A stretch of 64,000 nucleotides of DNA from positions 248,001 to 312,000 of the forward strand of contig JAFMJI010000001.1 of NCBI GenBank assembly GCA_017853575.1. Direction: 5' to 3'. The notes below the pieces were generated by a model. That model did not search any database. It was given only the letters and a program-made list of their open reading frames with translations, and was not told the origin of the DNA. Below, in pieces: positions 1 through 64,000 of this stretch (positions are counted from its first letter, which is position 1; each line of letters begins with the position of its first letter). Position numbers and translations under genes: made by a program. Source of the stretch: Chitinophagaceae bacterium. GTDB lineage: Bacteria; Bacteroidota; Bacteroidia; Chitinophagales; Chitinophagaceae.

Positions 1-1157
1 AAGGCGGAGCGGGTACTTACAGCGATGGTAAACTTTATACAAGAAGCAATAAAAGAGGAAGTGTTGACACCATCTTGCAGTTGCTTGTTCACTTTGGTGC
101 AGATCCATCCATTTTGTATACTGCACATCCACATATTGGTACAAATAAACTTCCAGGGATCATTACATCCATCAGAGAACAAATCATCGAATCTGGAGGT
201 GAAGTGCATTTCAATCAAAAATTAACCGACTTCAACATTCAAGGAAATAAAATCATCACTGTAAAAACACAAAGTGGTGATACATTTTCTGGCGATCAAA
301 TTATTCTTGCTACAGGCCATTCTGCAAAAGATGTTTTTTATCTGCTGGATGAGAAAAATATTTTAATAGAGCCAAAACCATTTGCATTGGGTGTACGCAT
401 AGAACACCCACAGGCACTGATAGATTCTATTCAATATCACTGTCCTGTTTGGCAAGGAAGAGGCAGCTATCTCCCGCCTGCATCTTATCAACTGGTTGAT
501 CAAGTAAATCATCGCGGCGTCTTTTCATTTTGTATGTGCCCTGGCGGAATCATTGCAACTGCATCCACTTCACAGAATGCTCTTGTTATAAATGGATGGA
601 GTCCGTCTAAAAGGAACAATCCATTTGCAAACTCCGGAATGGTGGTGCAGGTTGAGTTGGGGGATGTGATGAAAGGGACAAGGGACGGGGGACGAGGGAC
701 AAGGGAGAATTTGGTTTTACATGATTTTCAGGAAATGGTGGAGAGAAAAGCATACGATGCTGGTGGAGGAAAATTTGTTGCACCTGCGCAAAGATTGACC
801 GATTTTGTAGAAGGAAAAATATCAAATACTCTACCAGAAACATCTTATTTAAGAGGAATACATGCTGTCGACCTGAACAATATTTTGCCAAGCTTTATAT
901 CTCAAACACTTCGAGATGGATTCAAATCATTCGGAAAAAAAATGAGAGGGTATCTCACTGAAGAAGCCGTCATAGTTGCACCAGAAAGCAGAACATCATC
1001 ACCTGTGAGAATACCCCGTGATGAAATTACACTACATCATCCCCACATTACAAATTTGTACCCATGCGGTGAAGGAGCTGGATATGCAGGAGGCATTGTA
1101 AGTGCTGCCATGGATGGCATAAAAGTCTCAAAAATGATTGCCACCACTCATCAATAA
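1..1157 (+). CDS. FAD-dependent dehydrogenase (COG2509-type), 5' end missing
   Basis: The frame is open from base 3 and begins GGAGTYSDGKLYTR, so the gene enters from the left and its N-terminal dinucleotide fold lies outside the window. The visible part matches uncharacterised FAD-dependent dehydrogenases: a TGHSAKD segment after the substrate-side strand, KFVAPAQRLTDF, and a C-terminal FAD-contact motif PCGEGAGYAGGI near the end. The substrate is unknown. An unusual Gly/Arg-rich stretch (MKGTRDGGRGTREN), encoded by a GGGACAAGGGAC-type repeat at 675-708, lies where relatives normally run straight from a short acidic strand into the helix ending ERKAYDAGG; I read it as an in-frame insertion. 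The gene stops 38 bp before an ABC exporter gene on the same strand. Confidence 0.85.
   Translation, partial: GGAGTYSDGKLYTRSNKRGSVDTILQLLVHFGADPSILYTAHPHIGTNKLPGIITSIREQIIESGGEVHFNQKLTDFNIQGNKIITVKTQSGDTFSGDQIILATGHSAKDVFYLLDEKNILIEPKPFALGVRIEHPQALIDSIQYHCPVWQGRGSYLPPASYQLVDQVNHRGVFSFCMCPGGIIATASTSQNALVINGWSPSKRNNPFANSGMVVQVELGDVMKGTRDGGRGTRENLVLHDFQEMVERKAYDAGGGKFVAPAQRLTDFVEGKISNTLPETSYLRGIHAVDLNNILPSFISQTLRDGFKSFGKKMRGYLTEEAVIVAPESRTSSPVRIPRDEITLHHPHITNLYPCGEGAGYAGGIVSAAMDGIKVSKMIATTHQ
675..708 (+). repeat. G-rich GGGACAAGGGAC-type repeat inside the dehydrogenase gene
   Basis: Four or five imperfect copies of a GGGAC(AA/GG/GA) unit run head to tail and stay in frame, encoding KGTRDGGRGTRE. 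Base composition (almost no T, very G-rich) is unlike the flanking AT-rich coding sequence. The same GGACAAGGGACAATG phrase follows the palindromes inserted in pyrD near 10.05 kb, so the two insertions appear related. Confidence 0.7.
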
Positions 1158-1183
1158 AATAGTCAGCGCAGCACACTTAACTG

Positions 1184-1191
1184 TAATTTTA
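1184..1191 (+). promoter_or_regulatory. Putative Bacteroidota -7 element of the NatAB-like operon
   Basis: TAATTTTA (one mismatch to TAnnTTTG) ends four bases before the ATG at 1196, followed by CAGC. No clear -33 TTG is seen. If used, the transcript would start at or next to the start codon. Confidence 0.4.
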
Positions 1192-1195
1192 CAGC

Positions 1196-2131
1196 ATGAA
1201 TACAGTTTTGGAAGTTCAACAACTGAAAAAATATTTTTCAGGACAAAAAGCGGTAGACGACATCAGCTTTTCCATCAACAAAGGATCCATTTTTGGTTTA
1301 CTTGGGCCCAATGGTGCAGGTAAAACAACATTGCTGAGAATGATCACAGGAATATTTTTTCCTGACGAAGGTGATATTCTGTTGAATGGAAAACATTTCA
1401 GTCCCATGACCGATGTTGCCAACATTGGTTACATGCCTGAAGAAAGAGGATTGTATAAGAAAATGAAAATTGGTGATCAGGTGCTATACCTTGCTCAATT
1501 AAAAGGATTGGATAAAAAAGAAGCTAAAGAAAAAATAAAAGAATGGTTTGTAAAATTTCAAATGGAATCGTGGTGGAATAAAAAAGTAGAGGACTTGAGC
1601 AAAGGGATGAGTCAAAAACTTCAGTTTGTCACCACCGTTTTACACAATCCAGATTTAATCATCTTGGATGAACCATTTAGTGGACTCGATCCAGTAAATG
1701 CAAATTTGATTAAAGACGAAATATTCAACTTGGCCAAGCAAGGAGCTACCATTATTTTCAGCACACATCGGATGGAACAAGTAGAAGAAATATGTGACCA
1801 TATTGTGCTGGTGAATAAAGGGAAGAAAATTTTGGATGGAGGGGTTGCAGAGATCAAACAAAAATTCAAAAAAAATATTTTTGAAATTGAGTTTGATAAC
1901 CAATTGCTTCCTGAACATACCGCAACGCATTTGTTCAGTGTTCAAACGCTTGAAAACAATCTATTGAAGCTTAAAATCAATGAAGCGTTCAACAACAACC
2001 AAATACTTTCCTATTTCATTGAAAAAAAATTAAACATCAGGTCATTCAATGAAAAATTGCCCTCCCTCAATGATATTTTCATTGAACTGGTTCAGGGAAC
2101 TCCAGAGAGCAGACAATTTCAACAAGTATAA
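1196..2131 (+). CDS. ABC transporter ATP-binding protein, NatA-like
   Basis: This is the ATPase subunit of a two-gene ABC exporter. Walker A is GPNGAGKTT (residues 37-45), the signature is LSKGMSQKL, Walker B is LIILDEPFSGLDP, and the switch histidine is in FSTHRMEQ. After the ATPase core (about residues 1-215) comes a roughly 90-residue C-terminal extension of the DUF4162 type found in NatA-like ATPases. The ABC-2 permease starts 11 bp downstream and is its obvious partner. The substrate cannot be read from sequence; NatA is named for Na+ export in Bacillus, but many Bacteroidota homologues are uncharacterised. Confidence 0.9.
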   Translation: MNTVLEVQQLKKYFSGQKAVDDISFSINKGSIFGLLGPNGAGKTTLLRMITGIFFPDEGDILLNGKHFSPMTDVANIGYMPEERGLYKKMKIGDQVLYLAQLKGLDKKEAKEKIKEWFVKFQMESWWNKKVEDLSKGMSQKLQFVTTVLHNPDLIILDEPFSGLDPVNANLIKDEIFNLAKQGATIIFSTHRMEQVEEICDHIVLVNKGKKILDGGVAEIKQKFKKNIFEIEFDNQLLPEHTATHLFSVQTLENNLLKLKINEAFNNNQILSYFIEKKLNIRSFNEKLPSLNDIFIELVQGTPESRQFQQV

Positions 2132-2142
2132 CAACAAAAAAC

Positions 2143-3474
2143 ATGAATAAGGTTTCACTCATCATACAAAGAGAATACATCACCAGGGTAAGCAACAAAA
2201 GATTTTTGTTGATGACCATTCTCATGCCACTTATTTTTATCGTGTTCATTTTTGGATCAGCATTTTTTGCTGCATCCATCAAAGAAGAAACCAAGATAGC
2301 TATTGCAACCGATCCTGGTTTTCTTAAAGACCACATAAAATCAGAAGAGGAAGATGTAATATTCGAATTTACCAATGATGTAGACTCGCTTAATTACAGC
2401 ACAAAGGGTTTCGATGCAGTAATGTATCCCGCAATAGAAAATGAAAAATTGATTGCAAACATTCACTCTAAAAAGCAATTGGGATTAGAAAAATCAAATT
2501 ACATCGATCGGCAATTGAACAAAGCTGTTGAAAATAACTTGTTGCTTCTTCGCGGAATTCAACAATCCACACTCGATTCAATTCAAAATGCTTCCAAAGA
2601 AAATGTAACTATAAAAAATCTTGTAAAAGATGAGAAAGGCAAGAACAAAGAATCCAATGCAGGCTTGGCATATGGTATTGGTTTCGGAAGCGGTATTCTC
2701 ATTTATATGACCATGTTTATTTTCGGGTCAATGGTTATGCGGGGTGTTGCAGAGGAAAAAACCAATCGAATTGCAGAAGTAATTATTTCTTCCTGCAAAC
2801 CATTTGAACTCATGTTGGGAAAAATCATTGGAATTGCAGGTGTTGGACTCACCCAATTGTTGTTGTGGATCACTTTAATTACTGCATTAACTACCTCTAT
2901 AACCTTATTTCTACCTGTTGAAACTTTACACCAAGCACAACAGTTACAACAAGCTCCCATGCCAGCAGCCAATATTGCAAATGCAAACATGGCTGCAAAA
3001 ATCATGGAGGCAAAAACCACATTAACAGAGGGCGTAAATTGGTTTTTGATTATAGGATTTTTCCTGTTTTATTTTTTAGGCGGCTACCTTTTCTATGCAT
3101 CATTGTTTGCAGCGATTGGAAGTGTAATCAATGAAGATCCGCAGGAAGCACAACAACTCATGCTCCCGATCACCATGCCCATCATTTTTTCTTTTGTGGT
3201 GTTGAATGGAGTACTAGCCAACCCAAGCAGCAATTTATCTGTATGGATGAGCATCATTCCATTTACATCACCCATAATCATGATGGGACGAATTCCATTT
3301 GGTATTCCGAATACTGTACCTTATTGGCAGCTGGCTACATCCATGATCAGTTTGATAGGTGGATTTATTTTCACAACCTGGTTTGCCGGAAAAATATACA
3401 GAACAGGCATTCTGCTCTATGGAAAAAAAGTTACCTGGAAAGAAATGATAAAATGGACATTCAGAAAAAGTTGA
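2143..3474 (+). CDS. ABC-2 family permease, NatB-like
   Basis: This 443-residue protein has one N-terminal membrane helix (about residues 22-45), a large extracytoplasmic region of roughly 140 residues, then a block of five or more hydrophobic helices starting near residue 180 (the segment GIGFGSGILIYMTMFIFGS onward). That topology is typical of ABC-2/NatB permeases. The motif RGVAEEKTNRIAEVIISS after the second helix is a family hallmark. It follows the ATPase gene by 11 bp, so the two should be co-transcribed and form one exporter. Confidence 0.88.
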   Translation: MNKVSLIIQREYITRVSNKRFLLMTILMPLIFIVFIFGSAFFAASIKEETKIAIATDPGFLKDHIKSEEEDVIFEFTNDVDSLNYSTKGFDAVMYPAIENEKLIANIHSKKQLGLEKSNYIDRQLNKAVENNLLLLRGIQQSTLDSIQNASKENVTIKNLVKDEKGKNKESNAGLAYGIGFGSGILIYMTMFIFGSMVMRGVAEEKTNRIAEVIISSCKPFELMLGKIIGIAGVGLTQLLLWITLITALTTSITLFLPVETLHQAQQLQQAPMPAANIANANMAAKIMEAKTTLTEGVNWFLIIGFFLFYFLGGYLFYASLFAAIGSVINEDPQEAQQLMLPITMPIIFSFVVLNGVLANPSSNLSVWMSIIPFTSPIIMMGRIPFGIPNTVPYWQLATSMISLIGGFIFTTWFAGKIYRTGILLYGKKVTWKEMIKWTFRKS

Positions 3475-3510
3475 TATTCAACGTTTAAACATCGTCGCCC
3501 AAATTTGATG

Positions 3511-3518
3511 TAATTTCG
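3511..3518 (+). promoter_or_regulatory. Putative -7 element of the ABC exporter at 3523
   Basis: TAATTTCG, then CAGC, then ATG: the box ends four bases before the start codon, the same arrangement as at 1184-1196. There is no convincing -33 TTG at 17-23 bp spacing. Confidence 0.4.
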
Positions 3519-3522
3519 CAGC

Positions 3523-5292
3523 ATGAAATTACTTATCGGTTACCTAAAACCTTATAAATGGCTGATTGCATTGACTTTGTTATTGGCCACCATCAATACA
3601 GTGTTCTCTTTGATTGATCCTATTATTTTTGGAAGGATCATAAAACTCTCACAAGAAATCAATACGGATCAGGAAAGCGGACACCCAATGACATGGGATC
3701 TTTTCTTCAAAGCCACTTTTACATTGTTACTGATGTCTATGGGAACTGCCATGGTGAGCAGGATAGCTAAAAACTTCCAGGACTATTTCGCAAATGTTGT
3801 TATCCAAAAATTTGGTGCCAGGATTTTTACAGATGGACTTCAGCATGCAATGAAACTACCTTATCAGGAATTCGAAGACCAAAGAAGTGGTGAAACACTG
3901 AGTGTACTCACGAAAGTAAGAACCGATACAGAAAAATTCATCAACTATTTTCTCAATGCAATGTTTGCGATTTTAGTTGGAATCACGTTTGTATTTGTAT
4001 ATGCTTCCATTTATATCCACTGGTCTGTTCCGATTGCATATATAGGAGGAATCGCCCTGTTAAGTGTTGCAACAAATTTGTTGAGTAAAAAAGTTAAACT
4101 GATTCAAAAAAATATTGTGAGCAGCACAACCTCTCTGGCTGGAACTACTACCGAGAGTTTGAGAAATATTGAATTAGTAAAAAGTCTTGGACTCACACAA
4201 CAGGAGGTAAAAAGATTAAATGCGGATACTTATAAAATATTAGGACTTGAACTCACCAAAGTAAAAAGAATTAGAAGCATCAGTTTTTTACAGGGTACAC
4301 TTGTGAATACACTCAGACAAATTATTCTGTTTTTATTGATGTATCTCATCTTCAAAGATTCAATGCAACCTCATGAGATGGTAACCATGCAATTCTTTTC
4401 ATTCTTCATTTTCGGTCCACTTCAGGAAATTGGGAATATCATACTGTCTTACAGAGAAGCAGAGGCATCAATAGGCAACTACCATAAACTCATGGAGAAA
4501 GAACCGGAAAAAGTTCCAGAGGTTCCCATCCATCTGGGAGATGTTGAAACGCTTCAATTCAATCAGGTTGGATTTCAGCACATCACTGCAAAGCAAAAAG
4601 CTATTGACAATATCTGTTTTTCTGTACGCCGTGGAGAAACCGTTGCATTTGTAGGCCCATCAGGATCTGGGAAAACAACTTTGATGAAATTACTGGTAGG
4701 ACTCTATCGACCACAGGAAGGCAAGATTCTATACAATGGATTGGATGAAAATGAAATCAACTTTGAAGATCTCAGAAAACAAATTGGATTTGTTACACAA
4801 GACACACAACTTTTTTCCGGCACCATCAAAGAAAATTTATTGTTCGTAAATCCGAATGCAAGCAATGATGAGATCCAACAAGCGTTGGACAAATCATCCT
4901 GTCACTCATTGTTAAAGAGAGCAGAAAACGGCATCAACAGTGTGATTGGTGAAGGCGGACTTAAACTTTCAGGAGGAGAAAAACAAAGAATTTCAATTGC
5001 CAGGGCATTGCTAAGAAATCCACGTGTATTGCTTTTTGATGAGGCAACTTCTGCATTGGACTCTATAACAGAGGAAGAGATCACAGAGACCATTCGTTCC
5101 ATATCTGCAAGAAAAGAACAAATTACGTTGTTGATCGCCCACAGGCTTTCCACTATTATGCATGCAGACAGAATTTATGTCTTGGAGAAAGGTGAAATTG
5201 TAGAAACAGGATCGCATGATGAGTTGATTGCACTTAAAGGACTCTATTATGCAATGTGGCGTCAACAGATTGGTGAGAGAAAAAGAATGTAA
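3523..5292 (+). CDS. ABC exporter with fused membrane and ATPase domains (MsbA-like)
   Basis: A 589-residue half-transporter: six predicted membrane helices in residues 1-310 and a nucleotide-binding domain in the last 250. Walker A is GPSGSGKTT, the signature LSGGEKQR, Walker B VLLFDEATSALD and the switch histidine lies in IAHRLST. It would work as a homodimer in the inner membrane exporting lipid, peptide or drug. MsbA-type lipid flipping is possible but not shown; the lipid A genes in this window are 30 kb away. It has its own -7 box and so is probably a separate unit from the NatAB-like pair. Confidence 0.9.
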   Translation: MKLLIGYLKPYKWLIALTLLLATINTVFSLIDPIIFGRIIKLSQEINTDQESGHPMTWDLFFKATFTLLLMSMGTAMVSRIAKNFQDYFANVVIQKFGARIFTDGLQHAMKLPYQEFEDQRSGETLSVLTKVRTDTEKFINYFLNAMFAILVGITFVFVYASIYIHWSVPIAYIGGIALLSVATNLLSKKVKLIQKNIVSSTTSLAGTTTESLRNIELVKSLGLTQQEVKRLNADTYKILGLELTKVKRIRSISFLQGTLVNTLRQIILFLLMYLIFKDSMQPHEMVTMQFFSFFIFGPLQEIGNIILSYREAEASIGNYHKLMEKEPEKVPEVPIHLGDVETLQFNQVGFQHITAKQKAIDNICFSVRRGETVAFVGPSGSGKTTLMKLLVGLYRPQEGKILYNGLDENEINFEDLRKQIGFVTQDTQLFSGTIKENLLFVNPNASNDEIQQALDKSSCHSLLKRAENGINSVIGEGGLKLSGGEKQRISIARALLRNPRVLLFDEATSALDSITEEEITETIRSISARKEQITLLIAHRLSTIMHADRIYVLEKGEIVETGSHDELIALKGLYYAMWRQQIGERKRM

Positions 5293-5351
5293 TTGGCCTT
5301 TCAGGTCTTTTCAGGGTGAAACAATTCCCTAATAGAGATTACATGAAGTGA

Positions 5352-5915
5352 TTATTGAACCTTTATTTTGAAATCGATCGATACATCCGTATCTCCCACT
5401 GATACCAGATCATCCACTTTCTTGAACCCTGGTTTATGCTTGAGTGTAATATTCATTATTCCAGATCCAGCCATCATCCCTGTTGTCCAATAACTGGTTA
5501 TCCCAATGGGTAAATTATTGGCATCTTTATCGCCGTAAACAATACTTACTAGGTTTGAGGGATTGGGAATTAAATAAATTTGATGATCAACCGCCTCAGA
5601 TAATACTTCAGCTGTCACCTGATCAACTGGTGTCGTACTTTCATTCAGTAGCTCAATTTCGCATTTATAATTTCGGCCCTTCGAAAGCTGCATTTCATCA
5701 AATTTCTGCGGAGCCAAACCGCCTTCGCCATCTAGGTCTTGAAAAATAAATTCACTGACTGCGGTATTTCCCATTTGAAGATCAGTGAGTTTTACTTTCA
5801 CTGTTGTAATCAACTCTCCTTCATTGGGATCAACGATGGGATCTTTTTTACAGGAATCCATCGTGATTGATATTACAACCATACTCAATACCAACAGAAC
5901 ATTTGACCTCTTCAT
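5352..5915 (-). CDS. Small secreted lipoprotein paired with TonB receptor
   Basis: The signal peptide MKRSNVLLVLSMVVISI is followed by a lipobox ITMDSC, giving a lipoprotein of 187 residues. The ATG overlaps the receptor stop as TGATG, so I chose this start over the TTG one codon upstream. It contains two Asp/Gly-rich loops (DLDGEGG and DKDANNLPIG) that resemble calcium-binding turns. Similar lipoproteins sit beside TonB receptors in other Bacteroidota, sometimes labelled 'type 1 periplasmic binding fold'. Its role is presumably in the same uptake system as the receptor; the ligand is unknown. Confidence 0.8.
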   Translation of the reverse strand: MKRSNVLLVLSMVVISITMDSCKKDPIVDPNEGELITTVKVKLTDLQMGNTAVSEFIFQDLDGEGGLAPQKFDEMQLSKGRNYKCEIELLNESTTPVDQVTAEVLSEAVDHQIYLIPNPSNLVSIVYGDKDANNLPIGITSYWTTGMMAGSGIMNITLKHKPGFKKVDDLVSVGDTDVSIDFKIKVQ

Positions 5916-8293
5916 CAAAATGGCAGTTTGATTTTCAATGAAATATTTCTTCCCCTGTCTAAACTGAAATACCGAAAAGAATTCATGTAATCACGGTATT
6001 CAACATTGAACAAGTTTGTTACAGAGCAAACCAATTCAAATCGTTGTTTTCTGAATAAAGCTGTTGTAGATGCCTCCAAGTTAAAAAGGGTGTACGCTGC
6101 TGGAGGTGCGATGTAATCAGATTGCATAGAGACTTTCCCCAGCAAATCTTTTACTTCTATGTTTCCTGTTGGAGGAACTCTTTTCTGCCTGGTTACATGT
6201 TGGAATCCAACTTTGACAAGAGACTGCTTCCATTTTTTTCCATCAACAAACATATATTGAAGTTCAGTCTCGTAGCGGTCTGCAGGCATTTGAATCAACC
6301 AGGTATCTGCCTTTTGATCAAATGCACGCAATATGGATCCTTTTGCATGAGCAGAAAGATGATTATTTATTTTATATAAAACACTCAAGTCCGAGCCAGT
6401 CAACCTGGCATTTGTTTGCGCATATTCAAAAGCAGGAAAAGCACCTCTGATTGTCAACAATGGAGGATAAGTTGGTTTCAAATAGATGAAATCATCGATC
6501 CATTTTTGATAAATGCCCATCTCTGCTTCCCATTTCTCTTTATTAAGAACCATGGTCCCCAATATATTAAATGCCCTTTCAGTTTTTAAAAATGGATCTC
6601 CTTTTTCAATTCTCGCTGCACCATGGTGCAAGCCATTGCTGAACAATTCATTGATCTGAGGTGACCTCCACGCAGAAGAAACAGTTACAGAAGTTCTCAA
6701 TGTTTGATCAAACTTGTATGCAAGTACCCCTGTTCCAGATAATCCGCTGAATACCTTGCTGCCATATGCTGGTCCGGGAAGTAAAACATTTCCAGCAAGT
6801 AAATTAAATGGCGCCTTGTCATTATCTGATATCCTGAAACGGTTTCTATGATCATATCTCAGGCCTACTTCAAATTGCCAATTATCTTTTTGATATTTCT
6901 CTGCACCCCATATTCCTACATCAAATGCACTGTAATTGGGAATGAAATAGCGGTAATTGATTGAATTGTTCTGATGCATAAGATTCAAACCAACAGATCC
7001 TTTTACATTTTTTTCTGCATAATGTTCCCACACCAGGTCTGCAATATTGGTGAGCAAATCAAGGCGAAGTTGCGGCAACTCCGTTTCAGATCTTACAATA
7101 TCAAATTCCTTTCGAACATTGTATTGGGTTGACATCGTCAAACTAATCCTTTGATTGTTCTCTAGTTCAACATACCCTTTCCATTTAAACAATTGATGTT
7201 GAACATACTGATATGGCCTTTCAATAACATATGAAAATGAAGCATCCCTGATATTCACCGGTGGTTCTTGTGATGCGATAACATTTTGCAAATCTGTTAA
7301 GTTACCAATATGAGCGCCACTGAAAATTCCAATTCGTGTATTAAACAAGCTGTAAAAAGCTTCCATTCCTTTGTTTGCTTTTCTCCAGCCAAGTGATGCA
7401 GACATATTGGCTTCTTCCAAACCGGAATTTTTCAACCAATAAGATGGTGTTTGCGCATTTCCTCCTCTTTTAAATGTGCCCTGCAATCGCCAGGAGGTTG
7501 TCTCTTTTTTATCAAATGAACTTTCAACCATTGCTGAAACCACACCCTGTCGATTGTTAGAGAAAGCTGCAAGATTAACTTCTCCATTCAAAGCACGCTT
7601 GTATTGCAACAACCTAGGTTCAACCAATACAACACCGCCGATTGCATCGCCACCATATCTTACAGAAGCAGCTCCTTTGATAACTGTTAATCGATTCGCA
7701 ACATATGGATCAATTTCAGGAGCATGTTCACTCCCCCATTGTTGTCCTTCTTGTCTAATACCATTATTAAGAATCAATACTCGGCTGCTATGCAATCCTT
7801 GAATAACAGGTTTATAAATATTGTTTCCGGTTTGTAAAACAGTGACACCATTAATTTTCTGCAGAGATTCTCCTAAACTAGCTCCCCTAGTTGACAAAAG
7901 TTCACGTCCTTTCAATTCACCTGTCATCCCCTCGGTGCGCATGGTTGCAGCACCCACCACCACAACTTCCTTCAATTTGTTTTCAGTATGAGATAACGTG
8001 AAATCCTGCACCATGTCTTCCTTGAGATGAATATGAATTTCTACCGACTGGCAATCAGCATGTGTAACTTTGATTGTATAGTCACCCGGACACAACCCAT
8101 TAAAAATATATTGTCCTGCAGCATCTGTCAGCAAGACTTTTTTCAATTCCAATATGCTGACAGTTGCTTTTTCCAACAAGGTTTTCTGGTCTTCATCTTT
8201 CACAACACCACGAATGGTATGAGTGCATTGTGCAGCCAACGCATGATAGCCAACAACAAATAGAAAAATCAGCAATAAGCTCCTCATCTCCAA
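5915..8293 (-). CDS. TonB-dependent outer membrane receptor
   Basis: A 792-residue receptor: signal peptide, a carboxypeptidase-regulatory-like beta domain (HTIRGVVKDEDQKTLLEKATVSI, split here by description only: residues about 25-105), the plug domain (TRGASLGESLQKINGV, then QGLHSSRVLILNNGIR and GSEHAPEIDPY), and a beta-barrel ending in KIKLPF. The plug phrase HSSRVLILNNGIRQEGQQWG is common in receptors thought to take metals or metal chelates. It lies between a thiolase gene and its lipoprotein partner on the same strand, with a TTGCAA palindrome 36 bp ahead of its start, suggesting metal-responsive control. ATG codons at 8293 and 8287 are both possible starts. Confidence 0.9.
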   Translation of the reverse strand: MEMRSLLLIFLFVVGYHALAAQCTHTIRGVVKDEDQKTLLEKATVSILELKKVLLTDAAGQYIFNGLCPGDYTIKVTHADCQSVEIHIHLKEDMVQDFTLSHTENKLKEVVVVGAATMRTEGMTGELKGRELLSTRGASLGESLQKINGVTVLQTGNNIYKPVIQGLHSSRVLILNNGIRQEGQQWGSEHAPEIDPYVANRLTVIKGAASVRYGGDAIGGVVLVEPRLLQYKRALNGEVNLAAFSNNRQGVVSAMVESSFDKKETTSWRLQGTFKRGGNAQTPSYWLKNSGLEEANMSASLGWRKANKGMEAFYSLFNTRIGIFSGAHIGNLTDLQNVIASQEPPVNIRDASFSYVIERPYQYVQHQLFKWKGYVELENNQRISLTMSTQYNVRKEFDIVRSETELPQLRLDLLTNIADLVWEHYAEKNVKGSVGLNLMHQNNSINYRYFIPNYSAFDVGIWGAEKYQKDNWQFEVGLRYDHRNRFRISDNDKAPFNLLAGNVLLPGPAYGSKVFSGLSGTGVLAYKFDQTLRTSVTVSSAWRSPQINELFSNGLHHGAARIEKGDPFLKTERAFNILGTMVLNKEKWEAEMGIYQKWIDDFIYLKPTYPPLLTIRGAFPAFEYAQTNARLTGSDLSVLYKINNHLSAHAKGSILRAFDQKADTWLIQMPADRYETELQYMFVDGKKWKQSLVKVGFQHVTRQKRVPPTGNIEVKDLLGKVSMQSDYIAPPAAYTLFNLEASTTALFRKQRFELVCSVTNLFNVEYRDYMNSFRYFSLDRGRNISLKIKLPF

Positions 8294-8328
8294 AAATGAG
8301 AACCAAAGCTATGAAAGAAATTTAAAAT

Positions 8329-8345
8329 TTGCAACAGTATTGCAA
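8329..8345 (-). promoter_or_regulatory. TTGCAA-N5-TTGCAA palindrome before the TonB receptor
   Basis: Two copies of TTGCAA (itself a palindrome) are spaced by five bases in the 55-bp gap between the thiolase stop and the receptor ATG. Size, symmetry and place fit an operator for a dimeric repressor such as a Fur-family protein. Which regulator binds is inference. Confidence 0.45.
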
Positions 8346-8348
8346 AAA

Positions 8349-9524
8349 TTAGAGTCGCTCGAAAATACCTGCAATTCCTTGTCCGCCTCCAACACAGGCA
8401 GAAACAATACCATATTTTTTATTCAATCTTTTCAAATCATCCAGGAGTTGAACAGTGAGTTTTGCACCAGTACAACCAAGTGGGTGCCCCAAGGCAATTG
8501 CACCACCATTGGTATTTACGCGCTGAACATCCAACCCAAGGGTTTTGATAATGGCGAGTGATTGAGAAGCAAATGCTTCATTAAGTTCTATCAAGTCGAT
8601 TTGTTCAAGCGACATGTTTGCCCGTTTCAATGCTTTAGGAATTGCTTCAATCGGACCAACGCCCATGATCCTGGGATTGATACCTGCCACATCACAATGT
8701 ACCAAACGACCAATGGGTGCAACGTTCAATTCCTTCAACATCTTTTCACCCACTACCAATACAAAGGCAGCGCCGTCGCTGGTTTGAGATGAATTGCCTG
8801 CAGTAATTGTACCCTTTACTGCAAATGCGGGTTTTAGTTTTGCAAGACTTTCCAAATTGGTATCTGCGCGAACACCCTCATCGGTTTCCACTACAAAACT
8901 TCTTTTTTGCTTTTTCTGTTTTTCATCCAAGTACACTTCGTTTACCGTGATGGGCATGATTCCACTTTTAAAATATCCTTGCTGAATAGCATTCGCTGCT
9001 TTTTGATGCGAGGACAATGCAAATGCATCCTGCTCTTCTCTTGATACATTATATTTTTCAGCTACTGCTTCTGCAGTCAGCCCCATGTTCAAATAAAAAT
9101 CAGGTTCCTCAGAAGCAATCTCATAGGAAGGCACTGTCTTCCATCCAGCAAAGGGGAGAAGTGTCATGCTCTCCACACCGCCTGCAATGATACAATCGGC
9201 CATACCCGACCTGATTTTTGCAGTTGCCATCGCAATGCTTTCCAATCCGGATGCACAATACCTGTTGATAGTAATGCCTGGGGCATGATGTCCCAATGCC
9301 CTTGCTGCTATGATTCTTCCAACCTGCAAACCCTGTTCAGCTTCTGGAATGGCATTCCCAACAATCACATCGTCAACCTGCTTCACATCCAATTGGGGTA
9401 AGGTCTTCATCAATCCCTTGATGACTTCGATGGCCAAATCATCCGGACGGGTAAATCGAAATCCACCGCGTTTGGCTTTGGTAATAGCCGTACGAAAACC
9501 TGCTATGATATACGCTTCTTGCAT
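8349..9524 (-). CDS. Acetyl-CoA C-acyltransferase (thiolase)
   Basis: A 391-residue thiolase catalysing CoA-dependent cleavage or condensation of beta-ketoacyl-CoA. The nucleophilic cysteine is in NRYCASGLESIA (about residue 90), the active-site histidine in GGAIALGHPLGCTGAK, and the second cysteine in SACVGGGQGIAGIFE at the C-terminus. The length is normal for the family. No 3-hydroxyacyl-CoA dehydrogenase partner is adjacent, so a biosynthetic or degradative role cannot be separated here. It is divergent from pyrD across a 58-bp gap. Confidence 0.93.
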   Translation of the reverse strand: MQEAYIIAGFRTAITKAKRGGFRFTRPDDLAIEVIKGLMKTLPQLDVKQVDDVIVGNAIPEAEQGLQVGRIIAARALGHHAPGITINRYCASGLESIAMATAKIRSGMADCIIAGGVESMTLLPFAGWKTVPSYEIASEEPDFYLNMGLTAEAVAEKYNVSREEQDAFALSSHQKAANAIQQGYFKSGIMPITVNEVYLDEKQKKQKRSFVVETDEGVRADTNLESLAKLKPAFAVKGTITAGNSSQTSDGAAFVLVVGEKMLKELNVAPIGRLVHCDVAGINPRIMGVGPIEAIPKALKRANMSLEQIDLIELNEAFASQSLAIIKTLGLDVQRVNTNGGAIALGHPLGCTGAKLTVQLLDDLKRLNKKYGIVSACVGGGQGIAGIFERL

Positions 9525-9569
9525 ACTATATGTTTTAGGGATCTACTCGAATTTACGAAATACAAGGAT

Positions 9570-9577
9570 TAATTTTG
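9570..9577 (+). promoter_or_regulatory. Putative -7 element of pyrD
   Basis: TAATTTTG is an exact TAnnTTTG match and ends five bases before the pyrD ATG at 9583. No -33 TTG is evident at normal spacing. Confidence 0.5.
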
Positions 9578-9582
9578 CCAAT

Positions 9583-10677
9583 ATGTATCAGTTGCTCAGA
9601 AATATACTTTTCCTTCTAGAAGCAGAACAGGCACATTATTTTTCCATGAACCTGTTGAAGGCTGTTTGTAAAATTCCACCCGTGAAAGCACTGATAAAAA
9701 AACTTTTTTCGGTGAGCGGCGATTCGCTTTCCAAAGAAATATTCGGACTTCATTTTAGGAACAGCTTAGGACTGGGAGCAGGATTTGATAAGAATGCAGT
9801 CTATTTAAATGAATTGGAAACGCTGGGATTCGGATTTGTTGAAATAGGTACTGTCACACCCCTTCCGCAAGCTGGAAACGAAAAACCCAGATTGTTTAGG
9901 ATCCCTTCAGATAAAGCACTGATCAATAGAATGGGATTTAATAATGATGGAGTTGAAGTTATTAAAGAGAGGTTGAGCATTTATAAAATGGGACGAGGCC
10001 TGCCTGCCGGACAGGCAGGGACAATGCCTGCCTGCCGGACAGGCAGGGACAATGGACAAGGGACAATGATCATTGGAGGAAATATTGGAAAAAATAAAAT
10101 CACTCCCAATGAAGAAGCATGGAAAGATTATCTGATTTGCTTTAATGAACTTTTTGATGTGGTGGATTATTTTGTTGTCAACGTAAGCTCCCCCAATACA
10201 CCTGGGCTCAGAGCATTGCAGGAAAAAGATGCATTGCTTGAGATTTTACAAAAGTTGCAAGACAACAACCAATCCAGAAAAAATCCAAAACCACTGCTGT
10301 TAAAAATTGCTCCTGATGTAACATCTGAGCAATTGATGGATATCGCAGCAATTTGCAAAGAAGTGAAGTTGGATGGATTGGTATCAAGCAATACAACGAT
10401 CGACAGAAACGCATTAAGTAAATTCAATCAGCAAAAAGCATCACAAATTGGTGCGGGTGGATTAAGTGGAAAACCGTTAAAAGATAAATCAGATGCTGTT
10501 TTATCAGAATTGATTCACCTTACAAATGGAAATATTCCTATCATTGCGAGTGGTGGTGTTTTTACAAAAAAAGATTACCAGGATAAAATAGATAAAGGTG
10601 CAGCAATGGTTCAGGTATGGACAGGATTCATTTATGAAGGTCCGGGTATTGTTAGAAAAATTTTATCCGCGCAATAG
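9583..10677 (+). CDS. pyrD: Dihydroorotate dehydrogenase (quinone type) with repeat insertion
   Basis: It oxidises dihydroorotate to orotate in pyrimidine synthesis; the N-terminal helices and FMN-site motifs mark class 2 (membrane, quinone-linked). Visible are FGLHFRNSLGLGAGFDKNA, VEIGTVTPLPQAGNEKPR, NRMGFNNDG, VNVSSPNTPGL with the catalytic serine, GLVSSNTT and ASGGVFTKKD. The start MYQLLRNILFLLEAEQAH matches the family, so longer upstream readings are rejected. Residues 136-161 (MGRGLPAGQAGT...GQGT) are not part of the family and come from two tandem palindromes plus a G-rich tail; the frame is kept and IIGGNIGKNK resumes directly. The 3' end overlaps convergent rsmE by 15 bp. Confidence 0.93.
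   Translation: MYQLLRNILFLLEAEQAHYFSMNLLKAVCKIPPVKALIKKLFSVSGDSLSKEIFGLHFRNSLGLGAGFDKNAVYLNELETLGFGFVEIGTVTPLPQAGNEKPRLFRIPSDKALINRMGFNNDGVEVIKERLSIYKMGRGLPAGQAGTMPACRTGRDNGQGTMIIGGNIGKNKITPNEEAWKDYLICFNELFDVVDYFVVNVSSPNTPGLRALQEKDALLEILQKLQDNNQSRKNPKPLLLKIAPDVTSEQLMDIAAICKEVKLDGLVSSNTTIDRNALSKFNQQKASQIGAGGLSGKPLKDKSDAVLSELIHLTNGNIPIIASGGVFTKKDYQDKIDKGAAMVQVWTGFIYEGPGIVRKILSAQ
9991..10068 (+). repeat. Tandem palindromic repeat inserted in frame in pyrD
   Basis: Two copies of a 28-bp unit start at 9999 and 10027. Each holds 8-bp arms CCTGCCTG and CAGGCAGG around a CCGGA loop (arms 9999-10006/10012-10019 and 10027-10034/10040-10047), followed by GGACAAT. A tail reading GGACAAGGGACAATG completes the block. 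GC content is far above the surrounding gene. The 28-bp period shifts frame between copies, so copy one encodes LPAGQAG and copy two MPACRTGR, yet the whole block is a multiple of three. Confidence 0.85.
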
Positions 10678-11364
10678 CGCAACCCCCACCACGCCTGCTG
10701 TTTCAGTTCTCAGCCTTGTATTTCCCAAGGAAACTGGAATAAACTTGTGTTCATCTGCAAGCTTCAATTCATTTTGTGTAAAATCACCTTCAGGTCCAAT
10801 CAGCAGAATAGAATCTTCTGAAACTTTTGAGATCTGCGATTTCTCGGAATCATAGCAATGTGCAATGAATCGTGATGAAGGGAGATTATTTTGAATCATA
10901 AGTTTCTCTAATGAAACAGGTTCATGCAAAACAGGAAAGATGTATTGTTCTGATTGCAAGCATGCACTTCTGATGATTTGTTCAAATCTTTCTTTTCTGA
11001 AATGCTGTCTTTCTGTTCGATCTGATATAAGAGGAAAAATTTCAAATACTCCCAATTCAGTCACTTTCTCTAGCATCCATTCAAATCGAACATTGTTTTT
11101 CAACAATGAAATTCCAAGAGAAATGTTAATGGAATTGTTTTGATGGGTTTCAAATTGATTGAGTGAAACTGTAACTTTTCTTTTCTCAATTTCCAGAATG
11201 GTGGCCGTTGCAGACAATCCCTTTCCATTGGTGAGCATCAGCAAATCACCTGCCTTCATTCTCAATACCGTTACAATATGTTTCCTTGTTTCCTCATCAA
11301 GAGAAATAATTTTTTGATCGGACGAAAGATCTGACTGATAAAAAAGTGGGGCCTCGCTTTTCAT
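10663..11364 (-). CDS. rsmE: 16S rRNA m3U1498 methyltransferase
   Basis: A SPOUT-class methyltransferase (233 residues) that methylates U1498 of 16S rRNA. An N-terminal PUA-like domain (HIVTVLRMKAGDLLMLTNGKG) precedes the knotted SAM-binding domain with KVTELGVFEIFPLISDRTE, LLIGPEGDFT and the C-terminal knot SLGNTRLRTETAG. The 3' end overlaps pyrD by 15 bp on the opposite strand. dnaB lies 17 bp upstream on the same strand, so the two may share a transcript. Confidence 0.93.
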   Translation of the reverse strand: MKSEAPLFYQSDLSSDQKIISLDEETRKHIVTVLRMKAGDLLMLTNGKGLSATATILEIEKRKVTVSLNQFETHQNNSINISLGISLLKNNVRFEWMLEKVTELGVFEIFPLISDRTERQHFRKERFEQIIRSACLQSEQYIFPVLHEPVSLEKLMIQNNLPSSRFIAHCYDSEKSQISKVSEDSILLIGPEGDFTQNELKLADEHKFIPVSLGNTRLRTETAGVVGVALLRG

Positions 11365-11381
11365 GGAGCTGTTCAGGTGCT

Positions 11382-12941
11382 TTAGAATGGAGTATCCATA
11401 GGGTCTGCATCAGGTTCATCATTCATCCTGCTGCCTTTTTGAATGAATAATTTCGCACCCTCATCATCACTTACTGGCCTCCAGCTTCCGCCTTGAGGAA
11501 ACCCTTTTCCAAATGGCTCAATGCTTTCCTGTTCTTCAAATTTCTGGATATATAATTTCGCTTTGAGTTTGATTGTTTCGAGAGATCCATTTCGATGCTT
11601 GGCAATTTTCACATACACATCACCCTTGGTATCTTCTCCCATGTCATTGGTAGTGATATCATAATAATCCGGGCGATACAGGAACATAACCATATCCGCA
11701 TCTTGCTCAATAGCACCAGATTCACGAAGGTCTGAGAGTTGGGGAATCTTATTGTTCTCTTTTCGTTTTTCAACTTCACGACTTAACTGGCTGAGTGCAA
11801 TGATAGGCACCTGCAGTTCTTTTGCCAATTGTTTTAAATTTCTCGAGATCGTACTGATTTCTTGTTCACGGTTTGAATTTCTGTTTTCGCTTGACCCACT
11901 CATCAATTGCAAATAATCGATGATGATCAATCCAACATCATGTAAACTTTTTAATCTTCTGCATTTCGCACGCAATTCAAAAATGTTCAAAGCGGCAGAA
12001 TCATCGATAAAAATTTTCGCATTGGTCAGTGGTTCAATGCCCTTTTTATACAACTGCTGCATTTCATGGTCTTCCATTCTTCCACGTGAAATTTTTTCCA
12101 ACCAGATTTCACTTTCAGCAGAAAGAATTCTTTGCACAAGCTGGCTGGTACTCATTTCCAAGCTAAACACAGCAACAGCAGCGGGTTTCGTAGAATGCAT
12201 GGCAGCATTCCTGGCAAGGTTCAACGCAAAAGCAGTTTTACCTACAGATGGACGAGCAGCAAGAATAATCAAATCGGATTTTTGCCATCCATAGGTAGTT
12301 CTATCCAATGTTGGAAAACCTGAAGGAACACCGGTGATGTCTTCATTTTTTGCGCGCATCTCATCAATGCGGTTTAATGTATCCATCACACTTCTTCCAA
12401 GTGTATCAAATTCTTTTTTTAATTGATCGTTGGCTATTTCAAATAATTTTTGCTCTGCACTATCCAGCAAATCAAAAACATCTGTTGAATCATCATAGGC
12501 ATCAGTGATGATTTCACTGCTGATCCTGATTAATTCTCTTTGAATGAATTTTTCCTGAACAATCCTTGCATGCGCTTCAATGTTTGCAGCAGACACAACA
12601 GCATTGGTGAGCTTAGAAATATAATAAGGTCCGCCTACTTGTTCCAACGCCTCCATGGCTTTTAATTCCTCCACCACTGTCAAAAGATCAATCGGCTTGC
12701 TCTCTGCATTCAATCGTACGATGGCCCTGAAAATGATTTGGTGTGATTCTACATAAAAACACTCAGGCTTTAGAATGTTGATGACAATATCAAAAGCTGC
12801 TCTTTCCAGCATGATAGCACCCAATACCGCCTCTTCCAATTCTCTTGATTGAGGAGGTACTTTGCCATATGCCAATCCATTAAAATCAGTTGTTGTTTTT
12901 CTCCTGTTCCTTCTGTCCCTGTTCAAATTTGTTGAATCCAT
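11382..12941 (-). CDS. dnaB: Replicative DNA helicase DnaB
   Basis: A hexameric helicase that unwinds DNA at the replication fork. The 519 residues contain the N-terminal primase-interaction domain (PPQSRELEEAVLGAIMLE) and the RecA-like core with Walker A ARPSVGKTAF, Walker B LIIIDYLQLM and LSQLSREVEKR. No intein is present, which is worth stating because DnaB often hosts them. The basic N-terminal leader NRDRRNRRKTT and a proline/aspartate-rich C-terminal tail are extra to the core. A TATATTCG box on the minus strand (12996-12989) may be its promoter. Confidence 0.97.
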   Translation of the reverse strand: MDSTNLNRDRRNRRKTTTDFNGLAYGKVPPQSRELEEAVLGAIMLERAAFDIVINILKPECFYVESHQIIFRAIVRLNAESKPIDLLTVVEELKAMEALEQVGGPYYISKLTNAVVSAANIEAHARIVQEKFIQRELIRISSEIITDAYDDSTDVFDLLDSAEQKLFEIANDQLKKEFDTLGRSVMDTLNRIDEMRAKNEDITGVPSGFPTLDRTTYGWQKSDLIILAARPSVGKTAFALNLARNAAMHSTKPAAVAVFSLEMSTSQLVQRILSAESEIWLEKISRGRMEDHEMQQLYKKGIEPLTNAKIFIDDSAALNIFELRAKCRRLKSLHDVGLIIIDYLQLMSGSSENRNSNREQEISTISRNLKQLAKELQVPIIALSQLSREVEKRKENNKIPQLSDLRESGAIEQDADMVMFLYRPDYYDITTNDMGEDTKGDVYVKIAKHRNGSLETIKLKAKLYIQKFEEQESIEPFGKGFPQGGSWRPVSDDEGAKLFIQKGSRMNDEPDADPMDTPF

Positions 12942-13127
12942 GTAACGCTACTTATCAGTTGTTTGATATTAATTCCAGCACCAGTTAGCGAATATAAGAC
13001 GCAGCTCCTAAAGGGACTCCATTTTAAAAAAACATTTCTTGGTAACAGGCTATACACATTGGTTTTCACATAAAACCTGGGGTTATTGACAAGTTTATGC
13101 AATCTATTAACAATTAAGGCCTTGCCT

Positions 13128-13135
13128 TATCTTTG
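13128..13135 (+). promoter_or_regulatory. Putative -7 element of pheT
   Basis: TATCTTTG, an exact TAnnTTTG match, ends four bases before the ATG at 13140. There is no clear -33 TTG at 17-23 bp; the nearest TTG (13086) is 39 bp upstream. Confidence 0.45.
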
Positions 13136-13139
13136 CTGC

Positions 13140-15566
13140 ATGACAATTTCTTATAAGTGGTTGATGGACTATTTTCAGCAACCCATTCCACATGAAAAGT
13201 TGAATTTGATTTTGAATTCTATAGGATTGGAAGTGGAGGGTTATGACGAATACCAAGAAATCAAAGGAAACCTTGCAGGTTTGATAACTGGTGAAGTACT
13301 GACAGTAGAAAAACATCCCAATGCAGATAGGTTATCAATTACAACCGTAAACACAGGGCATGGACAACCTCTTCAGATTGTTTGTGGTGCACCCAATGTA
13401 GCGGTTGGACAAAAAGTGATTGTAGCACCCGTTGGAACAACGATTTATCCAACCACAGGTGATCCGATCACCATGAAAGCAGCTAAAATAAGAAGCATTG
13501 AGAGCCAGGGCATGATTTGTGCGGAAGATGAAATCGGATTGGGAACAGATCACAACGGAATTAAAGTTCTACCAGCTGAAACCCCTGTTGGCATTGCTGT
13601 TTCAAGTCTTTTTAATCCTTATGAAGATCATATTATTTCTATTGGACTTACTCCAAACAGAAGTGATGCGATGAGTCATTTTGGGGTAGCGAGAGACATT
13701 TGCACCTGGTTGAACCACCACGAAGGAAGCAACATCAAACCTATCATACGGTTGAAATCGGTTGAAGCAACTGAATCAAAGCCCTGTCCTATCAATGTGA
13801 CAATTGAAAACCAGGAAGATTGCAGAAGATATGCAGGAGCTTTTATTTCAGGTGTTCAAATAACTTCTTCACCCATTTGGATGCAACAACGTTTAAAGGC
13901 CATTGGACAAAGACCTATCAATTCAATCGTAGACATCACCAATTATATTTTGCATGATACAGGACAACCATTGCATGCATTTGATGCTGATAAAATAAAA
14001 GGTTCTGCTATTCGAGTAAAAAATCTTTCCAAAGGAACCATCTTTAAGAGTTTGGATGAAAAAGAAAGAAAACTCAATGAAACTGATTTGATGATCTGTG
14101 ATGGTGAAGAACAGCCGATGTGCATGGGTGGTGTGTTTGGTGGGATGGATTCTGGGGTTTCAGCACAGACCAAAAACATTTTTTTAGAAAGCGCCTGGTT
14201 TCACCCGGTTAGTATTCGCAAAACTTCTTTTGGACATCAACTCAGAACAGATGCTGCGATGCATTTTGAAAAAAGTGTAGACATCGGTCAGACTTTTGAA
14301 GTATTGAAAAAAGCAGCGCAACTGATATTGGAAATTTCAGGTGGAAAAATGGATGCATCTCTTGTGGATGTATATCCTACGCCCTTGCAGCAGCCGATCA
14401 TCCAACTTCCATTCGAATATGTGAAAAAGCTCAGTGGAAAATCTTATGCACCATCGACCATCAAAAATATTTTGATGGATATGGGTTTTGAAAAGTTGGA
14501 AGAATCATCCGACAGCATCACCGTTAAAGTTCCATCCCATAAAACAGATGTTCACATCCCAGCAGATCTGGTTGAGGAAATTATGCGCATTGATGGATTT
14601 GATAATATAGAGATCCCATCCAGCATAACCATTACACCTGCAACCTCCAATCGAAACAATGACCACGCTTCACGTGAAAAAATTGCAGGACTTCTTACTG
14701 GAATGGGTTTCAATGAAATGCTGAACAATTCTATCACCAACAGCAAATTGTATACTGACGAAGAATTGAAGTCTTCTGTCAGAATGCTCAATAACCTAAG
14801 TTCAGAATTAGATATGTTGCGCTTGACCATGTTGGAAACAGGACTGGAAACCATCTCACGCAACATCAATCACCGAAATGAAAATTTGAAATTGTTTGAA
14901 TTTGGCAAAACCTATCAACTTTCAAACAAAGAATACAAAGAGGAGGATCACCTTGCATTGTTTACCACCGGCGTTATAAAATCTGCTTCTTGGAACAACA
15001 AAGAAATAGATGCTGATTTGTTTTTTCTGAAAGGAGTAATCAAATCACTCGGACAACAATCAGGCATCCAACCTATTTCATTTCAACAGTCAACTCATTC
15101 AAAATTTGATGTCGTGTTGGAAGGAAGTCTTGAAGGCAAAACATTGGTGAATATTTCCAAGCCCAATGAGCAGTTGTTGAAACAATACGACATAAAAATC
15201 CCTGTTTGGTATGCAGATATCAATTGGAAAAATTGGATGGATGCTTCAAGAAAATCAAACATACGTTATAAAGAAATTTCAAAATTTCCCTCAGTACACC
15301 GCGATTTATCGTTTGTTGCAAACACAACATTGACATATGCCGAAATTGAAAAAACATTAACTTCATTGTCAATCCCACAGCTCAGAAGCTTCGGACTTTT
15401 CGATGTGTTTAAAAGCGAAAAATTGGGGAAAGACAAACAATCACTGGCAATGAATTTTGTCTTCATGGATGAGAGCAAAACCATGAAGGATGAAGAAATT
15501 GAAAAGATGATGAACAAGATCACAACACAAATTGAAAAGCAGTTTCAAGCTGAGATCAGAAAATAA
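13140..15566 (+). CDS. pheT: Phenylalanyl-tRNA synthetase beta subunit
   Basis: The 808-residue beta chain pairs with PheS (not in the window) to charge tRNA-Phe. The order is: N-terminal start MTISYKWLMDYF, an EMAP-like tRNA-binding domain (EKHPNADRLSITTVN to about residue 155), the B3/B4 editing region (QQRLKAIGQRPINSIVDITNYILHD is characteristic, residues ~255-285), B5, the catalytic-like core, and an FDX-ACB anticodon-binding domain at the C-terminus (KFPSVHRDLSFVAN). A TTG codon 54 bp upstream is in frame but gives a non-family leader, so ATG 13140 is chosen. Its stop overlaps the next start as TAATG. Confidence 0.96.
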   Translation: MTISYKWLMDYFQQPIPHEKLNLILNSIGLEVEGYDEYQEIKGNLAGLITGEVLTVEKHPNADRLSITTVNTGHGQPLQIVCGAPNVAVGQKVIVAPVGTTIYPTTGDPITMKAAKIRSIESQGMICAEDEIGLGTDHNGIKVLPAETPVGIAVSSLFNPYEDHIISIGLTPNRSDAMSHFGVARDICTWLNHHEGSNIKPIIRLKSVEATESKPCPINVTIENQEDCRRYAGAFISGVQITSSPIWMQQRLKAIGQRPINSIVDITNYILHDTGQPLHAFDADKIKGSAIRVKNLSKGTIFKSLDEKERKLNETDLMICDGEEQPMCMGGVFGGMDSGVSAQTKNIFLESAWFHPVSIRKTSFGHQLRTDAAMHFEKSVDIGQTFEVLKKAAQLILEISGGKMDASLVDVYPTPLQQPIIQLPFEYVKKLSGKSYAPSTIKNILMDMGFEKLEESSDSITVKVPSHKTDVHIPADLVEEIMRIDGFDNIEIPSSITITPATSNRNNDHASREKIAGLLTGMGFNEMLNNSITNSKLYTDEELKSSVRMLNNLSSELDMLRLTMLETGLETISRNINHRNENLKLFEFGKTYQLSNKEYKEEDHLALFTTGVIKSASWNNKEIDADLFFLKGVIKSLGQQSGIQPISFQQSTHSKFDVVLEGSLEGKTLVNISKPNEQLLKQYDIKIPVWYADINWKNWMDASRKSNIRYKEISKFPSVHRDLSFVANTTLTYAEIEKTLTSLSIPQLRSFGLFDVFKSEKLGKDKQSLAMNFVFMDESKTMKDEEIEKMMNKITTQIEKQFQAEIRK

Positions 15567-15859
15567 TGTCGACTCCTCAAGAACATATTAAAAAAATACA
15601 AGACAAACTGCTGTTGTTGGTTGACAAGTACAATGGTTTGCAAAGAGAGAATGAGAAATTAAAAAAATCATTGCATGACCTACATACTGAAGCAGAAAAT
15701 CTAAAAGAAAAAAATGATCAGATGTCGCTTCAGTTGAACATGATGAAAGTTGCTGAAACAGACGATTCAAAAGAAGCAAAATTGGCTTTGGAAAAAAAGA
15801 TCAACGAATACATCAAGGAAATTGACAAGTGCATTGCACACTTAGGCGATCAACATTAA
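15566..15859 (+). CDS. Small coiled-coil protein next to ZapA (possible ZapB analogue)
   Basis: A 97-residue, mostly helical protein. Heptad-like Leu/Ile/Met spacing runs through residues 8-55 (IKKIQDKLLLLVDKYNGL, ENEKLKKSLHDL, NDQMSLQLNMM), followed by an acidic break and a second helix ending IDKCIAHLGDQH. There is no signal peptide or membrane segment. It is translationally coupled to pheT (TAATG) and lies two genes before zapA. Size, coiled coil and neighbourhood suggest a division-ring partner of ZapA similar in style to ZapB; that function is inference, not homology I can demonstrate. Confidence 0.75.
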   Translation: MSTPQEHIKKIQDKLLLLVDKYNGLQRENEKLKKSLHDLHTEAENLKEKNDQMSLQLNMMKVAETDDSKEAKLALEKKINEYIKEIDKCIAHLGDQH

Positions 15860-16110
15860 ATGCGTTTCACTGCTTTGCATTCCACCATTTCATCGCCTTG
15901 AATGCATTGCAAGGTATAAACACCATAGGGCAATTCACTGAGTCCTTCTATGCAAATTGAACTGCTTCTTGTGGAAATTAACTTTTGAGTTTTACAACAG
16001 ATTTTACCATCTTCACTAAGCAATACAACATGGATGGGAGATGATACTGCATCATCTACCTCAACCGTTAAGTTGTCGATAAACGTATGTGTTTTGGTTT
16101 TAGCAAACAT
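15856..16110 (-). CDS. Small protein resembling a lone T9SS sorting domain
   Basis: The 84 residues read like the C-terminal domain that targets proteins to type IX secretion: IDNLTVEVDDAVSSPIHVVLLSEDGK, then LSELPYGVYTLQC, then a final KAVKRI. In sorting domains the same order appears (strand, DxxGK turn, LPxGxYxL, basic end). There is no signal peptide and no cargo domain, so it cannot be exported by the usual route as it stands. It is the only minus-strand gene in a plus-strand cluster and its end overlaps the coiled-coil gene by 4 bp. It may be a cytoplasmic protein with a CTD-like fold or a remnant of a larger secreted protein. Confidence 0.6.
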   Translation of the reverse strand: MFAKTKTHTFIDNLTVEVDDAVSSPIHVVLLSEDGKICCKTQKLISTRSSSICIEGLSELPYGVYTLQCIQGDEMVECKAVKRI

Positions 16111-16203
16111 GTGGCAAGCAATGGTTCAATTCATTCAATGTGGTTCAGGTTTTTCGTTGGATAGTGAATAAATTGTGCATAAACATAAATAATTAATAAT
16201 AAA

Positions 16204-16506
16204 ATGCAAAATTTGATACCCATAAATATTGTGATCGGGGATCGCAGCTATCGGATTAAAATCGATGCTGTGGAAGAGGAAACTGTCAGAAAAATGGCAA
16301 AAAAGCTAAACGACCAGTTAGCAACCTATAAATCCCAATATGCTGGCAAAGACATGCAAGACTATCTTGCCATGGTACTACTTTCACTGGTATCCGAGCA
16401 AAACAGCAAAGACAACAAGTCCCAACCCACATCTTTAGATATTGATTTTCAATCGATTGAGTCGATTCTTGACAAAGCCCTCCAGGGCAAGTGGCTTCAT
16501 TTTTAA
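16204..16506 (+). CDS. zapA: Cell division protein ZapA
   Basis: This 100-residue protein matches ZapA, which bundles FtsZ filaments at midcell: LIPINIVIGDRSYRIKID (beta strands), EEETVRKMAKKLNDQLATYK, then a helix DYLAMVLLSLVSEQN. ATG 16204 is preceded by an AT-rich leader (16170-16203). It precedes rny, an arrangement I believe is common in Bacteroidota, and lies downstream of a coiled-coil gene that could be its partner. Confidence 0.88.
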   Translation: MQNLIPINIVIGDRSYRIKIDAVEEETVRKMAKKLNDQLATYKSQYAGKDMQDYLAMVLLSLVSEQNSKDNKSQPTSLDIDFQSIESILDKALQGKWLHF

Positions 16507-16526
16507 CGAGGGTTTTAGGGCTTTTT
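16474..16526 (+). terminator. Possible attenuator or terminator at the end of zapA
   Basis: AAAGCCCT (16474-16481) can pair with AGGGCTTT (16517-16524), followed by TT. The left arm lies inside zapA and the loop is long (35 nt), so this is weak. A TAACTTCG box right after it (16531-16538) could restart transcription for rny. Confidence 0.3.
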
Positions 16527-16530
16527 TCGT

Positions 16531-16538
16531 TAACTTCG
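16531..16538 (+). promoter_or_regulatory. Putative -7 element of rny
   Basis: TAACTTCG lies 68 bp before the rny start, directly after the possible zapA terminator. It would give a leader of about 65 nt. The -33 region is unclear. Confidence 0.35.
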
Positions 16539-16606
16539 TCACTATTGCCCCCGTATGAAGATTATTTCGAAGGGATTGATTATGAAACAGAAAAAAACAA
16601 TTATTC

Positions 16607-18172
16607 ATGGAATCGCAACTCATCATACCCATTATAACAGGGATCGTGTCCATTGTATTAGGACTCCTTTTGGGTAGAATTTTCGGTAAGAACTCAAAAG
16701 CAAAAATCGAAGACGCAGAAAGAAAAGCAGAGCAGATCCTGGCAGACGCAAATGTTAAGTCAGAAAATTTAAAGAAGGAAAGGTTACTGGAAGCGAAAGA
16801 AAAGTTTGTTCAACTCAAGGCTGAGCATGACAAGGAGGTTTTGGAAAAAAACCGCAAAGTCAATGATGCGGAGAACAGGATCAAACAGAAAGAACAATCC
16901 ATCAACCAAAAATCAGAGCAGCTCGACAAACAAATCAAAGAAAATGATTCGATCAAAGATCATTTGAACAGACAAATTGAGGTTGTTAATCAGAAAAGAT
17001 CAGAGCTTGAAAAACACCAAGAGGAGCACATTCGTAAACTGGAAAAAATTGCAGGTCTAAGTGCAGAAGATGCAAAGACACAGTTGATTGAAAGCTTAAA
17101 ACAGGAGGCCCAAACAAGGGCACTTTCTCTACAGCAGGAAATCATTGAAGATGCAAGACAAAAAGCAAACAAGGAAGCAAGAAAAATTGTCATTCAAAGC
17201 ATTCAAAGAACTGCTGCTGAACAAACCATTGAAAACACGGTAACCGTGTTTCAGTTGGAAAGTGATGAGATCAAAGGACAGATCATCGGTAGAGAAGGAA
17301 GAAACATCCGTGCGATAGAAGCTGCTACAGGCGTGGATTTGGTTGTGGATGATACTCCAGAGGCCATCATTTTATCCTCCTTCGATCCACTCAGAAGAGA
17401 GATTGCTCGTCTCTCACTACAACGACTTGTAAGTGATGGAAGAATACATCCAGCACGTATTGAAGAGGTGGTAGAAAAGACCCGCAAACAACTGGAAGAA
17501 CAGGTTGTAGAAATTGGTGAAAGAACCATCATCGAATTAGGTATACATGGTTTACATAAAGAATTGGTGCGCATCGTTGGTAAAATGAGGTTCAGATCAT
17601 CTTATGGTCAGAACCTGTTGATGCATAGCAGAGAGGTTGCCAATTTATGTGGCATCATGGCATCGGAACTTGGGTTAAATCCAAAGCTTGCCAAAAGAGC
17701 TGGCTTGTTACATGACATTGGAAAAGTTCCGGATGAAGAAACTGAATTGAGCCATGCATTGTTGGGAGGAAAACTTGCAGAAAAATACGGCGAGAACCCA
17801 GCTGTGGTAAATGCCATTGCAGCCCACCACGATGAAACTGAAATGCAATATGTGATTTCACCTATTATCCAGGCTTGTGATGCCATCAGCGGTGCCCGTC
17901 CGGGTGCACGCAGAGAGATCATGCAGCAATATATCCAGCGTATCAAGGACCTTGAGAACCTGGCCATGACCTATAATGGGGTTGAAAAGGCATATGCCAT
18001 CCAGGCCGGAAGAGAGCTTCGGGTAATCGTAGAGGCCGACAAGGTAACTGATGGCGAAAGCGAAAAACTCAGCTTTGAAATGGCACAAAAGATCCAGACG
18101 GAAATGACCTATCCCGGCCAAATCAGGGTAACGGTTATTCGTGAAAAAAGAGCTGTAAACGTGGCGAGATAA
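16607..18172 (+). CDS. rny: Ribonuclease Y
   Basis: A membrane-anchored endoribonuclease that starts mRNA turnover. The 521 residues are an N-terminal membrane helix ([18 protein letters not shown]), a long charged coiled coil (residues ~25-200), a KH RNA-binding domain ([26 protein letters not shown]) and a metal-dependent HD domain ([32 protein letters not shown]). The HD pair and following Asp are intact, so it should be active. It is followed by rplS with its own promoter. Confidence 0.96.
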
Positions 18173-18180
18173 ACATGATT

Positions 18181-18210
18181 TTGCCATAAAACCCTATTTC
18201 CTTAACTTTG
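18181..18210 (+). promoter_or_regulatory. Bacteroidota-type promoter of rplS
   Basis: TTG (18181-18183), a 19-bp spacer, then TAACTTTG (18203-18210): an exact match to the TTG / TAnnTTTG pattern with optimal spacing. It is the clearest promoter in the window and supports the phylum assignment. The start codon follows 18 bp after the box. Confidence 0.75.
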
Positions 18211-18228
18211 CCGTCCAAAATTTTGGTT

Positions 18229-18582
18229 ATGAATCAAGCTATCGCGTTCGTACATGAGCAGTTGAGTCCAAAAACGAACCACCCTTCGTTCAAAGCAGGT
18301 GATAACATCACCGTCAACTATAAGATCATTGAAGGAAACAAAGAAAGAATCCAGAGTTTCAAAGGAGATGTGATCAAGCGCCAGGGGCAAGGAAGCACAG
18401 CTACCTTCACAGTTAGAAAAATTTCTGATGGTGTTGGGGTTGAAAGAACATTCCCTGTTGCTTCACCAAACATCGAATCAATTGTTTTGAACAAAACCGG
18501 TAAGGTTCGTAGAGCTAAATTGTACTTCTTGAGAACAAGAAGCGGCAAGAGCGCAAGGATCAAGGAAAAAAGAGTTAAATAA
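18229..18582 (+). CDS. rplS: 50S ribosomal protein L19
   Basis: The 117-residue L19 lies at the 30S-50S interface. Family motifs are [47 protein letters not shown] and [24 protein letters not shown] 18229 is chosen because the in-frame upstream codons would lie inside the promoter box. The gene stands alone, between a strong promoter and a strong terminator, without the trmD/rimM neighbours seen in many bacteria. Confidence 0.97.
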
Positions 18583-18603
18583 ACTCAATGACAATATTCT
18601 GTT

Positions 18604-18629
18604 AATCCCGCCCACCGGCGGGATTTTTT
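18604..18629 (+). terminator. Rho-independent terminator of rplS
   Basis: ATCCCGCC (18605-18612) pairs perfectly with GGCGGGAT (18617-18624) around a CACC loop, followed by a run of T to 18629. It lies 22 bp after the rplS stop. Confidence 0.9.
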
Positions 18630-18696
18630 GTGCACTGTACTCAAGGGATTCGATTAAAAAAACATTACATTTGTTATTGATCAAAAACACAAGATT

Positions 18697-18912
18697 ATGA
18701 TGTTCCATAGCGATTTTTTGCTTGCAATGCCTGGAGGTTCTGAATGGATTTTTATCATACTGGCAGTATTGATCCTTTTTGGGGGTCGTAAAATACCTGA
18801 ATTCATGCGCGGACTCGGAAAGGGTATCAGAGAGTTCAACGATGCCAAGTCGAATGTGAAGAAAGAAATTGAAGACGGCATGAAAGAAAAAGACAACCAG
18901 CAAGCAAGCTAA
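18697..18912 (+). CDS. tatA: Twin-arginine translocase subunit TatA
   Basis: A 71-residue TatA/E-type protein: one N-terminal membrane helix (EWIFIILAVLILFG), the conserved FGG hinge with RKIPEFMRGLGKGIREF, and an amphipathic, then acidic/lysine-rich tail. TatA forms the pore that exports folded proteins; a Tat-type signal occurs on the protein at 51.9 kb. TACATTTG at 18666-18673 may be its -7 element. ATG 18697 and 18700 are equally possible starts. tatC is not in the window. Confidence 0.93.
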   Translation: MMFHSDFLLAMPGGSEWIFIILAVLILFGGRKIPEFMRGLGKGIREFNDAKSNVKKEIEDGMKEKDNQQAS

Positions 18913-18934
18913 TAATCCTTTTCTTACGTTAAGA

Positions 18935-20380
18935 TTGTACGAACACACTTCTATATCGGAACTCCGAACAAGATTGTCATGCGGTGAACTCACCTGCACT
19001 GAAATCGTATCATCCTATCTGAAAAAAATAGAGGAGAAAAAACACCTCAACGCATTTATTGAAGTATTTGAGCAAGAAGCATTGCAGAGAGCAAAAACCT
19101 TGGATGCAAAATTATCCAACCCCCATACCTGGGGAAGATTGTTCGGAGTAGTTGTTGGCATCAAAGACGTACTCTGTTATAAAGACCACCATGTTGGCGC
19201 TGCTTCTAAGATGCTAGAGAACTATATAGCCATTTACAACGCTACTGCAATTCAAAAGCTTCTTGACGAAGACGCAATCATCATAGGAAATTTAAACTGT
19301 GATGAATTTGCAATGGGATCGTCCAACGAACATTCAGCGCATGGAAAAGTTTTAAACGCTTTGGATGAGTCAAGGGTACCAGGTGGATCATCCGGTGGGT
19401 CTGCAGTTGCAGTTCAAGCCGCATTGTGCATGGTCAGTCTTGGGTCAGATACAGGCGGTTCCGTCCGACAACCGGCAGATTTTTGCGGCATCATTGGATT
19501 GAAACCTGGATATGGTAGAATTTCCCGTTACGGATTGCTGGCATACGCTTCTTCATTTGATCAGATTGGAATTTTCTCAACGTCCGTTGAAGATGCTGCA
19601 ATCGTTTTAGGTGTCATTGCAGGGAAAGACGAATTTGATTCAACATGCAGTGACTCTTCAGTTCCAGATTACGCCACATTGATGGTAGCAACAAGCAAAT
19701 TCAAGATTGCATATTTCCCAGAATGTTTTGAACATCCATCATTGGACAAGGAAATCAAAAAGAAACTTGAAAACATGATTCAAACTTTACAAGCAGACGG
19801 ACATAAAGTTGAACCTGTAAACTTTAAATACCTCGATTATATTGTACCTGCTTATTATATTCTTACAACTGCTGAAGCATCGTCTAATCTCTCAAGATAT
19901 GATGGAGTAAAATTTGGGTTCAGGACTAAAGATGATGTTGAAAACCTGAATGACCTGTATAAGAAGACAAGATCAAAAGGTTTTGGAAAAGAAGTGAAGA
20001 GAAGAATTATGCTCGGGACTTTTGTGTTGAGTACAGGATATTATGATGCTTATTTTTCAAAAGCGCAACAAATCAGAAAACTTATCTTTGATAAAACTAA
20101 ACAAGTTTTTGAGCAATATGATTTGATCATCATGCCAACAACGCCTTCAACTGCTTTTAAATTTGGTGAAAAAAGCAACGATGCAGTTGAGATGTTTTTA
20201 GGCGATCTCTATACAGTATATGCAAACCTAGCCGGAATTGCAGGCATCAGCTTGCCATTGTTCAAACATTCCAACGGCATGCCTTTTGGCGTTCAGGTAC
20301 TTTCAAATAAATTGGAAGAAGACAAACTTCTTCAATTCTCAAACATGGCCTTGAAGGAATATCAACATGCGTACAAGTAA
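18935..20380 (+). CDS. gatA: Amidase, GatA type (Asp/Glu-tRNA amidotransferase subunit A)
   Basis: An amidase-signature enzyme of 481 residues with the Ser-cisSer-Lys triad: Lys in VGIKDVLC (about residue 77), the glycine/serine loop RVPGGSSGGSAVAV, and the nucleophile region GSDTGGSVRQPADFCG. Together with GatB and GatC it would convert misacylated Glu-tRNA-Gln; the long GatA-like C-terminus favours this over a general amidase. It begins with TTG, with no ATG nearby in frame. gatB and gatC are absent here. It follows tatA by 22 bp and overlaps the next gene by 14 bp. Confidence 0.88.
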   Translation: MYEHTSISELRTRLSCGELTCTEIVSSYLKKIEEKKHLNAFIEVFEQEALQRAKTLDAKLSNPHTWGRLFGVVVGIKDVLCYKDHHVGAASKMLENYIAIYNATAIQKLLDEDAIIIGNLNCDEFAMGSSNEHSAHGKVLNALDESRVPGGSSGGSAVAVQAALCMVSLGSDTGGSVRQPADFCGIIGLKPGYGRISRYGLLAYASSFDQIGIFSTSVEDAAIVLGVIAGKDEFDSTCSDSSVPDYATLMVATSKFKIAYFPECFEHPSLDKEIKKKLENMIQTLQADGHKVEPVNFKYLDYIVPAYYILTTAEASSNLSRYDGVKFGFRTKDDVENLNDLYKKTRSKGFGKEVKRRIMLGTFVLSTGYYDAYFSKAQQIRKLIFDKTKQVFEQYDLIIMPTTPSTAFKFGEKSNDAVEMFLGDLYTVYANLAGIAGISLPLFKHSNGMPFGVQVLSNKLEEDKLLQFSNMALKEYQHAYK

Positions 20381-21377
20381 ACTGCTCATACTCGCTTTGT
20401 TAACATGTTGCATGCTGCAAGCAGAAGCACAAACCAAACCACTATCCGATACTGGTTTCAAGAAAAACATTGCATGGGATGAATTGAATCCAAGAGCCAT
20501 TGGATTTGTAAAAGATTATCTCGCTGTTCACCAGGAAAGATTGATGAAAATGAAAACCTGGGGAGCTCCATATTTTCTGGCTATAGAAAAAATATTAAAC
20601 CGCTATCACCTTCCCCCAACACTAAAATACCTCGCTGTCATAGAATCTGATCTGAAAACAACTGCACTTTCATCTGCTGGAGCAGTGGGCCCCTGGCAAC
20701 TCATGCCGGGAACCGCCAAAGATCTCGGATTAACTGTATCAAAAATAGCTGACGATAGAACCGACCTGACCAAGAGTACTCATGCTGCAGCAAGATTTCT
20801 GTCGATGCTCTATGAGCAGTTGGGAGACTGGCTCTTGGTGGTTGCAGCGTACAATGGCGGGCCGGCAAGATTGGATAACATCATCAAGAGAAATGATAAA
20901 AAGGACTTTTGGGAAATTCAAAATGATCTTCCGGCAGAATCAAGAAACCACGTGAAAAAATTTATAGCTACTCATTATATTTTTGAGGGCCAGGGCAGTG
21001 AAACCACAGGGCTACAAAACAAAATTCAACATTCAGTTATCCCAGCAAATGAGCTCGCGGATTTGGATAGCATCAAGATCTCTGGAAGATACATGGGTGA
21101 AGCCATCGTTGAGCTGCTTGATTTGGAACAGTCCAGTTTCAACAGATGGAATCCTCAATTCAACGAAAAAGTATCTAATGCTGAATATCTTATCAGAATT
21201 CCAAATAATAAAATTGAAACCTTTAAAAGCGAACAAGAAAAGATTCTGAAACGATCGATTCAAATGATGATGGAAGAAGCAGATAAATCATTGGACGGTT
21301 TCCCATCGCCCCAACCCATTGTTCAGCAACAGCCTGCTCCAGTAAAAAATGACAAGAAAAAGAAAAGTAAGCAATAA
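20367..21377 (+). CDS. Lytic transglycosylase, MltD/Slt-like, secreted
   Basis: The signal peptide MRTSKLLILALLTCCMLQAEA leads into a lysozyme-like SLT domain (residues ~60-200). The catalytic glutamate is in LAVIESDLKTTALSSAGAVGPWQLMPGTA, followed by VVAAYNGGPARLDN. It would cleave peptidoglycan to 1,6-anhydro products in the periplasm. The region after residue 215 carries one short fold rather than clear LysM repeats, and the tail is Pro/Gln/Lys-rich. It overlaps gatA by 14 bp, and its stop abuts the convergent acidic-protein gene with no gap. Confidence 0.9.
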   Translation: MRTSKLLILALLTCCMLQAEAQTKPLSDTGFKKNIAWDELNPRAIGFVKDYLAVHQERLMKMKTWGAPYFLAIEKILNRYHLPPTLKYLAVIESDLKTTALSSAGAVGPWQLMPGTAKDLGLTVSKIADDRTDLTKSTHAAARFLSMLYEQLGDWLLVVAAYNGGPARLDNIIKRNDKKDFWEIQNDLPAESRNHVKKFIATHYIFEGQGSETTGLQNKIQHSVIPANELADLDSIKISGRYMGEAIVELLDLEQSSFNRWNPQFNEKVSNAEYLIRIPNNKIETFKSEQEKILKRSIQMMMEEADKSLDGFPSPQPIVQQQPAPVKNDKKKKSKQ

Positions 21378-21773
21378 CTAGAAATCGTCTTCGTCATCAA
21401 ATCCGCCGCCACCATCATAGTCGTCAAATCCAAGATCCTTGAATTCATCATCGATGCCAAGGTCATCATCATCTGAGGCTTTCTTTCCACCACCAGATTT
21501 TTTTGTTTTTGATTTAGGTATATCAAATTCATCGAAGTCAGGATCCCAATTTTCATCTTCCTCCACTTGCTCCCAATCATCATCGACATCATCTGCATCA
21601 TCATCTTCATCACGAGCACTTGCTGATTTTTTCAGAGGCTTATCATCCTCTTCATCAAAATCATCATCCTCGTCCTGCTTTTTTGATTTCGCAGCGGGCT
21701 TACCAGCTTTTAATCCAGAAGTTTCGCCGGTAACTTTTTTGCCAACCTTTTTCTCTTTTTCAGACTTTGCCAT
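21378..21773 (-). CDS. Highly acidic, disordered protein of unknown function
   Basis: The 131-residue protein is low complexity: a basic N-terminal third (MAKSEKEKKVGKKVTG...AAKSKK), then Asp/Glu runs (DEDDDFDEEDD, DEDDDADDVDDDWEQ), a Lys/Ser island (KSKTKKSGGGKK) and a Gly/Phe/Asp tail (GFDDYDGGGGFDDEDDF). No domain, signal peptide or catalytic motif is visible. ATG 21773 is preferred to the TTG three codons upstream. It may share a transcript with purA upstream. The block pattern suggests binding of basic partners (ribosomal, nucleic-acid-binding proteins), but that is a guess. Confidence 0.72.
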   Translation of the reverse strand: MAKSEKEKKVGKKVTGETSGLKAGKPAAKSKKQDEDDDFDEEDDKPLKKSASARDEDDDADDVDDDWEQVEEDENWDPDFDEFDIPKSKTKKSGGGKKASDDDDLGIDDEFKDLGFDDYDGGGGFDDEDDF

Positions 21774-21862
21774 AATCAACAAGAAATTTCACTGTAAAAT
21801 TTCTGAGACTTTTTTATTTCACCAAATATTTTAAAAATATTTTTCTCGAAAAATACCAATGA

Positions 21863-23125
21863 TTAAACAGTGATCAATTGATCTCTTTCCGGTCCATTTG
21901 AAATATGTGTAACTGGAACACCCAGATATTGATTGATAAAATCGATATAAACTTTCATGGCAGCAGGTAAATCTGCATGTTGTTTGATCTTTGAAATATC
22001 GGTCATCCAGCCATTGAATTTCTTATAAGTAGGGTCAATATTCACTTTATTCAATTGGTAAGGAACAGATTTTTCTTCTTTTCCTTCAATACCATAACTG
22101 GTACAAACCGATAATTCTTCAAAAGCATCCAGCACATCAGATTTGGTCATTACAATTTTTGTAACGCCATTTACCATACAAGCAAAATTCAAGGCAACCA
22201 GATCAATCCAACCACATCGACGGGGTCTTCCGGTTGTAGCGCCAAACTCATTGCCAATTTTCCTCAAGCGCTCTCCTGTTTCGTCATGGAGTTCAGTAGG
22301 GAATGGCCCACTACCAACCCGTGTACAATATGCTTTAGAGACGCCAATCACATCTTTAATTTTTTGAGGAGCTACTCCCAACCCTGTACAAACACCAGCT
22401 GAAATGGTATTGGATGAGGTTACAAAGGGGAAGGTTCCGAAATCAACATCAAGCATACTACCCTGCGCACCTTCTGCCAATACTTTTTTGCCGGATGCAA
22501 TTTTTTCATTGATGAAGTATTCACCATTTACAATTTTCAAACTGCGCATGAATTCAATGGCCTCGAAGAATTCTTCTTCCCATTCACTGATGTCTTCATT
22601 GAATCCAAATGAATCCAACAACCTTTGATGTTTGAGACGGAGTTTGATATATTGTGTTGTAAAATTCTTATCGAGTAAATCACCCACACGCAATCCGTTT
22701 CTGCCGGTTTTGTCCATATACGCTGGACCAATCCCTTTTAAAGTAGATCCTATTTTCTCGTTTCCTTTAGACAACTCTGAAGCCTTGTCCAATGCCCTGT
22801 GGGTTGGAAGAATGAGATGGGTGCGTTCAGAAATAAATAGGTTTTTCTTTCCATCTACACCAAATGCAGCAACCTTGTCATACTCTTTTTTCAACGTGAC
22901 TGCATCCAATACCACTCCATTGCCGATCAGGTTGACTGTATTTTCATGAAAGATGCCGGAAGGAATTTGATGCAATACTATTTTTTCTCCTTTGATATAG
23001 AGTGTATGTCCAGCATTTGGACCACCCTGGAATCTTGCTATGATATCATACTGGGGAGCAAAGAAATCTACAATCTTTCCTTTCCCTTCATCGCCCCATT
23101 GTAAGCCTAACAAAACATCAACCAT
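21863..23125 (-). CDS. purA: Adenylosuccinate synthetase
   Basis: It joins IMP and aspartate using GTP, the committed step to AMP. The 420 residues begin with the P-loop region LGLQWGDEGKGKIVDF and continue with ARFQGGPNAGHTL, IGSTLKGIGPAYMDKTGRNGLR, and TTGRPRRCGWIDLVALNFA. Length is normal. A few residues at the end (THISNGPERDQLI) complete the GTP site. It shares its strand with the rel gene 68 bp upstream. Confidence 0.97.
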   Translation of the reverse strand: MVDVLLGLQWGDEGKGKIVDFFAPQYDIIARFQGGPNAGHTLYIKGEKIVLHQIPSGIFHENTVNLIGNGVVLDAVTLKKEYDKVAAFGVDGKKNLFISERTHLILPTHRALDKASELSKGNEKIGSTLKGIGPAYMDKTGRNGLRVGDLLDKNFTTQYIKLRLKHQRLLDSFGFNEDISEWEEEFFEAIEFMRSLKIVNGEYFINEKIASGKKVLAEGAQGSMLDVDFGTFPFVTSSNTISAGVCTGLGVAPQKIKDVIGVSKAYCTRVGSGPFPTELHDETGERLRKIGNEFGATTGRPRRCGWIDLVALNFACMVNGVTKIVMTKSDVLDAFEELSVCTSYGIEGKEEKSVPYQLNKVNIDPTYKKFNGWMTDISKIKQHADLPAAMKVYIDFINQYLGVPVTHISNGPERDQLITV

Positions 23126-23193
23126 AATAACATACTTGTTAAGTCGCGAATTTATGCCAATGAAAGATAAGGTGGAAATATAAATTTCCTCAA

Positions 23194-25431
23194 TTAGGAT
23201 TCTAGATCATAACGCTCAACAGATTGTATTCCTGGCAAATTCTTCAGTTCAGCAATCAATTCATCCAATTCCTCTTTATCATGCACATAGAGTCGGATAT
23301 TGCCTTCAAATATTCCTTCTTTTGCTTCCACCGTGATGGCGTTGATGTTGATCTTCAGTTCTCCTGAAATCAAGTTGGTGATCTTGTGAATTACACCCAC
23401 ATCATCCAATCCAGTGATTTTAAGTCCGGTCAGGAATGAAATCTCCTTGTTTTTCGCCCATTTGGTTTTTACAACCCTATGGCCATAGCTGGAAAGCAGC
23501 TGGGTGGCATTGGGACAATTGGTTCTGTGAATGATGAGGCCCTTTCCAGTTGAAACAAATCCAAATACATCATCTCCAGGAATTGGTTTACAACAGTTGG
23601 CAAGTGTATACACAATACGATCGCTCTTTTCTCCAAAAATGACCAGCTCGGTATCTTTCTTTGCATCACTCTTTGGTGAAGTATCTATCTGTGGTTCTTC
23701 CTTTATAACTTTTTTGGGCTCCAGTTTATCACCTTTAACTTCAAGCTCATTCAGTGCCTTCAAATCTATTTGCTTGACAGCGATGCGGTAGAAAAGATCC
23801 AGGGGCGACTGCACTTTATAGAAATCAACCATCACCTCTGTATTATAAGGTGTAAGAGCTGCTCCCATTGCATGGAGTTTTTTCTCTGCAGCATATTTAC
23901 CATCTTCTGCAACCTTGCGTTTCTCATCTCTTAAAACATCCTTGATGGCATTTCTGGCTTTGGCAGTTACAACAAATCCCAACCAATCTTCATTGGGTTT
24001 TTGTTTATTGGAAGTGATGATTTCAATTTGATCTCCACTACGAAGTTTCTGGCTGATGGGCACCAACTTATGGTTCACTTTTGCTCCAATACATTTTGAA
24101 CCAATAGCACTGTGAATGGTAAATGCAAAATCAAGAGCAGTTGAATTTACCGGAAGCATTCTAACATCCCCTTTGGGTGTGTATACATAAATCTCTTCTG
24201 CGAGAAATGATGTTTTGAAATCTTGCAGAAAATCTATAGAACTAATATCATCTCCTCCCAATGCCTCCCGTATTTGTGAAAACCATTTGTCGAAGCGATC
24301 TTCTTCATCACCACCTTCTTTGTATTTCCAATGTGCTGCAAGTCCTTTTTCAGCAATCTCATTCATCCGCTTTGAGCGAATCTGAACTTCCACCCACTTA
24401 CCCTGAGGTCCCATCACTGTTGTATGCAGTGCTTCATATCCATTGGATTTTGGATTGCTTAACCAATCACGCAAACGCTCCGGCGATGGATTGTACATGT
24501 CTGTGATAATAGAATATACTTTCCAGCAACTTTCTTTTTCTCTTTCTTGGGATGTGTCGATGATAACGCGGATGGCAAAAAGATCATATACTTCTTCAAA
24601 GGTGACATTCTTTTTCTTCATCTTATTCCAAATGGAATGGATGGATTTTGGTCTGCCATAAATTTCATAGACAAATCCAATGCCGTCTAGTTTTTCTTTG
24701 ACGGGTTTGATGAATTCATTGATATACCTTGAACGCTCCCGTTTTGTTTCTGCTAATTTTTTTGCAACCTCTTTGTAATGATCTGGTTCCATGTATTTCA
24801 TGGCCAGGTCTTCCATTTCAGTTTTGATGTTATACAAACCCATTCGGTGTGCAAGGGGTGCATAAACATATATTGTTTCTGAAGATACTTTTAATTGTTT
24901 CTCGCGTTTCATGCTATCGAGTGTCCGCATGTTATGCAAGCGATCTGCTAGCTTAATTAAAATAACGCGAGGGTCATCTGTCAACGTGAGTAAAATCTTT
25001 TTAAAGTTTTCCGCCTGCTGTGTAGTGTTATTGTCAACTACAGTAGCTATTTTGGTAAGACCGTCGATGATCTTTGCTATTTCGTTTCCGAATTCCCGCT
25101 GAACATCCTCCAATGTCACGTCTGTATCTTCAACCGTATCATGCATCAATGCGCAAATGGTTGAACGTACACCCAAGCCTATCTCATCCACACAAATCAT
25201 GGCTACTGCCAATGGGTGAAAAATATAGGGTTCGCCGCTCTTTCTGCGCATGGTTTTATGAGCATCCACTGCCATTTCGAATGCAGTTCTCACCAAGCGC
25301 TTATCCCCTGTTTTTAATTTGGGTTTGAGTGCCCGTAACAAGGCCCTGTATCGTCTGACAATCTCCTTATTTTCTTCCTCCTCAGAAAGGGCATAAGGCG
25401 CAGTAATGATATCATTATCAATGAGATTCAT
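23194..25431 (-). CDS. Bifunctional (p)ppGpp synthetase/hydrolase Rel
   Basis: The 745-residue stringent-response enzyme keeps all domains. The HD hydrolase has HKTMRRKSGEPYIFHPLAVA and ALMHDTVEDTD; RLHNMRTL is present. The synthetase contains VYDLFAIRVI and SNPKSNGYEALHTTV. Then come a TGS domain (IYVYTPKGDVRMLPVNSTALDFA), a zinc-finger region (ANCCKPIPGDD, HRTNCPN) and a C-terminal ACT domain (TGLDDVGVIHKIT). Both catalytic sites look intact. ATG 25431 is chosen over a TTG three codons upstream. It is the long ribosome-associated form; the spoT/relA name cannot be decided from one copy. Confidence 0.95.
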   Translation of the reverse strand: MNLIDNDIITAPYALSEEEENKEIVRRYRALLRALKPKLKTGDKRLVRTAFEMAVDAHKTMRRKSGEPYIFHPLAVAMICVDEIGLGVRSTICALMHDTVEDTDVTLEDVQREFGNEIAKIIDGLTKIATVVDNNTTQQAENFKKILLTLTDDPRVILIKLADRLHNMRTLDSMKREKQLKVSSETIYVYAPLAHRMGLYNIKTEMEDLAMKYMEPDHYKEVAKKLAETKRERSRYINEFIKPVKEKLDGIGFVYEIYGRPKSIHSIWNKMKKKNVTFEEVYDLFAIRVIIDTSQEREKESCWKVYSIITDMYNPSPERLRDWLSNPKSNGYEALHTTVMGPQGKWVEVQIRSKRMNEIAEKGLAAHWKYKEGGDEEDRFDKWFSQIREALGGDDISSIDFLQDFKTSFLAEEIYVYTPKGDVRMLPVNSTALDFAFTIHSAIGSKCIGAKVNHKLVPISQKLRSGDQIEIITSNKQKPNEDWLGFVVTAKARNAIKDVLRDEKRKVAEDGKYAAEKKLHAMGAALTPYNTEVMVDFYKVQSPLDLFYRIAVKQIDLKALNELEVKGDKLEPKKVIKEEPQIDTSPKSDAKKDTELVIFGEKSDRIVYTLANCCKPIPGDDVFGFVSTGKGLIIHRTNCPNATQLLSSYGHRVVKTKWAKNKEISFLTGLKITGLDDVGVIHKITNLISGELKININAITVEAKEGIFEGNIRLYVHDKEELDELIAELKNLPGIQSVERYDLES

Positions 25432-25486
25432 CCATCTCAAATTTACTGAAAAAGGACGGGAATGCCTTTATTTCCATCAAATGAGT

Positions 25487-25494
25487 TACCTTTG
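25487..25494 (+). promoter_or_regulatory. Putative -7 element of the tRNA-Leu/tig unit
   Basis: TACCTTTG (exact TAnnTTTG) lies 39 bp before the mature tRNA 5' end. The expected TTG is not seen at 17-23 bp, where the sequence is T-rich. Confidence 0.5.
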
Positions 25495-25533
25495 CACCCC
25501 AGTTGAAAAGAGCAGCTGCAAGCTTAATAAATT

Positions 25534-25615
25534 GCGGGTGTGGTGAAATTGGTAGACACGCCAGACTTAGGATCTGGTGCCGTGAGGCATGGGGGTTCGA
25601 GTCCCTCCACCCGCA
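25534..25615 (+). tRNA. tRNA-Leu (anticodon UAG)
   Basis: An 82-nt type II tRNA. The acceptor arm GCGGGTG pairs with CACCCGC; the anticodon stem CCAGA/TCTGG encloses loop CTTAGGA with anticodon TAG; a long variable arm (TGCCGTGAGGCA) and the T-loop GTTCGAGTC follow. The discriminator is A, as expected for leucine. CCA is not encoded. It reads CUN leucine codons and sits 24 bp before the tig start. Confidence 0.97.
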
Positions 25616-25639
25616 CTCTTTTCCCAAACAACATTGAAC

Positions 25640-27010
25640 ATGGCAACTATCACCAGGGAGCAGATTGCTCCACTTCACGAAAGAATTAAAGTAACCGTTT
25701 CCCCTTCAGATTATAACCCTTCTTTTGAGTCGGCCCTGAAGAAATATGCAAAAAATGCAAACATTCCTGGATTTAGAAAAGGAATGGTTCCTACAGGTGT
25801 AGTTAAAAAAATGTACGGTGCGGCAGTTTTCACCGAAGAAGTTTTGCGCAAGATTGAGCAGGAATTGATGCAGTACCTACAACAGGAAAACATTTCATAT
25901 CTCGCACAACCATTGCCTGAAGACAGCAATGATGCTGCTCAGATTGTATATACTGAACCCAAAGACTATACATTCTCTTTTGAGATTGGTCTGAAACCTA
26001 CCTTCACCATACCGGATCTTGCAAAAGCCAAAACAACTTTGAGTTTGGTGGATGCAACAGATGAAATGGTCAATGAAGAAATTGACAGGCTTCGTCAGCG
26101 TTTGGGAAAATTAACTGAACCCGAAACCATCACCAACGAGGAAGATATTTTGAACGTGTCTTTCCAAAAGTCAGATGCGAAGGGAGTTGTAGAGGAAGGA
26201 ACAGAAAAGAAAGAAAATTCATTGTTGCTTAAATACTTCTCTTCCTCATCACAAAAAGAATTGATGGGCAAGAAAAAAGATGAGCAAATTGTGCTGCAAA
26301 TCGGCAAAGCATTTGAAGACAAGGAAAGAGATTGGTTGGCAAAAGACCTTGGCTTGGACAAAGACAACAAAGATGATATGAAGCAGCATTTTGTAATGCA
26401 GATTACAAAAATTGGCTTTGTTGAAAAACGAGCCTTGGATGAAGCTTTCTTCAAAGAAGCCATTCCAGCAAAAGAAATTAAAACCGAAGAAGAATTTAGA
26501 TCTGAAATAAAATTACAAATTGAAGGCTATTGGAAACACCAGGCCCAACATATGTTGGAGCATGAAATTTTCCACCTCCTATCAGAGGAAACCAAGATGG
26601 AATTTCCAGAAACATTCCTGAAAAAATGGTTGATGCAAACTGGTGAAAAAGAACAATCACAGGAAGACATCGAAAAAGATTTTCCAAATTTCCTGAATCA
26701 ATTGCGCTGGACACTTGTCAGCAATGAAATTGGCACACAACAATCGCTTCAAGTGGCCAGAGAAGAGATTATGGACAATCTTCGTCAACAACTCATGGGA
26801 TATTTCGGATCTATGAGTTTAGGCGGTAACCTCGATTGGCTCGACAGTTATGTTGAACGCATGATGGCCGATAAGCAGCAGGTAGAAAGCGCTTATCAGC
26901 GTGTTTTCAGTTCAAAAGTCCTTGCTTGGGCAGCATCTCAGGCAAAACCTACTGAAAAGAAGGTATCTGTAGAAGATTTCCAAAAACTGCAGGAAAAGCA
27001 CCAGCATTGA
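25640..27010 (+). CDS. tig: Trigger factor chaperone
   Basis: A 456-residue ribosome-associated chaperone. The ribosome-docking signature appears as NIPGFRKGMVPTGVVKKMYG (near residues 45-65), with Met in place of the usual Lys of GFRKGKVP. The C-terminal half is long, helical and charged as in the chaperone cradle. The middle part (about residues 150-245) shows no convincing FKBP-type prolyl isomerase motif, so it may lack that activity. ATG 25640 fits family starts; the longer reading would run into the tRNA. It opens a proteostasis block followed by clpP, clpP and clpX. Confidence 0.9.
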   Translation: MATITREQIAPLHERIKVTVSPSDYNPSFESALKKYAKNANIPGFRKGMVPTGVVKKMYGAAVFTEEVLRKIEQELMQYLQQENISYLAQPLPEDSNDAAQIVYTEPKDYTFSFEIGLKPTFTIPDLAKAKTTLSLVDATDEMVNEEIDRLRQRLGKLTEPETITNEEDILNVSFQKSDAKGVVEEGTEKKENSLLLKYFSSSSQKELMGKKKDEQIVLQIGKAFEDKERDWLAKDLGLDKDNKDDMKQHFVMQITKIGFVEKRALDEAFFKEAIPAKEIKTEEEFRSEIKLQIEGYWKHQAQHMLEHEIFHLLSEETKMEFPETFLKKWLMQTGEKEQSQEDIEKDFPNFLNQLRWTLVSNEIGTQQSLQVAREEIMDNLRQQLMGYFGSMSLGGNLDWLDSYVERMMADKQQVESAYQRVFSSKVLAWAASQAKPTEKKVSVEDFQKLQEKHQH

Positions 27011-27145
27011 TTGATCCTGTAGCAGGACTCTGTTAGGGCTTTATTAAAATCCGATCAAATAGATGGACATTTTGTCTGCTTTGCCTTTAGGCATGCTATT
27101 TGGACGGTATTTGTATTAATTTGCTGAATTAAAAGCTTGACAATC

Positions 27146-27838
27146 ATGAATCTTGGTAAGGAGTTTGAAAAATTTGCGATCAAGGAGAGAGGAATTTCCA
27201 GTAATACCCTCCATGGATATACCAATCATATGGTGACCAACCTCACCCCAAACATTATTGAAGAACGTCCAATGAACATCGCTGTCATGGATGTATACAG
27301 CAGGCTCATGATGGACCGCATTATCTTCCTGGGATATCCCATTACGGATGAAGTTGCCAACATCATTACAGCTCAGTTGTTGTTCCTCGACAGCACCGAT
27401 CGCACAAGAGATATCCAAATGTATATCAACAGTCCTGGAGGATCAGTATACTCTGGACTCGGCGTGTATGATACCATGCAATATGTTACACCAGATGTTT
27501 CAACCATTTGTATTGGTGTAGCAGCGAGTATGGCAGCCGTGTTGATGTGCGCTGGTACTGCAGGAAAGCGTACTGCCTTGAAGCATTCACGCATTATGAT
27601 GCATCAGCCAAGTGCAGGTGCAGGCGGACAAGCCAGTGATATTGAAATCACCGTTTCACAAGTAAGAAAACTAAAGCAAGAATTGTATGACGTTGTTGCA
27701 CAACACAGTGGGCAGCCGGTAGATCGAATTGCAAAAGATTTCGACAGAGACTTCTGGATGACTGCACTGGAAGCAAAAGAATATGGATTGGTGGATGAGG
27801 TATTATTACTCAATCCCAAAAAACAGAAGAAAGCCTAA
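27146..27838 (+). CDS. clpP: ATP-dependent Clp protease proteolytic subunit (ClpP paralogue 1)
   Basis: A serine protease subunit, 230 residues. The triad is Ser128 (GVAASMAAV), His153 (MMHQPSAGA) and Asp202 (DFDRDFW). INSPGGSVYSGLGVYDTMQ carries the oxyanion region. A basic N-terminal stretch of about 35 residues precedes the usual start of the fold and may be a propeptide. ATG 27146 is preferred to the TTG three codons before. It is followed after 12 bp by a second clpP and then clpX. Both paralogues have complete catalytic residues. Confidence 0.95.
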   Translation: MNLGKEFEKFAIKERGISSNTLHGYTNHMVTNLTPNIIEERPMNIAVMDVYSRLMMDRIIFLGYPITDEVANIITAQLLFLDSTDRTRDIQMYINSPGGSVYSGLGVYDTMQYVTPDVSTICIGVAASMAAVLMCAGTAGKRTALKHSRIMMHQPSAGAGGQASDIEITVSQVRKLKQELYDVVAQHSGQPVDRIAKDFDRDFWMTALEAKEYGLVDEVLLLNPKKQKKA

Positions 27839-27850
27839 AAAGACCAGATA

Positions 27851-28465
27851 ATGAACATCTACAATAATTTCAGACTCGACGAGGAGCATGAACCAGCAGA
27901 AAACGGAAACATGATGGAAAACATGTTGTCTGTTGCCAAATTCGATAAAAAATTCATCGAACAACGAAAGGTTTTTCTTTGGGGTGTGGTGGATGATAAA
28001 TCTGCAAAAGACATTACCGCAAGATTGATGTACCTCGACGCAATAGATCCAGGAAAAGAAATCAAATTCTATATTAACTCTCCAGGTGGAGTGGTTACCA
28101 GCGGAATGGTTATCTATGATACCATGCAGATGATTAAATCTCCAGTATCTACTATATGTATGGGGATGGCTGCCTCTATGGGATCAATATTATTGAGCGG
28201 AGGAAAAAAAGGAAAGCGATACATCTACCCTCATGGTGAAGTAATGATCCATCAACCATCTGGTGGTGGGCAAGGAACCTCTGCAGATTTGGAAATCATG
28301 GCAAAACAAATCAGAAAAATCAAAGAGTTGGGTGCAAAAATATTGGCGGAAAACTGCGGACAAACTTTTGATAAAGTGATGAAAGATTTTGATAGAGATT
28401 ATTGGATGAACGCTGATGAGTCTGTTAAATATGGCATTGTAGACGGATTGGTAAAATCGATTTAA
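27851..28465 (+). CDS. clpP: ATP-dependent Clp protease proteolytic subunit (ClpP paralogue 2)
   Basis: The second ClpP, 204 residues, has Ser109 (GMAASMGSI), His134 (MIHQPSGGG) and Asp183 (DFDRDYW). Sequence outside the motifs differs clearly from the upstream copy (IEQRKVFLWGVVDDKSAKD against MMDRIIFLGYPITDEVANI), so this is not a recent duplication. The acidic N-terminus (RLDEEHEPAENGN) also differs, which matters because the N-terminal loops line the entry pore. The two may form mixed or separate tetradecamers. Confidence 0.95.
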   Translation: MNIYNNFRLDEEHEPAENGNMMENMLSVAKFDKKFIEQRKVFLWGVVDDKSAKDITARLMYLDAIDPGKEIKFYINSPGGVVTSGMVIYDTMQMIKSPVSTICMGMAASMGSILLSGGKKGKRYIYPHGEVMIHQPSGGGQGTSADLEIMAKQIRKIKELGAKILAENCGQTFDKVMKDFDRDYWMNADESVKYGIVDGLVKSI

Positions 28466-28486
28466 TTCTGATTTCAAGAAATTCAA

Positions 28487-29749
28487 ATGGCAAAAACCAC
28501 TTTACATTGCTCCTTCTGCGGTAAAAATCGAGATGAAGTAAAAATCTTGATTGCGGGACAGGAAGGTCATATTTGTGAATCGTGTGTTGAACATGCCAAA
28601 GAAATTGTGTTTCAGGAAGTGGAATCCAAAAGAGAAGGAAAATCTGAATATAAATTATCAGTAAAAAAACCCATCGAACTGAAAAAACATCTTGATGAAT
28701 ACGTGATTGGTCAGGATGAAGCAAAGAAAATTTTATCAGTTGCAGTTTATAATCACTATAAAAGACTAAATCAGCCTACTACCAACTTTGGCAAAAACGC
28801 AAAGAGGCAGGATGTGCATGATGAAGTGGAAATTGAAAAAAGCAATGTGATCATGGTTGGGGAAACCGGAACAGGAAAAACATTGCTGGCAAAAACCATC
28901 GCAAAGCTGTTGAATGTTCCATTTGCCATTGTAGATGCAACTGTTTTCACAGAAGCAGGTTATGTGGGAGAAGATGTTGAAAGCATATTGACCAGGCTCC
29001 TTCAGGTATGTAATTATGATGTAACAGCAGCAGAAAGCGGCATCGTATATATAGACGAGATTGATAAGATTGCAAGAAAATCTGACAACCCATCCATCAC
29101 CAGAGATGTGAGTGGAGAAGGGGTGCAACAAGGATTGCTGAAATTGTTAGAGGGAACAGATGTGTTGGTTCCACCTCAGGGAGGAAGAAAACATCCTGAT
29201 CAAAAACTTATAAAAGTAAACACCCAGAATATTTTATTCATTTGCGGCGGTGCATTCGATGGTATTGATAAGGTGATCGCCAGAAGAGTAAACACCAATG
29301 CAATTGGATTCAATGTGAACAAAAATGTGCAGGATGAAATGAAAAACAACTTGCTCAAATTTGTAAATGCACAAGACCTAAAATCATTTGGATTGATCCC
29401 TGAATTGTTGGGAAGACTGCCTGTTGTTACTTATTTGGATCCATTGGATAAATCAACATTAAAGTCGATATTAACCGCACCCAAGAACGCACTCATTAAG
29501 CAATATACCAAGCTGTTTGACCTTGAAGGCATCACACTCCAAATAGAAGAGGAAGTATTGGATTTCATGGTAGAGAAAGCGATGGAGTATAAATTAGGTG
29601 CAAGAGGACTCAGATCGATTTGTGAGAGCATGTTAACAGACGCCATGTTTGAATTGCCTTCATCCAATACAAAACAATTCAATCTCACCCTCGAATACGC
29701 TAGCAAGAAGTTTGAGCATACCAAACTCAACATCCTCAAGGTTGCTTAG
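28487..29749 (+). CDS. clpX: ATP-dependent Clp protease ATP-binding subunit ClpX
   Basis: A hexameric unfoldase of 420 residues. It has an N-terminal zinc-binding domain (CSFCGKN...ICESCVEH), Walker [11 protein letters not shown], Walker [11 protein letters not shown] and the pore/sensor region [11 protein letters not shown] (here [11 protein letters not shown]). The ClpP-docking IGF loop is preserved as AIGFNVN, so it should bind ClpP. It lies 21 bp after the second clpP. The linked clpP-clpP-clpX order means both peptidases are available to one unfoldase. Confidence 0.97.
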
Positions 29750-29762
29750 CAAACTTTCGTAA

Positions 29763-30461
29763 TCATTGTGCAAAATCCAAATAGGGTAAAACCCTCATGA
29801 CTTCATCTTTACTTATGCTTCCTATTTTAAAAAGCTCATCCTCGCCGGAAATAAATCCATGCATCTTAATATAAGCCAGTACAGATTTAACGAATACATG
29901 ACTGAGATAAGGATGCTGCCTGAGTTCTGAATAAGAAGCGCGGTTTATAGAAATTTGATGAGGCTTGAAATCAGTTTGAACCTTTATGAGATGTTTGAAT
30001 TTTATAAAATTACTGTCCTGCATCCCATAAATTTCTTTCAGTTGCTCTATCTTATAATAGCCTCCTAGTCTTTCCCGGTACTTTACCATACGCGCAGATA
30101 ATTTTTCTCCGATACCGGGCAATTTTTCAAAATCAATGCTATCTGCTTTGTTTATATCAATGATTTCTACTTTTTTGGCAACAGGATAATTAAATTCTTT
30201 GTACCCGGTATATTCAATTTTGTTCTTTACAGCGAATTGTTTGAAATTCTTAATTTCCTTTTTCTCTCTTTTGATCAAAACATGTTCGAGGCTGTCAATC
30301 TGAACAGCAGTTATGTTCAATGGACGAATCGGATCTGATTCGGTTGAGAAAAAAACAGGTAGAACCCATAACAGGGTTATCAAAGCAGACATGATATAGA
30401 TCCCCAGCCTCTCTTTTCTTGAAAAATAAAGCCAGTCTTTTGCAAACTTTTTCCAAAGCAT
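29763..30461 (-). CDS. Membrane-anchored helix-hairpin-helix protein, ComEA-like
   Basis: One N-terminal membrane helix (GIYIMSALITLLWVLPVFF) is followed by a linker and two HhH units in the last 140 residues: INKADSIDFEKLPGIGEKLSARMVKYRE with the GIGxxxA turn, and INRASYSELRQHPYLSHVFVKSVLAYIK, which is degenerate. The organisation resembles ComEA, a DNA-binding protein that draws DNA through the envelope in competence. No other competence genes are adjacent. It is on the same strand as the hydrolase 54 bp upstream. Confidence 0.82.
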   Translation of the reverse strand: MLWKKFAKDWLYFSRKERLGIYIMSALITLLWVLPVFFSTESDPIRPLNITAVQIDSLEHVLIKREKKEIKNFKQFAVKNKIEYTGYKEFNYPVAKKVEIIDINKADSIDFEKLPGIGEKLSARMVKYRERLGGYYKIEQLKEIYGMQDSNFIKFKHLIKVQTDFKPHQISINRASYSELRQHPYLSHVFVKSVLAYIKMHGFISGEDELFKIGSISKDEVMRVLPYLDFAQ

Positions 30462-30515
30462 GCAACAAATTTCAATGCTCGTTCAAAATATACAACAGGA
30501 AAAACTACAGGAACC

Positions 30516-31292
30516 TCAGGTATTATTCACCTCCAATGTTAACCCATCATATGCAAAAAACATGCCTTTGGGCAATTCGTTCGATACAACTGAATGAAGT
30601 CCCATTTGATGACTAACATGTGTAAAGTAAGTATGTCTTGCATTTAAGATGGATGCCATTTCAATGGCCTCTTGAAGATTAAAATGTGAAAGATGTTTTT
30701 CTTTTCGCAGGGCATTGATCACCAAGGTATCCGTTCCCTCAATAATTTTTTTTGCATTTTCATCGATGGCATTTGCATCGGTGATATATGTAAAGTCACC
30801 TATCCTATACGCAGTAACATCCATGTTCATGTGTCTCACACTGAAAGGCTGAAACATAATATCTCCAACATGAAATGGATCATGGTGAATGGTATGCAGG
30901 TTGATTTCAGGGATTCCAGGATATTTTAATTCTGCAAATGCGTAGTAAAAATCACGTTTTAGTGCAGCGAACGTTTCCTGGTTTGCATAAATAGGGATTG
31001 ATTTTTTGGAGAAAAAATTAAACGCCCGGATATCATCTAGTCCTGCAATATGATCTTTGTGAGAATGGGTGAAAAGTACTGCATCGATGTGTTCAACCTC
31101 TGAGCGAAGCATTTGAGTTCTGAAATCCGGAGTGGTATCAATCACCACCGTTATGGTTTGCGATTTTACCAAAATACTGCTTCTAAGCCTCTTGTCGTGC
31201 TGATTTGTAGATTTGCAGACTTCACATTTGCATGCAATCATGGGTACACCTCCACTGGTGCCGGTTCCTAAAAACTCAATTGTAATAGACAA
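30516..31292 (-). CDS. Metallo-beta-lactamase fold hydrolase, PhnP-like
   Basis: A 258-residue hydrolase with the metal motif THSHKDHIAGLDD and downstream ligands in YITDANAI and HTYFTHVSHQMG. The N-terminus GTGTSGGVPMIACKCEVCKS has the extra cysteine cluster found in PhnP, a phosphodiesterase of 5-phosphoribosyl cyclic phosphate. There are no phosphonate genes here, so the substrate may be another cyclic or nucleotide phosphodiester. It is preceded by a small conserved unknown on the same strand. Confidence 0.85.
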   Translation of the reverse strand: MSITIEFLGTGTSGGVPMIACKCEVCKSTNQHDKRLRSSILVKSQTITVVIDTTPDFRTQMLRSEVEHIDAVLFTHSHKDHIAGLDDIRAFNFFSKKSIPIYANQETFAALKRDFYYAFAELKYPGIPEINLHTIHHDPFHVGDIMFQPFSVRHMNMDVTAYRIGDFTYITDANAIDENAKKIIEGTDTLVINALRKEKHLSHFNLQEAIEMASILNARHTYFTHVSHQMGLHSVVSNELPKGMFFAYDGLTLEVNNT

Positions 31293-31319
31293 AATGTAAA
31301 AAATTGACGATTGTCATAT

Positions 31320-31607
31320 TTAAGCCGCGTGTGAATCAAATTCAGTTTTCGCAGTTACTTCCTCATATATTTTTCTGCTTTCTTCTGTAAGTTGATCAGG
31401 ATTGATCTGGAGGGTTGGTATCAAATCGATCAAGGTATTGATCCTTCCTTCGATTTGTAAAAATTTATTGAGAACAACCACTTTCTTGGATTCAAGGATA
31501 CAGTAACCACTTTGAAAAGTTCCTCTTTCGTACCTCAGAATATAGCCAGCCTCATCAACAATTTTTTCCATCTTTTCCAGCGTAGAAGGAGTGAGTTTCA
31601 ATTTCAT
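31320..31607 (-). CDS. Small conserved-looking protein of unknown function
   Basis: A 95-residue soluble protein without signal peptide or cysteines. It starts MKLKLTPSTLEKMEKIVDEAGY, contains a strand-rich centre (LRYERGTFQSGYCILESKKVVVLNKF; note one Cys there) and ends with an acidic helix. I do not recognise a family. It is 27 bp ahead of the PhnP-like gene and so probably co-transcribed with it, and 103 bp downstream of porX on the same strand. Confidence 0.7.
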   Translation of the reverse strand: MKLKLTPSTLEKMEKIVDEAGYILRYERGTFQSGYCILESKKVVVLNKFLQIEGRINTLIDLIPTLQINPDQLTEESRKIYEEVTAKTEFDSHAA

Positions 31608-31710
31608 GTTCCTCGTTTGTACAAATTTACTAAATGAGGGAGTGTTTCTAAATGCGATCCCTCATAAATTGTAAACATTTTACACCATGAATGTGAATAA
31701 TAAATATTGC

Positions 31711-33267
31711 TTATTTTTTTGTGAGCCGAATAACTGGAACGATCATTTCCTCCATAGAAACACCTCCATGTTGAAAACTGTTTCGATAAAGATTTGCATA
31801 TTGATTGAAATGATTGGGATAACAGAAAAAATCCTGTTTCCCTGCAAAAATAAATGATGAGCTCATGTTGGATTTCGGTAAACCGGCAAGTTCAGGTTCT
31901 TTAAAAGATATCACCTCTTTGAGATCAACATCTAGGTTCTTACCATTTTTGAAACGAAGGTTGGTGGTTGTCTGCCTGTCGGCCACCACCTTCAAAGGAT
32001 GCTTAACTTGAAGACTGCCATGATCAGTGGAAATAACCACTGTGCAATTTTTTTCAGAAAGTTTTTTCAAGAATTGATACAGAGGAGAATGCATAAACCA
32101 TGTTTTGGTTAAGCTTCTATATGAGCGTTCGTCGGCCGCCAATTCTTTGATCATGTCCATTTCATTTCTTGCATGACTGATCATATCAACAAAATTATAA
32201 ACGACAACAGATAGGTCAAAAGACAACATGCCATTGATATTATCTGAAAGTCCTTCTGCCTCTTGAGTAGTATGTATCTTCTGATAATTGCATTTAATAT
32301 CTTCATTTTTGAGTGATGCCAACTGATGCATCAAAAAATCTCTTTCGCTGTTGTTCTTGCCTTCTTCGTCATCATCACGTTTCCATAGTAATGGGAATTT
32401 TTTTTCAATATCTCTGGGAAGCATGCCTGCAAAGAGACTATTTCTACAATAATGAGTTGCGGTTGGTAAAATTGAGAAAAAACAATCTTCCTCTTGGATA
32501 CGAAAGAATTCAGTAACCATTGGTTCAATTGCTTTCCATTGATCTAATCGGAAGTTATCAATGATAATCCAGACCAAGGGGTTTTGCTGGGTTAAATGAG
32601 GTAAAATTTTATGTTTAAAAAATTGATGACTGAGAAGCGGTGCATCATCTACTGAAGCGTTCATCCAAGAAATATAGTTCCGCGAAACAAACTTGAAGAA
32701 AGATTGATTTGCTTCTTTTTTCTGGTTGAGCAAAACTTCTACCATTTCATCGGCGTCACTTTTTTCCATTTCCAATTCCCAAAAAACAAGGCGGTTGTAT
32801 AATTCTTTCCAACTTTGATAGGTAGGGGATTGATCCAACGCATCAAACATTTTCCTAAACTGCTGCTGATAATCTGAAACGATTTTTTCTGTCACCAAAC
32901 GCTTGGTTTCAAGATTTTTTTTCAAGGTCAGTAATACCTGATTCGGATTGACAGGTTTGATGAGATAATCTGTAATCTGGGATCCGATAGCTTCCTCCAT
33001 CAAACTCTCGGTTTCATTTTTTGTCACCAAGACAACAGGGATATGAGGATGTATTTGCTTAATCCGCTGAAGGGTTTCGAGTCCGCTCATTCCTGGCATG
33101 GATTCATCCAACAGGATAAAATCGACCTGATGATTTTTGAGAAATTCAATGGCATCAAAACCATTGGTCATTGTAGTTAATTCATACCCCTTCATTTCCA
33201 GAAACAGCTTATGTGCCTCCAGAATCTCAATTTCATCATCAACCCAAAGTATCCTAGCCAAAGACAT
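31711..33267 (-). CDS. porX: PorX: response regulator with PglZ output domain
   Basis: The 518-residue protein has a receiver domain (residues 1-125; acidic pair Asp10/Asp11, phospho-acceptor Asp54 in LLDESMPGMSG, Lys in LIKPVNP) joined to a PglZ domain of the alkaline-phosphatase superfamily (WIIIDNFRLDQW, TATHYCRNSLFAG, STDHGSLQVKHP). This fusion is the hallmark of PorX, the regulator that with the sensor PorY controls type IX secretion. porY is not nearby. A TonB-like or sigma target is not evident. It is divergent from the HD protein gene across 108 bp. Confidence 0.93.
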   Translation of the reverse strand: MSLARILWVDDEIEILEAHKLFLEMKGYELTTMTNGFDAIEFLKNHQVDFILLDESMPGMSGLETLQRIKQIHPHIPVVLVTKNETESLMEEAIGSQITDYLIKPVNPNQVLLTLKKNLETKRLVTEKIVSDYQQQFRKMFDALDQSPTYQSWKELYNRLVFWELEMEKSDADEMVEVLLNQKKEANQSFFKFVSRNYISWMNASVDDAPLLSHQFFKHKILPHLTQQNPLVWIIIDNFRLDQWKAIEPMVTEFFRIQEEDCFFSILPTATHYCRNSLFAGMLPRDIEKKFPLLWKRDDDEEGKNNSERDFLMHQLASLKNEDIKCNYQKIHTTQEAEGLSDNINGMLSFDLSVVVYNFVDMISHARNEMDMIKELAADERSYRSLTKTWFMHSPLYQFLKKLSEKNCTVVISTDHGSLQVKHPLKVVADRQTTTNLRFKNGKNLDVDLKEVISFKEPELAGLPKSNMSSSFIFAGKQDFFCYPNHFNQYANLYRNSFQHGGVSMEEMIVPVIRLTKK

Positions 33268-33334
33268 GTTGTTGCTTTTGAGAAAAAAACTTCAAACTTA
33301 TCCGATAAAGTTAGCGAATAGCTATGGAGGTAGC

Positions 33335-33342
33335 TACCTTTG
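33335..33342 (+). promoter_or_regulatory. Putative -7 element of the HD phosphohydrolase gene
   Basis: TACCTTTG, followed by CAACACTG, lies 33 bp before ATG 33376 in the porX divergent gap. No -33 TTG at normal spacing is seen. Confidence 0.45.
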
Positions 33343-33375
33343 CAACACTGAATTGAAAAATTAACAATTGACTTC

Positions 33376-34602
33376 ATGGGCTTTAGGAAATTCATCAACG
33401 ACCCGGTACATGGATTTATCACCATCAATGATCCATTGATTTTTGAAATCATTTCACATCCATGGGTTCAGCGGTTAAGGAGAATCAACCAAATGGCCAT
33501 GTCATACCTCGTTTATCCGGGAGCGGTGCATTCCAGGTGGCATCATGCGTTGGGAGCCTATCATTTGATGGGCAACGCCTTGCATGAACTAAAACAAAAA
33601 GGAGTTTTGATCAGCGAAGAAGAAGAACAAGCAGCAAAAATTGCCATCCTTTTACATGATGTCGGTCATGGTCCATTTTCTCATGCACTTGAATCGATTT
33701 TGGTGAAAGACTTGGAACATGAGGCCATTTCATTGATGATCATGCACGCGTTGAATGAGCAGTTTAACGGAAAGCTGCAGATGGCGATTGAAGTTTTCAA
33801 AGGAACCTATCATAAAAAATTCCTGCATCAATTGATCAGTGGGCAGTTGGATGTAGACAGAATGGATTATCTGACCAGAGACAGTTTCTTTTCGGGCGTG
33901 ATTGAAGGCAGTATAGGATGCGATAGGATATTAAAAATGTTGACAGTTCATGAAGGAGCATTGATGATAGAAGAAAAAGGAATTTATTCAATAGAGAATT
34001 TTTTAGTAGCTAGGCGTTTGATGTATTGGCAGGTATATCAACATAAAACGGTGTTGAGTGCAGAGATGACATTGGTCAAAATTCTGGAGAGAGCCATGTG
34101 GTTATTTAATGAGGGAGATCAGTCGATCGCCCAATCCAACGGCATTGGAAATTTACTATTTAATAAAAACGGACAATATGACCAATCATTTTTAGATATG
34201 TTCTGTTCATTGGATGACAGTGATGTAATGAGCGAAATAAAAAGATGGAAAAATCATAACGATAAAGTAATCTCCCATTTATCCAATGCAATTTTGAACA
34301 GAAATCTCTTAAAATTGAGGATTCAAAACGAGCCAATTTCTGAAAAAGAAGTCAGAGAAAAAAGGCAGGAAGTATGCGCCGAGCTTGGATTAAGCATGGA
34401 GGATGCTGAATTCTTGGTGTTCACTGGTGTTGCAGAAAACAGTTTGTACAACCCCCATGATGAAAAAATTAATATCCTCTATAAAGATGGATCGGTGAGG
34501 GATATTTCTCAAGTTGATTCTCCACTTATTCATCAGCATATTTCACAGCCTGTAAAAAAATTTTACATTTCTTGTAACAAAACGCAAAAAAAACAGTCAT
34601 AG
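33376..34602 (+). CDS. HD-domain phosphohydrolase (dGTPase/SAMHD1-like, COG1078)
   Basis: A 408-residue metal-dependent phosphohydrolase. Metal-site motifs are HSRWHHALGAYHLM, LLHDVGHGPFSHALE and DVDRMDYLTRDSFFSG (the HD pair with flanking His and Asp). The start MGFRKFINDPVHGFITI is typical of this family, which includes SAMHD1 relatives acting on dNTPs; the true substrate in bacteria is often unknown. It is followed by lpxD after 54 bp and is divergent from porX. Confidence 0.88.
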   Translation: MGFRKFINDPVHGFITINDPLIFEIISHPWVQRLRRINQMAMSYLVYPGAVHSRWHHALGAYHLMGNALHELKQKGVLISEEEEQAAKIAILLHDVGHGPFSHALESILVKDLEHEAISLMIMHALNEQFNGKLQMAIEVFKGTYHKKFLHQLISGQLDVDRMDYLTRDSFFSGVIEGSIGCDRILKMLTVHEGALMIEEKGIYSIENFLVARRLMYWQVYQHKTVLSAEMTLVKILERAMWLFNEGDQSIAQSNGIGNLLFNKNGQYDQSFLDMFCSLDDSDVMSEIKRWKNHNDKVISHLSNAILNRNLLKLRIQNEPISEKEVREKRQEVCAELGLSMEDAEFLVFTGVAENSLYNPHDEKINILYKDGSVRDISQVDSPLIHQHISQPVKKFYISCNKTQKKQS

Positions 34603-34656
34603 GTTTGCATACCTTCCGAACGACACCTACACGTTCAATCTAAAAGCAACAGACTT

Positions 34657-35715
34657 ATGAAGTTTACTGCACTCCAAATTGCCACTCATATCAGTGGAAA
34701 AATAGAAGGAGATGAAACCATTGTAGTAAATGGTTTCTCTAAAATTGAGGAAGGAAAAGAAGGATACATCAGTTTCCTTGCAAATCCAAAGTATGAAGAT
34801 CACTTGTATTCTACCAACGCATCCATTGTTGTAGTATCCAACATGCTTGAGCTGAAAGAGCCGGTAAAACCTACATTGATAAGAGTTAGTGATCCATATG
34901 CTAGCTTTGCTAAATTGATGCGCCATTACCAACACTTACTTTCAACAAACATGGCAGGTATAGAACAGCCTTCATTTATTCATCCAACAGCTACGATCGG
35001 TAAAGACGTATACATTGCAGCCTTTAGCTACATCGGTGAAAATGCGGTAGTTGGAGACAATGTAAAAGTATACCCACATACATACATTGGCAACTGTGCA
35101 AAAATTGGAAATCATTCCACCATTTTCGCAGGCGTAAAGATTTATCACAATTGTGTAATCGGAAATCATGTATTGATTCATGCAGGATCAGTGATTGGTG
35201 GAGATGGATTTGGATTTGCACCACAAACAGATGGCATCTATAAAAAAGTCCCTCAAATTGGAAATGTTGTAATAGAAGATTTTGTAGAAATTGGGGCCAA
35301 TGTTTGTGTAGACAGAGCAACCATGGGTTCAACCATAATTAGAAAAGGAACTAAACTCGACAACCTTGTTCAAATTGCCCACAATGTTGAAATAGGTGAA
35401 AATACAGTGGTTGCTGCACAGGCAGGCATCAGCGGTAGTACAAAAATAGGAAAGCATGTTACCATTGGCGGGCAGGCAGGAATCGTTGGACATATCCATA
35501 TTGCAGATGGTACCAGAATCAATGGACAGAGCGGCGTTTCCAAAAGTATACGAGAAGAAAATGTTACTGTTACAGGAACTCCGGCTTTTGAATTCAGTGC
35601 TGCCATGAGATCACAAGCCGTGATCAGAAAGTTGCCCGAGCTCGAGAAAAAAATAAAGGAACTGGAAGCTTTATTAGAAATCCTGCTAAAAGAGAAAGAA
35701 GAACTTTCCTCATAA
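34657..35715 (+). CDS. lpxD: UDP-3-O-acylglucosamine N-acyltransferase
   Basis: The third step of lipid A synthesis. The 352 residues have an N-terminal uridine-binding domain ([18 protein letters not shown]), a long hexapeptide left-handed helix ([26 protein letters not shown] onward), the catalytic histidine region [10 protein letters not shown]...IAHNVEIG and a C-terminal helix that is rich in Glu/Lys/Leu. It is the first gene of the lpxD, lpxC-fabZ, lpxA operon. Confidence 0.96.
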
Positions 35716-35765
35716 TTATTGATTTTCAGCAATTTATACCTCAGATTCACCTTAATAAAATGAGT

Positions 35766-35773
35766 TATCTTTG
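35766..35773 (+). promoter_or_regulatory. Putative -7 element of lpxC-fabZ
   Basis: TATCTTTG (exact TAnnTTTG) lies 21 bp before the chosen GTG start, inside the 79-bp lpxD-lpxC gap. An identical box precedes pheT. It may be an internal promoter of the lipid A operon. Confidence 0.45.
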
Positions 35774-35794
35774 CAGCACCAAAAACCTGCAGTC

Positions 35795-37204
35795 GTGAAA
35801 GATTTCAATCCTAACAAGCAGCATACCCTTCAACAAGCCGTTGTCATCTCTGGAACCGGTTTGCATACAGGCGCAGTAGTCAATATGACACTCAACCCTG
35901 CAGATCCAGGGTTTGGCTTTCAATTCAAGAGAACAGATTTAAAAGAAATGCCCATGATCAAGGCAGATTGCGACCTCGTGGTAGATACTACCAGAGGTAC
36001 AACCCTTGAATCGAATGGAGCAAGAATCAGTACCGTAGAACATATTCTAGCCGCATTGGTTGGAATGGGGATTGACAATTGCTTGATAGAAGTGGATGGA
36101 CCAGAAATTCCCATCATGGATGGAAGCGCTAAACAGTTTGTGGAGGAAATAGAAAAAGCAGGCATTCAAGAACAAGCTGAAGTCAAAGAATGGTATACCA
36201 TCGACACCAACATCATTCACTTGGATGAACAAAGAGGAGTTGAGTTAAAAGTTTCTCCTGCGGTCGACTACCGCATCACTGCCCTCATCGATTTTGGAAG
36301 TGATGTGTTGGGAACGCAACATGCTTCATTGAAAAGATTCAGTGATTTTAAAGATCAGATTGCATCCAGCAGAACATTTTGTTTTCTGCATGAATTGGAG
36401 TCACTGCTCACAAACAATCTCATCAAAGGAGGAGACATCAACAATGCAATTGTAGTTGTTGAAAAACCACTTACAGATGACGTAAAGAAAAAACTGAGCA
36501 AGGCATTTAGAAATTCTGATTTTGATGTCAACAGCCAGGGATATTTGAATAACCTTGAATTAAGATATACCAACGAACCTGCAAGACACAAGTTGATGGA
36601 CATTGTTGGCGATCTTGCATTGGTTGGCTTTCCTTTTAAAGGACATATCATTGCTAATCGACCTGGGCACTACTCCAATGTGGAGCTTGCAAAAAAAATC
36701 AAGCAACACATCAAGAAAAACAAAGCCCTAAAAAATATCCCAAGCTACGATCCGAATAAACCTCCGTTGTACAACATACAGGATATTGAAAAAAAGTTGC
36801 CACACAGGTATCCATTCCTGTTGGTTGATAAAATCATTGAGTTGTCTGACAACCACATAGTGGGAGTAAAAAATGTTACGGCCAATGAACAATTCTTCCA
36901 AGGTCATTTTCCTGGAAATCCAATCATGCCGGGTGTTTTGCAGATAGAAGCACTTGCACAAGCTGGTGGCATTCTCGCAATCCATTGCCTTCCACCGGGA
37001 GAATATGACACCTATTTTCTGAAAATAGACAACTGTAAATTCAAAATGAAAGTATTGCCAGGAGATACATTGTTGTTGAAATTAGAACTATTGGGGCCAA
37101 TCAGAAGAGGTATCTGTGAAATGATTGGAACAGTGTTTGTTGGCAATAAAATTGCAGCTGAAGCCACTTTGATGGCACAATTGGTAAAAAGAGAGAACAC
37201 TTAA
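35795..37204 (+). CDS. lpxC/fabZ: Fused LpxC deacetylase / FabZ dehydratase
   Basis: A 469-residue fusion typical of Bacteroidota. LpxC (about residues 1-300) deacetylates UDP-3-O-acyl-GlcNAc with zinc; visible are SGTGLHTGAVV, STVEHILAALVGMG, PIMDGSAKQFVE and RHKLMDIVGDLALVG. FabZ (about 320-469) dehydrates 3-hydroxyacyl-ACP; its active site is RYPFLLVDKI and GHFPGNPIMPGVLQIEALAQ. GTG 35795 (MKDFNPNKQHTLQQ) is preferred to TTG 35771, which lies within the promoter box. Joining the two activities balances lipid A against fatty acid use of the same acyl-ACP pool. Confidence 0.96.
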   Translation: MKDFNPNKQHTLQQAVVISGTGLHTGAVVNMTLNPADPGFGFQFKRTDLKEMPMIKADCDLVVDTTRGTTLESNGARISTVEHILAALVGMGIDNCLIEVDGPEIPIMDGSAKQFVEEIEKAGIQEQAEVKEWYTIDTNIIHLDEQRGVELKVSPAVDYRITALIDFGSDVLGTQHASLKRFSDFKDQIASSRTFCFLHELESLLTNNLIKGGDINNAIVVVEKPLTDDVKKKLSKAFRNSDFDVNSQGYLNNLELRYTNEPARHKLMDIVGDLALVGFPFKGHIIANRPGHYSNVELAKKIKQHIKKNKALKNIPSYDPNKPPLYNIQDIEKKLPHRYPFLLVDKIIELSDNHIVGVKNVTANEQFFQGHFPGNPIMPGVLQIEALAQAGGILAIHCLPPGEYDTYFLKIDNCKFKMKVLPGDTLLLKLELLGPIRRGICEMIGTVFVGNKIAAEATLMAQLVKRENT

Positions 37205-37213
37205 CTGCACTTC

Positions 37214-38020
37214 ATGATGCATGCCCAGTCAGTCATTCACCCCAACGCAAAAATTGGAAAAAATGTACACATCGATGCATTTACAACCATCGAAGAAGAT
37301 GTTGTAATTGGTGATAATACCAGGATTGGCAGCAATGTAACCATCATGAATGGAGCCAGAATCGGAAAAAATTGTCAAATCTTTCATGGAGCAATCATAG
37401 CTGCACCGCCAGCAGATTTAAAATTTGACGGAGAAAATACAACTGCAGAAATAGGAGACCATACTATTATCAGGGAGTTCGTTTCAATTCACCGTGGCAC
37501 GAATGAGAAAATGAAAACAATCATTGGCAGCCATTGCCTGATCATGGCCTATTGCCATGTTGCACATGATTGTATTTTAGGAGACCACTGTATCATGAGC
37601 AACAGTACCCAATTGGCAGGACATGTTACAGTTGGCCATCATGCCATCATTTCAGGCATGTGTGGAGTAAATCAATTTGTAAGAATTGGTGACCATGCTT
37701 TCATAGGCGGATTCACCACAGTGAGAAAAGATGTACCTCCTTATGTGAGAGCAGGCAATATCCCTGCGACATTTTCCGGCATCAATTCTGTTGGAATGAG
37801 AAGAAGGGGATTAAGTTCAGAAAGCATCAATCAAATTTTGGATGTTTACCGCATCCTCTATAACAGCAATCTAAATGTTACACAGGCGCTGGTCAAGATT
37901 GATGAAGTACTGCCAGATACAGAATTTAGAAATCAAATTGTTTCATTTATTAAAGAGAGCAAAAGAGGCATCATAAGAAATGCCTCAAAAACCAAATCAG
38001 ATGAAGATACTGGTGAATGA
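37214..38020 (+). CDS. lpxA: UDP-N-acetylglucosamine acyltransferase
   Basis: It adds the 3-hydroxyacyl chain to UDP-GlcNAc, the first lipid A step. The 268 residues are a hexapeptide-repeat helix (SVIHPNAKIGKNVHIDAFTTI onward) with the catalytic histidine in IMAYCHVAHDC, GMCGVNQFVRIG, and a C-terminal helical part with INSVGMRRRGL. It lies 9 bp after lpxC-fabZ. The next gene begins 20 bp before its stop. Confidence 0.96.
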   Translation: MMHAQSVIHPNAKIGKNVHIDAFTTIEEDVVIGDNTRIGSNVTIMNGARIGKNCQIFHGAIIAAPPADLKFDGENTTAEIGDHTIIREFVSIHRGTNEKMKTIIGSHCLIMAYCHVAHDCILGDHCIMSNSTQLAGHVTVGHHAIISGMCGVNQFVRIGDHAFIGGFTTVRKDVPPYVRAGNIPATFSGINSVGMRRRGLSSESINQILDVYRILYNSNLNVTQALVKIDEVLPDTEFRNQIVSFIKESKRGIIRNASKTKSDEDTGE

Positions 38021-38612
38021 TGGTGGTAAAAGATTCAATAGAGATTGGATATTTAGAAACCTTCATTTGAGTTTTTCTAACAATGATACCTATGCCATTA
38101 CCGGCCACAATGGTTCCGGAAAATCAACCCTTCTTCAATGCATCGCAGGATCCACCTATCTTTCAGAGGGTTCGATACGTTTTGAAATGAATGGATCTAT
38201 CATTTCAGATGAACAGCTTTTTTCATATGTGTCAATTTGTGCACCTTACCTGGAGGTGATTGAGGAAATGACCGCTGTTGAATTTTTCAGCTATCATCAA
38301 CAATTTAAAAAGCTCAAAGACAACTTAACCATTCCAAACATCATTGATCAAATCGGATTGAGCAAACATGCCAATAAGCAAATACGCTACTACAGCAGTG
38401 GCATGAAACAACGCATCAAACTTGCACAGGCTTTTTTTAGTGACACTCCCATCCTATTGCTGGATGAACCCTGTACAAACCTTGACCAGCAAGGAATTGC
38501 GCTTTATGAAGAGCTGCTTTCACAGCACGTAAAGGAAAGAATTCTGATCATCAGCAGCAACGATAAAACCGAGTACAAAGGATGTACACAAGTCATCCAA
38601 TTGGGTGTCTAA
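38001..38612 (+). CDS. Orphan ABC ATPase overlapping lpxA
   Basis: A short ATPase of 203 residues: Walker A GHNGSGKSTLL, signature YYSSGMKQRIKLA, Walker B ILLLDEPCTNLD. The start MKILVNDGGKRFNRDWIFRN is preferred over an upstream ATG that would lengthen the lpxA overlap. The size and style resemble CcmA-type (heme exporter) ATPases, but no permease or cytochrome-assembly genes are adjacent. It is coupled to the lipid A operon by a 20-bp overlap; the partner membrane protein must be elsewhere. Confidence 0.88.
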   Translation: MKILVNDGGKRFNRDWIFRNLHLSFSNNDTYAITGHNGSGKSTLLQCIAGSTYLSEGSIRFEMNGSIISDEQLFSYVSICAPYLEVIEEMTAVEFFSYHQQFKKLKDNLTIPNIIDQIGLSKHANKQIRYYSSGMKQRIKLAQAFFSDTPILLLDEPCTNLDQQGIALYEELLSQHVKERILIISSNDKTEYKGCTQVIQLGV

Positions 38613-38628
38613 AAAAGGGTTAATTTCG
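38601..38628 (+). promoter_or_regulatory. Promoter of glyA
   Basis: TTG (38601-38603), 17-bp spacer, TAATTTCG (38621-38628). It lies at the very end of the ABC ATPase gene and 17 bp before the glyA ATG. Confidence 0.5.
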
Positions 38629-38645
38629 CGCAAAATGCTACAACA

Positions 38646-39923
38646 ATGCGCGATCAACTTTTATTCGACTTATTATCCAAAGAACTGAAGAGACAGAGAG
38701 AGGGAATTGAGCTGATAGCTTCAGAAAATTTTACTTCCTTACAAGTCATCCAAGCAATGGGTTCTGTTGCAACCAATAAATATGCAGAAGGATATCCTGG
38801 TAAAAGATATTATGGCGGATGTGAAGTAGTGGATGAGATTGAGCAATTGGCAATTGACCGTTTAAAAAAAGTTTTCAATGCTTCATGGGCCAATGTACAG
38901 CCACACAGCGGTGCCCAAGCCAATACTGCAGTTTTCTTAGCTTGTTTGAAGCCAGGCGATAAAATTTTAGGATTGGACCTGAGCATGGGCGGTCACTTAA
39001 CACATGGTAGTCCTGCGAATTTCAGCGGTAAAAATTACCAGGCTTTCTTTTATGGAGTTGATAGAGAAACGGGTTTGGTGAATTATGAGCAACTGGAAGA
39101 AATTGCAAGAAAGGAAAAACCAACCATGATCATTTGCGGTGCATCAGCATACAGCAGAGACTGGGATTATAAAAGAATCAGATCGGTTGCAGATGAAATC
39201 GGAGCGCTGGTATTGGCAGATATAGCACATCCAGCGGGACTTGTTGCAGCAGGTTTACTGAATGATCCTTTTGATTACTGCCATATTGTAACATCTACAA
39301 CCCATAAGACGTTAAGAGGACCAAGGGGTGGTGTAATCATGATGCGCAATGATTTCGACAATCCATTTGGTATCAAAGATCCAAAAGGAAATATCCGTTC
39401 AATGAGTGCATTGCTTGACCTTGCAGTCTTCCCAGGCATGCAAGGTGGGCCATTGGAACATGTCATTGCGGCGAAAGCAGTTGCATTTGGAGAGATTCTG
39501 GATCCTTCCTTCAAAATTTATCAGCAGCATGTAAAAGAAAATGCCCAAAAAATGGCTGCATGCTTTGTTGAAAAAGGATATCACCTCATCAGCGGAGGCA
39601 CTGAAAATCACTTGATGTTGATTGACCTCAGGAATAAAAATATTACAGGAAAGAAAGCACAGGAAACACTGGACAGGGCTCATATCACACTGAATAAGAA
39701 TTCAGTTCCATTTGATGACAAGAGTCCATTTGTTACATCCGGTATGAGAGTAGGTGTTCCAGCCATTACCACAAGAGGATTGAAAGCAGAACACATGCAA
39801 ACTGTAGTAGATATGATTGATACTGTGTTGATGAATGCAGATGATGAAAAAATAATTTCATCTGTGAAGGAGCAAGTCAAATCTTTCATGTTACAGTTCC
39901 CGCTTTATCCTGAATTGAGCTAA
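38646..39923 (+). CDS. glyA: Serine hydroxymethyltransferase
   Basis: A PLP enzyme interconverting serine and glycine with tetrahydrofolate. The 425 residues contain [38 protein letters not shown] and the PLP lysine in [14 protein letters not shown] (here [14 protein letters not shown]). Length is normal. It has its own predicted promoter at the end of the preceding ATPase gene, and is followed after 10 bp by a DUF4293 membrane protein. Confidence 0.97.
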
Positions 39924-39933
39924 CAAATTCCAC

Positions 39934-40359
39934 ATGATACAACGCATTCAATCGCTTTGGCTGCTGTTAACTGCAGTATGCGCATCCATCACATATATTG
40001 TACCAACATTTGCAGGAACTGGAGCTGATGGAGTTGTAAAAATTTTTTCTGTTAGAGAAAGCATGATCCTGATGTTTTTGATCTCATTTGTTGCTGCAAG
40101 CAGTTTTGTAAATATATTCTTCTTCCAAAACAGAAAAAGACAAAAAGGAATTATCCTTACCACCTCTTTGGCTACCATTGTTTTTATCCTTGCTCAATAT
40201 TTGATTGTGGAGCAATTCAAAAAAGATTTCCTGATACCCCAGGGAAATTGGGAGATCAGTGCCATCCTTCCAATTTTCATTCTCCTTTTCCAGGTATTTG
40301 CATTTCTCGGAATCAGAAAGGATGAGAAGCTATTGAACAGTGCAGATAGGCTGAGATAA
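39934..40359 (+). CDS. DUF4293 family membrane protein
   Basis: A 141-residue protein with four hydrophobic segments (LWLLLTAVCASITYIV, ESMILMFLISFVAASSF, GIILTTSLATIVFILAQYL, ISAILPIFILLFQVFAFLGI) and MIQRIQSLWLL at the N-terminus, the pattern of DUF4293, a Bacteroidota family of unknown function. It follows glyA by 10 bp. Its stop codon abuts the stop of convergent kup, forming TAATTA with no spacer. Confidence 0.8.
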   Translation: MIQRIQSLWLLLTAVCASITYIVPTFAGTGADGVVKIFSVRESMILMFLISFVAASSFVNIFFFQNRKRQKGIILTTSLATIVFILAQYLIVEQFKKDFLIPQGNWEISAILPIFILLFQVFAFLGIRKDEKLLNSADRLR

Positions 40360-42375
40360 TTACTCTTCTTCGGAGTATGTACGCTTTAATTTGAGTGATT
40401 TTACTGGAGCGACTACCAAAGGAAATTTCTCAACAGTAACATTGCTGGCATCTAAACCAAAGCCTCTTTCTTCAGAAAGGGATATTTCTTTTAACCAGAA
40501 ATATAATTTCATGACAAGACGCTCCCAGAAGGGAAGCTCATTGTCTTGACTTAAGAACTTCTCAGAAATCACAAATTCAAAATCACCAGTAATGTTGTTT
40601 CGCTGCAAACTTTCATAACGTGAAACAATATTTACTTCCTTGTTTGAAACCATGTCTTCAACAACTTTTCTGAACATTAAGTTGATCTTAGGTTGAACCC
40701 TGAAACCAAGTTTAAATTCTACCCTGATGACTTCATTTGGAATAATGGTTTGCACTTCATACTCACAGGTATAGGGATTGTCTACAGTATCAACATGCAC
40801 AAACCAGTAAATATCTGCTCTCTTTGGTTTTTTATTGAGGATGGAGTGAATAATCTTGTATTCTATTTCCTTCGGATTGTTCGCACTGCTCAGATATACA
40901 AGATGTGTTGCGTACTTATTGATTGACTGGTCATTGCTCAATTCCTGTAAAAGAGGCAAATAATTTTCCAACCTGGCAAACTCTACGTATCTGTTTTTGA
41001 TTTTCCTTGATTTAAACCATACGTACATTACCATAGACAACATTCCACCTACGATAAACATCACATAACCTCCGTGTGCAAATTTGTCGAGGTTAGCTAT
41101 CAAGAATGAAAACTCGATCGTGAAATAAACGATCAAATACAGGTAAATCCATATTGATTGTACCCTGTGCAAAACAAGATAGTTGGCAAATAAGATGGAT
41201 GTAGCAATCATGCACAGCGTGATGGCGAGTCCGTAAGCCCCTTCCATGTTACCAGAATTCTTGAAGAATAAAACAATGCCACAACATCCCAGAAAAAGCA
41301 ATCCATTGATTGCTGGAATAAACAATTGACCCCGTTCTTCAGTAGGATAGTTAATTTTTAATTTAGGCCAAAGATTGAGGCGAATTGCTTCACTGATAAG
41401 CGTAAAAGAGCCACTGATCAAAGCCTGGCTTGCGATGATAGCTGCTGCAGTTGCAATGATGATTCCTATCAAAAGAAATTTAACAGGCATCATTGCAAAA
41501 AATGGATTTTCCAGGGGCAATGCCATTGGATTTGCAGCCATGAAAATCTTCGATTTCATCAAAGATTCGTTGGCAAACAATTTGCCTTGATGACCAAGTA
41601 AATATGCGCCCTGACCCAAATAATTAAGAATCAGACAGATTTTAACAACAACCCATGAAGCGCGAATATTGTTTTTGCCGCAATGACCCATGTCAGAATA
41701 CAAGGCTTCAGCTCCCGTAGTACATAGAAATACAGCACCTAATATCCAAAATCCCTTCGGATGATTTACCAAAAGATTGATGGCATAATGCGGGCTAAAT
41801 GCATTCAGCACATGCCAATTACCAAACAGGTTAATCAAACCCAAAATCGCAAGCATGGAGAACCATATCATCATAATAGGCCCAAACATTCTCCCTATAG
41901 ATACAGTTCCAAATTGTTGCATGAAAAACAACAGTACCATAATACCCAACACGATAGATACTATCTGCATTTCGGTGATGTCAGCGAATCGATGTATTTG
42001 TTTGAGACCCTCGATCGATGATGTAACGGAGATAGGTGGAGTAATCATCCCATCCGCCAAAAGTGCTGCTCCGCCTATAATTGCAGGTGCTACCAACCAC
42101 TTTCTTCTCCTTCTAACCAACGTGTATAATGAAAATATTCCTCCCTCACCTCGGTTGTCAGCACGCAGTGTCAATACCACATACTTGAGTGTGGTTTGCA
42201 AAGTCAGCGTCCATATAATACAAGAAATACCTCCCAGAATAAGCTCATCGCTGATTACTCTTCCATTGATAATGGCACTAAATACGTAAAGAGGTGAAGT
42301 ACCGATATCGCCATAAATGATTCCAAGTGCAATAAGTAACCCGGCGGCGGTCACTTTGTTAAGTTGTTTACTCAC
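40360..42375 (-). CDS. kup: KUP-family potassium transporter
   Basis: The 671-residue membrane protein carries the KUP signature GLLIALGIIYGDIGTSPLYVF near the N-terminus, about 12 hydrophobic helices to residue ~440, and a cytoplasmic C-terminal domain of ~210 residues. It imports K+ probably with protons. It starts with GTG (42375); no ATG is in reach. TAACTTTG on the minus strand (42414-42407) is a candidate -7 box 32 bp before the start. Confidence 0.95.
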   Translation of the reverse strand: MSKQLNKVTAAGLLIALGIIYGDIGTSPLYVFSAIINGRVISDELILGGISCIIWTLTLQTTLKYVVLTLRADNRGEGGIFSLYTLVRRRRKWLVAPAIIGGAALLADGMITPPISVTSSIEGLKQIHRFADITEMQIVSIVLGIMVLLFFMQQFGTVSIGRMFGPIMMIWFSMLAILGLINLFGNWHVLNAFSPHYAINLLVNHPKGFWILGAVFLCTTGAEALYSDMGHCGKNNIRASWVVVKICLILNYLGQGAYLLGHQGKLFANESLMKSKIFMAANPMALPLENPFFAMMPVKFLLIGIIIATAAAIIASQALISGSFTLISEAIRLNLWPKLKINYPTEERGQLFIPAINGLLFLGCCGIVLFFKNSGNMEGAYGLAITLCMIATSILFANYLVLHRVQSIWIYLYLIVYFTIEFSFLIANLDKFAHGGYVMFIVGGMLSMVMYVWFKSRKIKNRYVEFARLENYLPLLQELSNDQSINKYATHLVYLSSANNPKEIEYKIIHSILNKKPKRADIYWFVHVDTVDNPYTCEYEVQTIIPNEVIRVEFKLGFRVQPKINLMFRKVVEDMVSNKEVNIVSRYESLQRNNITGDFEFVISEKFLSQDNELPFWERLVMKLYFWLKEISLSEERGFGLDASNVTVEKFPLVVAPVKSLKLKRTYSEEE

Positions 42376-42379
42376 AGTG

Positions 42380-42419
42380 AGATATAATTAATTGCCAGTG
42401 GCTTAACAAAGTTATATCT
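42380..42419 (-). promoter_or_regulatory. Palindrome spanning the kup promoter
   Basis: AGATATAA (42380-42387) and TTATATCT (42412-42419) are perfect inverted repeats, with GCCAGTGGC (42394-42402) as a smaller palindrome between them. The candidate kup -7 box TAACTTTG (minus strand, 42414-42407) overlaps the right arm. It could be an operator; an RNA hairpin is less likely because the right arm would lie upstream of the transcript start. Confidence 0.35.
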
Positions 42420-42539
42420 ATTATAGATTGTTTAGTGAAATGGTTAAAAAAATAATAAATCTGACCAAAAGCGCAAACCAAGCTATTTAGGGAAAGTCTT
42501 AAGAAAGTGTTTGCATAGCAAACCCTAATTTTATGGTGT

Positions 42540-44093
42540 ATGAAAAGTCTACAATTCTTAAAATTCACACTGGCCATTCTTTTTTCAGTGTTTTCATCTG
42601 CCCAAGCTCAGAAAATAGATTACTCCCTGGTAGACAAAGAGGATGTAAGAGACATGAGTTTTGAAATCATTGGGAAGTTGAATGGAAATATTCTGGTTTA
42701 TAAAAATTACAGAAGCAAGCATGGCATTTCAGTATACGACAATGACATGCAACAAAAAAACAGGTTTGCATTAACCTTTTTACCTGAAAGGGTAATCAAT
42801 GTGGATTTTATTGCATACAACGATTTTGCATACATGATTTACCAACACCAAAAAAGAAACACCATCTTCTGCAGCATGGTGAAAATAAATGCAGAAGGTA
42901 AAATCATGAACGACCCGGTAGATATAGATACTACACAGGTTTCAGGGAATTCAGAAAACAAAGTCTACTCTCTCATATCAAGCGACGATAAGAAAAAAAT
43001 CATGCTGTTTAAAATCAAAAAGAACAGTGAAAGAGATTATTTTTTTACCACCCTGTTGTTCGATCAACAACTCAACCTCCAAAAGAAAAGCAACTTTGGC
43101 TTGTTATCGGTTGAGAAAGATGTTGTATTTACAGATTTTGTTTTAGACAACGAAGGTGATTTTGCATTTGGAAAATGCACCAAGATCGGAAGCCGAGACT
43201 ATATAAATAAAGTTGACCTCCTCTATAAAAAATCATTTTCAGACAGCATCCTCATTCAAAAAATACCTCTCAACGACCTTACATTGGATGAGTTGAAAAT
43301 TAAATTCGATAACTACAATAAAAAAGTCATCCTGGCATCCTTTTTCTATAAACAGAGAAGGGGAAACATAGAAGGCATGTATACCATGATCTGGGATAAA
43401 ACTCAAAAAACACCTATCAAAACCAAACAATATTTTTTTGGAGACAGTTTGAAACAAGAAGCAAAATCCGACAACAACTCCATAAAAACTGCATTCAACG
43501 ACCAGTTTATCAGGCAGGTTATCCCAACGCAAAATGGTGGATTTGCAGTGTTTACTGAATCATTTTATTCAAACTCAAGAACCAATCAATGGAACCGATT
43601 TGATTACTTATATGGACCAGGATTGATGCTTTCACCATTTTACAGTCCGTTTTATTATTCACCTATGAGCAGACTTTATCCCTATGGAATGTATTATGAT
43701 CCATTCAACAGATACGGTCCTCAAAACAACATGACCAGGTATGTATCTGAAAATATTGTAACATTTTTCTTCGACGAAAATGGAAATATCAAATGGAATA
43801 ACGCGATCAGGAAAAGTCAATTTGATGACAATACAGATGCATATTTGGGATATCAATTGTTCAATACAGGAAGTGAAATAAGGTTTTTGTTCAATCAAAA
43901 AGAAAAAAGAGAGCTCCTGTTGAACAGTGCTTCTGTGGATGCTGACGGCAAAGTAAAAAGACAGCCTACATTAAAAAACCTCAATAGGGACTACGATTTC
44001 ATGCCAAAATTCGGAAAGCAAATAAGTCTGCGACAAATCATCATGCCTTGCATGTACAAGAATTATATTTGCTTTGCAAAAATTGAATACTAA
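42540..44093 (+). CDS. Secreted protein of unknown function
   Basis: A 517-residue protein with signal peptide MKSLQFLKFTLAILFSVFSSAQA. The rest is rich in beta-strand-like repeats with aromatic ends (DGNGDFAFGKCTKIG is the style; here DNEGDFAFGKCTK), suggesting a propeller or barrel-like fold, but no family is recognised. A Tyr/Pro-rich stretch near residues 360-400 (YLYGPGLMLSPFYSPFYYSP) is unusual. TAATTTTA ends six bases before its ATG. It is followed after 5 bp by a membrane protein, so the two probably form a pair. Confidence 0.75.
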   Translation: MKSLQFLKFTLAILFSVFSSAQAQKIDYSLVDKEDVRDMSFEIIGKLNGNILVYKNYRSKHGISVYDNDMQQKNRFALTFLPERVINVDFIAYNDFAYMIYQHQKRNTIFCSMVKINAEGKIMNDPVDIDTTQVSGNSENKVYSLISSDDKKKIMLFKIKKNSERDYFFTTLLFDQQLNLQKKSNFGLLSVEKDVVFTDFVLDNEGDFAFGKCTKIGSRDYINKVDLLYKKSFSDSILIQKIPLNDLTLDELKIKFDNYNKKVILASFFYKQRRGNIEGMYTMIWDKTQKTPIKTKQYFFGDSLKQEAKSDNNSIKTAFNDQFIRQVIPTQNGGFAVFTESFYSNSRTNQWNRFDYLYGPGLMLSPFYSPFYYSPMSRLYPYGMYYDPFNRYGPQNNMTRYVSENIVTFFFDENGNIKWNNAIRKSQFDDNTDAYLGYQLFNTGSEIRFLFNQKEKRELLLNSASVDADGKVKRQPTLKNLNRDYDFMPKFGKQISLRQIIMPCMYKNYICFAKIEY

Positions 44094-44098
44094 ATCAT

Positions 44099-45061
44099 TT
44101 GATAGGCATATTCCGGCATAACAACCCATTCGCATTGATATTGCTGCTGGTATTGGCATATGTTTCGCTGTTTCTAAAACATGAAATTATCCTGCCTTTT
44201 TCGGACATCAAACACACCTTGTTGCTGACCAATCTAATGAAATGGCTGGGCCCGATTGAAGCACAAAATATGCTTATAACAAAAATTTTCAAATACCTAT
44301 TGCTCATCACAGAAGCATTTTACATCAACAAAATTGCAAGAGACAATAAACTGTTAGAAAAATCGACCTATGTCGTTGCGATGACTTTTTTACTGATCTG
44401 CTTTTTAATTCCTTTTAAAATAAGTCTTTTCATCCTGTTGATCAATGCCCTCATCTTGATTGCTGTTGATTCCTTCATAAAGATGTATAAAAAAAACAAC
44501 CCATTTAATAACATCATTCTATCAGGTTTTATTATTTCCATCACATCTTCCCTCACAAATAATTATCTTATTTTTTATTGTTGGCTTACGATCGCTTTAC
44601 TCGTCATCAGACCAACTTCCTTGAGAGAATGGACAGTCTTGAACATTGGATTCATTCTTCCATATTATTTTTTGATGAGCATCCTTTATCTCTTTGATCA
44701 ATTTTCATTGGATGCAATTATTCAGTTTAAAATGCCCATCCTGAGCATGCCAGAACTTTCAACCATTGCATCGCTGAAATTGATTTTGTTGGTATTGCTT
44801 CCAATCTTAGGACTCACTGCTGGTTCCAGTCAGATTAATAAAATGATCTTACAAAACAGAAAGGCATATATCATCATCTTTGCATTGTTTTTGGCAGCCG
44901 TTTTGATCACAATGGTTAATCTGAACCAGTTAAGCGAATATGCATACCTAATGTTGCTGCCTGCTTCTATTCTTTTTGCACCTTTTTTTCAGGCATTTAG
45001 AAAGGATTTTATCCCCAACCTGGTATTAATTGTACTCATTGCATTGTCATACATACGTTAA
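44099..45061 (+). CDS. Polytopic membrane protein, DUF6427-like
   Basis: The 320-residue protein has about nine hydrophobic helices and starts with TTG 5 bp after the previous stop; MIGIFRHNNPFALILLLVLAYVSLFLKHE resembles DUF6427, a Bacteroidota family of unknown function. No catalytic motif is visible. It precedes purQ, which has its own -7 box. The choice of TTG rests on the N-terminal resemblance and the absence of an ATG before the first helix. Confidence 0.72.
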   Translation: MIGIFRHNNPFALILLLVLAYVSLFLKHEIILPFSDIKHTLLLTNLMKWLGPIEAQNMLITKIFKYLLLITEAFYINKIARDNKLLEKSTYVVAMTFLLICFLIPFKISLFILLINALILIAVDSFIKMYKKNNPFNNIILSGFIISITSSLTNNYLIFYCWLTIALLVIRPTSLREWTVLNIGFILPYYFLMSILYLFDQFSLDAIIQFKMPILSMPELSTIASLKLILLVLLPILGLTAGSSQINKMILQNRKAYIIIFALFLAAVLITMVNLNQLSEYAYLMLLPASILFAPFFQAFRKDFIPNLVLIVLIALSYIR

Positions 45062-45098
45062 AAAGTGAAATACAAAAAAGTCCTATGAATAAAGGCAT

Positions 45099-45106
45099 TA
45101 ATTTTG
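45099..45106 (+). promoter_or_regulatory. Putative -7 element of purQ
   Basis: TAATTTTG (exact TAnnTTTG) lies 15 bp before ATG 45122, in the 60-bp gap after the membrane-protein gene. No matching -33 TTG is found. Confidence 0.45.
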
Positions 45107-45121
45107 CCTAAATCGTTTTTC

Positions 45122-45805
45122 ATGAAATTTGGTGTTATCGTTTTCCCTGGCTCAAATTGCGATCAAGATATGATTGGAGCATTGAGAAATGACCTTCATC
45201 AGGAGGTCATTGAATTGTGGCACAAGGACCATGATCTCAGTATGTTCACAGAGGAGGATTGCATTGTTTTGCCTGGCGGATTTTCCTATGGCGATTACCT
45301 TCGTTGCGGAGCCATCGCAAGATTTAGTCCGATGATGCAGGAAACCATCAAATTTGCACAAAGAGGTGGAAAGGTATTTGGCGTTTGCAATGGATTTCAA
45401 ATTCTGTGTGAAGCAGGATTGCTTCCAGGCGTATTGTTGAAAAACGCAAATCAACAATTCGTTTGTAAAAATGTATACATCACCGGAAAAGAAAACAAAG
45501 CCCTGAAAATTCCCATTGCACATGGAGAAGGCAGGTTTCATGCAGATGAAAAAACATTGCAGGAACTGGAGCAAAATGATCAAATTATTTATCGCTATTG
45601 TGATCAACATGGTGAAGTAAACGATGCAAGCAACCCCAATGGCACATTGAAAAATATAGCAGGTATTTGTAATAAAAACAGAAATGTATTTGGAATGATG
45701 CCTCATCCTGAGAGGGCCTGCTCAGGTAAACTTGCGAATCAAGATGGAAAGACTGTGTTCAACAGCCTATTTCTTCAAAACGTATCATCCAACATTTTAG
45801 CTTAA
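45122..45805 (+). CDS. purQ: Phosphoribosylformylglycinamidine synthase glutaminase subunit
   Basis: The glutamine amidotransferase of the fourth purine step, 227 residues. The start MKFGVIVFPGSNCDQD is the family start; an in-frame TTG upstream is part of the promoter box. The nucleophile is Cys in VFGVCNGFQIL, and the His/Glu pair is in MPHPERAC. It belongs to the multi-subunit PurQ/PurL/PurS system; those partners are not in the window. dsbD-related genes follow 4 bp later. Confidence 0.95.
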   Translation: MKFGVIVFPGSNCDQDMIGALRNDLHQEVIELWHKDHDLSMFTEEDCIVLPGGFSYGDYLRCGAIARFSPMMQETIKFAQRGGKVFGVCNGFQILCEAGLLPGVLLKNANQQFVCKNVYITGKENKALKIPIAHGEGRFHADEKTLQELEQNDQIIYRYCDQHGEVNDASNPNGTLKNIAGICNKNRNVFGMMPHPERACSGKLANQDGKTVFNSLFLQNVSSNILA

Positions 45806-45809
45806 TAAT

Positions 45810-46268
45810 ATGCGTACAATACTATTCACCCTTCTTGCATTGATCTCACTTTCGCTCAATGCCCAGATGGGTTCAGCAAAGCAGGTAAACTGGACATACA
45901 GCTCGAAAAAAATTTCAGATAAAACTTATGAGCTCCAAATAACTGCTACCATTAGCGGAAACTATCACTTGTATGCTACAAAAGCAGGGATTGAAGGTCC
46001 TGTTCCAACAACTTTCAGCTTTTCACCTAATCCGTTGCTGAATTATGAGGGAGCAATTCTTGAAAGAGGTAAGAGAATCACTAAACTTGAATCTGCTTGG
46101 GGCGGCAACGTAAACTTCTTTGAAAAGACCGTAACCTTTGTCCAAAAAGTAAAAGCAAAAACCAGCGCAAAAACCAATGTGAACGGCAAGGTTGAATTTA
46201 TGGTTTGCAACGACGAGATGTGCTTACCTCCAGCTGAAGTAACATTCAAAATACCCATTGGCGGATAA
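45810..46268 (+). CDS. Stand-alone DsbD alpha-like domain with active cysteine pair
   Basis: A secreted 152-residue protein (signal peptide MRTILFTLLALISLSLNAQ). It is one beta-sandwich domain ending in FMVCNDEMCLPPAEVTF, where Cys133 and Cys138 form the redox pair seen in the N-terminal domain of DsbD. There is no membrane segment after the signal, so it is a periplasmic electron carrier. It is followed by full-length DsbD, whose own alpha domain lacks these cysteines. The pair may share one electron path (see findings). Confidence 0.85.
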   Translation: MRTILFTLLALISLSLNAQMGSAKQVNWTYSSKKISDKTYELQITATISGNYHLYATKAGIEGPVPTTFSFSPNPLLNYEGAILERGKRITKLESAWGGNVNFFEKTVTFVQKVKAKTSAKTNVNGKVEFMVCNDEMCLPPAEVTFKIPIGG

Positions 46269-46279
46269 AAATCGCTGGC

Positions 46280-48238
46280 ATGAAGCTGAAAATATTTTCT
46301 ATTGTTTTTCTTTCATTGTTTTTTTTAAAATTAGTTGGACAGGAAAGCTCCTCGCCTATTAAATGGAAAGCCAAGTCTGTAAAAATTGAAAACAACAAAT
46401 ACAATATCCAACTCTCCGCCAGTAATCCAGACGGTTGGGAATTGTATGCACCAGACATCAACTTTGATGGTATACATTCCGCAGATATCATCCTCCCCGA
46501 CTCATCCATAAAAATTATTGCGCCTTTAAAATCCAATACAAGCGGAACCACAATCAAGAGCAAGATATTTGAAGGTTCAAGCTTTGAAGTATTCAAAAAA
46601 GATGCGGAGTGGACAATGGATATTGAGTTTTCACGCTCAGTACCTGCAACCATTCAACTACAACTGAATTATACATATGGGAAAAATGATGAATTCTTTC
46701 CAGGGGAATCGACAAGCCTCGAAGTTCAATTTGAAGGCGGTACAGAAACCAAATCATCCCTCAAAATTCAAGACCTAGACATCAATCATCCAATAACTGA
46801 TTGCGGCAATGGCGAGGTCAATGAAAAAGAATCAGCAGGATTATTGAAAATCTTTTTACTAGGCTTTTTGGGAGGGTTGTTTGCGTTGCTCACCCCTTGC
46901 GTGTTCCCAATGGTTCCACTCACAGTTTCGTTCTTTACCAAACATGGCAACAATAAAAAGAAAGGCAAAAGATTGGCATTCATGTATGGATTTTTCATTT
47001 TCCTGATCTACATATCATTCAGTGTGCCATTTCATCTGGCAGGAAATATCAATCCGTCTGTATACAATGATATTTCAACCAATGTTTATTTAAACACTAC
47101 TTTCTTTGTCATATTCATCGTATTTGCCTTCTCATTTTTTGGCTATTATGAAATCACACTTCCAGGTGGACTCGCCAATTCAACCAATGCCAAACAGGGC
47201 TCAGATGCATTGGGAGTGTTTTTCATGGCATTGACCCTTACCATCGTTTCATTTTCCTGTACCGGTCCGATTTTGGGAACGCTGTTGGTAGGGACTGCAA
47301 CAGCAGGAGCATGGCCATTAACAGCAGGACTTGCAGGATTTGGAGTGGCGCTGGGACTTCCCTTTGCACTGTTTGCATTGTTCCCACAATGGCTAAATTC
47401 ATTGCCAAAAAGTGGTGGTTGGTTAAATACAGTCAAAGTTGTTTTAGGTTTCATCGAATTGGCACTGGCCTTGAAATTTATTTCCAATGCTGATCTTGTT
47501 GCACATTGGGCAGTTATAAAAAGAGAAATATTCTTTGGAATTTGGATCCTGATTTTCCTTGGACTCTTCTTTTATCTAATGGGGTGGATAAAGTTTCCCC
47601 ATGATACAAAAGGCGAAAAAATTTCAATCGGCAGAAAAGCTTTTGCGTTTGCAGTATTGGCTTTCACCCTCTACTTGGTTCCAGGCGTCACCAATACTAA
47701 AAATGCCAATATTTCACTCATCAGCGGATTTCCACCTCCGGTTTGCTATAGCATATACCAAGATCCTGTAAACTGTGAAGAACCGTTGAATGATTACAAT
47801 GAGGCATTAAAACTGGCAAAAGAAAAGAATAAACCCATTTTGATCGATTTTACTGGTTGGGCTTGCGTCAATTGCAGAAAGATGGAAGAAAATGTTTGGA
47901 CAAAGAAAGAGGTCAAGGAATTAATGGATCAGTATATACTTGTTTCTTTATACGTTGATGACAAAGCTGTTCTTCCATTAGAACAACAACAGCTTTATAA
48001 AACTACTTCGGGTGCGACAGTAAACATCAAAACGATAGGAAATAAATGGAGTTTGTTTCAAACAGAAAATTTCAATGCAACCTCTCAACCGTGGTATGTT
48101 GCGCTCACTCCTGAAGAAAAATTAATTACCAAACCAATTGGATATACCCCTGATCCAAAAGCATTTGCTACATGGCTATCGTGCGGATTAAACGGGATGA
48201 AGCAGCTTAAGCAACAGCAGCAGGAACCTCAGCCATAA
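46280..48238 (+). CDS. dsbD: Thiol:disulfide interchange protein DsbD with cysteine-less alpha domain
   Basis: The 652-residue protein carries electrons from cytoplasmic thioredoxin to the periplasm. An N-terminal alpha domain (residues ~22-175), a membrane beta domain with the redox cysteines Cys207 (LLTPCVFPM) and Cys327 (SFSCTGPIL), and a C-terminal thioredoxin-like gamma domain with C529-V-N-C532 (GWACVNCRK). In the alpha domain, where the CX4C pair should be (YGKNDEFFPGE), the two positions are Lys135 and Phe140. Alignment by NDE to the small upstream protein shows the loss. The gene end overlaps the convergent sigma factor by 32 bp. Confidence 0.92.
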   Translation: MKLKIFSIVFLSLFFLKLVGQESSSPIKWKAKSVKIENNKYNIQLSASNPDGWELYAPDINFDGIHSADIILPDSSIKIIAPLKSNTSGTTIKSKIFEGSSFEVFKKDAEWTMDIEFSRSVPATIQLQLNYTYGKNDEFFPGESTSLEVQFEGGTETKSSLKIQDLDINHPITDCGNGEVNEKESAGLLKIFLLGFLGGLFALLTPCVFPMVPLTVSFFTKHGNNKKKGKRLAFMYGFFIFLIYISFSVPFHLAGNINPSVYNDISTNVYLNTTFFVIFIVFAFSFFGYYEITLPGGLANSTNAKQGSDALGVFFMALTLTIVSFSCTGPILGTLLVGTATAGAWPLTAGLAGFGVALGLPFALFALFPQWLNSLPKSGGWLNTVKVVLGFIELALALKFISNADLVAHWAVIKREIFFGIWILIFLGLFFYLMGWIKFPHDTKGEKISIGRKAFAFAVLAFTLYLVPGVTNTKNANISLISGFPPPVCYSIYQDPVNCEEPLNDYNEALKLAKEKNKPILIDFTGWACVNCRKMEENVWTKKEVKELMDQYILVSLYVDDKAVLPLEQQQLYKTTSGATVNIKTIGNKWSLFQTENFNATSQPWYVALTPEEKLITKPIGYTPDPKAFATWLSCGLNGMKQLKQQQQEPQP

Positions 48239-48791
48239 GTTTACGAAGATTGATCAATGCATACCTCATTCTGCCAAGTGCAGTATTGATGCTGCAATTT
48301 GTTTTTTGAGCAATTTCCTTAAAACTCAAATTTGCAAAATGCCTCATCACGATAACTTCACGTTGATCTTCTGGTAGCTTGTTCAGCAAGAACTGTATAT
48401 CCGATGCTCTTTGAACCTTTATGATGGCTGTTTCAGCATTTTCATTAGTAAACAAGCTGGCTTCCAACATGTCGCCATGATCATTCACACTAAAAGAAGG
48501 ATTCTTTTTTACCCTGCGAAAATGATCAATGCATTGATTATGGGCAATTCTCAACACCCAAGGAAGGAATTTACCTTCTTCGTTATACTGTCCAGCTTTA
48601 ATGGTATCAATTACTTTGATAAATACATCCTGAAAAATGTCGTCAGCAAGACTTCTGTCTTTCACCATCATAACAATGGATGTGAATATCCTGTTCTTGT
48701 GTCTATTCAACAATTGTTCAAAGGCAGATGCATTTCCGTTCATAAATGCTTCAATCAATTGCTGATCAGTTTGGGTTGTTGACGTCATCAT
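48207..48791 (-). CDS. ECF-like RNA polymerase sigma factor
   Basis: A 194-residue sigma-70 family factor: region 2 (HKNRIFTSIVMMVKDRSLADDIFQDVFIKVI with WVLRIAHNQCIDHFRR), a linker and region 4 (LPEDQREVIVMRHFANLSFKEIAQKTNCSINTALGRMRYAL, the helix-turn-helix). The start MMTSTTQTDQQL is preferred over longer readings that add a basic leader. No anti-sigma factor follows. Repeated CGTAGG/CGTTA elements lie upstream, between it and uvrA. Its 3' end overlaps dsbD. Confidence 0.9.
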   Translation of the reverse strand: MMTSTTQTDQQLIEAFMNGNASAFEQLLNRHKNRIFTSIVMMVKDRSLADDIFQDVFIKVIDTIKAGQYNEEGKFLPWVLRIAHNQCIDHFRRVKKNPSFSVNDHGDMLEASLFTNENAETAIIKVQRASDIQFLLNKLPEDQREVIVMRHFANLSFKEIAQKTNCSINTALGRMRYALINLRKLMAEVPAAVA

Positions 48792-48898
48792 AAAATATTT
48801 TTTTGCTTGTGATGTTTTCAATGACAATTCAAATCTAGATTCGAGATGATGCAATAAAAAATTATGAAAGGCCTATTTTCATCGATTACGTAAATAAT

Positions 48899-48950
48899 TG
48901 TAACGGCCCTACGCAATAAAGTGTCAATGTAGTGTTAACGCCTACGTGAA
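48899..48950 (-). promoter_or_regulatory. Repeated CGTAGG-CGTTA elements between sigma factor and uvrA
   Basis: On the plus strand TGTAACGGCCCTACGCAA (48899-48916) and TGTTAACGCCTACGTGAA (48933-48950) are imperfect direct repeats with 33-bp register (about three helical turns). TTACGTAA (48886-48893) sits beside them. They lie about 110-160 bp ahead of the sigma factor start and 50-100 bp ahead of uvrA. Confidence 0.45.
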
Positions 48951-48981
48951 AATACGCAGTCAATTCCTGCTGCTTTCATAA

Positions 48982-48989
48982 TATATTTG
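48982..48989 (+). promoter_or_regulatory. Putative -7 element of uvrA
   Basis: TATATTTG (exact TAnnTTTG) lies nine bases before ATG 48999. No -33 TTG is seen. Confidence 0.5.
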
Positions 48990-48998
48990 CAGTTCATT

Positions 48999-51815
48999 AT
49001 GGCCAAAGTCGCTCCAGCAAAGGAAAAGAAAGAAAATTCGAAGAATCATTCTGTAAGAGATGGGATTTATATCCAAGGTGCACGCATGCACAATCTACGG
49101 AACGTGTACGTAGAAATACCTAGGAATAAACTCACGGTTGTAACGGGTGTTTCCGGCTCTGGAAAATCATCATTGACCATCGATACCCTGTTTGCTGAGG
49201 GTCAAAGAAGGTATGCAGAGAGTTTGAGTGCCTATGCAAGGCAATTTTTAATGAGAATGGACAAACCAGATGTTGACCATATTTCTGGATTGTGTCCAGC
49301 TGTTGCCATTGAACAAAAAGTAGTGACCAGAACACCAAGATCAACCGTTGGCAGCATGACAGAAATCTATGAGTTTCTTCGATTATTGTTTGCAAGAGTT
49401 GGAAGAACCATATCACCGATTTCCGGCAAGCAAGTAAAAAAAGATGATGTGGGTGATGTGCTCAACGCCATCAGACAATTAAAAACTGGAGATAAATTTT
49501 ACATCTTGGCTCCTCTACACTTTTCCAAAAACAGAAAAACAAGCGAAGAGCTTCATATACTGATTCAAAAAGGATTTTCAAGAATCTATGACCATGCACA
49601 AAAGAAAGTAATGTTGATTGACGAATTGGTTGAAGATGCAAAATGGAAGATGGGCCCTTCAAGTTACTTGCTGGTTGATAGGTTGGTTGCAAAAAAATTT
49701 GATGAAGATGAAGAAAACAGAATTGCAGACTCTATCTCGTTGGCTTTTTATGAAGGGGAAGGATCGCTTGTAATGATTTCCAATGAAGAAACGTTTTATC
49801 ATTTTTCCAACCGATTTGAATTAGATGGAATACTGTTTGAAGAACCAGTTCCAAACCTATTTGCATTCAACAATCCTTATGGTGCATGCCCAGTGTGCGA
49901 AGGATATTCCCAAATTTTAGGAATTGACAAAGATCTTGTTATTCCTAATCATCGGCTAAGCGTATTCGATGGAGCAGTAGCACCCTGGAAGGGAGACAAA
50001 CTCAATTGGTGGAGGGAACAATTCCTCAAAGGCGCAAAATCTATTTCTTTCCCTACACACAAACCTTACGGAGAGTTAACAGAAAAACAAAAAGAGATTT
50101 TGTGGAATGGACATGAAGGTGCATATGGTATTCATGATTTTTTCAAAGAGGTAGAACAGAATTTATATAAAGTTCAATTCAGGGTACTACTTTCCAGGTA
50201 CAGAGGAAGAACAACTTGTACCAGCTGCAATGGGTATAGGCTCAGAAAAGAGGCACTCTATGTAAAGGTAAACGGAATGCATATTGGTGAATTGTGCAAA
50301 ATGCCTATCAGGGATTTGGCAAATTGGTTCAGGAAGCTTTCATTGAGTGCACATGAAAGTACCATAGCAAAAAGAATTCTTATAGAAATCAACCAGCGAA
50401 TTGAAACCATGTTGGATGTGGGATTGGGGTATCTAACATTAGACAGACTTGCCAACAGTTTAAGTGGTGGAGAAAGTCAACGAATACAACTTACAAGATG
50501 TATAGGTAGCAACTTGACAAATTCACTTTACATATTAGATGAACCGTCAATTGGATTGCACAGCAGAGATACAGATAGGCTTATCAAAGTATTAAAGAAA
50601 TTAAGAGACCTCGGTAATACGGTTGTGGTGGTTGAACACGATGAATCCATGATGCGCTCTGCAGATCATATCATTGACATGGGCCCACTGGCAAGCCACC
50701 TGGGCGGTGAGGTGGTTGCTGAGGGAAATTTCGAACAGATTCTGTCATCAGAAAAAAGTCTTACAGCCTCATACCTGAATGGAAAATTAAAAATTGAAAT
50801 TCCACATCAGCCAAGAAAACACAAGCATTTTATCAAAATAGAAGGCGCCAGTGAAAACAACCTGAAAAATATAGATGTACAATTTCCATTGGGTGTTTTT
50901 ACAGTTATCAGCGGAGTGAGTGGTAGCGGAAAAACCACCCTTGTAAAAAAGATATTATTCTCTGCCATCGAAAAACATCTTACCGGCACTTCATCCGAAA
51001 AAGTTGGATTGCATCAATCATTGTCTGGAGATCTGCACATGATCGAACAGGTTGAAATGATTGACCAGAATCCCATAGGAAAATCATCACGAAGCAATCC
51101 AGTTACGTATATCAAAGCTTGGGACAGCGTCAGAGATCTCTTCTCTTCACAACCTTTAAGTAAAATCAGAGGATATCAACCCAAACATTTTTCTTTCAAT
51201 GTTGATGGAGGAAGATGTGATGCTTGTAAAGGGGAAGGTGAACAATTGATAGAAATGCAATTTTTAGCCGACGTTCACCTCAGATGTGAAAGTTGTAATG
51301 GCAAAAGATTCAAAGAAGATGTACTGGAAATAACATACAAGGGAAAAAACATTCATGATGTACTCGAAATGAGTGTGGATGAAGCCATTGAATTTTTTCA
51401 AGATCAAAAAGAAGCATCCACCAAACTTAAACCGCTCAGTGAAGTTGGCTTGGGGTATGTAAAACTCGGACAGTCGAGTGATACCCTTTCTGGGGGTGAA
51501 GCCCAACGGGTGAAATTAGCCAGCTTTTTGGGTAAAGGCAAAGGTCACCAGGATAAAATATTATTCATCTTTGATGAACCCACCACCGGATTGCATTTTC
51601 ATGATATCAATAAATTACTCAAGTCTTTCAATGCCCTGATAGAACAAGGACATACCATTCTTGTCATTGAACACAATACGGATGTAATAAAATCTGCCGA
51701 CTGGTTGGTTGAACTTGGACCTGAAGCAGGTGATGAGGGCGGTAACATTGTATATGAGGGACCACCTGCAGGTATCAGGAAGAATAAACAGAGCAAAACA
51801 GCTCCTTTTCTGTGA
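48999..51815 (+). CDS. uvrA: Excinuclease ABC subunit A
   Basis: The damage-recognition ATPase of nucleotide excision repair, 938 residues. Two ABC modules: Walker [11 protein letters not shown] and [10 protein letters not shown]; signatures [11 protein letters not shown] and [11 protein letters not shown]; Walker B regions [10 protein letters not shown] and [10 protein letters not shown]. Zinc modules are CPVC/CTSC and CDAC/CESC. The UvrB-interacting region near [17 protein letters not shown] is normal. ATG 48999 is preferred over TTG 48987, which is part of the promoter box. Whether expression follows the nearby sigma factor is not known. Confidence 0.96.
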
Positions 51816-51827
51816 TGGATTTAGTGC

Positions 51828-51846
51828 AATGATTCATTGATTTTTC
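51828..51846 (+). terminator. Weak hairpin after uvrA
   Basis: CAATG/CATTG around a three-base ATT loop, followed by ATTTTTC. The stem is only five base pairs (six if the loop closes to one base). Confidence 0.25.
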
Positions 51847-51877
51847 GTAAATTACTCTTCCGATTAAAACCCACCAT

Positions 51878-52786
51878 ATGAATCAATCTAGAAGAATTTT
51901 TATCCGCAATGCTGCGCTCGCAGCTGCAGGGACATCATTGTTTTCAAACTCACTGTTTGCAGAGAGTGCCAAAAAAGGTCAACTTACTGGCATTCAGCTT
52001 TACTCTATCAGAGCAGAAATGAGCAAAGACCCTCTGAATACATTAAAGGCGCTGGCTAACATGGGATACAAGCACGTTGAACATGCCAACTACATAAACC
52101 GGAAGTTTTATGGCTGGACTGCCTCAGAATTTAAAAAGGTACTTGACGACCTTGGTTTAAAAATGCCAAGTGGTCATACCGTGATGAGCTCCAAGCATTG
52201 GGATGATTCCAAAAAAGATTTTACTGATGCATGGAAATACACAGTGGAAGATGCAGCAACGGTTGGTCAAATGTTTGTGATCAGTCCTTCAATGGAAACC
52301 ACCACAAGAAGAAATGCAAGTGCACTGAAAGCCTTTATGGAAGTCTTCAATAAATCAGGTGAACTCTGTAAAAAGCATGGAATGAAATTTGGTTACCACA
52401 ACCATGACTTTGAATTCAGTGAACAACTTGAAGGCAAGTCATTGTATGATATTATACTTGGTGAAACTGATCCGAACATGGTGATGCAGCAGTTGGATAT
52501 TGGAAACATGATCAATGGTGGCGCGAAAGCCCTCGACATCATGCAAAAATATCCGGGCAGATTCGAATCCATGCACGTGAAAGATGAAATTCTTTCCAGC
52601 AGTGGTCATGAAAAATTCGAATCAACCATTTTGGGCGTAGGAACCGTTCCAGTAAAAGAAATCATCGATCTGGGTAAAAAATGGGGAACCAAGCATTTTA
52701 TCATTGAGCAAGAATCTTATCAGGGAAAACAACCTCTTGATTGTGTCAAAGAAGATTTGGCCATCATGAAAAAATGGGGTTATTAA
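51878..52786 (+). CDS. Tat-exported sugar phosphate isomerase/epimerase-like protein
   Basis: A TIM-barrel protein (xylose isomerase-like) of 302 residues. The N-terminus SRRIFIRNAALAAAGTSLFS is a twin-arginine signal, so it is exported folded; tatA is in the window. Metal-type motifs of the barrel are visible (KFGYHNHDFEF, MQQLDIGNM, SMHVKDE, FIIEQESY). The substrate is unknown; relatives act on inositol or keto-sugars. It is ended by a strong terminator shared with anmK. Confidence 0.87.
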   Translation: MNQSRRIFIRNAALAAAGTSLFSNSLFAESAKKGQLTGIQLYSIRAEMSKDPLNTLKALANMGYKHVEHANYINRKFYGWTASEFKKVLDDLGLKMPSGHTVMSSKHWDDSKKDFTDAWKYTVEDAATVGQMFVISPSMETTTRRNASALKAFMEVFNKSGELCKKHGMKFGYHNHDFEFSEQLEGKSLYDIILGETDPNMVMQQLDIGNMINGGAKALDIMQKYPGRFESMHVKDEILSSSGHEKFESTILGVGTVPVKEIIDLGKKWGTKHFIIEQESYQGKQPLDCVKEDLAIMKKWGY

Positions 52787-52792
52787 AAAAAT

Positions 52793-52822
52793 AAAAACCG
52801 GATGAATGCATCCGGTTTTTTT
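52793..52822. terminator. Bidirectional terminator between the TIM-barrel gene and anmK
   Basis: AAAAACCGGATG (52793-52804) and CATCCGGTTTTT (52809-52820) pair perfectly over 12 bp around an AATG loop. A-rich left and T-rich right flanks serve both convergent genes. Confidence 0.9.
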
Positions 52823-52825
52823 ATG

Positions 52826-53923
52826 TCAAATTTTTCCCATCCACAACGCCCCACCAACACTTTGTTCTCTGGCACCGGTGACAGTATTTAAAACAGTTGC
52901 TTCCTCTCGCCACCTTAGTATACCTAACAAGGCCATGATTACAGCCTCTTTATATTCTACTGTTTGACGGTCGGGCACTTCAATGTGAATATTTACAGGA
53001 TCTAAGTAGAATTTCAATCGTTCAATCAAATAACTGTTCAAAGCTCCGCCTCCAGTCACCAGCATTTTTTCTATCATTGGTGCAAAACCCCGTTTGCGAT
53101 TAAGCTGTTGAACTGCTTCGGAGACCTGCATGGCGATATGCTCCACATATGTACACAATGCATCTCTGATGTCGAGCTTAAAAGATCTGATCAAAGGCAA
53201 AATGACATCTGTTCCGAATTCGTTTGCAAGCGATTTTGGAAAAGTTTGCCAATAGTACTCTTGCGCATTCAGCTGATCCAACAGACCCTCAATAATATTT
53301 CCTTTTCGTGCAAGAGCACCTTCATCATCAAAAGGTTTTCCAATATCATTGGCCAAGAGATTCATCACACGGTTAGCAGGACAAACATCAAATGCATCAT
53401 AGGTATTTTCGCCACGGAATGAAATGTTTGCGATGCCGCCAATGTTTAAAAAATATTTATACCCGGGATAAAGCACCAATTCACCCATCGGAACAATCGG
53501 CGCTCCTTGTCCACCCATCGCAACATCCATCGTCCTCAAATCACTTACCACAGGCAGAGATGTCTCTGCTGCAATGAATGCACCATTCCCAATTTGCGTT
53601 GTGTAATGTGGAGGATGGTGAAAAACAGTATGCCCATGAGATACAATCAATCCAACTTTATAGTGAAGTTGATTGGAGGAAATAAATGCATTGATTTGTG
53701 TTCCTATATATCTGCCAAATTTTGCATCCAATGCTGCCAAATCTTTTGCACTCATCAAAGGTGCCTGTTGCAGTTCTTCCTGCAAATCTCTTTCGAATGG
53801 CAAACATGCTGCATTCAAAACCTGATAATTCCATTTCCCGCCTTTTTCCTCCAACTCAACAAATACTATATCAAGTCCATCCAAAGAACTTCCACTCATC
53901 AAACCAATAGCCTTATAAACCAT
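52826..53923 (-). CDS. anmK: Anhydro-N-acetylmuramic acid kinase
   Basis: It phosphorylates and opens 1,6-anhydroMurNAc from cell-wall recycling, giving MurNAc-6-P. The 365 residues start MVYKAIGLMSGSSLDGLD (the ATP site), continue with VSHGHTVFHHP, GNGAFIAAET, GGQGAPIVP, and LNIGGIANIS, and end with VTGGGALNSYL. ATG 53923 is chosen by the family start; upstream codons are non-homologous. The lytic transglycosylase at 20 kb makes its type of substrate. murQ is not seen here. Confidence 0.93.
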   Translation of the reverse strand: MVYKAIGLMSGSSLDGLDIVFVELEEKGGKWNYQVLNAACLPFERDLQEELQQAPLMSAKDLAALDAKFGRYIGTQINAFISSNQLHYKVGLIVSHGHTVFHHPPHYTTQIGNGAFIAAETSLPVVSDLRTMDVAMGGQGAPIVPMGELVLYPGYKYFLNIGGIANISFRGENTYDAFDVCPANRVMNLLANDIGKPFDDEGALARKGNIIEGLLDQLNAQEYYWQTFPKSLANEFGTDVILPLIRSFKLDIRDALCTYVEHIAMQVSEAVQQLNRKRGFAPMIEKMLVTGGGALNSYLIERLKFYLDPVNIHIEVPDRQTVEYKEAVIMALLGILRWREEATVLNTVTGAREQSVGGALWMGKI

Positions 53924-53965
53924 CTTAATTGTATAAATTTGTAACAGCTCCGAAATTAAACATTT

Positions 53966-54616
53966 ATGGTAATTAATATCAGCCAACAGCACTCCCTCGT
54001 AAACAATTGGATCAATGAATTAAGGGATGTAAATGTTCAGCAAGACAGGCTTCGATTCAGAAGAAATATTGAAAGAATCGGAGAAATCATTGCCTATGAA
54101 ATCAGCAAGAAACTGCCCTGGATAGAAAAAAATATCACCACGCCACTGGGAGTTTCCAAATCAAAAGCATTGGCATCGCAACCTGTGTTGGCAACCATTC
54201 TAAGAGCAGGGCTCCCGCTTCACCAAGGCATGCTGAATTATTTTGACAAAGCCGATAATGCCTTTATAGCCGCATATAGAAAACATCACCGTGACGGCAG
54301 TTTTGAAATAAACCTGGAATATTTATCCTCTCCGAATTTAGAAGGAAGAGTACTTATTCTGTGCGACCCAATGTTGGCGACAGGTGCATCATTGGTAAAA
54401 ACCATTGAATTTTTAAAACAGCAAGGAAATATTGCTGAAATACATGTTGCATGTGTCATTGCCTGTACTGAAGGAATTGATTTTTTAAGAAGACATGAAC
54501 CGCAAGTATCAATTTGGTGTGGCGATATTGATGATGAGCTAACAGCAAAAGGGTATATCGTTCCAGGATTGGGCGATGCAGGAGATTTGGCATTTGGCGA
54601 AAAAACGCAATCCTGA
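53966..54616 (+). CDS. upp: Uracil phosphoribosyltransferase
   Basis: Pyrimidine salvage: uracil + PRPP to UMP. The 216 residues show TILRAGLPLHQGM, the PRPP loop LCDPMLATGASLVKTI and the uracil-site tail GYIVPGLGDAGDLAFG, all canonical. It is divergent from anmK with a 42-bp gap and convergent with the symporter gene 10 bp further. Confidence 0.94.
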   Translation: MVINISQQHSLVNNWINELRDVNVQQDRLRFRRNIERIGEIIAYEISKKLPWIEKNITTPLGVSKSKALASQPVLATILRAGLPLHQGMLNYFDKADNAFIAAYRKHHRDGSFEINLEYLSSPNLEGRVLILCDPMLATGASLVKTIEFLKQQGNIAEIHVACVIACTEGIDFLRRHEPQVSIWCGDIDDELTAKGYIVPGLGDAGDLAFGEKTQS

Positions 54617-54626
54617 TTCGGTAAAA

Positions 54627-56096
54627 CTACATGTGCAAGATCAACGGAAAAAGATAATAAGTTACCAAAACGATCAGTAAAATTGAAACAAGGTTCATTA
54701 TAAAACCTGCTTTGATCATATCCGATATCTTGATATAACCACTAGAAAAAACAATCGCATTTGGTGGTGTTCCCATCGGCAACATTGATGCACAACTGGC
54801 TGCCAATGTCATGGGTATACCCAGTAAAAATGGATTGATTCCCATCAGTTCAGCTATTATGGTAACGACTGGTGCAAACACAATGACTTGCGCTACATTG
54901 CTCATCACTTCACTCAAGAAAATTGAAACAACCGTTACAATCAGAATCATCCAAAAAAGAGAAGAACCTGCATTACCAGACAATCCGTTTCCGATCAATT
55001 GTATAATTCCAGATTTTTCAAGCGCAGCTGCCAATGTGATTCCACCTCCAAATAACAACAAAATCCCCCAGGCCATTTTTGTGGTATCATTCCAAACCAA
55101 TAATCTTTCATGCGGTTTATGTTTATTGCCTGATGGTACTATAAACATTAAGACTGCACCAAAAATGGCAATCATATTATCATCTAGTTTAATCAAATGC
55201 AACTGATTGATTAAACTTCTTGTGATCCAAAGCAGGGCAGTTAATGTAAAAATCACCAATACTCTTTTCTCTGGCTTGGACATGGGGCCCAATTCTTTCA
55301 TATCTTTTGTGATCATGTCTTCAAAAACATGATTCTTTTTCAAGTGATTCGGAAAAATAAAAATCAAGACAAAAAACAAAATGAACAAAAGCAATATTGC
55401 GATAGGCATTGCAACAACAATCCAATCAATAAATGAAATATCATAATGATATTTTTTACTGATGTATGTAACATAGGCAACATTGGGAGGAGTACCTATG
55501 ATCGTAGCAATGCCTCCAAGATTTGATGCATATGCTATTGAGAGCATCATTGCAAGAGCAAAATTCTTTTTTGATTTCTCGGATTCATTCATTTCAAATA
55601 CAACAGAAATCACTGAGGCTGCGATGGGATACATCATCATAGTAGTGGCAGTATTGCTCAACCACATGCTTATAAAACCAGTTGATAAAATAAATCCTAA
55701 CAAAATTTTATTGCCACTGGTTCCAGTCAAAGCAACAATATTCAATGCAATTCTCTTGTGTAAACCCCATTTTTCAATCCCGAGTCCAATTAAAAACCCA
55801 CCCATGAAAAGAAAAATCACTTCATTTGAATATGGAGCTGCTGTTTCTGCAACTGTAGAAATTCCCATTAGAGGAAAAAGAAACAAGGGAACCAAGGCAA
55901 CAACAGGCATCGGCATCGCTTCCGATATCCACCAAAAAATCATCAAGACAGCAACGGAAAGAACCTTGATTGAAATCGTATCCATCTTAAATGGATTTAA
56001 GATCAAGACACCTATAAATAAGAGTACCCCACCGAAGATTTTAATCAAGTCGATTTGCTGAGTCAATTTCAACGTTAAACTTTTGAATTTAGCCAT
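54627..56096 (-). CDS. SLC13/DASS-family sodium:anion symporter
   Basis: A 489-residue inner membrane protein of about 12 helices. Both sodium-site signatures are present: SNTATTMMMYPIAASVI and ASCASMLPMGTPPNAIVFSSGY. WISEAMPMPVVALVP at the N-terminus is typical. Relatives import dicarboxylates, citrate or sulphate; the substrate here is not determined. It stands alone and convergent with upp. Confidence 0.9.
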   Translation of the reverse strand: MAKFKSLTLKLTQQIDLIKIFGGVLLFIGVLILNPFKMDTISIKVLSVAVLMIFWWISEAMPMPVVALVPLFLFPLMGISTVAETAAPYSNEVIFLFMGGFLIGLGIEKWGLHKRIALNIVALTGTSGNKILLGFILSTGFISMWLSNTATTMMMYPIAASVISVVFEMNESEKSKKNFALAMMLSIAYASNLGGIATIIGTPPNVAYVTYISKKYHYDISFIDWIVVAMPIAILLLFILFFVLIFIFPNHLKKNHVFEDMITKDMKELGPMSKPEKRVLVIFTLTALLWITRSLINQLHLIKLDDNMIAIFGAVLMFIVPSGNKHKPHERLLVWNDTTKMAWGILLLFGGGITLAAALEKSGIIQLIGNGLSGNAGSSLFWMILIVTVVSIFLSEVMSNVAQVIVFAPVVTIIAELMGINPFLLGIPMTLAASCASMLPMGTPPNAIVFSSGYIKISDMIKAGFIMNLVSILLIVLVTYYLFPLILHM

Positions 56097-56187
56097 CAGG
56101 AAGATTTCTCTAAAGTTAATCCATCGAGAATTGAGTTACCATGTCCAAATTCACCATTAATCAGTATTTTGCCCTTCATCACCTTTT

Positions 56188-56952
56188 ATGTTGAGGGATT
56201 TCATCATATCTATACAGTCCTATTTCAAAGCACATGAGCTTATTAAAACACATAAGCTATGGAAATGGATTGTTATTCCAGGAGTCATATATGCCTGCCT
56301 TTTTGGTGTCAGTATGTACTTTTTTTCAAAATCAGCCAATGCGGTGATTGAATGGCTTACCATTGAAACAGGTCTCCAAAAATGGCTGAATACCCTTGAT
56401 CAGAGTTGGATAGGATTTTTATTTACTATTGGAGGTATTATCATTTGGATCCTTCTCATGCTTTTGTATTTTTCTCTTTTTAAATACATCTGGCTCATTT
56501 TAGGAGCACCTGTATTTTCTTTTCTGTCTCAGAGAACCATGTCAATCTTAGACAATACTCCCATGCCCGTTACGCCTCACCATTATTTTGAACAGATCAT
56601 AGATGGGATTAAGAAAGCAGCGCGGAATACACTCTGGCAAACAATCTATGTAATTACTATTATATTCATTTCATTGTTACCCCTGTTTGGTTGGGTAACA
56701 CCGCTCCTGGCTGGACTTGTAGAATGCTATTTCTATGGATTTTCAATGCTAAACTATTCTTTCGAGAAATATAAATCAAGCAGTTTCAGCAGCTCGACTT
56801 TCATAAACCAACATAGAGGCTTGGCCATCGGAAATGGAATGGTATTTTACCTGATGCACAGTATCATTTTTGTTGGCTGGATATTCGCACCTTCTTATGC
56901 AGTCATTGCTGCTACCATTACCATGCATGAAGTAAAAAAGCAAAAAAGATGA
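56188..56952 (+). CDS. EI24-domain membrane protein (CysZ-like)
   Basis: A 254-residue protein with four to six hydrophobic segments (WIVIPGVIYACLFGVSMYFF, GFLFTIGGIIIWILLMLLYF, TIYVITIIFISLLPLFGWV) and FWLILGAPVFSFLSQR-like loop (here WLILGAPVFSFLSQRTM). The EI24/CysZ superfamily includes a sulphate channel. It overlaps the next start by four bases (ATGA), so the two are translated together. Confidence 0.78.
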   Translation: MLRDFIISIQSYFKAHELIKTHKLWKWIVIPGVIYACLFGVSMYFFSKSANAVIEWLTIETGLQKWLNTLDQSWIGFLFTIGGIIIWILLMLLYFSLFKYIWLILGAPVFSFLSQRTMSILDNTPMPVTPHHYFEQIIDGIKKAARNTLWQTIYVITIIFISLLPLFGWVTPLLAGLVECYFYGFSMLNYSFEKYKSSSFSSSTFINQHRGLAIGNGMVFYLMHSIIFVGWIFAPSYAVIAATITMHEVKKQKR

Positions 56953-57653
56953 GCAAGGCGAAAGTCATCCTGATACCCATCAGCATCAGCGAAGAAGGAA
57001 CAGAAGCATTGCCCCAATACATTGAGAAGTACCTCAATGAATGCCATGTATTCTTTGTTGAAAACATCAGAACTGCAAGAAGGGCCTTTAAAAAAATCAA
57101 CAAGCAATTTGATATAGATAGCAGGGCATGGTATGAAATCGGTAAAAAAGAGGAAGAACTTGCACAAGAGTTTGCAAAAGCTATCAAAGAAGGCAAAACA
57201 ATAGGCATTGCAAGTGAATCTGGATGTCCTGGCATTGCAGATCCTGGACATTATTTAATTTCTATCGCACAAAAAAACAATGTAGATATAAAACCACTGG
57301 TGGGGCCCAGCAGTATTTTGCTGACACTCATGGCCAGTGGCATGAACGGTCAGCATTTTACATTCAATGGATATCTTCCCATTCAAGAAACCGAAAGAAT
57401 CAAACAAATCAAATTACTTGAGTCAATGGTTATGAGAGAAGATTGCACACAACTTTTTATTGAAACCCCCTATCGCAACAACCAACTTTTTCAGTCATTG
57501 CTCAAACACCTCGACAATCAAACTGCTTTATGCATTGGATATCATGTCACAGCCGGTGATGAATGGATAAAATCCAAAACAATTGCAGAATGGAAGAAAG
57601 CTGGTGTGGAAATACTCAAACAACCAACCATGTTTGCAATAGGAAAATTATAA
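56949..57653 (+). CDS. SAM-dependent methyltransferase, RsmI-like
   Basis: A 234-residue tetrapyrrole-methylase-fold protein. GIASESGCPGIADPGH and LVGPSSILLTLMASGMNGQHFTFNGYLP match the loops of RsmI, the 2'-O-methyltransferase for C1402 of 16S rRNA. It is shorter than RsmI and the N-terminus KVILIPISISEEG differs, so it may have another target. It is translationally coupled to the EI24 gene. Its stop overlaps the convergent peptidase by 6 bp. Confidence 0.83.
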   Translation: MSKAKVILIPISISEEGTEALPQYIEKYLNECHVFFVENIRTARRAFKKINKQFDIDSRAWYEIGKKEEELAQEFAKAIKEGKTIGIASESGCPGIADPGHYLISIAQKNNVDIKPLVGPSSILLTLMASGMNGQHFTFNGYLPIQETERIKQIKLLESMVMREDCTQLFIETPYRNNQLFQSLLKHLDNQTALCIGYHVTAGDEWIKSKTIAEWKKAGVEILKQPTMFAIGKL

Positions 57654-59021
57654 ACCGTATTGAGCAACCAAATAAACCATTGCAGCCATAACAGTAGCAC
57701 CCAGGTTTAATTCTCTTTCACTGACTGCCTCAAATACATCTGTTTTTGCATGATGAAGATCCATATAACGTTGTGAATCGGGATTCAAACCAATCAAAGC
57801 AGTTCCCAAATTCCTCAAAGGACCAATATCTGCTCCGCCCCCGCCTCGCTTGAATTCGGACGCGCCATATGGAACAAACAAAGACTGCCATTTCTCAATG
57901 GTTGCTGACTGTTTTTCATTTGCACTATACCCAAATCCGCGAGGTGTAAATCCACCTGCATCACTTTCCAAGCCCATGATAAATTTTTTACTTTCCTGTT
58001 TAGCAATTTCTGCATACTTGGTTCCGCCTCTCAAACCATTTTCTTCATTGATGAACATAACTGCTCGGATGGTTCTTTTGGGCTTTATTCCAAGCGCTTT
58101 AAGTGCACGAATTATTTCTATGCTTTGCACACAGCCAGTGCCATCATCATGTGCTCCTTCCGCAAGATCCCAACTATCCAAGTGCCCACCAACTGTGATA
58201 ACTTCATCCGGAAATTCTGACCCTCGGATTTCACCAACAACATTAAATGAAGGTGCATCTTCGAGCATTTGACAATTTGTTTTAATGTAAACAGACTTTA
58301 CTTTTTTATCTGATATCAGTATGCTCAATTCAACTGCTCCATTTGTGCTGATGGCTACAGCAGGAATTTTTGGCTTACCTTCTTCATAACGGGTAGCACC
58401 TGTATGCGGATGATCATCCAATACCGGGGAAAGCGTTCTCACAATAACCCCTATTGCTCCAAGTGCGGCAGCACGAGATGGACCAGCACCGCGGTATACA
58501 CCAGCTTCACCATAGGCTTGAAATGTGTTGATATACCTTGGATCCATTCTGTAATTATAAAAAACGATTTTGCCTTTTACATTTTCAGTACCCAATTTTT
58601 CCAGCTCCTGAAAATTTTTTACTTCGACGATTTCTGCAGTAATTCCATTGGCTGGAGTACCTACTGCATTTCCCAAAGCAACTATGTTCAGATCAATTTT
58701 TTTTCCATCCACCAAAGTAGCCTTTCCGATTTCTTTATCTCCCCTAACCCAATGAGGAACCATGCATGGCTGAAGCATAACAGTATCCGCTCCTGCCTCT
58801 CTCAACATTCGCGCAGTTTGCTCAACTGCCAGAGCCGCACCAGCAGATCCAGAAAGTCTTGGCCCCACTTTCTTACAGAGGTATTTTAGATTGCTGTAAG
58901 CTGTTCCATTCATGAAAATTTCATCTGAAATTTTTTTGATCATCAATGAATCGGATGATTGTCCAAAACCCTGAAAGATGATCATTAATAAGAAGGAAAC
59001 AAGTGGAATTATTCTTTTCAT
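57648..59021 (-). CDS. Secreted M28-family zinc aminopeptidase/carboxypeptidase
   Basis: The 457-residue protein has a signal peptide (MKRIIPLVSFLLMIIFQGFG), a PA-like insert (residues ~110-230) and the M28 di-zinc site: GGHLDSWD (His, Asp), AHDDGTG (Asp), NEENGLRG (Glu), GLESDAGG (Asp), LHHAKTD (His). It resembles plasma glutamate carboxypeptidase and would trim peptides in the periplasm. It is alone on its strand. Confidence 0.9.
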   Translation of the reverse strand: MKRIIPLVSFLLMIIFQGFGQSSDSLMIKKISDEIFMNGTAYSNLKYLCKKVGPRLSGSAGAALAVEQTARMLREAGADTVMLQPCMVPHWVRGDKEIGKATLVDGKKIDLNIVALGNAVGTPANGITAEIVEVKNFQELEKLGTENVKGKIVFYNYRMDPRYINTFQAYGEAGVYRGAGPSRAAALGAIGVIVRTLSPVLDDHPHTGATRYEEGKPKIPAVAISTNGAVELSILISDKKVKSVYIKTNCQMLEDAPSFNVVGEIRGSEFPDEVITVGGHLDSWDLAEGAHDDGTGCVQSIEIIRALKALGIKPKRTIRAVMFINEENGLRGGTKYAEIAKQESKKFIMGLESDAGGFTPRGFGYSANEKQSATIEKWQSLFVPYGASEFKRGGGGADIGPLRNLGTALIGLNPDSQRYMDLHHAKTDVFEAVSERELNLGATVMAAMVYLVAQYGL

Positions 59022-59125
59022 ACCAATAGATTTTACTGGCTAAGCTAACCAATTTTGATATTATTCAGAAAGCCGATAATTGAATCTGAACCTTTAATGG
59101 TAACTTTATATCCCATCAGTTAACA

Positions 59126-60256
59126 ATGAACATAGGAATTGTCTGTTACCCTACATTTGGAGGAAGTGGTGTATTGGCCACTGAACTAGGAAAAGCACTT
59201 GCTGACAAAGGCTATGGAATTCATTTTATTACCTATCAGCAACCAGTTAGACTAACAGGTTTCAGCGCCAATATATTTTACCACGAGGTAAGGGTTCCCT
59301 CTTATCCTCTTTTTGACTTTCCTCCTTATGAAACTGCCTTGGCAAGTACGTTGGTGGATGTTGTTAAAAACAACAATGTAGATCTACTGCATGTTCATTA
59401 TGCAATCCCTCATGCCTCTGCAGCATTTATGGCCAAACAGATATTGGCAGATGAAAAAATTAATGTCCCATTCATTACCACCCTTCATGGCACAGACATC
59501 ACATTGGTTGGCAGAGACAAAACCTATGCACCCGTTGTAACTTTCTCCCTCAATAAAAGTGATGCCATCACTGCTGTTTCAGACAATCTTAGAAAAGAAA
59601 CGCTGGAGCATTTCAATATCCAAAAAGAAATTTCAGTCATTCACAATTTCGTCGATATCACAAGGTTTGCTGTAAAACCAATGGATGTTTTCAAAAAAGT
59701 AATTGCTCCCAATGGAGAGAAAGTCATTCTGCATGCATCCAATTTTAGAAAGGTGAAAAGAATTGCTGACGTGATTTATACTTTCAATAAAATTCAAAAA
59801 GCAATTCCTTCAAAATTATTGCTGGTAGGTGATGGACCAGAACGCCATATGGCTGAAGAACTTTGCAGGGAGCTTGGAATTTTCGAAGAAACCCGGTTTG
59901 TTGGTAAACAACAAGACATGGAAGATATTTATGCAATAGCAGACTTGTTCTTGCTTCCTTCAGAATATGAAAGTTTTGGCTTAGCTGCACTAGAAGCCAT
60001 GGCTGCTGGAACCCCGGTTGTTGCTACCAATGCAGGAGGCATACCAGAAATTATTACGCACAACAAAAATGGATTCTTGAGCGAAATCGGTGATGTAGAA
60101 AGTATGAGCCAGCACGCTATTTCACTGCTTGGAAACGACAATATGTTGAAGGCATTTAGTTCTGCTGCAAGAAAACAAGCAGAAACGTTTGATATTCATA
60201 ACATCGTGCCTCAATATGAGTCACTCTATGAAAAAGTCTTGAAAAGTAATCGTTAA
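59126..60256 (+). CDS. bshA: N-acetyl-alpha-D-glucosaminyl L-malate synthase
   Basis: A GT4 glycosyltransferase that makes GlcNAc-malate, the first step to the thiol bacillithiol. The 376 residues start MNIGIVCYPTFGGSGVLATELGKALADKGY, near-identical in style to known BshA. GTDITLVGRDKTYAPVV and the C-terminal nucleotide-sugar motif PSEYESFGLAALEAMAAGTPVV follow. bshB and bshC are not in the window. A TAACTTTA box lies about 20 bp upstream. Its stop overlaps the envC stop by four bases. Confidence 0.92.
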   Translation: MNIGIVCYPTFGGSGVLATELGKALADKGYGIHFITYQQPVRLTGFSANIFYHEVRVPSYPLFDFPPYETALASTLVDVVKNNNVDLLHVHYAIPHASAAFMAKQILADEKINVPFITTLHGTDITLVGRDKTYAPVVTFSLNKSDAITAVSDNLRKETLEHFNIQKEISVIHNFVDITRFAVKPMDVFKKVIAPNGEKVILHASNFRKVKRIADVIYTFNKIQKAIPSKLLLVGDGPERHMAEELCRELGIFEETRFVGKQQDMEDIYAIADLFLLPSEYESFGLAALEAMAAGTPVVATNAGGIPEIITHNKNGFLSEIGDVESMSQHAISLLGNDNMLKAFSSAARKQAETFDIHNIVPQYESLYEKVLKSNR

Positions 60257-61548
60257 CGGTTTTTCAACCAATCTTCCGGATCAACAAACTTTGATTCGAT
60301 GTTTACCACGAAGATGATTTCACCATCCCCATCATCATTTTGTGCTGCCTTGCCTATGGCTTGTCCCATTTTGACAGATGCACCCTTTGCAACATTTACA
60401 GTCGATAGATTATAGTATGTCGTAAAATATTTTCCATGTTTGATAGTAACAGCCTGGCTTCCGGCTACATCATACACTGTTGTGACTGTTCCATCAAATA
60501 CTGCCTTTACATTGGTACCAGGGACGGTTTGAATGGTGAGCCCGATATTGTCTTCAATAATGGATGTACCCTCAATTTTCTGTCTTCCAAATCCAGCCGT
60601 AACTGTTGCTTTATCTACAGGCCAGGGCAGGTTACCACGGTTGTTTTCAAAACCAACTGAAACCCTTGTTACTTCTGGTGTGTTCTCCAATACATTCACT
60701 TTACGTGCAACGGCAGTCGATGCATTGGTTGCGGTTGATGATTTTATCTCAACAGGCTTTGATGTAGATACTGTTGCTGCAGCTTTCTTTGCATCTTCTT
60801 CGGCTTTTTTTCTTGCTGCTTCAATCTCTCGTTTTACAATTGCAGCAATTGAACTTTGAAGACTTCGCTCGATTTTTCTCTTGGCCGCCATTTCTTTTTC
60901 AATTTCTTTTTCGCGCGACTTAAGCTTTGTTACAAACTGATTTTTCTCCTTTTTCTCTCCCTCCAATATTTCTTTCTGCTTATTCTGCTCCAAGAGCACC
61001 TTTCCCTTTTCCTTTTTATCCTGTGTCAGTGTATTGATTTTGACCGATAAATCTTTTTGCGTTCGGTTGATATTCCCAACCTGTTCATCCCTGTACTGTC
61101 TGTATGTTTTTAAATAACTGACCCTCCTCACTGCATCATTGAAACTGGTTGCAGAAAAAATGAAATTCATCATGTCGTAACTGCTCCTATTCTTATACGC
61201 ATATTCAATGGTTCGGGCGTATTGTTTTTTCAGGGTATCCAATTCTTTTTGAAGTCTATAAATCTCACGGTTATCGTTGAAAATTGTATTATCAATCATC
61301 CTCATTTCGTCATTCAGGTTATCAATGACTGCATAACGGCTTTTGAGTTTTCGTTCTATCAACTTCAATTGAGAAAGTCCGGCTTTCTTGTCTTTTGAAA
61401 TTTCAGATTGTGCTTTTTGAAGCTCTTGAATCTCCTGCTGAATTTCTTTTCTGCGCTTTTCAAGTTCTTCTCTTGTTTGAGAAAAGACAAACATAGAGCA
61501 GCTTGAAAATATTATTAGGAAAAAAATGAATTTCAGATTTAAAGCCAT
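60253..61548 (-). CDS. EnvC-like murein hydrolase activator
   Basis: A secreted 431-residue protein: signal peptide, two long coiled coils (residues ~25-250, KRRKEIQQEIQELQKAQSEI onward), an Ala/Lys/Ser linker and a C-terminal LytM domain (GNLPWPVDKATVTAGFGRQKI to VDPEDWLKNR). The LytM zinc ligands appear lost: the usual H-N-G-I-D reads EDNIGLTI, and the HxH reads YYNLS. So it is probably not a peptidase but an activator of N-acetylmuramyl-L-alanine amidases at division, as EnvC is. Confidence 0.88.
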   Translation of the reverse strand: MALNLKFIFFLIIFSSCSMFVFSQTREELEKRRKEIQQEIQELQKAQSEISKDKKAGLSQLKLIERKLKSRYAVIDNLNDEMRMIDNTIFNDNREIYRLQKELDTLKKQYARTIEYAYKNRSSYDMMNFIFSATSFNDAVRRVSYLKTYRQYRDEQVGNINRTQKDLSVKINTLTQDKKEKGKVLLEQNKQKEILEGEKKEKNQFVTKLKSREKEIEKEMAAKRKIERSLQSSIAAIVKREIEAARKKAEEDAKKAAATVSTSKPVEIKSSTATNASTAVARKVNVLENTPEVTRVSVGFENNRGNLPWPVDKATVTAGFGRQKIEGTSIIEDNIGLTIQTVPGTNVKAVFDGTVTTVYDVAGSQAVTIKHGKYFTTYYNLSTVNVAKGASVKMGQAIGKAAQNDDGDGEIIFVVNIESKFVDPEDWLKNR

Positions 61549-61596
61549 AATTATCTACTATTTTCCGAAGATGTCAATTAACATCCAAAGAATAAG

Positions 61597-62412
61597 TTAA
61601 TCTTTTATTTTATAGTTTTTAGGAATGCTAAATGGAAAACTGAGTGGCTTATCAAATTCAACCTGTTTAAAATCCAGTACAATTTGAATCTGCGTTTTTT
61701 CTGCCAAATCTATCTTTCGCTGCTCTGCAAAAATCCTTTCACCAACTGATATGTAACCAGCATAAGCAAGGCTTGCTGTTCTGCTTCTTGTTACATCAAT
61801 GTCATCCAATTTACTGAACAATACATTCAAATCGTTTCTGCTGACAGTCAGAAAATTTTTAAAAGCCTCTCCAATTGTTGAGAAAGAGAGGGTTTCAGAT
61901 TTTTCAGTAAAAGCAATTGCCTCCTTGTCCAAATAAATAGGATTACCGAGAATAAGGTTTTCCAATGTCTGATAATCAAAGGGTACTTTGGTAATAACTT
62001 GTAAATATGAAAAAGGCTTTCGCTGAACTGTCTTATTTAACTTATCCAGAATAATTATGCTGTCTGGACGAATCAATACACGAAATGCCTCGATGTTCAA
62101 AGCAGCCACAATTGAAATCCACATGGCACTGTCTTTTTGCATTCTGAAAAAAGTATTGAAATCAAACTTCCTGTTCTTGTCGTCGTTGTAGTCAACTTTT
62201 ATTTTAGAAGAAAAAGTTTTAAACTGAATCTGTCTCTCTCTGATTTTTTGCATGGTTGCCCTTACAAATTTTGCAGAGTCTGAATCATAGGGATTGATTA
62301 CCGTAACAACACTGTCTTTAACCGAGATAACATTTGTCAGTTTGCGTGTCGACCTGCATGAGGCGAGCAAGATTAAACTGCAAATAATGATGAAGACTGA
62401 TCTCATGTTCAT
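61597..62412 (-). CDS. DUF4292 lipoprotein
   Basis: A lipoprotein of 271 residues ([19 protein letters not shown] lipobox LLASC). The remaining strand-rich fold resembles DUF4292 and LolB/LolA-like half barrels, a Bacteroidota family of unknown function. It begins on the last base of the dut stop (TAATG), so it is coupled to dut. envC follows 48 bp downstream on the same strand. Confidence 0.8.
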   Translation of the reverse strand: MNMRSVFIIICSLILLASCRSTRKLTNVISVKDSVVTVINPYDSDSAKFVRATMQKIRERQIQFKTFSSKIKVDYNDDKNRKFDFNTFFRMQKDSAMWISIVAALNIEAFRVLIRPDSIIILDKLNKTVQRKPFSYLQVITKVPFDYQTLENLILGNPIYLDKEAIAFTEKSETLSFSTIGEAFKNFLTVSRNDLNVLFSKLDDIDVTRSRTASLAYAGYISVGERIFAEQRKIDLAEKTQIQIVLDFKQVEFDKPLSFPFSIPKNYKIKD

Positions 62413-62846
62413 TAATTTTTACCTGTATGCCCAAACCCACCTGTATTCCTTTCTGTCGAATCAATTTGATCGACTTGCAACCATTCTATTTGATCTACTT
62501 TTTGAAAAACCATCTGTGCAATACGATCTCCATTTTCAATGGTTTGAACTTCGTTTGATAAATTGATCAGGATCACTTTGATTTCACCTCTATAATCTGC
62601 ATCGATGGTACCTGGAGAATTCAAGCAAGTCATTCCCTGCTTAATGGCGAGGCCGCTTCTAGGTCTAATTTGTGCTTCAAATCCTTTTGGAATTTCCAGG
62701 AACAAGCCAGTTGGAACCAAAACTCGTTCGAGCGGAGAGATGGAAATTTTTTCTTCGATGAAGGCCCTGATATCCATTCCAGATGCATCCTCAGTTGCAT
62801 AACTTGGAAGTGGATGGTTTGATTTATTGATAATGCGAACCTTCAA
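62412..62846 (-). CDS. dut: dUTP diphosphatase
   Basis: Hydrolyses dUTP to dUMP, keeping uracil out of DNA. The 144 residues show all five trimeric dUTPase motifs in order: [43 protein letters not shown]. The length is normal. It is followed by the DUF4292 gene with an overlapping start. Confidence 0.96.
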
Positions 62847-62921
62847 AAATACTTTTTTGCAAATTTACAACTATCCATTTGAAGCCTCTCTACAGTCTTC
62901 AAATTTTCAAGCAGAATTTGG

Positions 62922-63404
62922 TTAATTTTTTTTCTCTAACAATACGGTAGCATATGCAACCAAACCTTCTTCCCTACCCACAAAACCCATTTTTTCTGTG
63001 GTGGTGGCTTTCACCGAAACATCTTCATCAGAAATTTTTAAAATGGAAGCTATACAATGTTGCATGGAAGCAACATGCGGTTTGATTTTTGGAGCCTCTA
63101 AACAAAGTGAGCTGTCAACATTAACTACCCTGTATCCTTTCTTGGTGATCAGCTCAAAGGTTTTTGAAAGCAGTATTTTACTGTCAATATTTTTATACGC
63201 TGGATCAGTATCCGGAAAATGCATGCCGATGTCTCCCAACGAGAGCGCACCTAAAAGAGCATCGCAGATGGCATGCAAGAGAACATCTGCATCACTGTGT
63301 CCTTTTGCTCCTTTATGATGCGCAATCTTTATGCCACCAATCCACAAATCCCTTTCTTCCACCAATTGATGGAAATCTATGCCAAATCCAATTCTGAAAG
63401 ACAT
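62922..63404 (-). CDS. ispF: 2-C-methyl-D-erythritol 2,4-cyclodiphosphate synthase
   Basis: The MEP-pathway enzyme making the cyclic diphosphate intermediate of isoprenoids. The 160 residues start MSFRIGFGIDFHQL (metal ligands Asp9/His11), contain AHHKGAKGHSDADVLLHAICDALLGA, GDIGMHFPDTDP and KATTTEKMGFVGREEG. No ispD fusion is present. It lies between dut and porV. Confidence 0.96.
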   Translation of the reverse strand: MSFRIGFGIDFHQLVEERDLWIGGIKIAHHKGAKGHSDADVLLHAICDALLGALSLGDIGMHFPDTDPAYKNIDSKILLSKTFELITKKGYRVVNVDSSLCLEAPKIKPHVASMQHCIASILKISDEDVSVKATTTEKMGFVGREEGLVAYATVLLEKKN

Positions 63405-63448
63405 CCGCTATTTTTTATAAAAATACTGAAAACAATTTGGAGTGATCA

Positions 63449-64000
63449 TCAGTCTTCAAGCGGACCCAAATTGAACAACAAACTGAAGCGGATGGTATTG
63501 GAGAGTGGGTTTCGATTAACACCCGTTCCGGATGGAATCAAATAAGAGAGATTGATGTCGAGGTTATTGTACCTAAATCCTGCCCCCATTGAAAAATATT
63601 GTCGATTCCCTTTGTTCTTATTTTCATAAAAATAACCAGCCCTAAATGCAAACTGTTCGTTGTAAACGAACTCACCTCCCAACGAGAGTGCATACTCTTT
63701 TAATTCTTCAGAAAAACCGCCTGGTGCATCACCAAACGAAGAGAACCAGCTTCCAACCACTCCCTTAGAACGATAACTGACCATCCCTGCACTATCACCC
63801 AATAATGGCGGAGTTGGAACCATCAACTTATGAATGTCCATTCCAAAAGACAGCTTGTTCACCTCATTGCTTAGAATGGTATACATCGCACCCAATGTCA
63901 TGTTCGCAGGAATAAAATCTCGTTGTGTTGCATCTCCTGTATAACTGATCTTAGAACCCAGGTTGGATAGAGAAAGTCCGGCTGAAAGCCCTGTACCATC
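63449..64000 (-). CDS. porV: PorV, type IX secretion outer membrane protein (N-terminus beyond the edge)
   Basis: The frame is open to base 64000; the visible 183 residues are the C-terminal part of a FadL-like barrel. LSNLGSKISYTGDATQRDF, NKLSFGMDIHKLMVPTPP, SFGDAPGGFSEELKEYALSLGGEF and the terminal LSNTIRFSLLFNLG match PorV, the shuttle that brings T9SS cargo to the attachment complex. ATG 63899-63901 is not the real start because the homology continues upstream of it. porU is often upstream of porV, so it should lie just right of this window. PorX, the T9SS regulator, is 30 kb to the left. Confidence 0.9.
   Translation of the reverse strand, partial: DGTGLSAGLSLSNLGSKISYTGDATQRDFIPANMTLGAMYTILSNEVNKLSFGMDIHKLMVPTPPLLGDSAGMVSYRSKGVVGSWFSSFGDAPGGFSEELKEYALSLGGEFVYNEQFAFRAGYFYENKNKGNRQYFSMGAGFRYNNLDINLSYLIPSGTGVNRNPLSNTIRFSLLFNLGPLED

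Follow-up and report, generated by a model that had tools for sequence, protein, structure and literature searches.

A composite of palindromes and heptanucleotide repeats in frame within pyrD of a Chitinophagaceae bacterium, at a loop filled by different repeats in relatives

Palindromic repeats lodged in frame inside conserved protein genes have been described as Rickettsia palindromic elements (RPEs) of 105-146 bp, and the available part of that report also records an RPE-bearing guanylate kinase that stayed active (PMC2229807). REPs of the GTAG and CGTC kinds are palindromes of 20-40 bp, some of them in genes, and the accessible text offers a precedent for a shared site, with REPs at about one recB site in two Xanthomonas species (PMC3733652). 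The GGGNATC heptads of Xanthomonas and Nostoc are placed by the excerpted account on the coding strand, no more than 50 bp from stop codons (PMC4692102). TAACTGA heptamer direct repeats, whose hosts include five Bacteroidetes, usually lie immediately ahead of start codons in the main species, and some are in ORFs, mainly at protein ends, according to the portion of the source at hand (PMC4679880). In-frame palindromes and G-rich heptads behind stop codons are, as kinds, already known. In the one literature library searched, we found nothing on the GGGACRA unit, the 21-bp palindrome, the composite of the two or a recurrent PyrD insertion, and GGGACAAGGGAC was matched only as that string, under titles on other subjects. 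The locus described here makes recurrent in-frame insertion at one loop of an essential enzyme traceable, with sister species in which the state is empty, simple or nested. It also makes the abundance of bacterial heptanucleotides testable: there are several units, the period is mostly the same, the strand bias is strong and the position behind stops is fixed. In addition, it points to a stop-free, frame-neutral 21-bp palindrome in several families of the phylum and in viral contigs.

The window (the whole 64,000-nucleotide stretch analyzed) carries pyrD on the forward strand at 9583-10677, encoding a class 2 dihydroorotate dehydrogenase. A 78-bp composite insert occupies 9991-10068 of the same strand in frame, and consists of a heptad array carrying two palindromes. 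The palindrome unit CCTGCCTGCCGGACAGGCAGG is present in two identical 21-bp copies, at 9999-10019 (read as (G)LPAGQAG) and 10027-10047 (read as PACRTGR), against a mean of 0.00 expected from window shuffles. Around them lie, all on the forward strand, the heptad array GGACGAGG to the left of copy 1 (9991-9998), one heptad GACAATG between the copies (10020-10026) and the array GACAATG GACAAGG GACAATG to the right of copy 2 (10048-10068). When the palindromes are removed by script, GGACGAG GGACAAT GGACAAT GGACAAG GGACAAT G remains, so that the 36 nt outside the palindromes are five tandem GGACRAN heptads plus one base. The preliminary description, made from the sequence alone, was right about a palindromic repeat in frame inside pyrD and about its contrasting base composition: insert GC is 0.654 against 0.369 in the rest of the gene, and exceeds that of all sampled 78-bp windows (steps of 13; highest 0.641). 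Its repeat unit of 28 bp with 8-bp arms has to be redrawn, since the palindrome is 21 bp and the 28 bp are a palindrome plus one heptad. The G-rich tail that it noted does exist (GGACAATGGACAAGGGACAATG, 10047-10068) and belongs to a second repeat type, the period-7 array. Nor are two copies plus the tail needed to keep the frame, as it supposed, because a single palindrome, with seven codons and no stop in any of six frames, is already frame-neutral.

The gene is assigned from the Pfam family DHO_dh (E value, 7.5e-76), relatives in the PDB and 37% identity to Escherichia coli PyrD, and the protein has a single match in its own genome. The orotidine decarboxylase family is represented there by two matches above the cut-off, and therefore the pyrimidine pathway served by pyrD is plausibly in use in the host. 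All residues that are invariant across 29 aligned PyrDs are retained. By alignment, the insert falls at about residues 128-134 of E. coli PyrD, directly before VLGINIGKNK at a helix/strand junction. In TIM barrels, loops of the helix-to-strand kind lie on the barrel face distant from the active site, and on this view, which combines sequence alignment with general knowledge of the fold, the insert would sit on that distant face. Counted from NDG up to the last residue ahead of IIGG, the window PyrD has 42 residues; G024 and G022, its nearest relatives, have 28. The net gain is thus 14 residues, not the 26 originally proposed, and equals two palindromes of seven codons each; without them the loop matches those of both relatives in length. 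The heptads occupy the room of the native loop, and the palindromes supply the net extra length.

The repeat is not confined to pyrD, an outcome that the preliminary description had left to a whole-genome search. Allowing up to two mismatches, the palindrome is found at nine distinct sites of its own genome, and two 20-bp variants were seen in addition; GGGACRA-type heptads abut all 11 of these sites on at least one side, as judged by eye. The heptad pattern GGGACRAGGGACRAG, also with up to two mismatches, yields 117 overlapping matches against 13 for the reversed control. Among the matches listed, where weaker sites may be missing, GGGACRA-type arrays stand at about thirty places, and 29 of these were classified by eye from the ORF listing (C11:3805, C12:22696, C15:138429, C15:144074, C20:8540 and C32:63416 were left out). 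Fourteen of the 29 are in sense orientation and follow a stop codon at a distance of 0-15 nt, including one that overlaps the ORF end by one base (C4:16614) and one that is also inside an ORF starting just ahead of it (C4:7683). Another 12 lie within an ORF in sense, and three (C11:1918, C37:2036 and C40:4021) fall outside the sense rule. Sense placement behind a stop or in an ORF therefore holds for 26/29 among the matches listed (binomial P = 1.5e-5); of simulated random places, approximately 1% follow a stop in sense at a distance of up to 20 nt. A scan of random stretches of the genome, a sparse sample, gave three arrays in 464 kb.

The ORFs that carry sense arrays encode, by Pfam, PlsX, MiaA, MetH, PcrA/UvrD, DeoC and SufE as well as PyrD, together with an altronate dehydratase-like protein, a FAD-dependent protein and a PSP1 protein; the remaining two are a 266-aa ORF without a Pfam match and a 134-aa ORF that we take to be PadR-like from its appearance. 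At the array, MiaA has 41 residues (185-225) compared to 12 in a solved homologue, PlsX has 28 (22-49) compared to 6 in a homologue with a weak N-terminal match, and PcrA/UvrD has 128 residues over 87 profile positions, with almost no extra residues in MetH. The window itself holds a second GGGACRA array at 675-706 on the forward strand, in frame in a FAD-dependent oxidoreductase-like gene, and heptads of G013 (L215) lie at an apparently matching place.

Compared with the described systems, as far as the available texts characterize them, the palindromes resemble RPEs in that they also stand in frame in conserved protein genes. This part of the parallel drawn in the preliminary description holds, and size and setting depart from it: here a 21-bp palindrome sits in heptad arrays and occurs in several Bacteroidota families and viral contigs (PMC2229807). 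An RPE was rejected as a candidate on its size, with 21 bp for the palindrome and 78 bp for the composite against 105-146 bp for RPEs, which have a long stem-loop and terminal inverted repeats. The own-genome arrays share with GGGNATC heptads a period of 7, a G3N4 unit and G-quadruplex potential, and differ from them in the unit GGGACRA, the nested palindromes and the many in-ORF copies (PMC4692102). They are tandem 7-bp units with G3 tracts; most G tracts in the PyrD copy are GG, so this copy conforms only in part. Proximity to a stop, within 50 bp, is seen in the same 14/29 arrays among the matches listed, whereas the PyrD copy is inside its gene. The unit GGACRAN also sets the repeats apart from TAACTGA heptamers (PMC4679880). 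Unlike REPs, the copies have neither a GTAG nor a CGTC tail, and there is no match to PF01797 (PMC3733652): a profile search for this family gave 0 matches in the own genome and matches in 5 of 14 control genomes. On that result, from the one transposase family searched, a RAYT-driven REP was rejected.

Beyond its own genome, the exact 21-bp palindrome occurs in 13/395 genomes of the phylum and 26/396 of the order (own genome included in both), with 0 for the reversed control. It is also present in 27 stretches of IMG/VR contigs (L305-L331), again with 0 for the reversed pattern. The idea of a dispersed palindromic repeat that is tolerated in frame is upheld, but the palindrome is not limited to this lineage, to which the preliminary description had assigned it. 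Flanking sequences in other genomes are unrelated, and some of them are other repeats. In bacterial ORFs elsewhere, the palindrome is read as LPAGQAG or LPxRQAG in 7/7 copies of one set and 14/16 of another (21 of 23 together), where one third is expected; a further 11 and 12 copies, respectively, lie outside long ORFs. The LPAGQAG-type frame is used by 5 of 7 copies in the own genome. One of the remaining two, in DeoC, had been assigned by script to a longer overlapping ORF and reads as LPAGQAG type in the DeoC frame, which leaves PyrD copy 2 (PACRTGR) as the true exception. The simplest reading of the bacterial bias would be selection for a mild, cysteine-free peptide. Viral in-ORF copies are in this frame in 5 of 21 cases, which we read as no frame bias, in a count where the longest ORFs of GC-rich contigs may be shadow ORFs. 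As side observations, TCG then follows the first listed palindrome copy in 11 of the 27 viral stretches, and in L289 and L290, from another order, the palindrome lies within GTCATTGCGAG...AAGCAATC-like repeats.

Among relatives, the PyrD loop is repeatedly occupied by different repeats. PyrD loci were compared for 29 of 36 relatives of the genus, which as drawn by the tool is broad, falls into more than one group on the PyrD tree and has named Chitinophagaceae among its rows. GGGACRA heptads fill the loop in G025 and G002, and a compound ACCACCCCTC...GGAGGGGAG palindrome fills it in G014, G012, G006 and G026. The other 23 have neither, with one loop (G023) that is long and of other sequence. 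An insert in all PyrD relatives, one outcome considered in the preliminary description, is therefore not what we see; most relatives' loops are without it. That description also looked to sister species for an empty site, and one exists for the related compound: compared with G014, whose compound measures 69 bp, G004 is cleanly empty at the site, and the compound is missing from G018 too. For the window's own insert, the loops of G024 and G022 differ throughout from the window loop, and no near strain shows its junctions. G012 and G006 go beyond G014 by a net 21-nt step that holds a 20-bp version of the palindrome, plus an 18-nt step. Nested ACCACCCCTC...GGAGGGGAG palindromes with inner palindromes (L071, L073, L078 and L082) were also noted as a family distinct from that of the window.

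For named relatives, 80 PyrD genes were fetched and 79 parsed, one being identical in sequence to that of G007. Four of these hold other heptads in the loop, namely, GTCGACA (L127), CCCCAAA (L120), TCACGRC (L139) and CTCAAAC (L181), and heptads also appear elsewhere in PyrD, near residues 50, 210 and 265 (L139, L141, L166, L131, L120 and L127). On a PyrD tree of 109 rows, built by a quick method with the loop left out, the 11 filled rows require at least eight changes of state, gains and losses counted together, of which six are forced by starred branches. The filled rows are clustered, with 2/500 shuffles giving an equally low count. A longer heptad pattern was found in 14 of 60 genomes including the own, 14 within the 37 of the window's genus and 0 in 22 other genera; in G026, the heptad pattern is not above its control (2 versus 4). 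Placement in the other genomes of the genus is similar: of 22 arrays, 11 lie 3' of a stop in sense (gaps of approximately 0 to 383 nt), 8/8 in-ORF arrays are in sense with 0 antisense, and 3 are placed otherwise. Stretches of G002 gave six arrays, four behind stops in sense, one in an ORF in sense and one at a contig edge. In MiaA, the matching segment measures 62 aa in the own genome and 59 in G013, where the heptads have drifted; five relatives have 45-46 and another five have 31-37, in a comparison that left out 16 of 28 loci as unparsed.

We scanned 109 PyrD loops for arrays with periods of 4-15. Six contained a period-7 array, three of these also one of period 14, and no other period was detected; the window's own loop is below the threshold because the palindromes interrupt its array. 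Control windows from PyrD held a heptad array in 6/1137 cases (Fisher P = 2.3e-4 against 6/109 loops), and since these windows also hold heptads, several sites in PyrD, the loop among them, are tolerant. The rest of the PyrD genes yielded six more arrays of period 7 and one of period 11 (L118). In stretches of eight genomes, some of them centered on PyrD and so favoring such arrays, 26 of 41 arrays have period 7 or 14, and in four further samples the count is 3 of 8 (29/49 overall). It varies by sample, from 0/4 in G009 plus G030 to 3/4 in G114, and a 50-kb stretch from E. coli had no array. That the period within genes is not a multiple of three argues for an origin of the arrays in a process blind to frame. 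Separately, G009 carries 9-base CTTCAACCC arrays (L393:89 and 5223), and period 7 is therefore not the sole period in the genus.

The sequences establish the anatomy of the insert, the dispersal, the loop lengths, the repeated filling of this loop by differing repeats and an empty site for a related compound. We consider it probable, on balance, that two dispersed repeats were combined here, a heptad array that filled the native loop and a palindrome that entered later, spread by patch copying. A G-rich GGGACRA-type array would first have taken the place of the native 12-residue loop before the strand that leads into IIGGNIGKNK. The 21-bp palindrome would then have entered the array, in two separate events or in a single one, with the 28-bp palindrome-plus-heptad being duplicated in the latter case. 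Arrays may reach new sites when, at a stalled fork or a break, a short patch of another array is copied; template switching or gene conversion would presumably carry this out, without a dedicated transposase. They may grow and shrink by whole units through slippage; no template-switch copying event was observed in the compared sequences. The sense bias would follow if the coding strand tolerates G-rich repeats, with an RNA that may form a G-quadruplex, and the template strand tolerates them poorly. Both the stop-free palindrome and a stop-free heptad array are open in all three frames, so passage through genes is possible; it would require a net change that is a multiple of three and a tolerant loop. 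Repeats would be retained where they are harmless, behind stops and in loops, and a filter on survival by frame and loop position is well supported. The PyrD copy itself would have no function of its own and be kept through its position away from the active site. A bolder version, which we regard as very unlikely, would have a fixed seven-base repeat-writing process in Chitinophagaceae-like Bacteroidota, such as a stepwise copier that is RNA-templated or bound to a polymerase. Its unit would drift freely between species and be laid on the coding strand in or behind transcribed genes, and the palindrome, three steps long, would be copied by the process or target its product.

Other origins have to be weighed against patch copying. 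The arrays might be functional 3' UTR G-quadruplexes that shape mRNA ends, with in-gene copies as spill-over or with a translational role, a reading we hold possible if rather unlikely. It would suit the 14/29 arrays (among the matches listed) 0-15 nt behind stops in sense, the similar placement reported for GGGNATC heptads in the accessible text (PMC4692102) and the arrays of L048, which face each other across a terminator-like hairpin (by eye). Folding points the same way for sense arrays: ViennaRNA with G-quadruplex terms predicts G-quadruplexes of -8.4 to -10.9 kcal/mol in three of them, one being the G025 PyrD loop, and 0 kcal/mol, without a G-quadruplex, in an antisense array. The window PyrD insert, however, is predicted with its flanks to form a strong hairpin (-45.8 kcal/mol, z = -6.96), and no G-quadruplex is predicted there; moreover, the in-gene copies belong to housekeeping enzymes, in several cases to a loop or tail, which fits tolerance. 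We think it unlikely that a transposase mobilizes the palindrome as a non-autonomous element, in the way that RAYTs supposedly move REPs, with heptads as its preferred target. Exact copies between unrelated flanks, in viral contigs and in other families, with a reversed control of 0, would agree with this, as would the net 21-nt step from G014 to G012 and G006. Against it stand the 0 matches to PF01797, the sole transposase family searched, in the own genome, the missing GTAG or CGTC tail at the copies read, heptads abutting 11/11 own-genome sites, and target-site duplications, which were not seen.

Patch copying is also to be set against local origin. Slippage in purine-rich loop codons could make repeats in place without dispersal, given that empty loops (e.g., G004 and G018) are purine-rich and that heptads can drift at one site, as in MiaA of G013. 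Yet the GGGACRA unit recurs at about thirty unrelated places among the matches listed, the period of 7 in coding sequence is not a multiple of three, and the palindrome, identical elsewhere, stays unexplained; we therefore regard this origin as quite unlikely, and local slippage alone was rejected on the recurrence of the unit. An assembly or binning artefact might be suspected in a genome of 40 contigs, and is extremely unlikely in view of the kept frame, the 422-kb contig and the matching or other repeats in the PyrD loop of other assemblies.

Some further arrangements of arrays were noted. Heptad arrays face each other at L048, L049 and L052 (between convergent gene ends) and also at L050 and L051. 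A second period-7 array of GTTGACAGTTAAC-like sequence adjoins the GGGACRA array at L003, L006, L055, L056, L062 and L063. In the PlsX ORF (L050:859-1018), the heptads stand beside a 9-base array of the ACAACAACG kind, with in-frame read-through.
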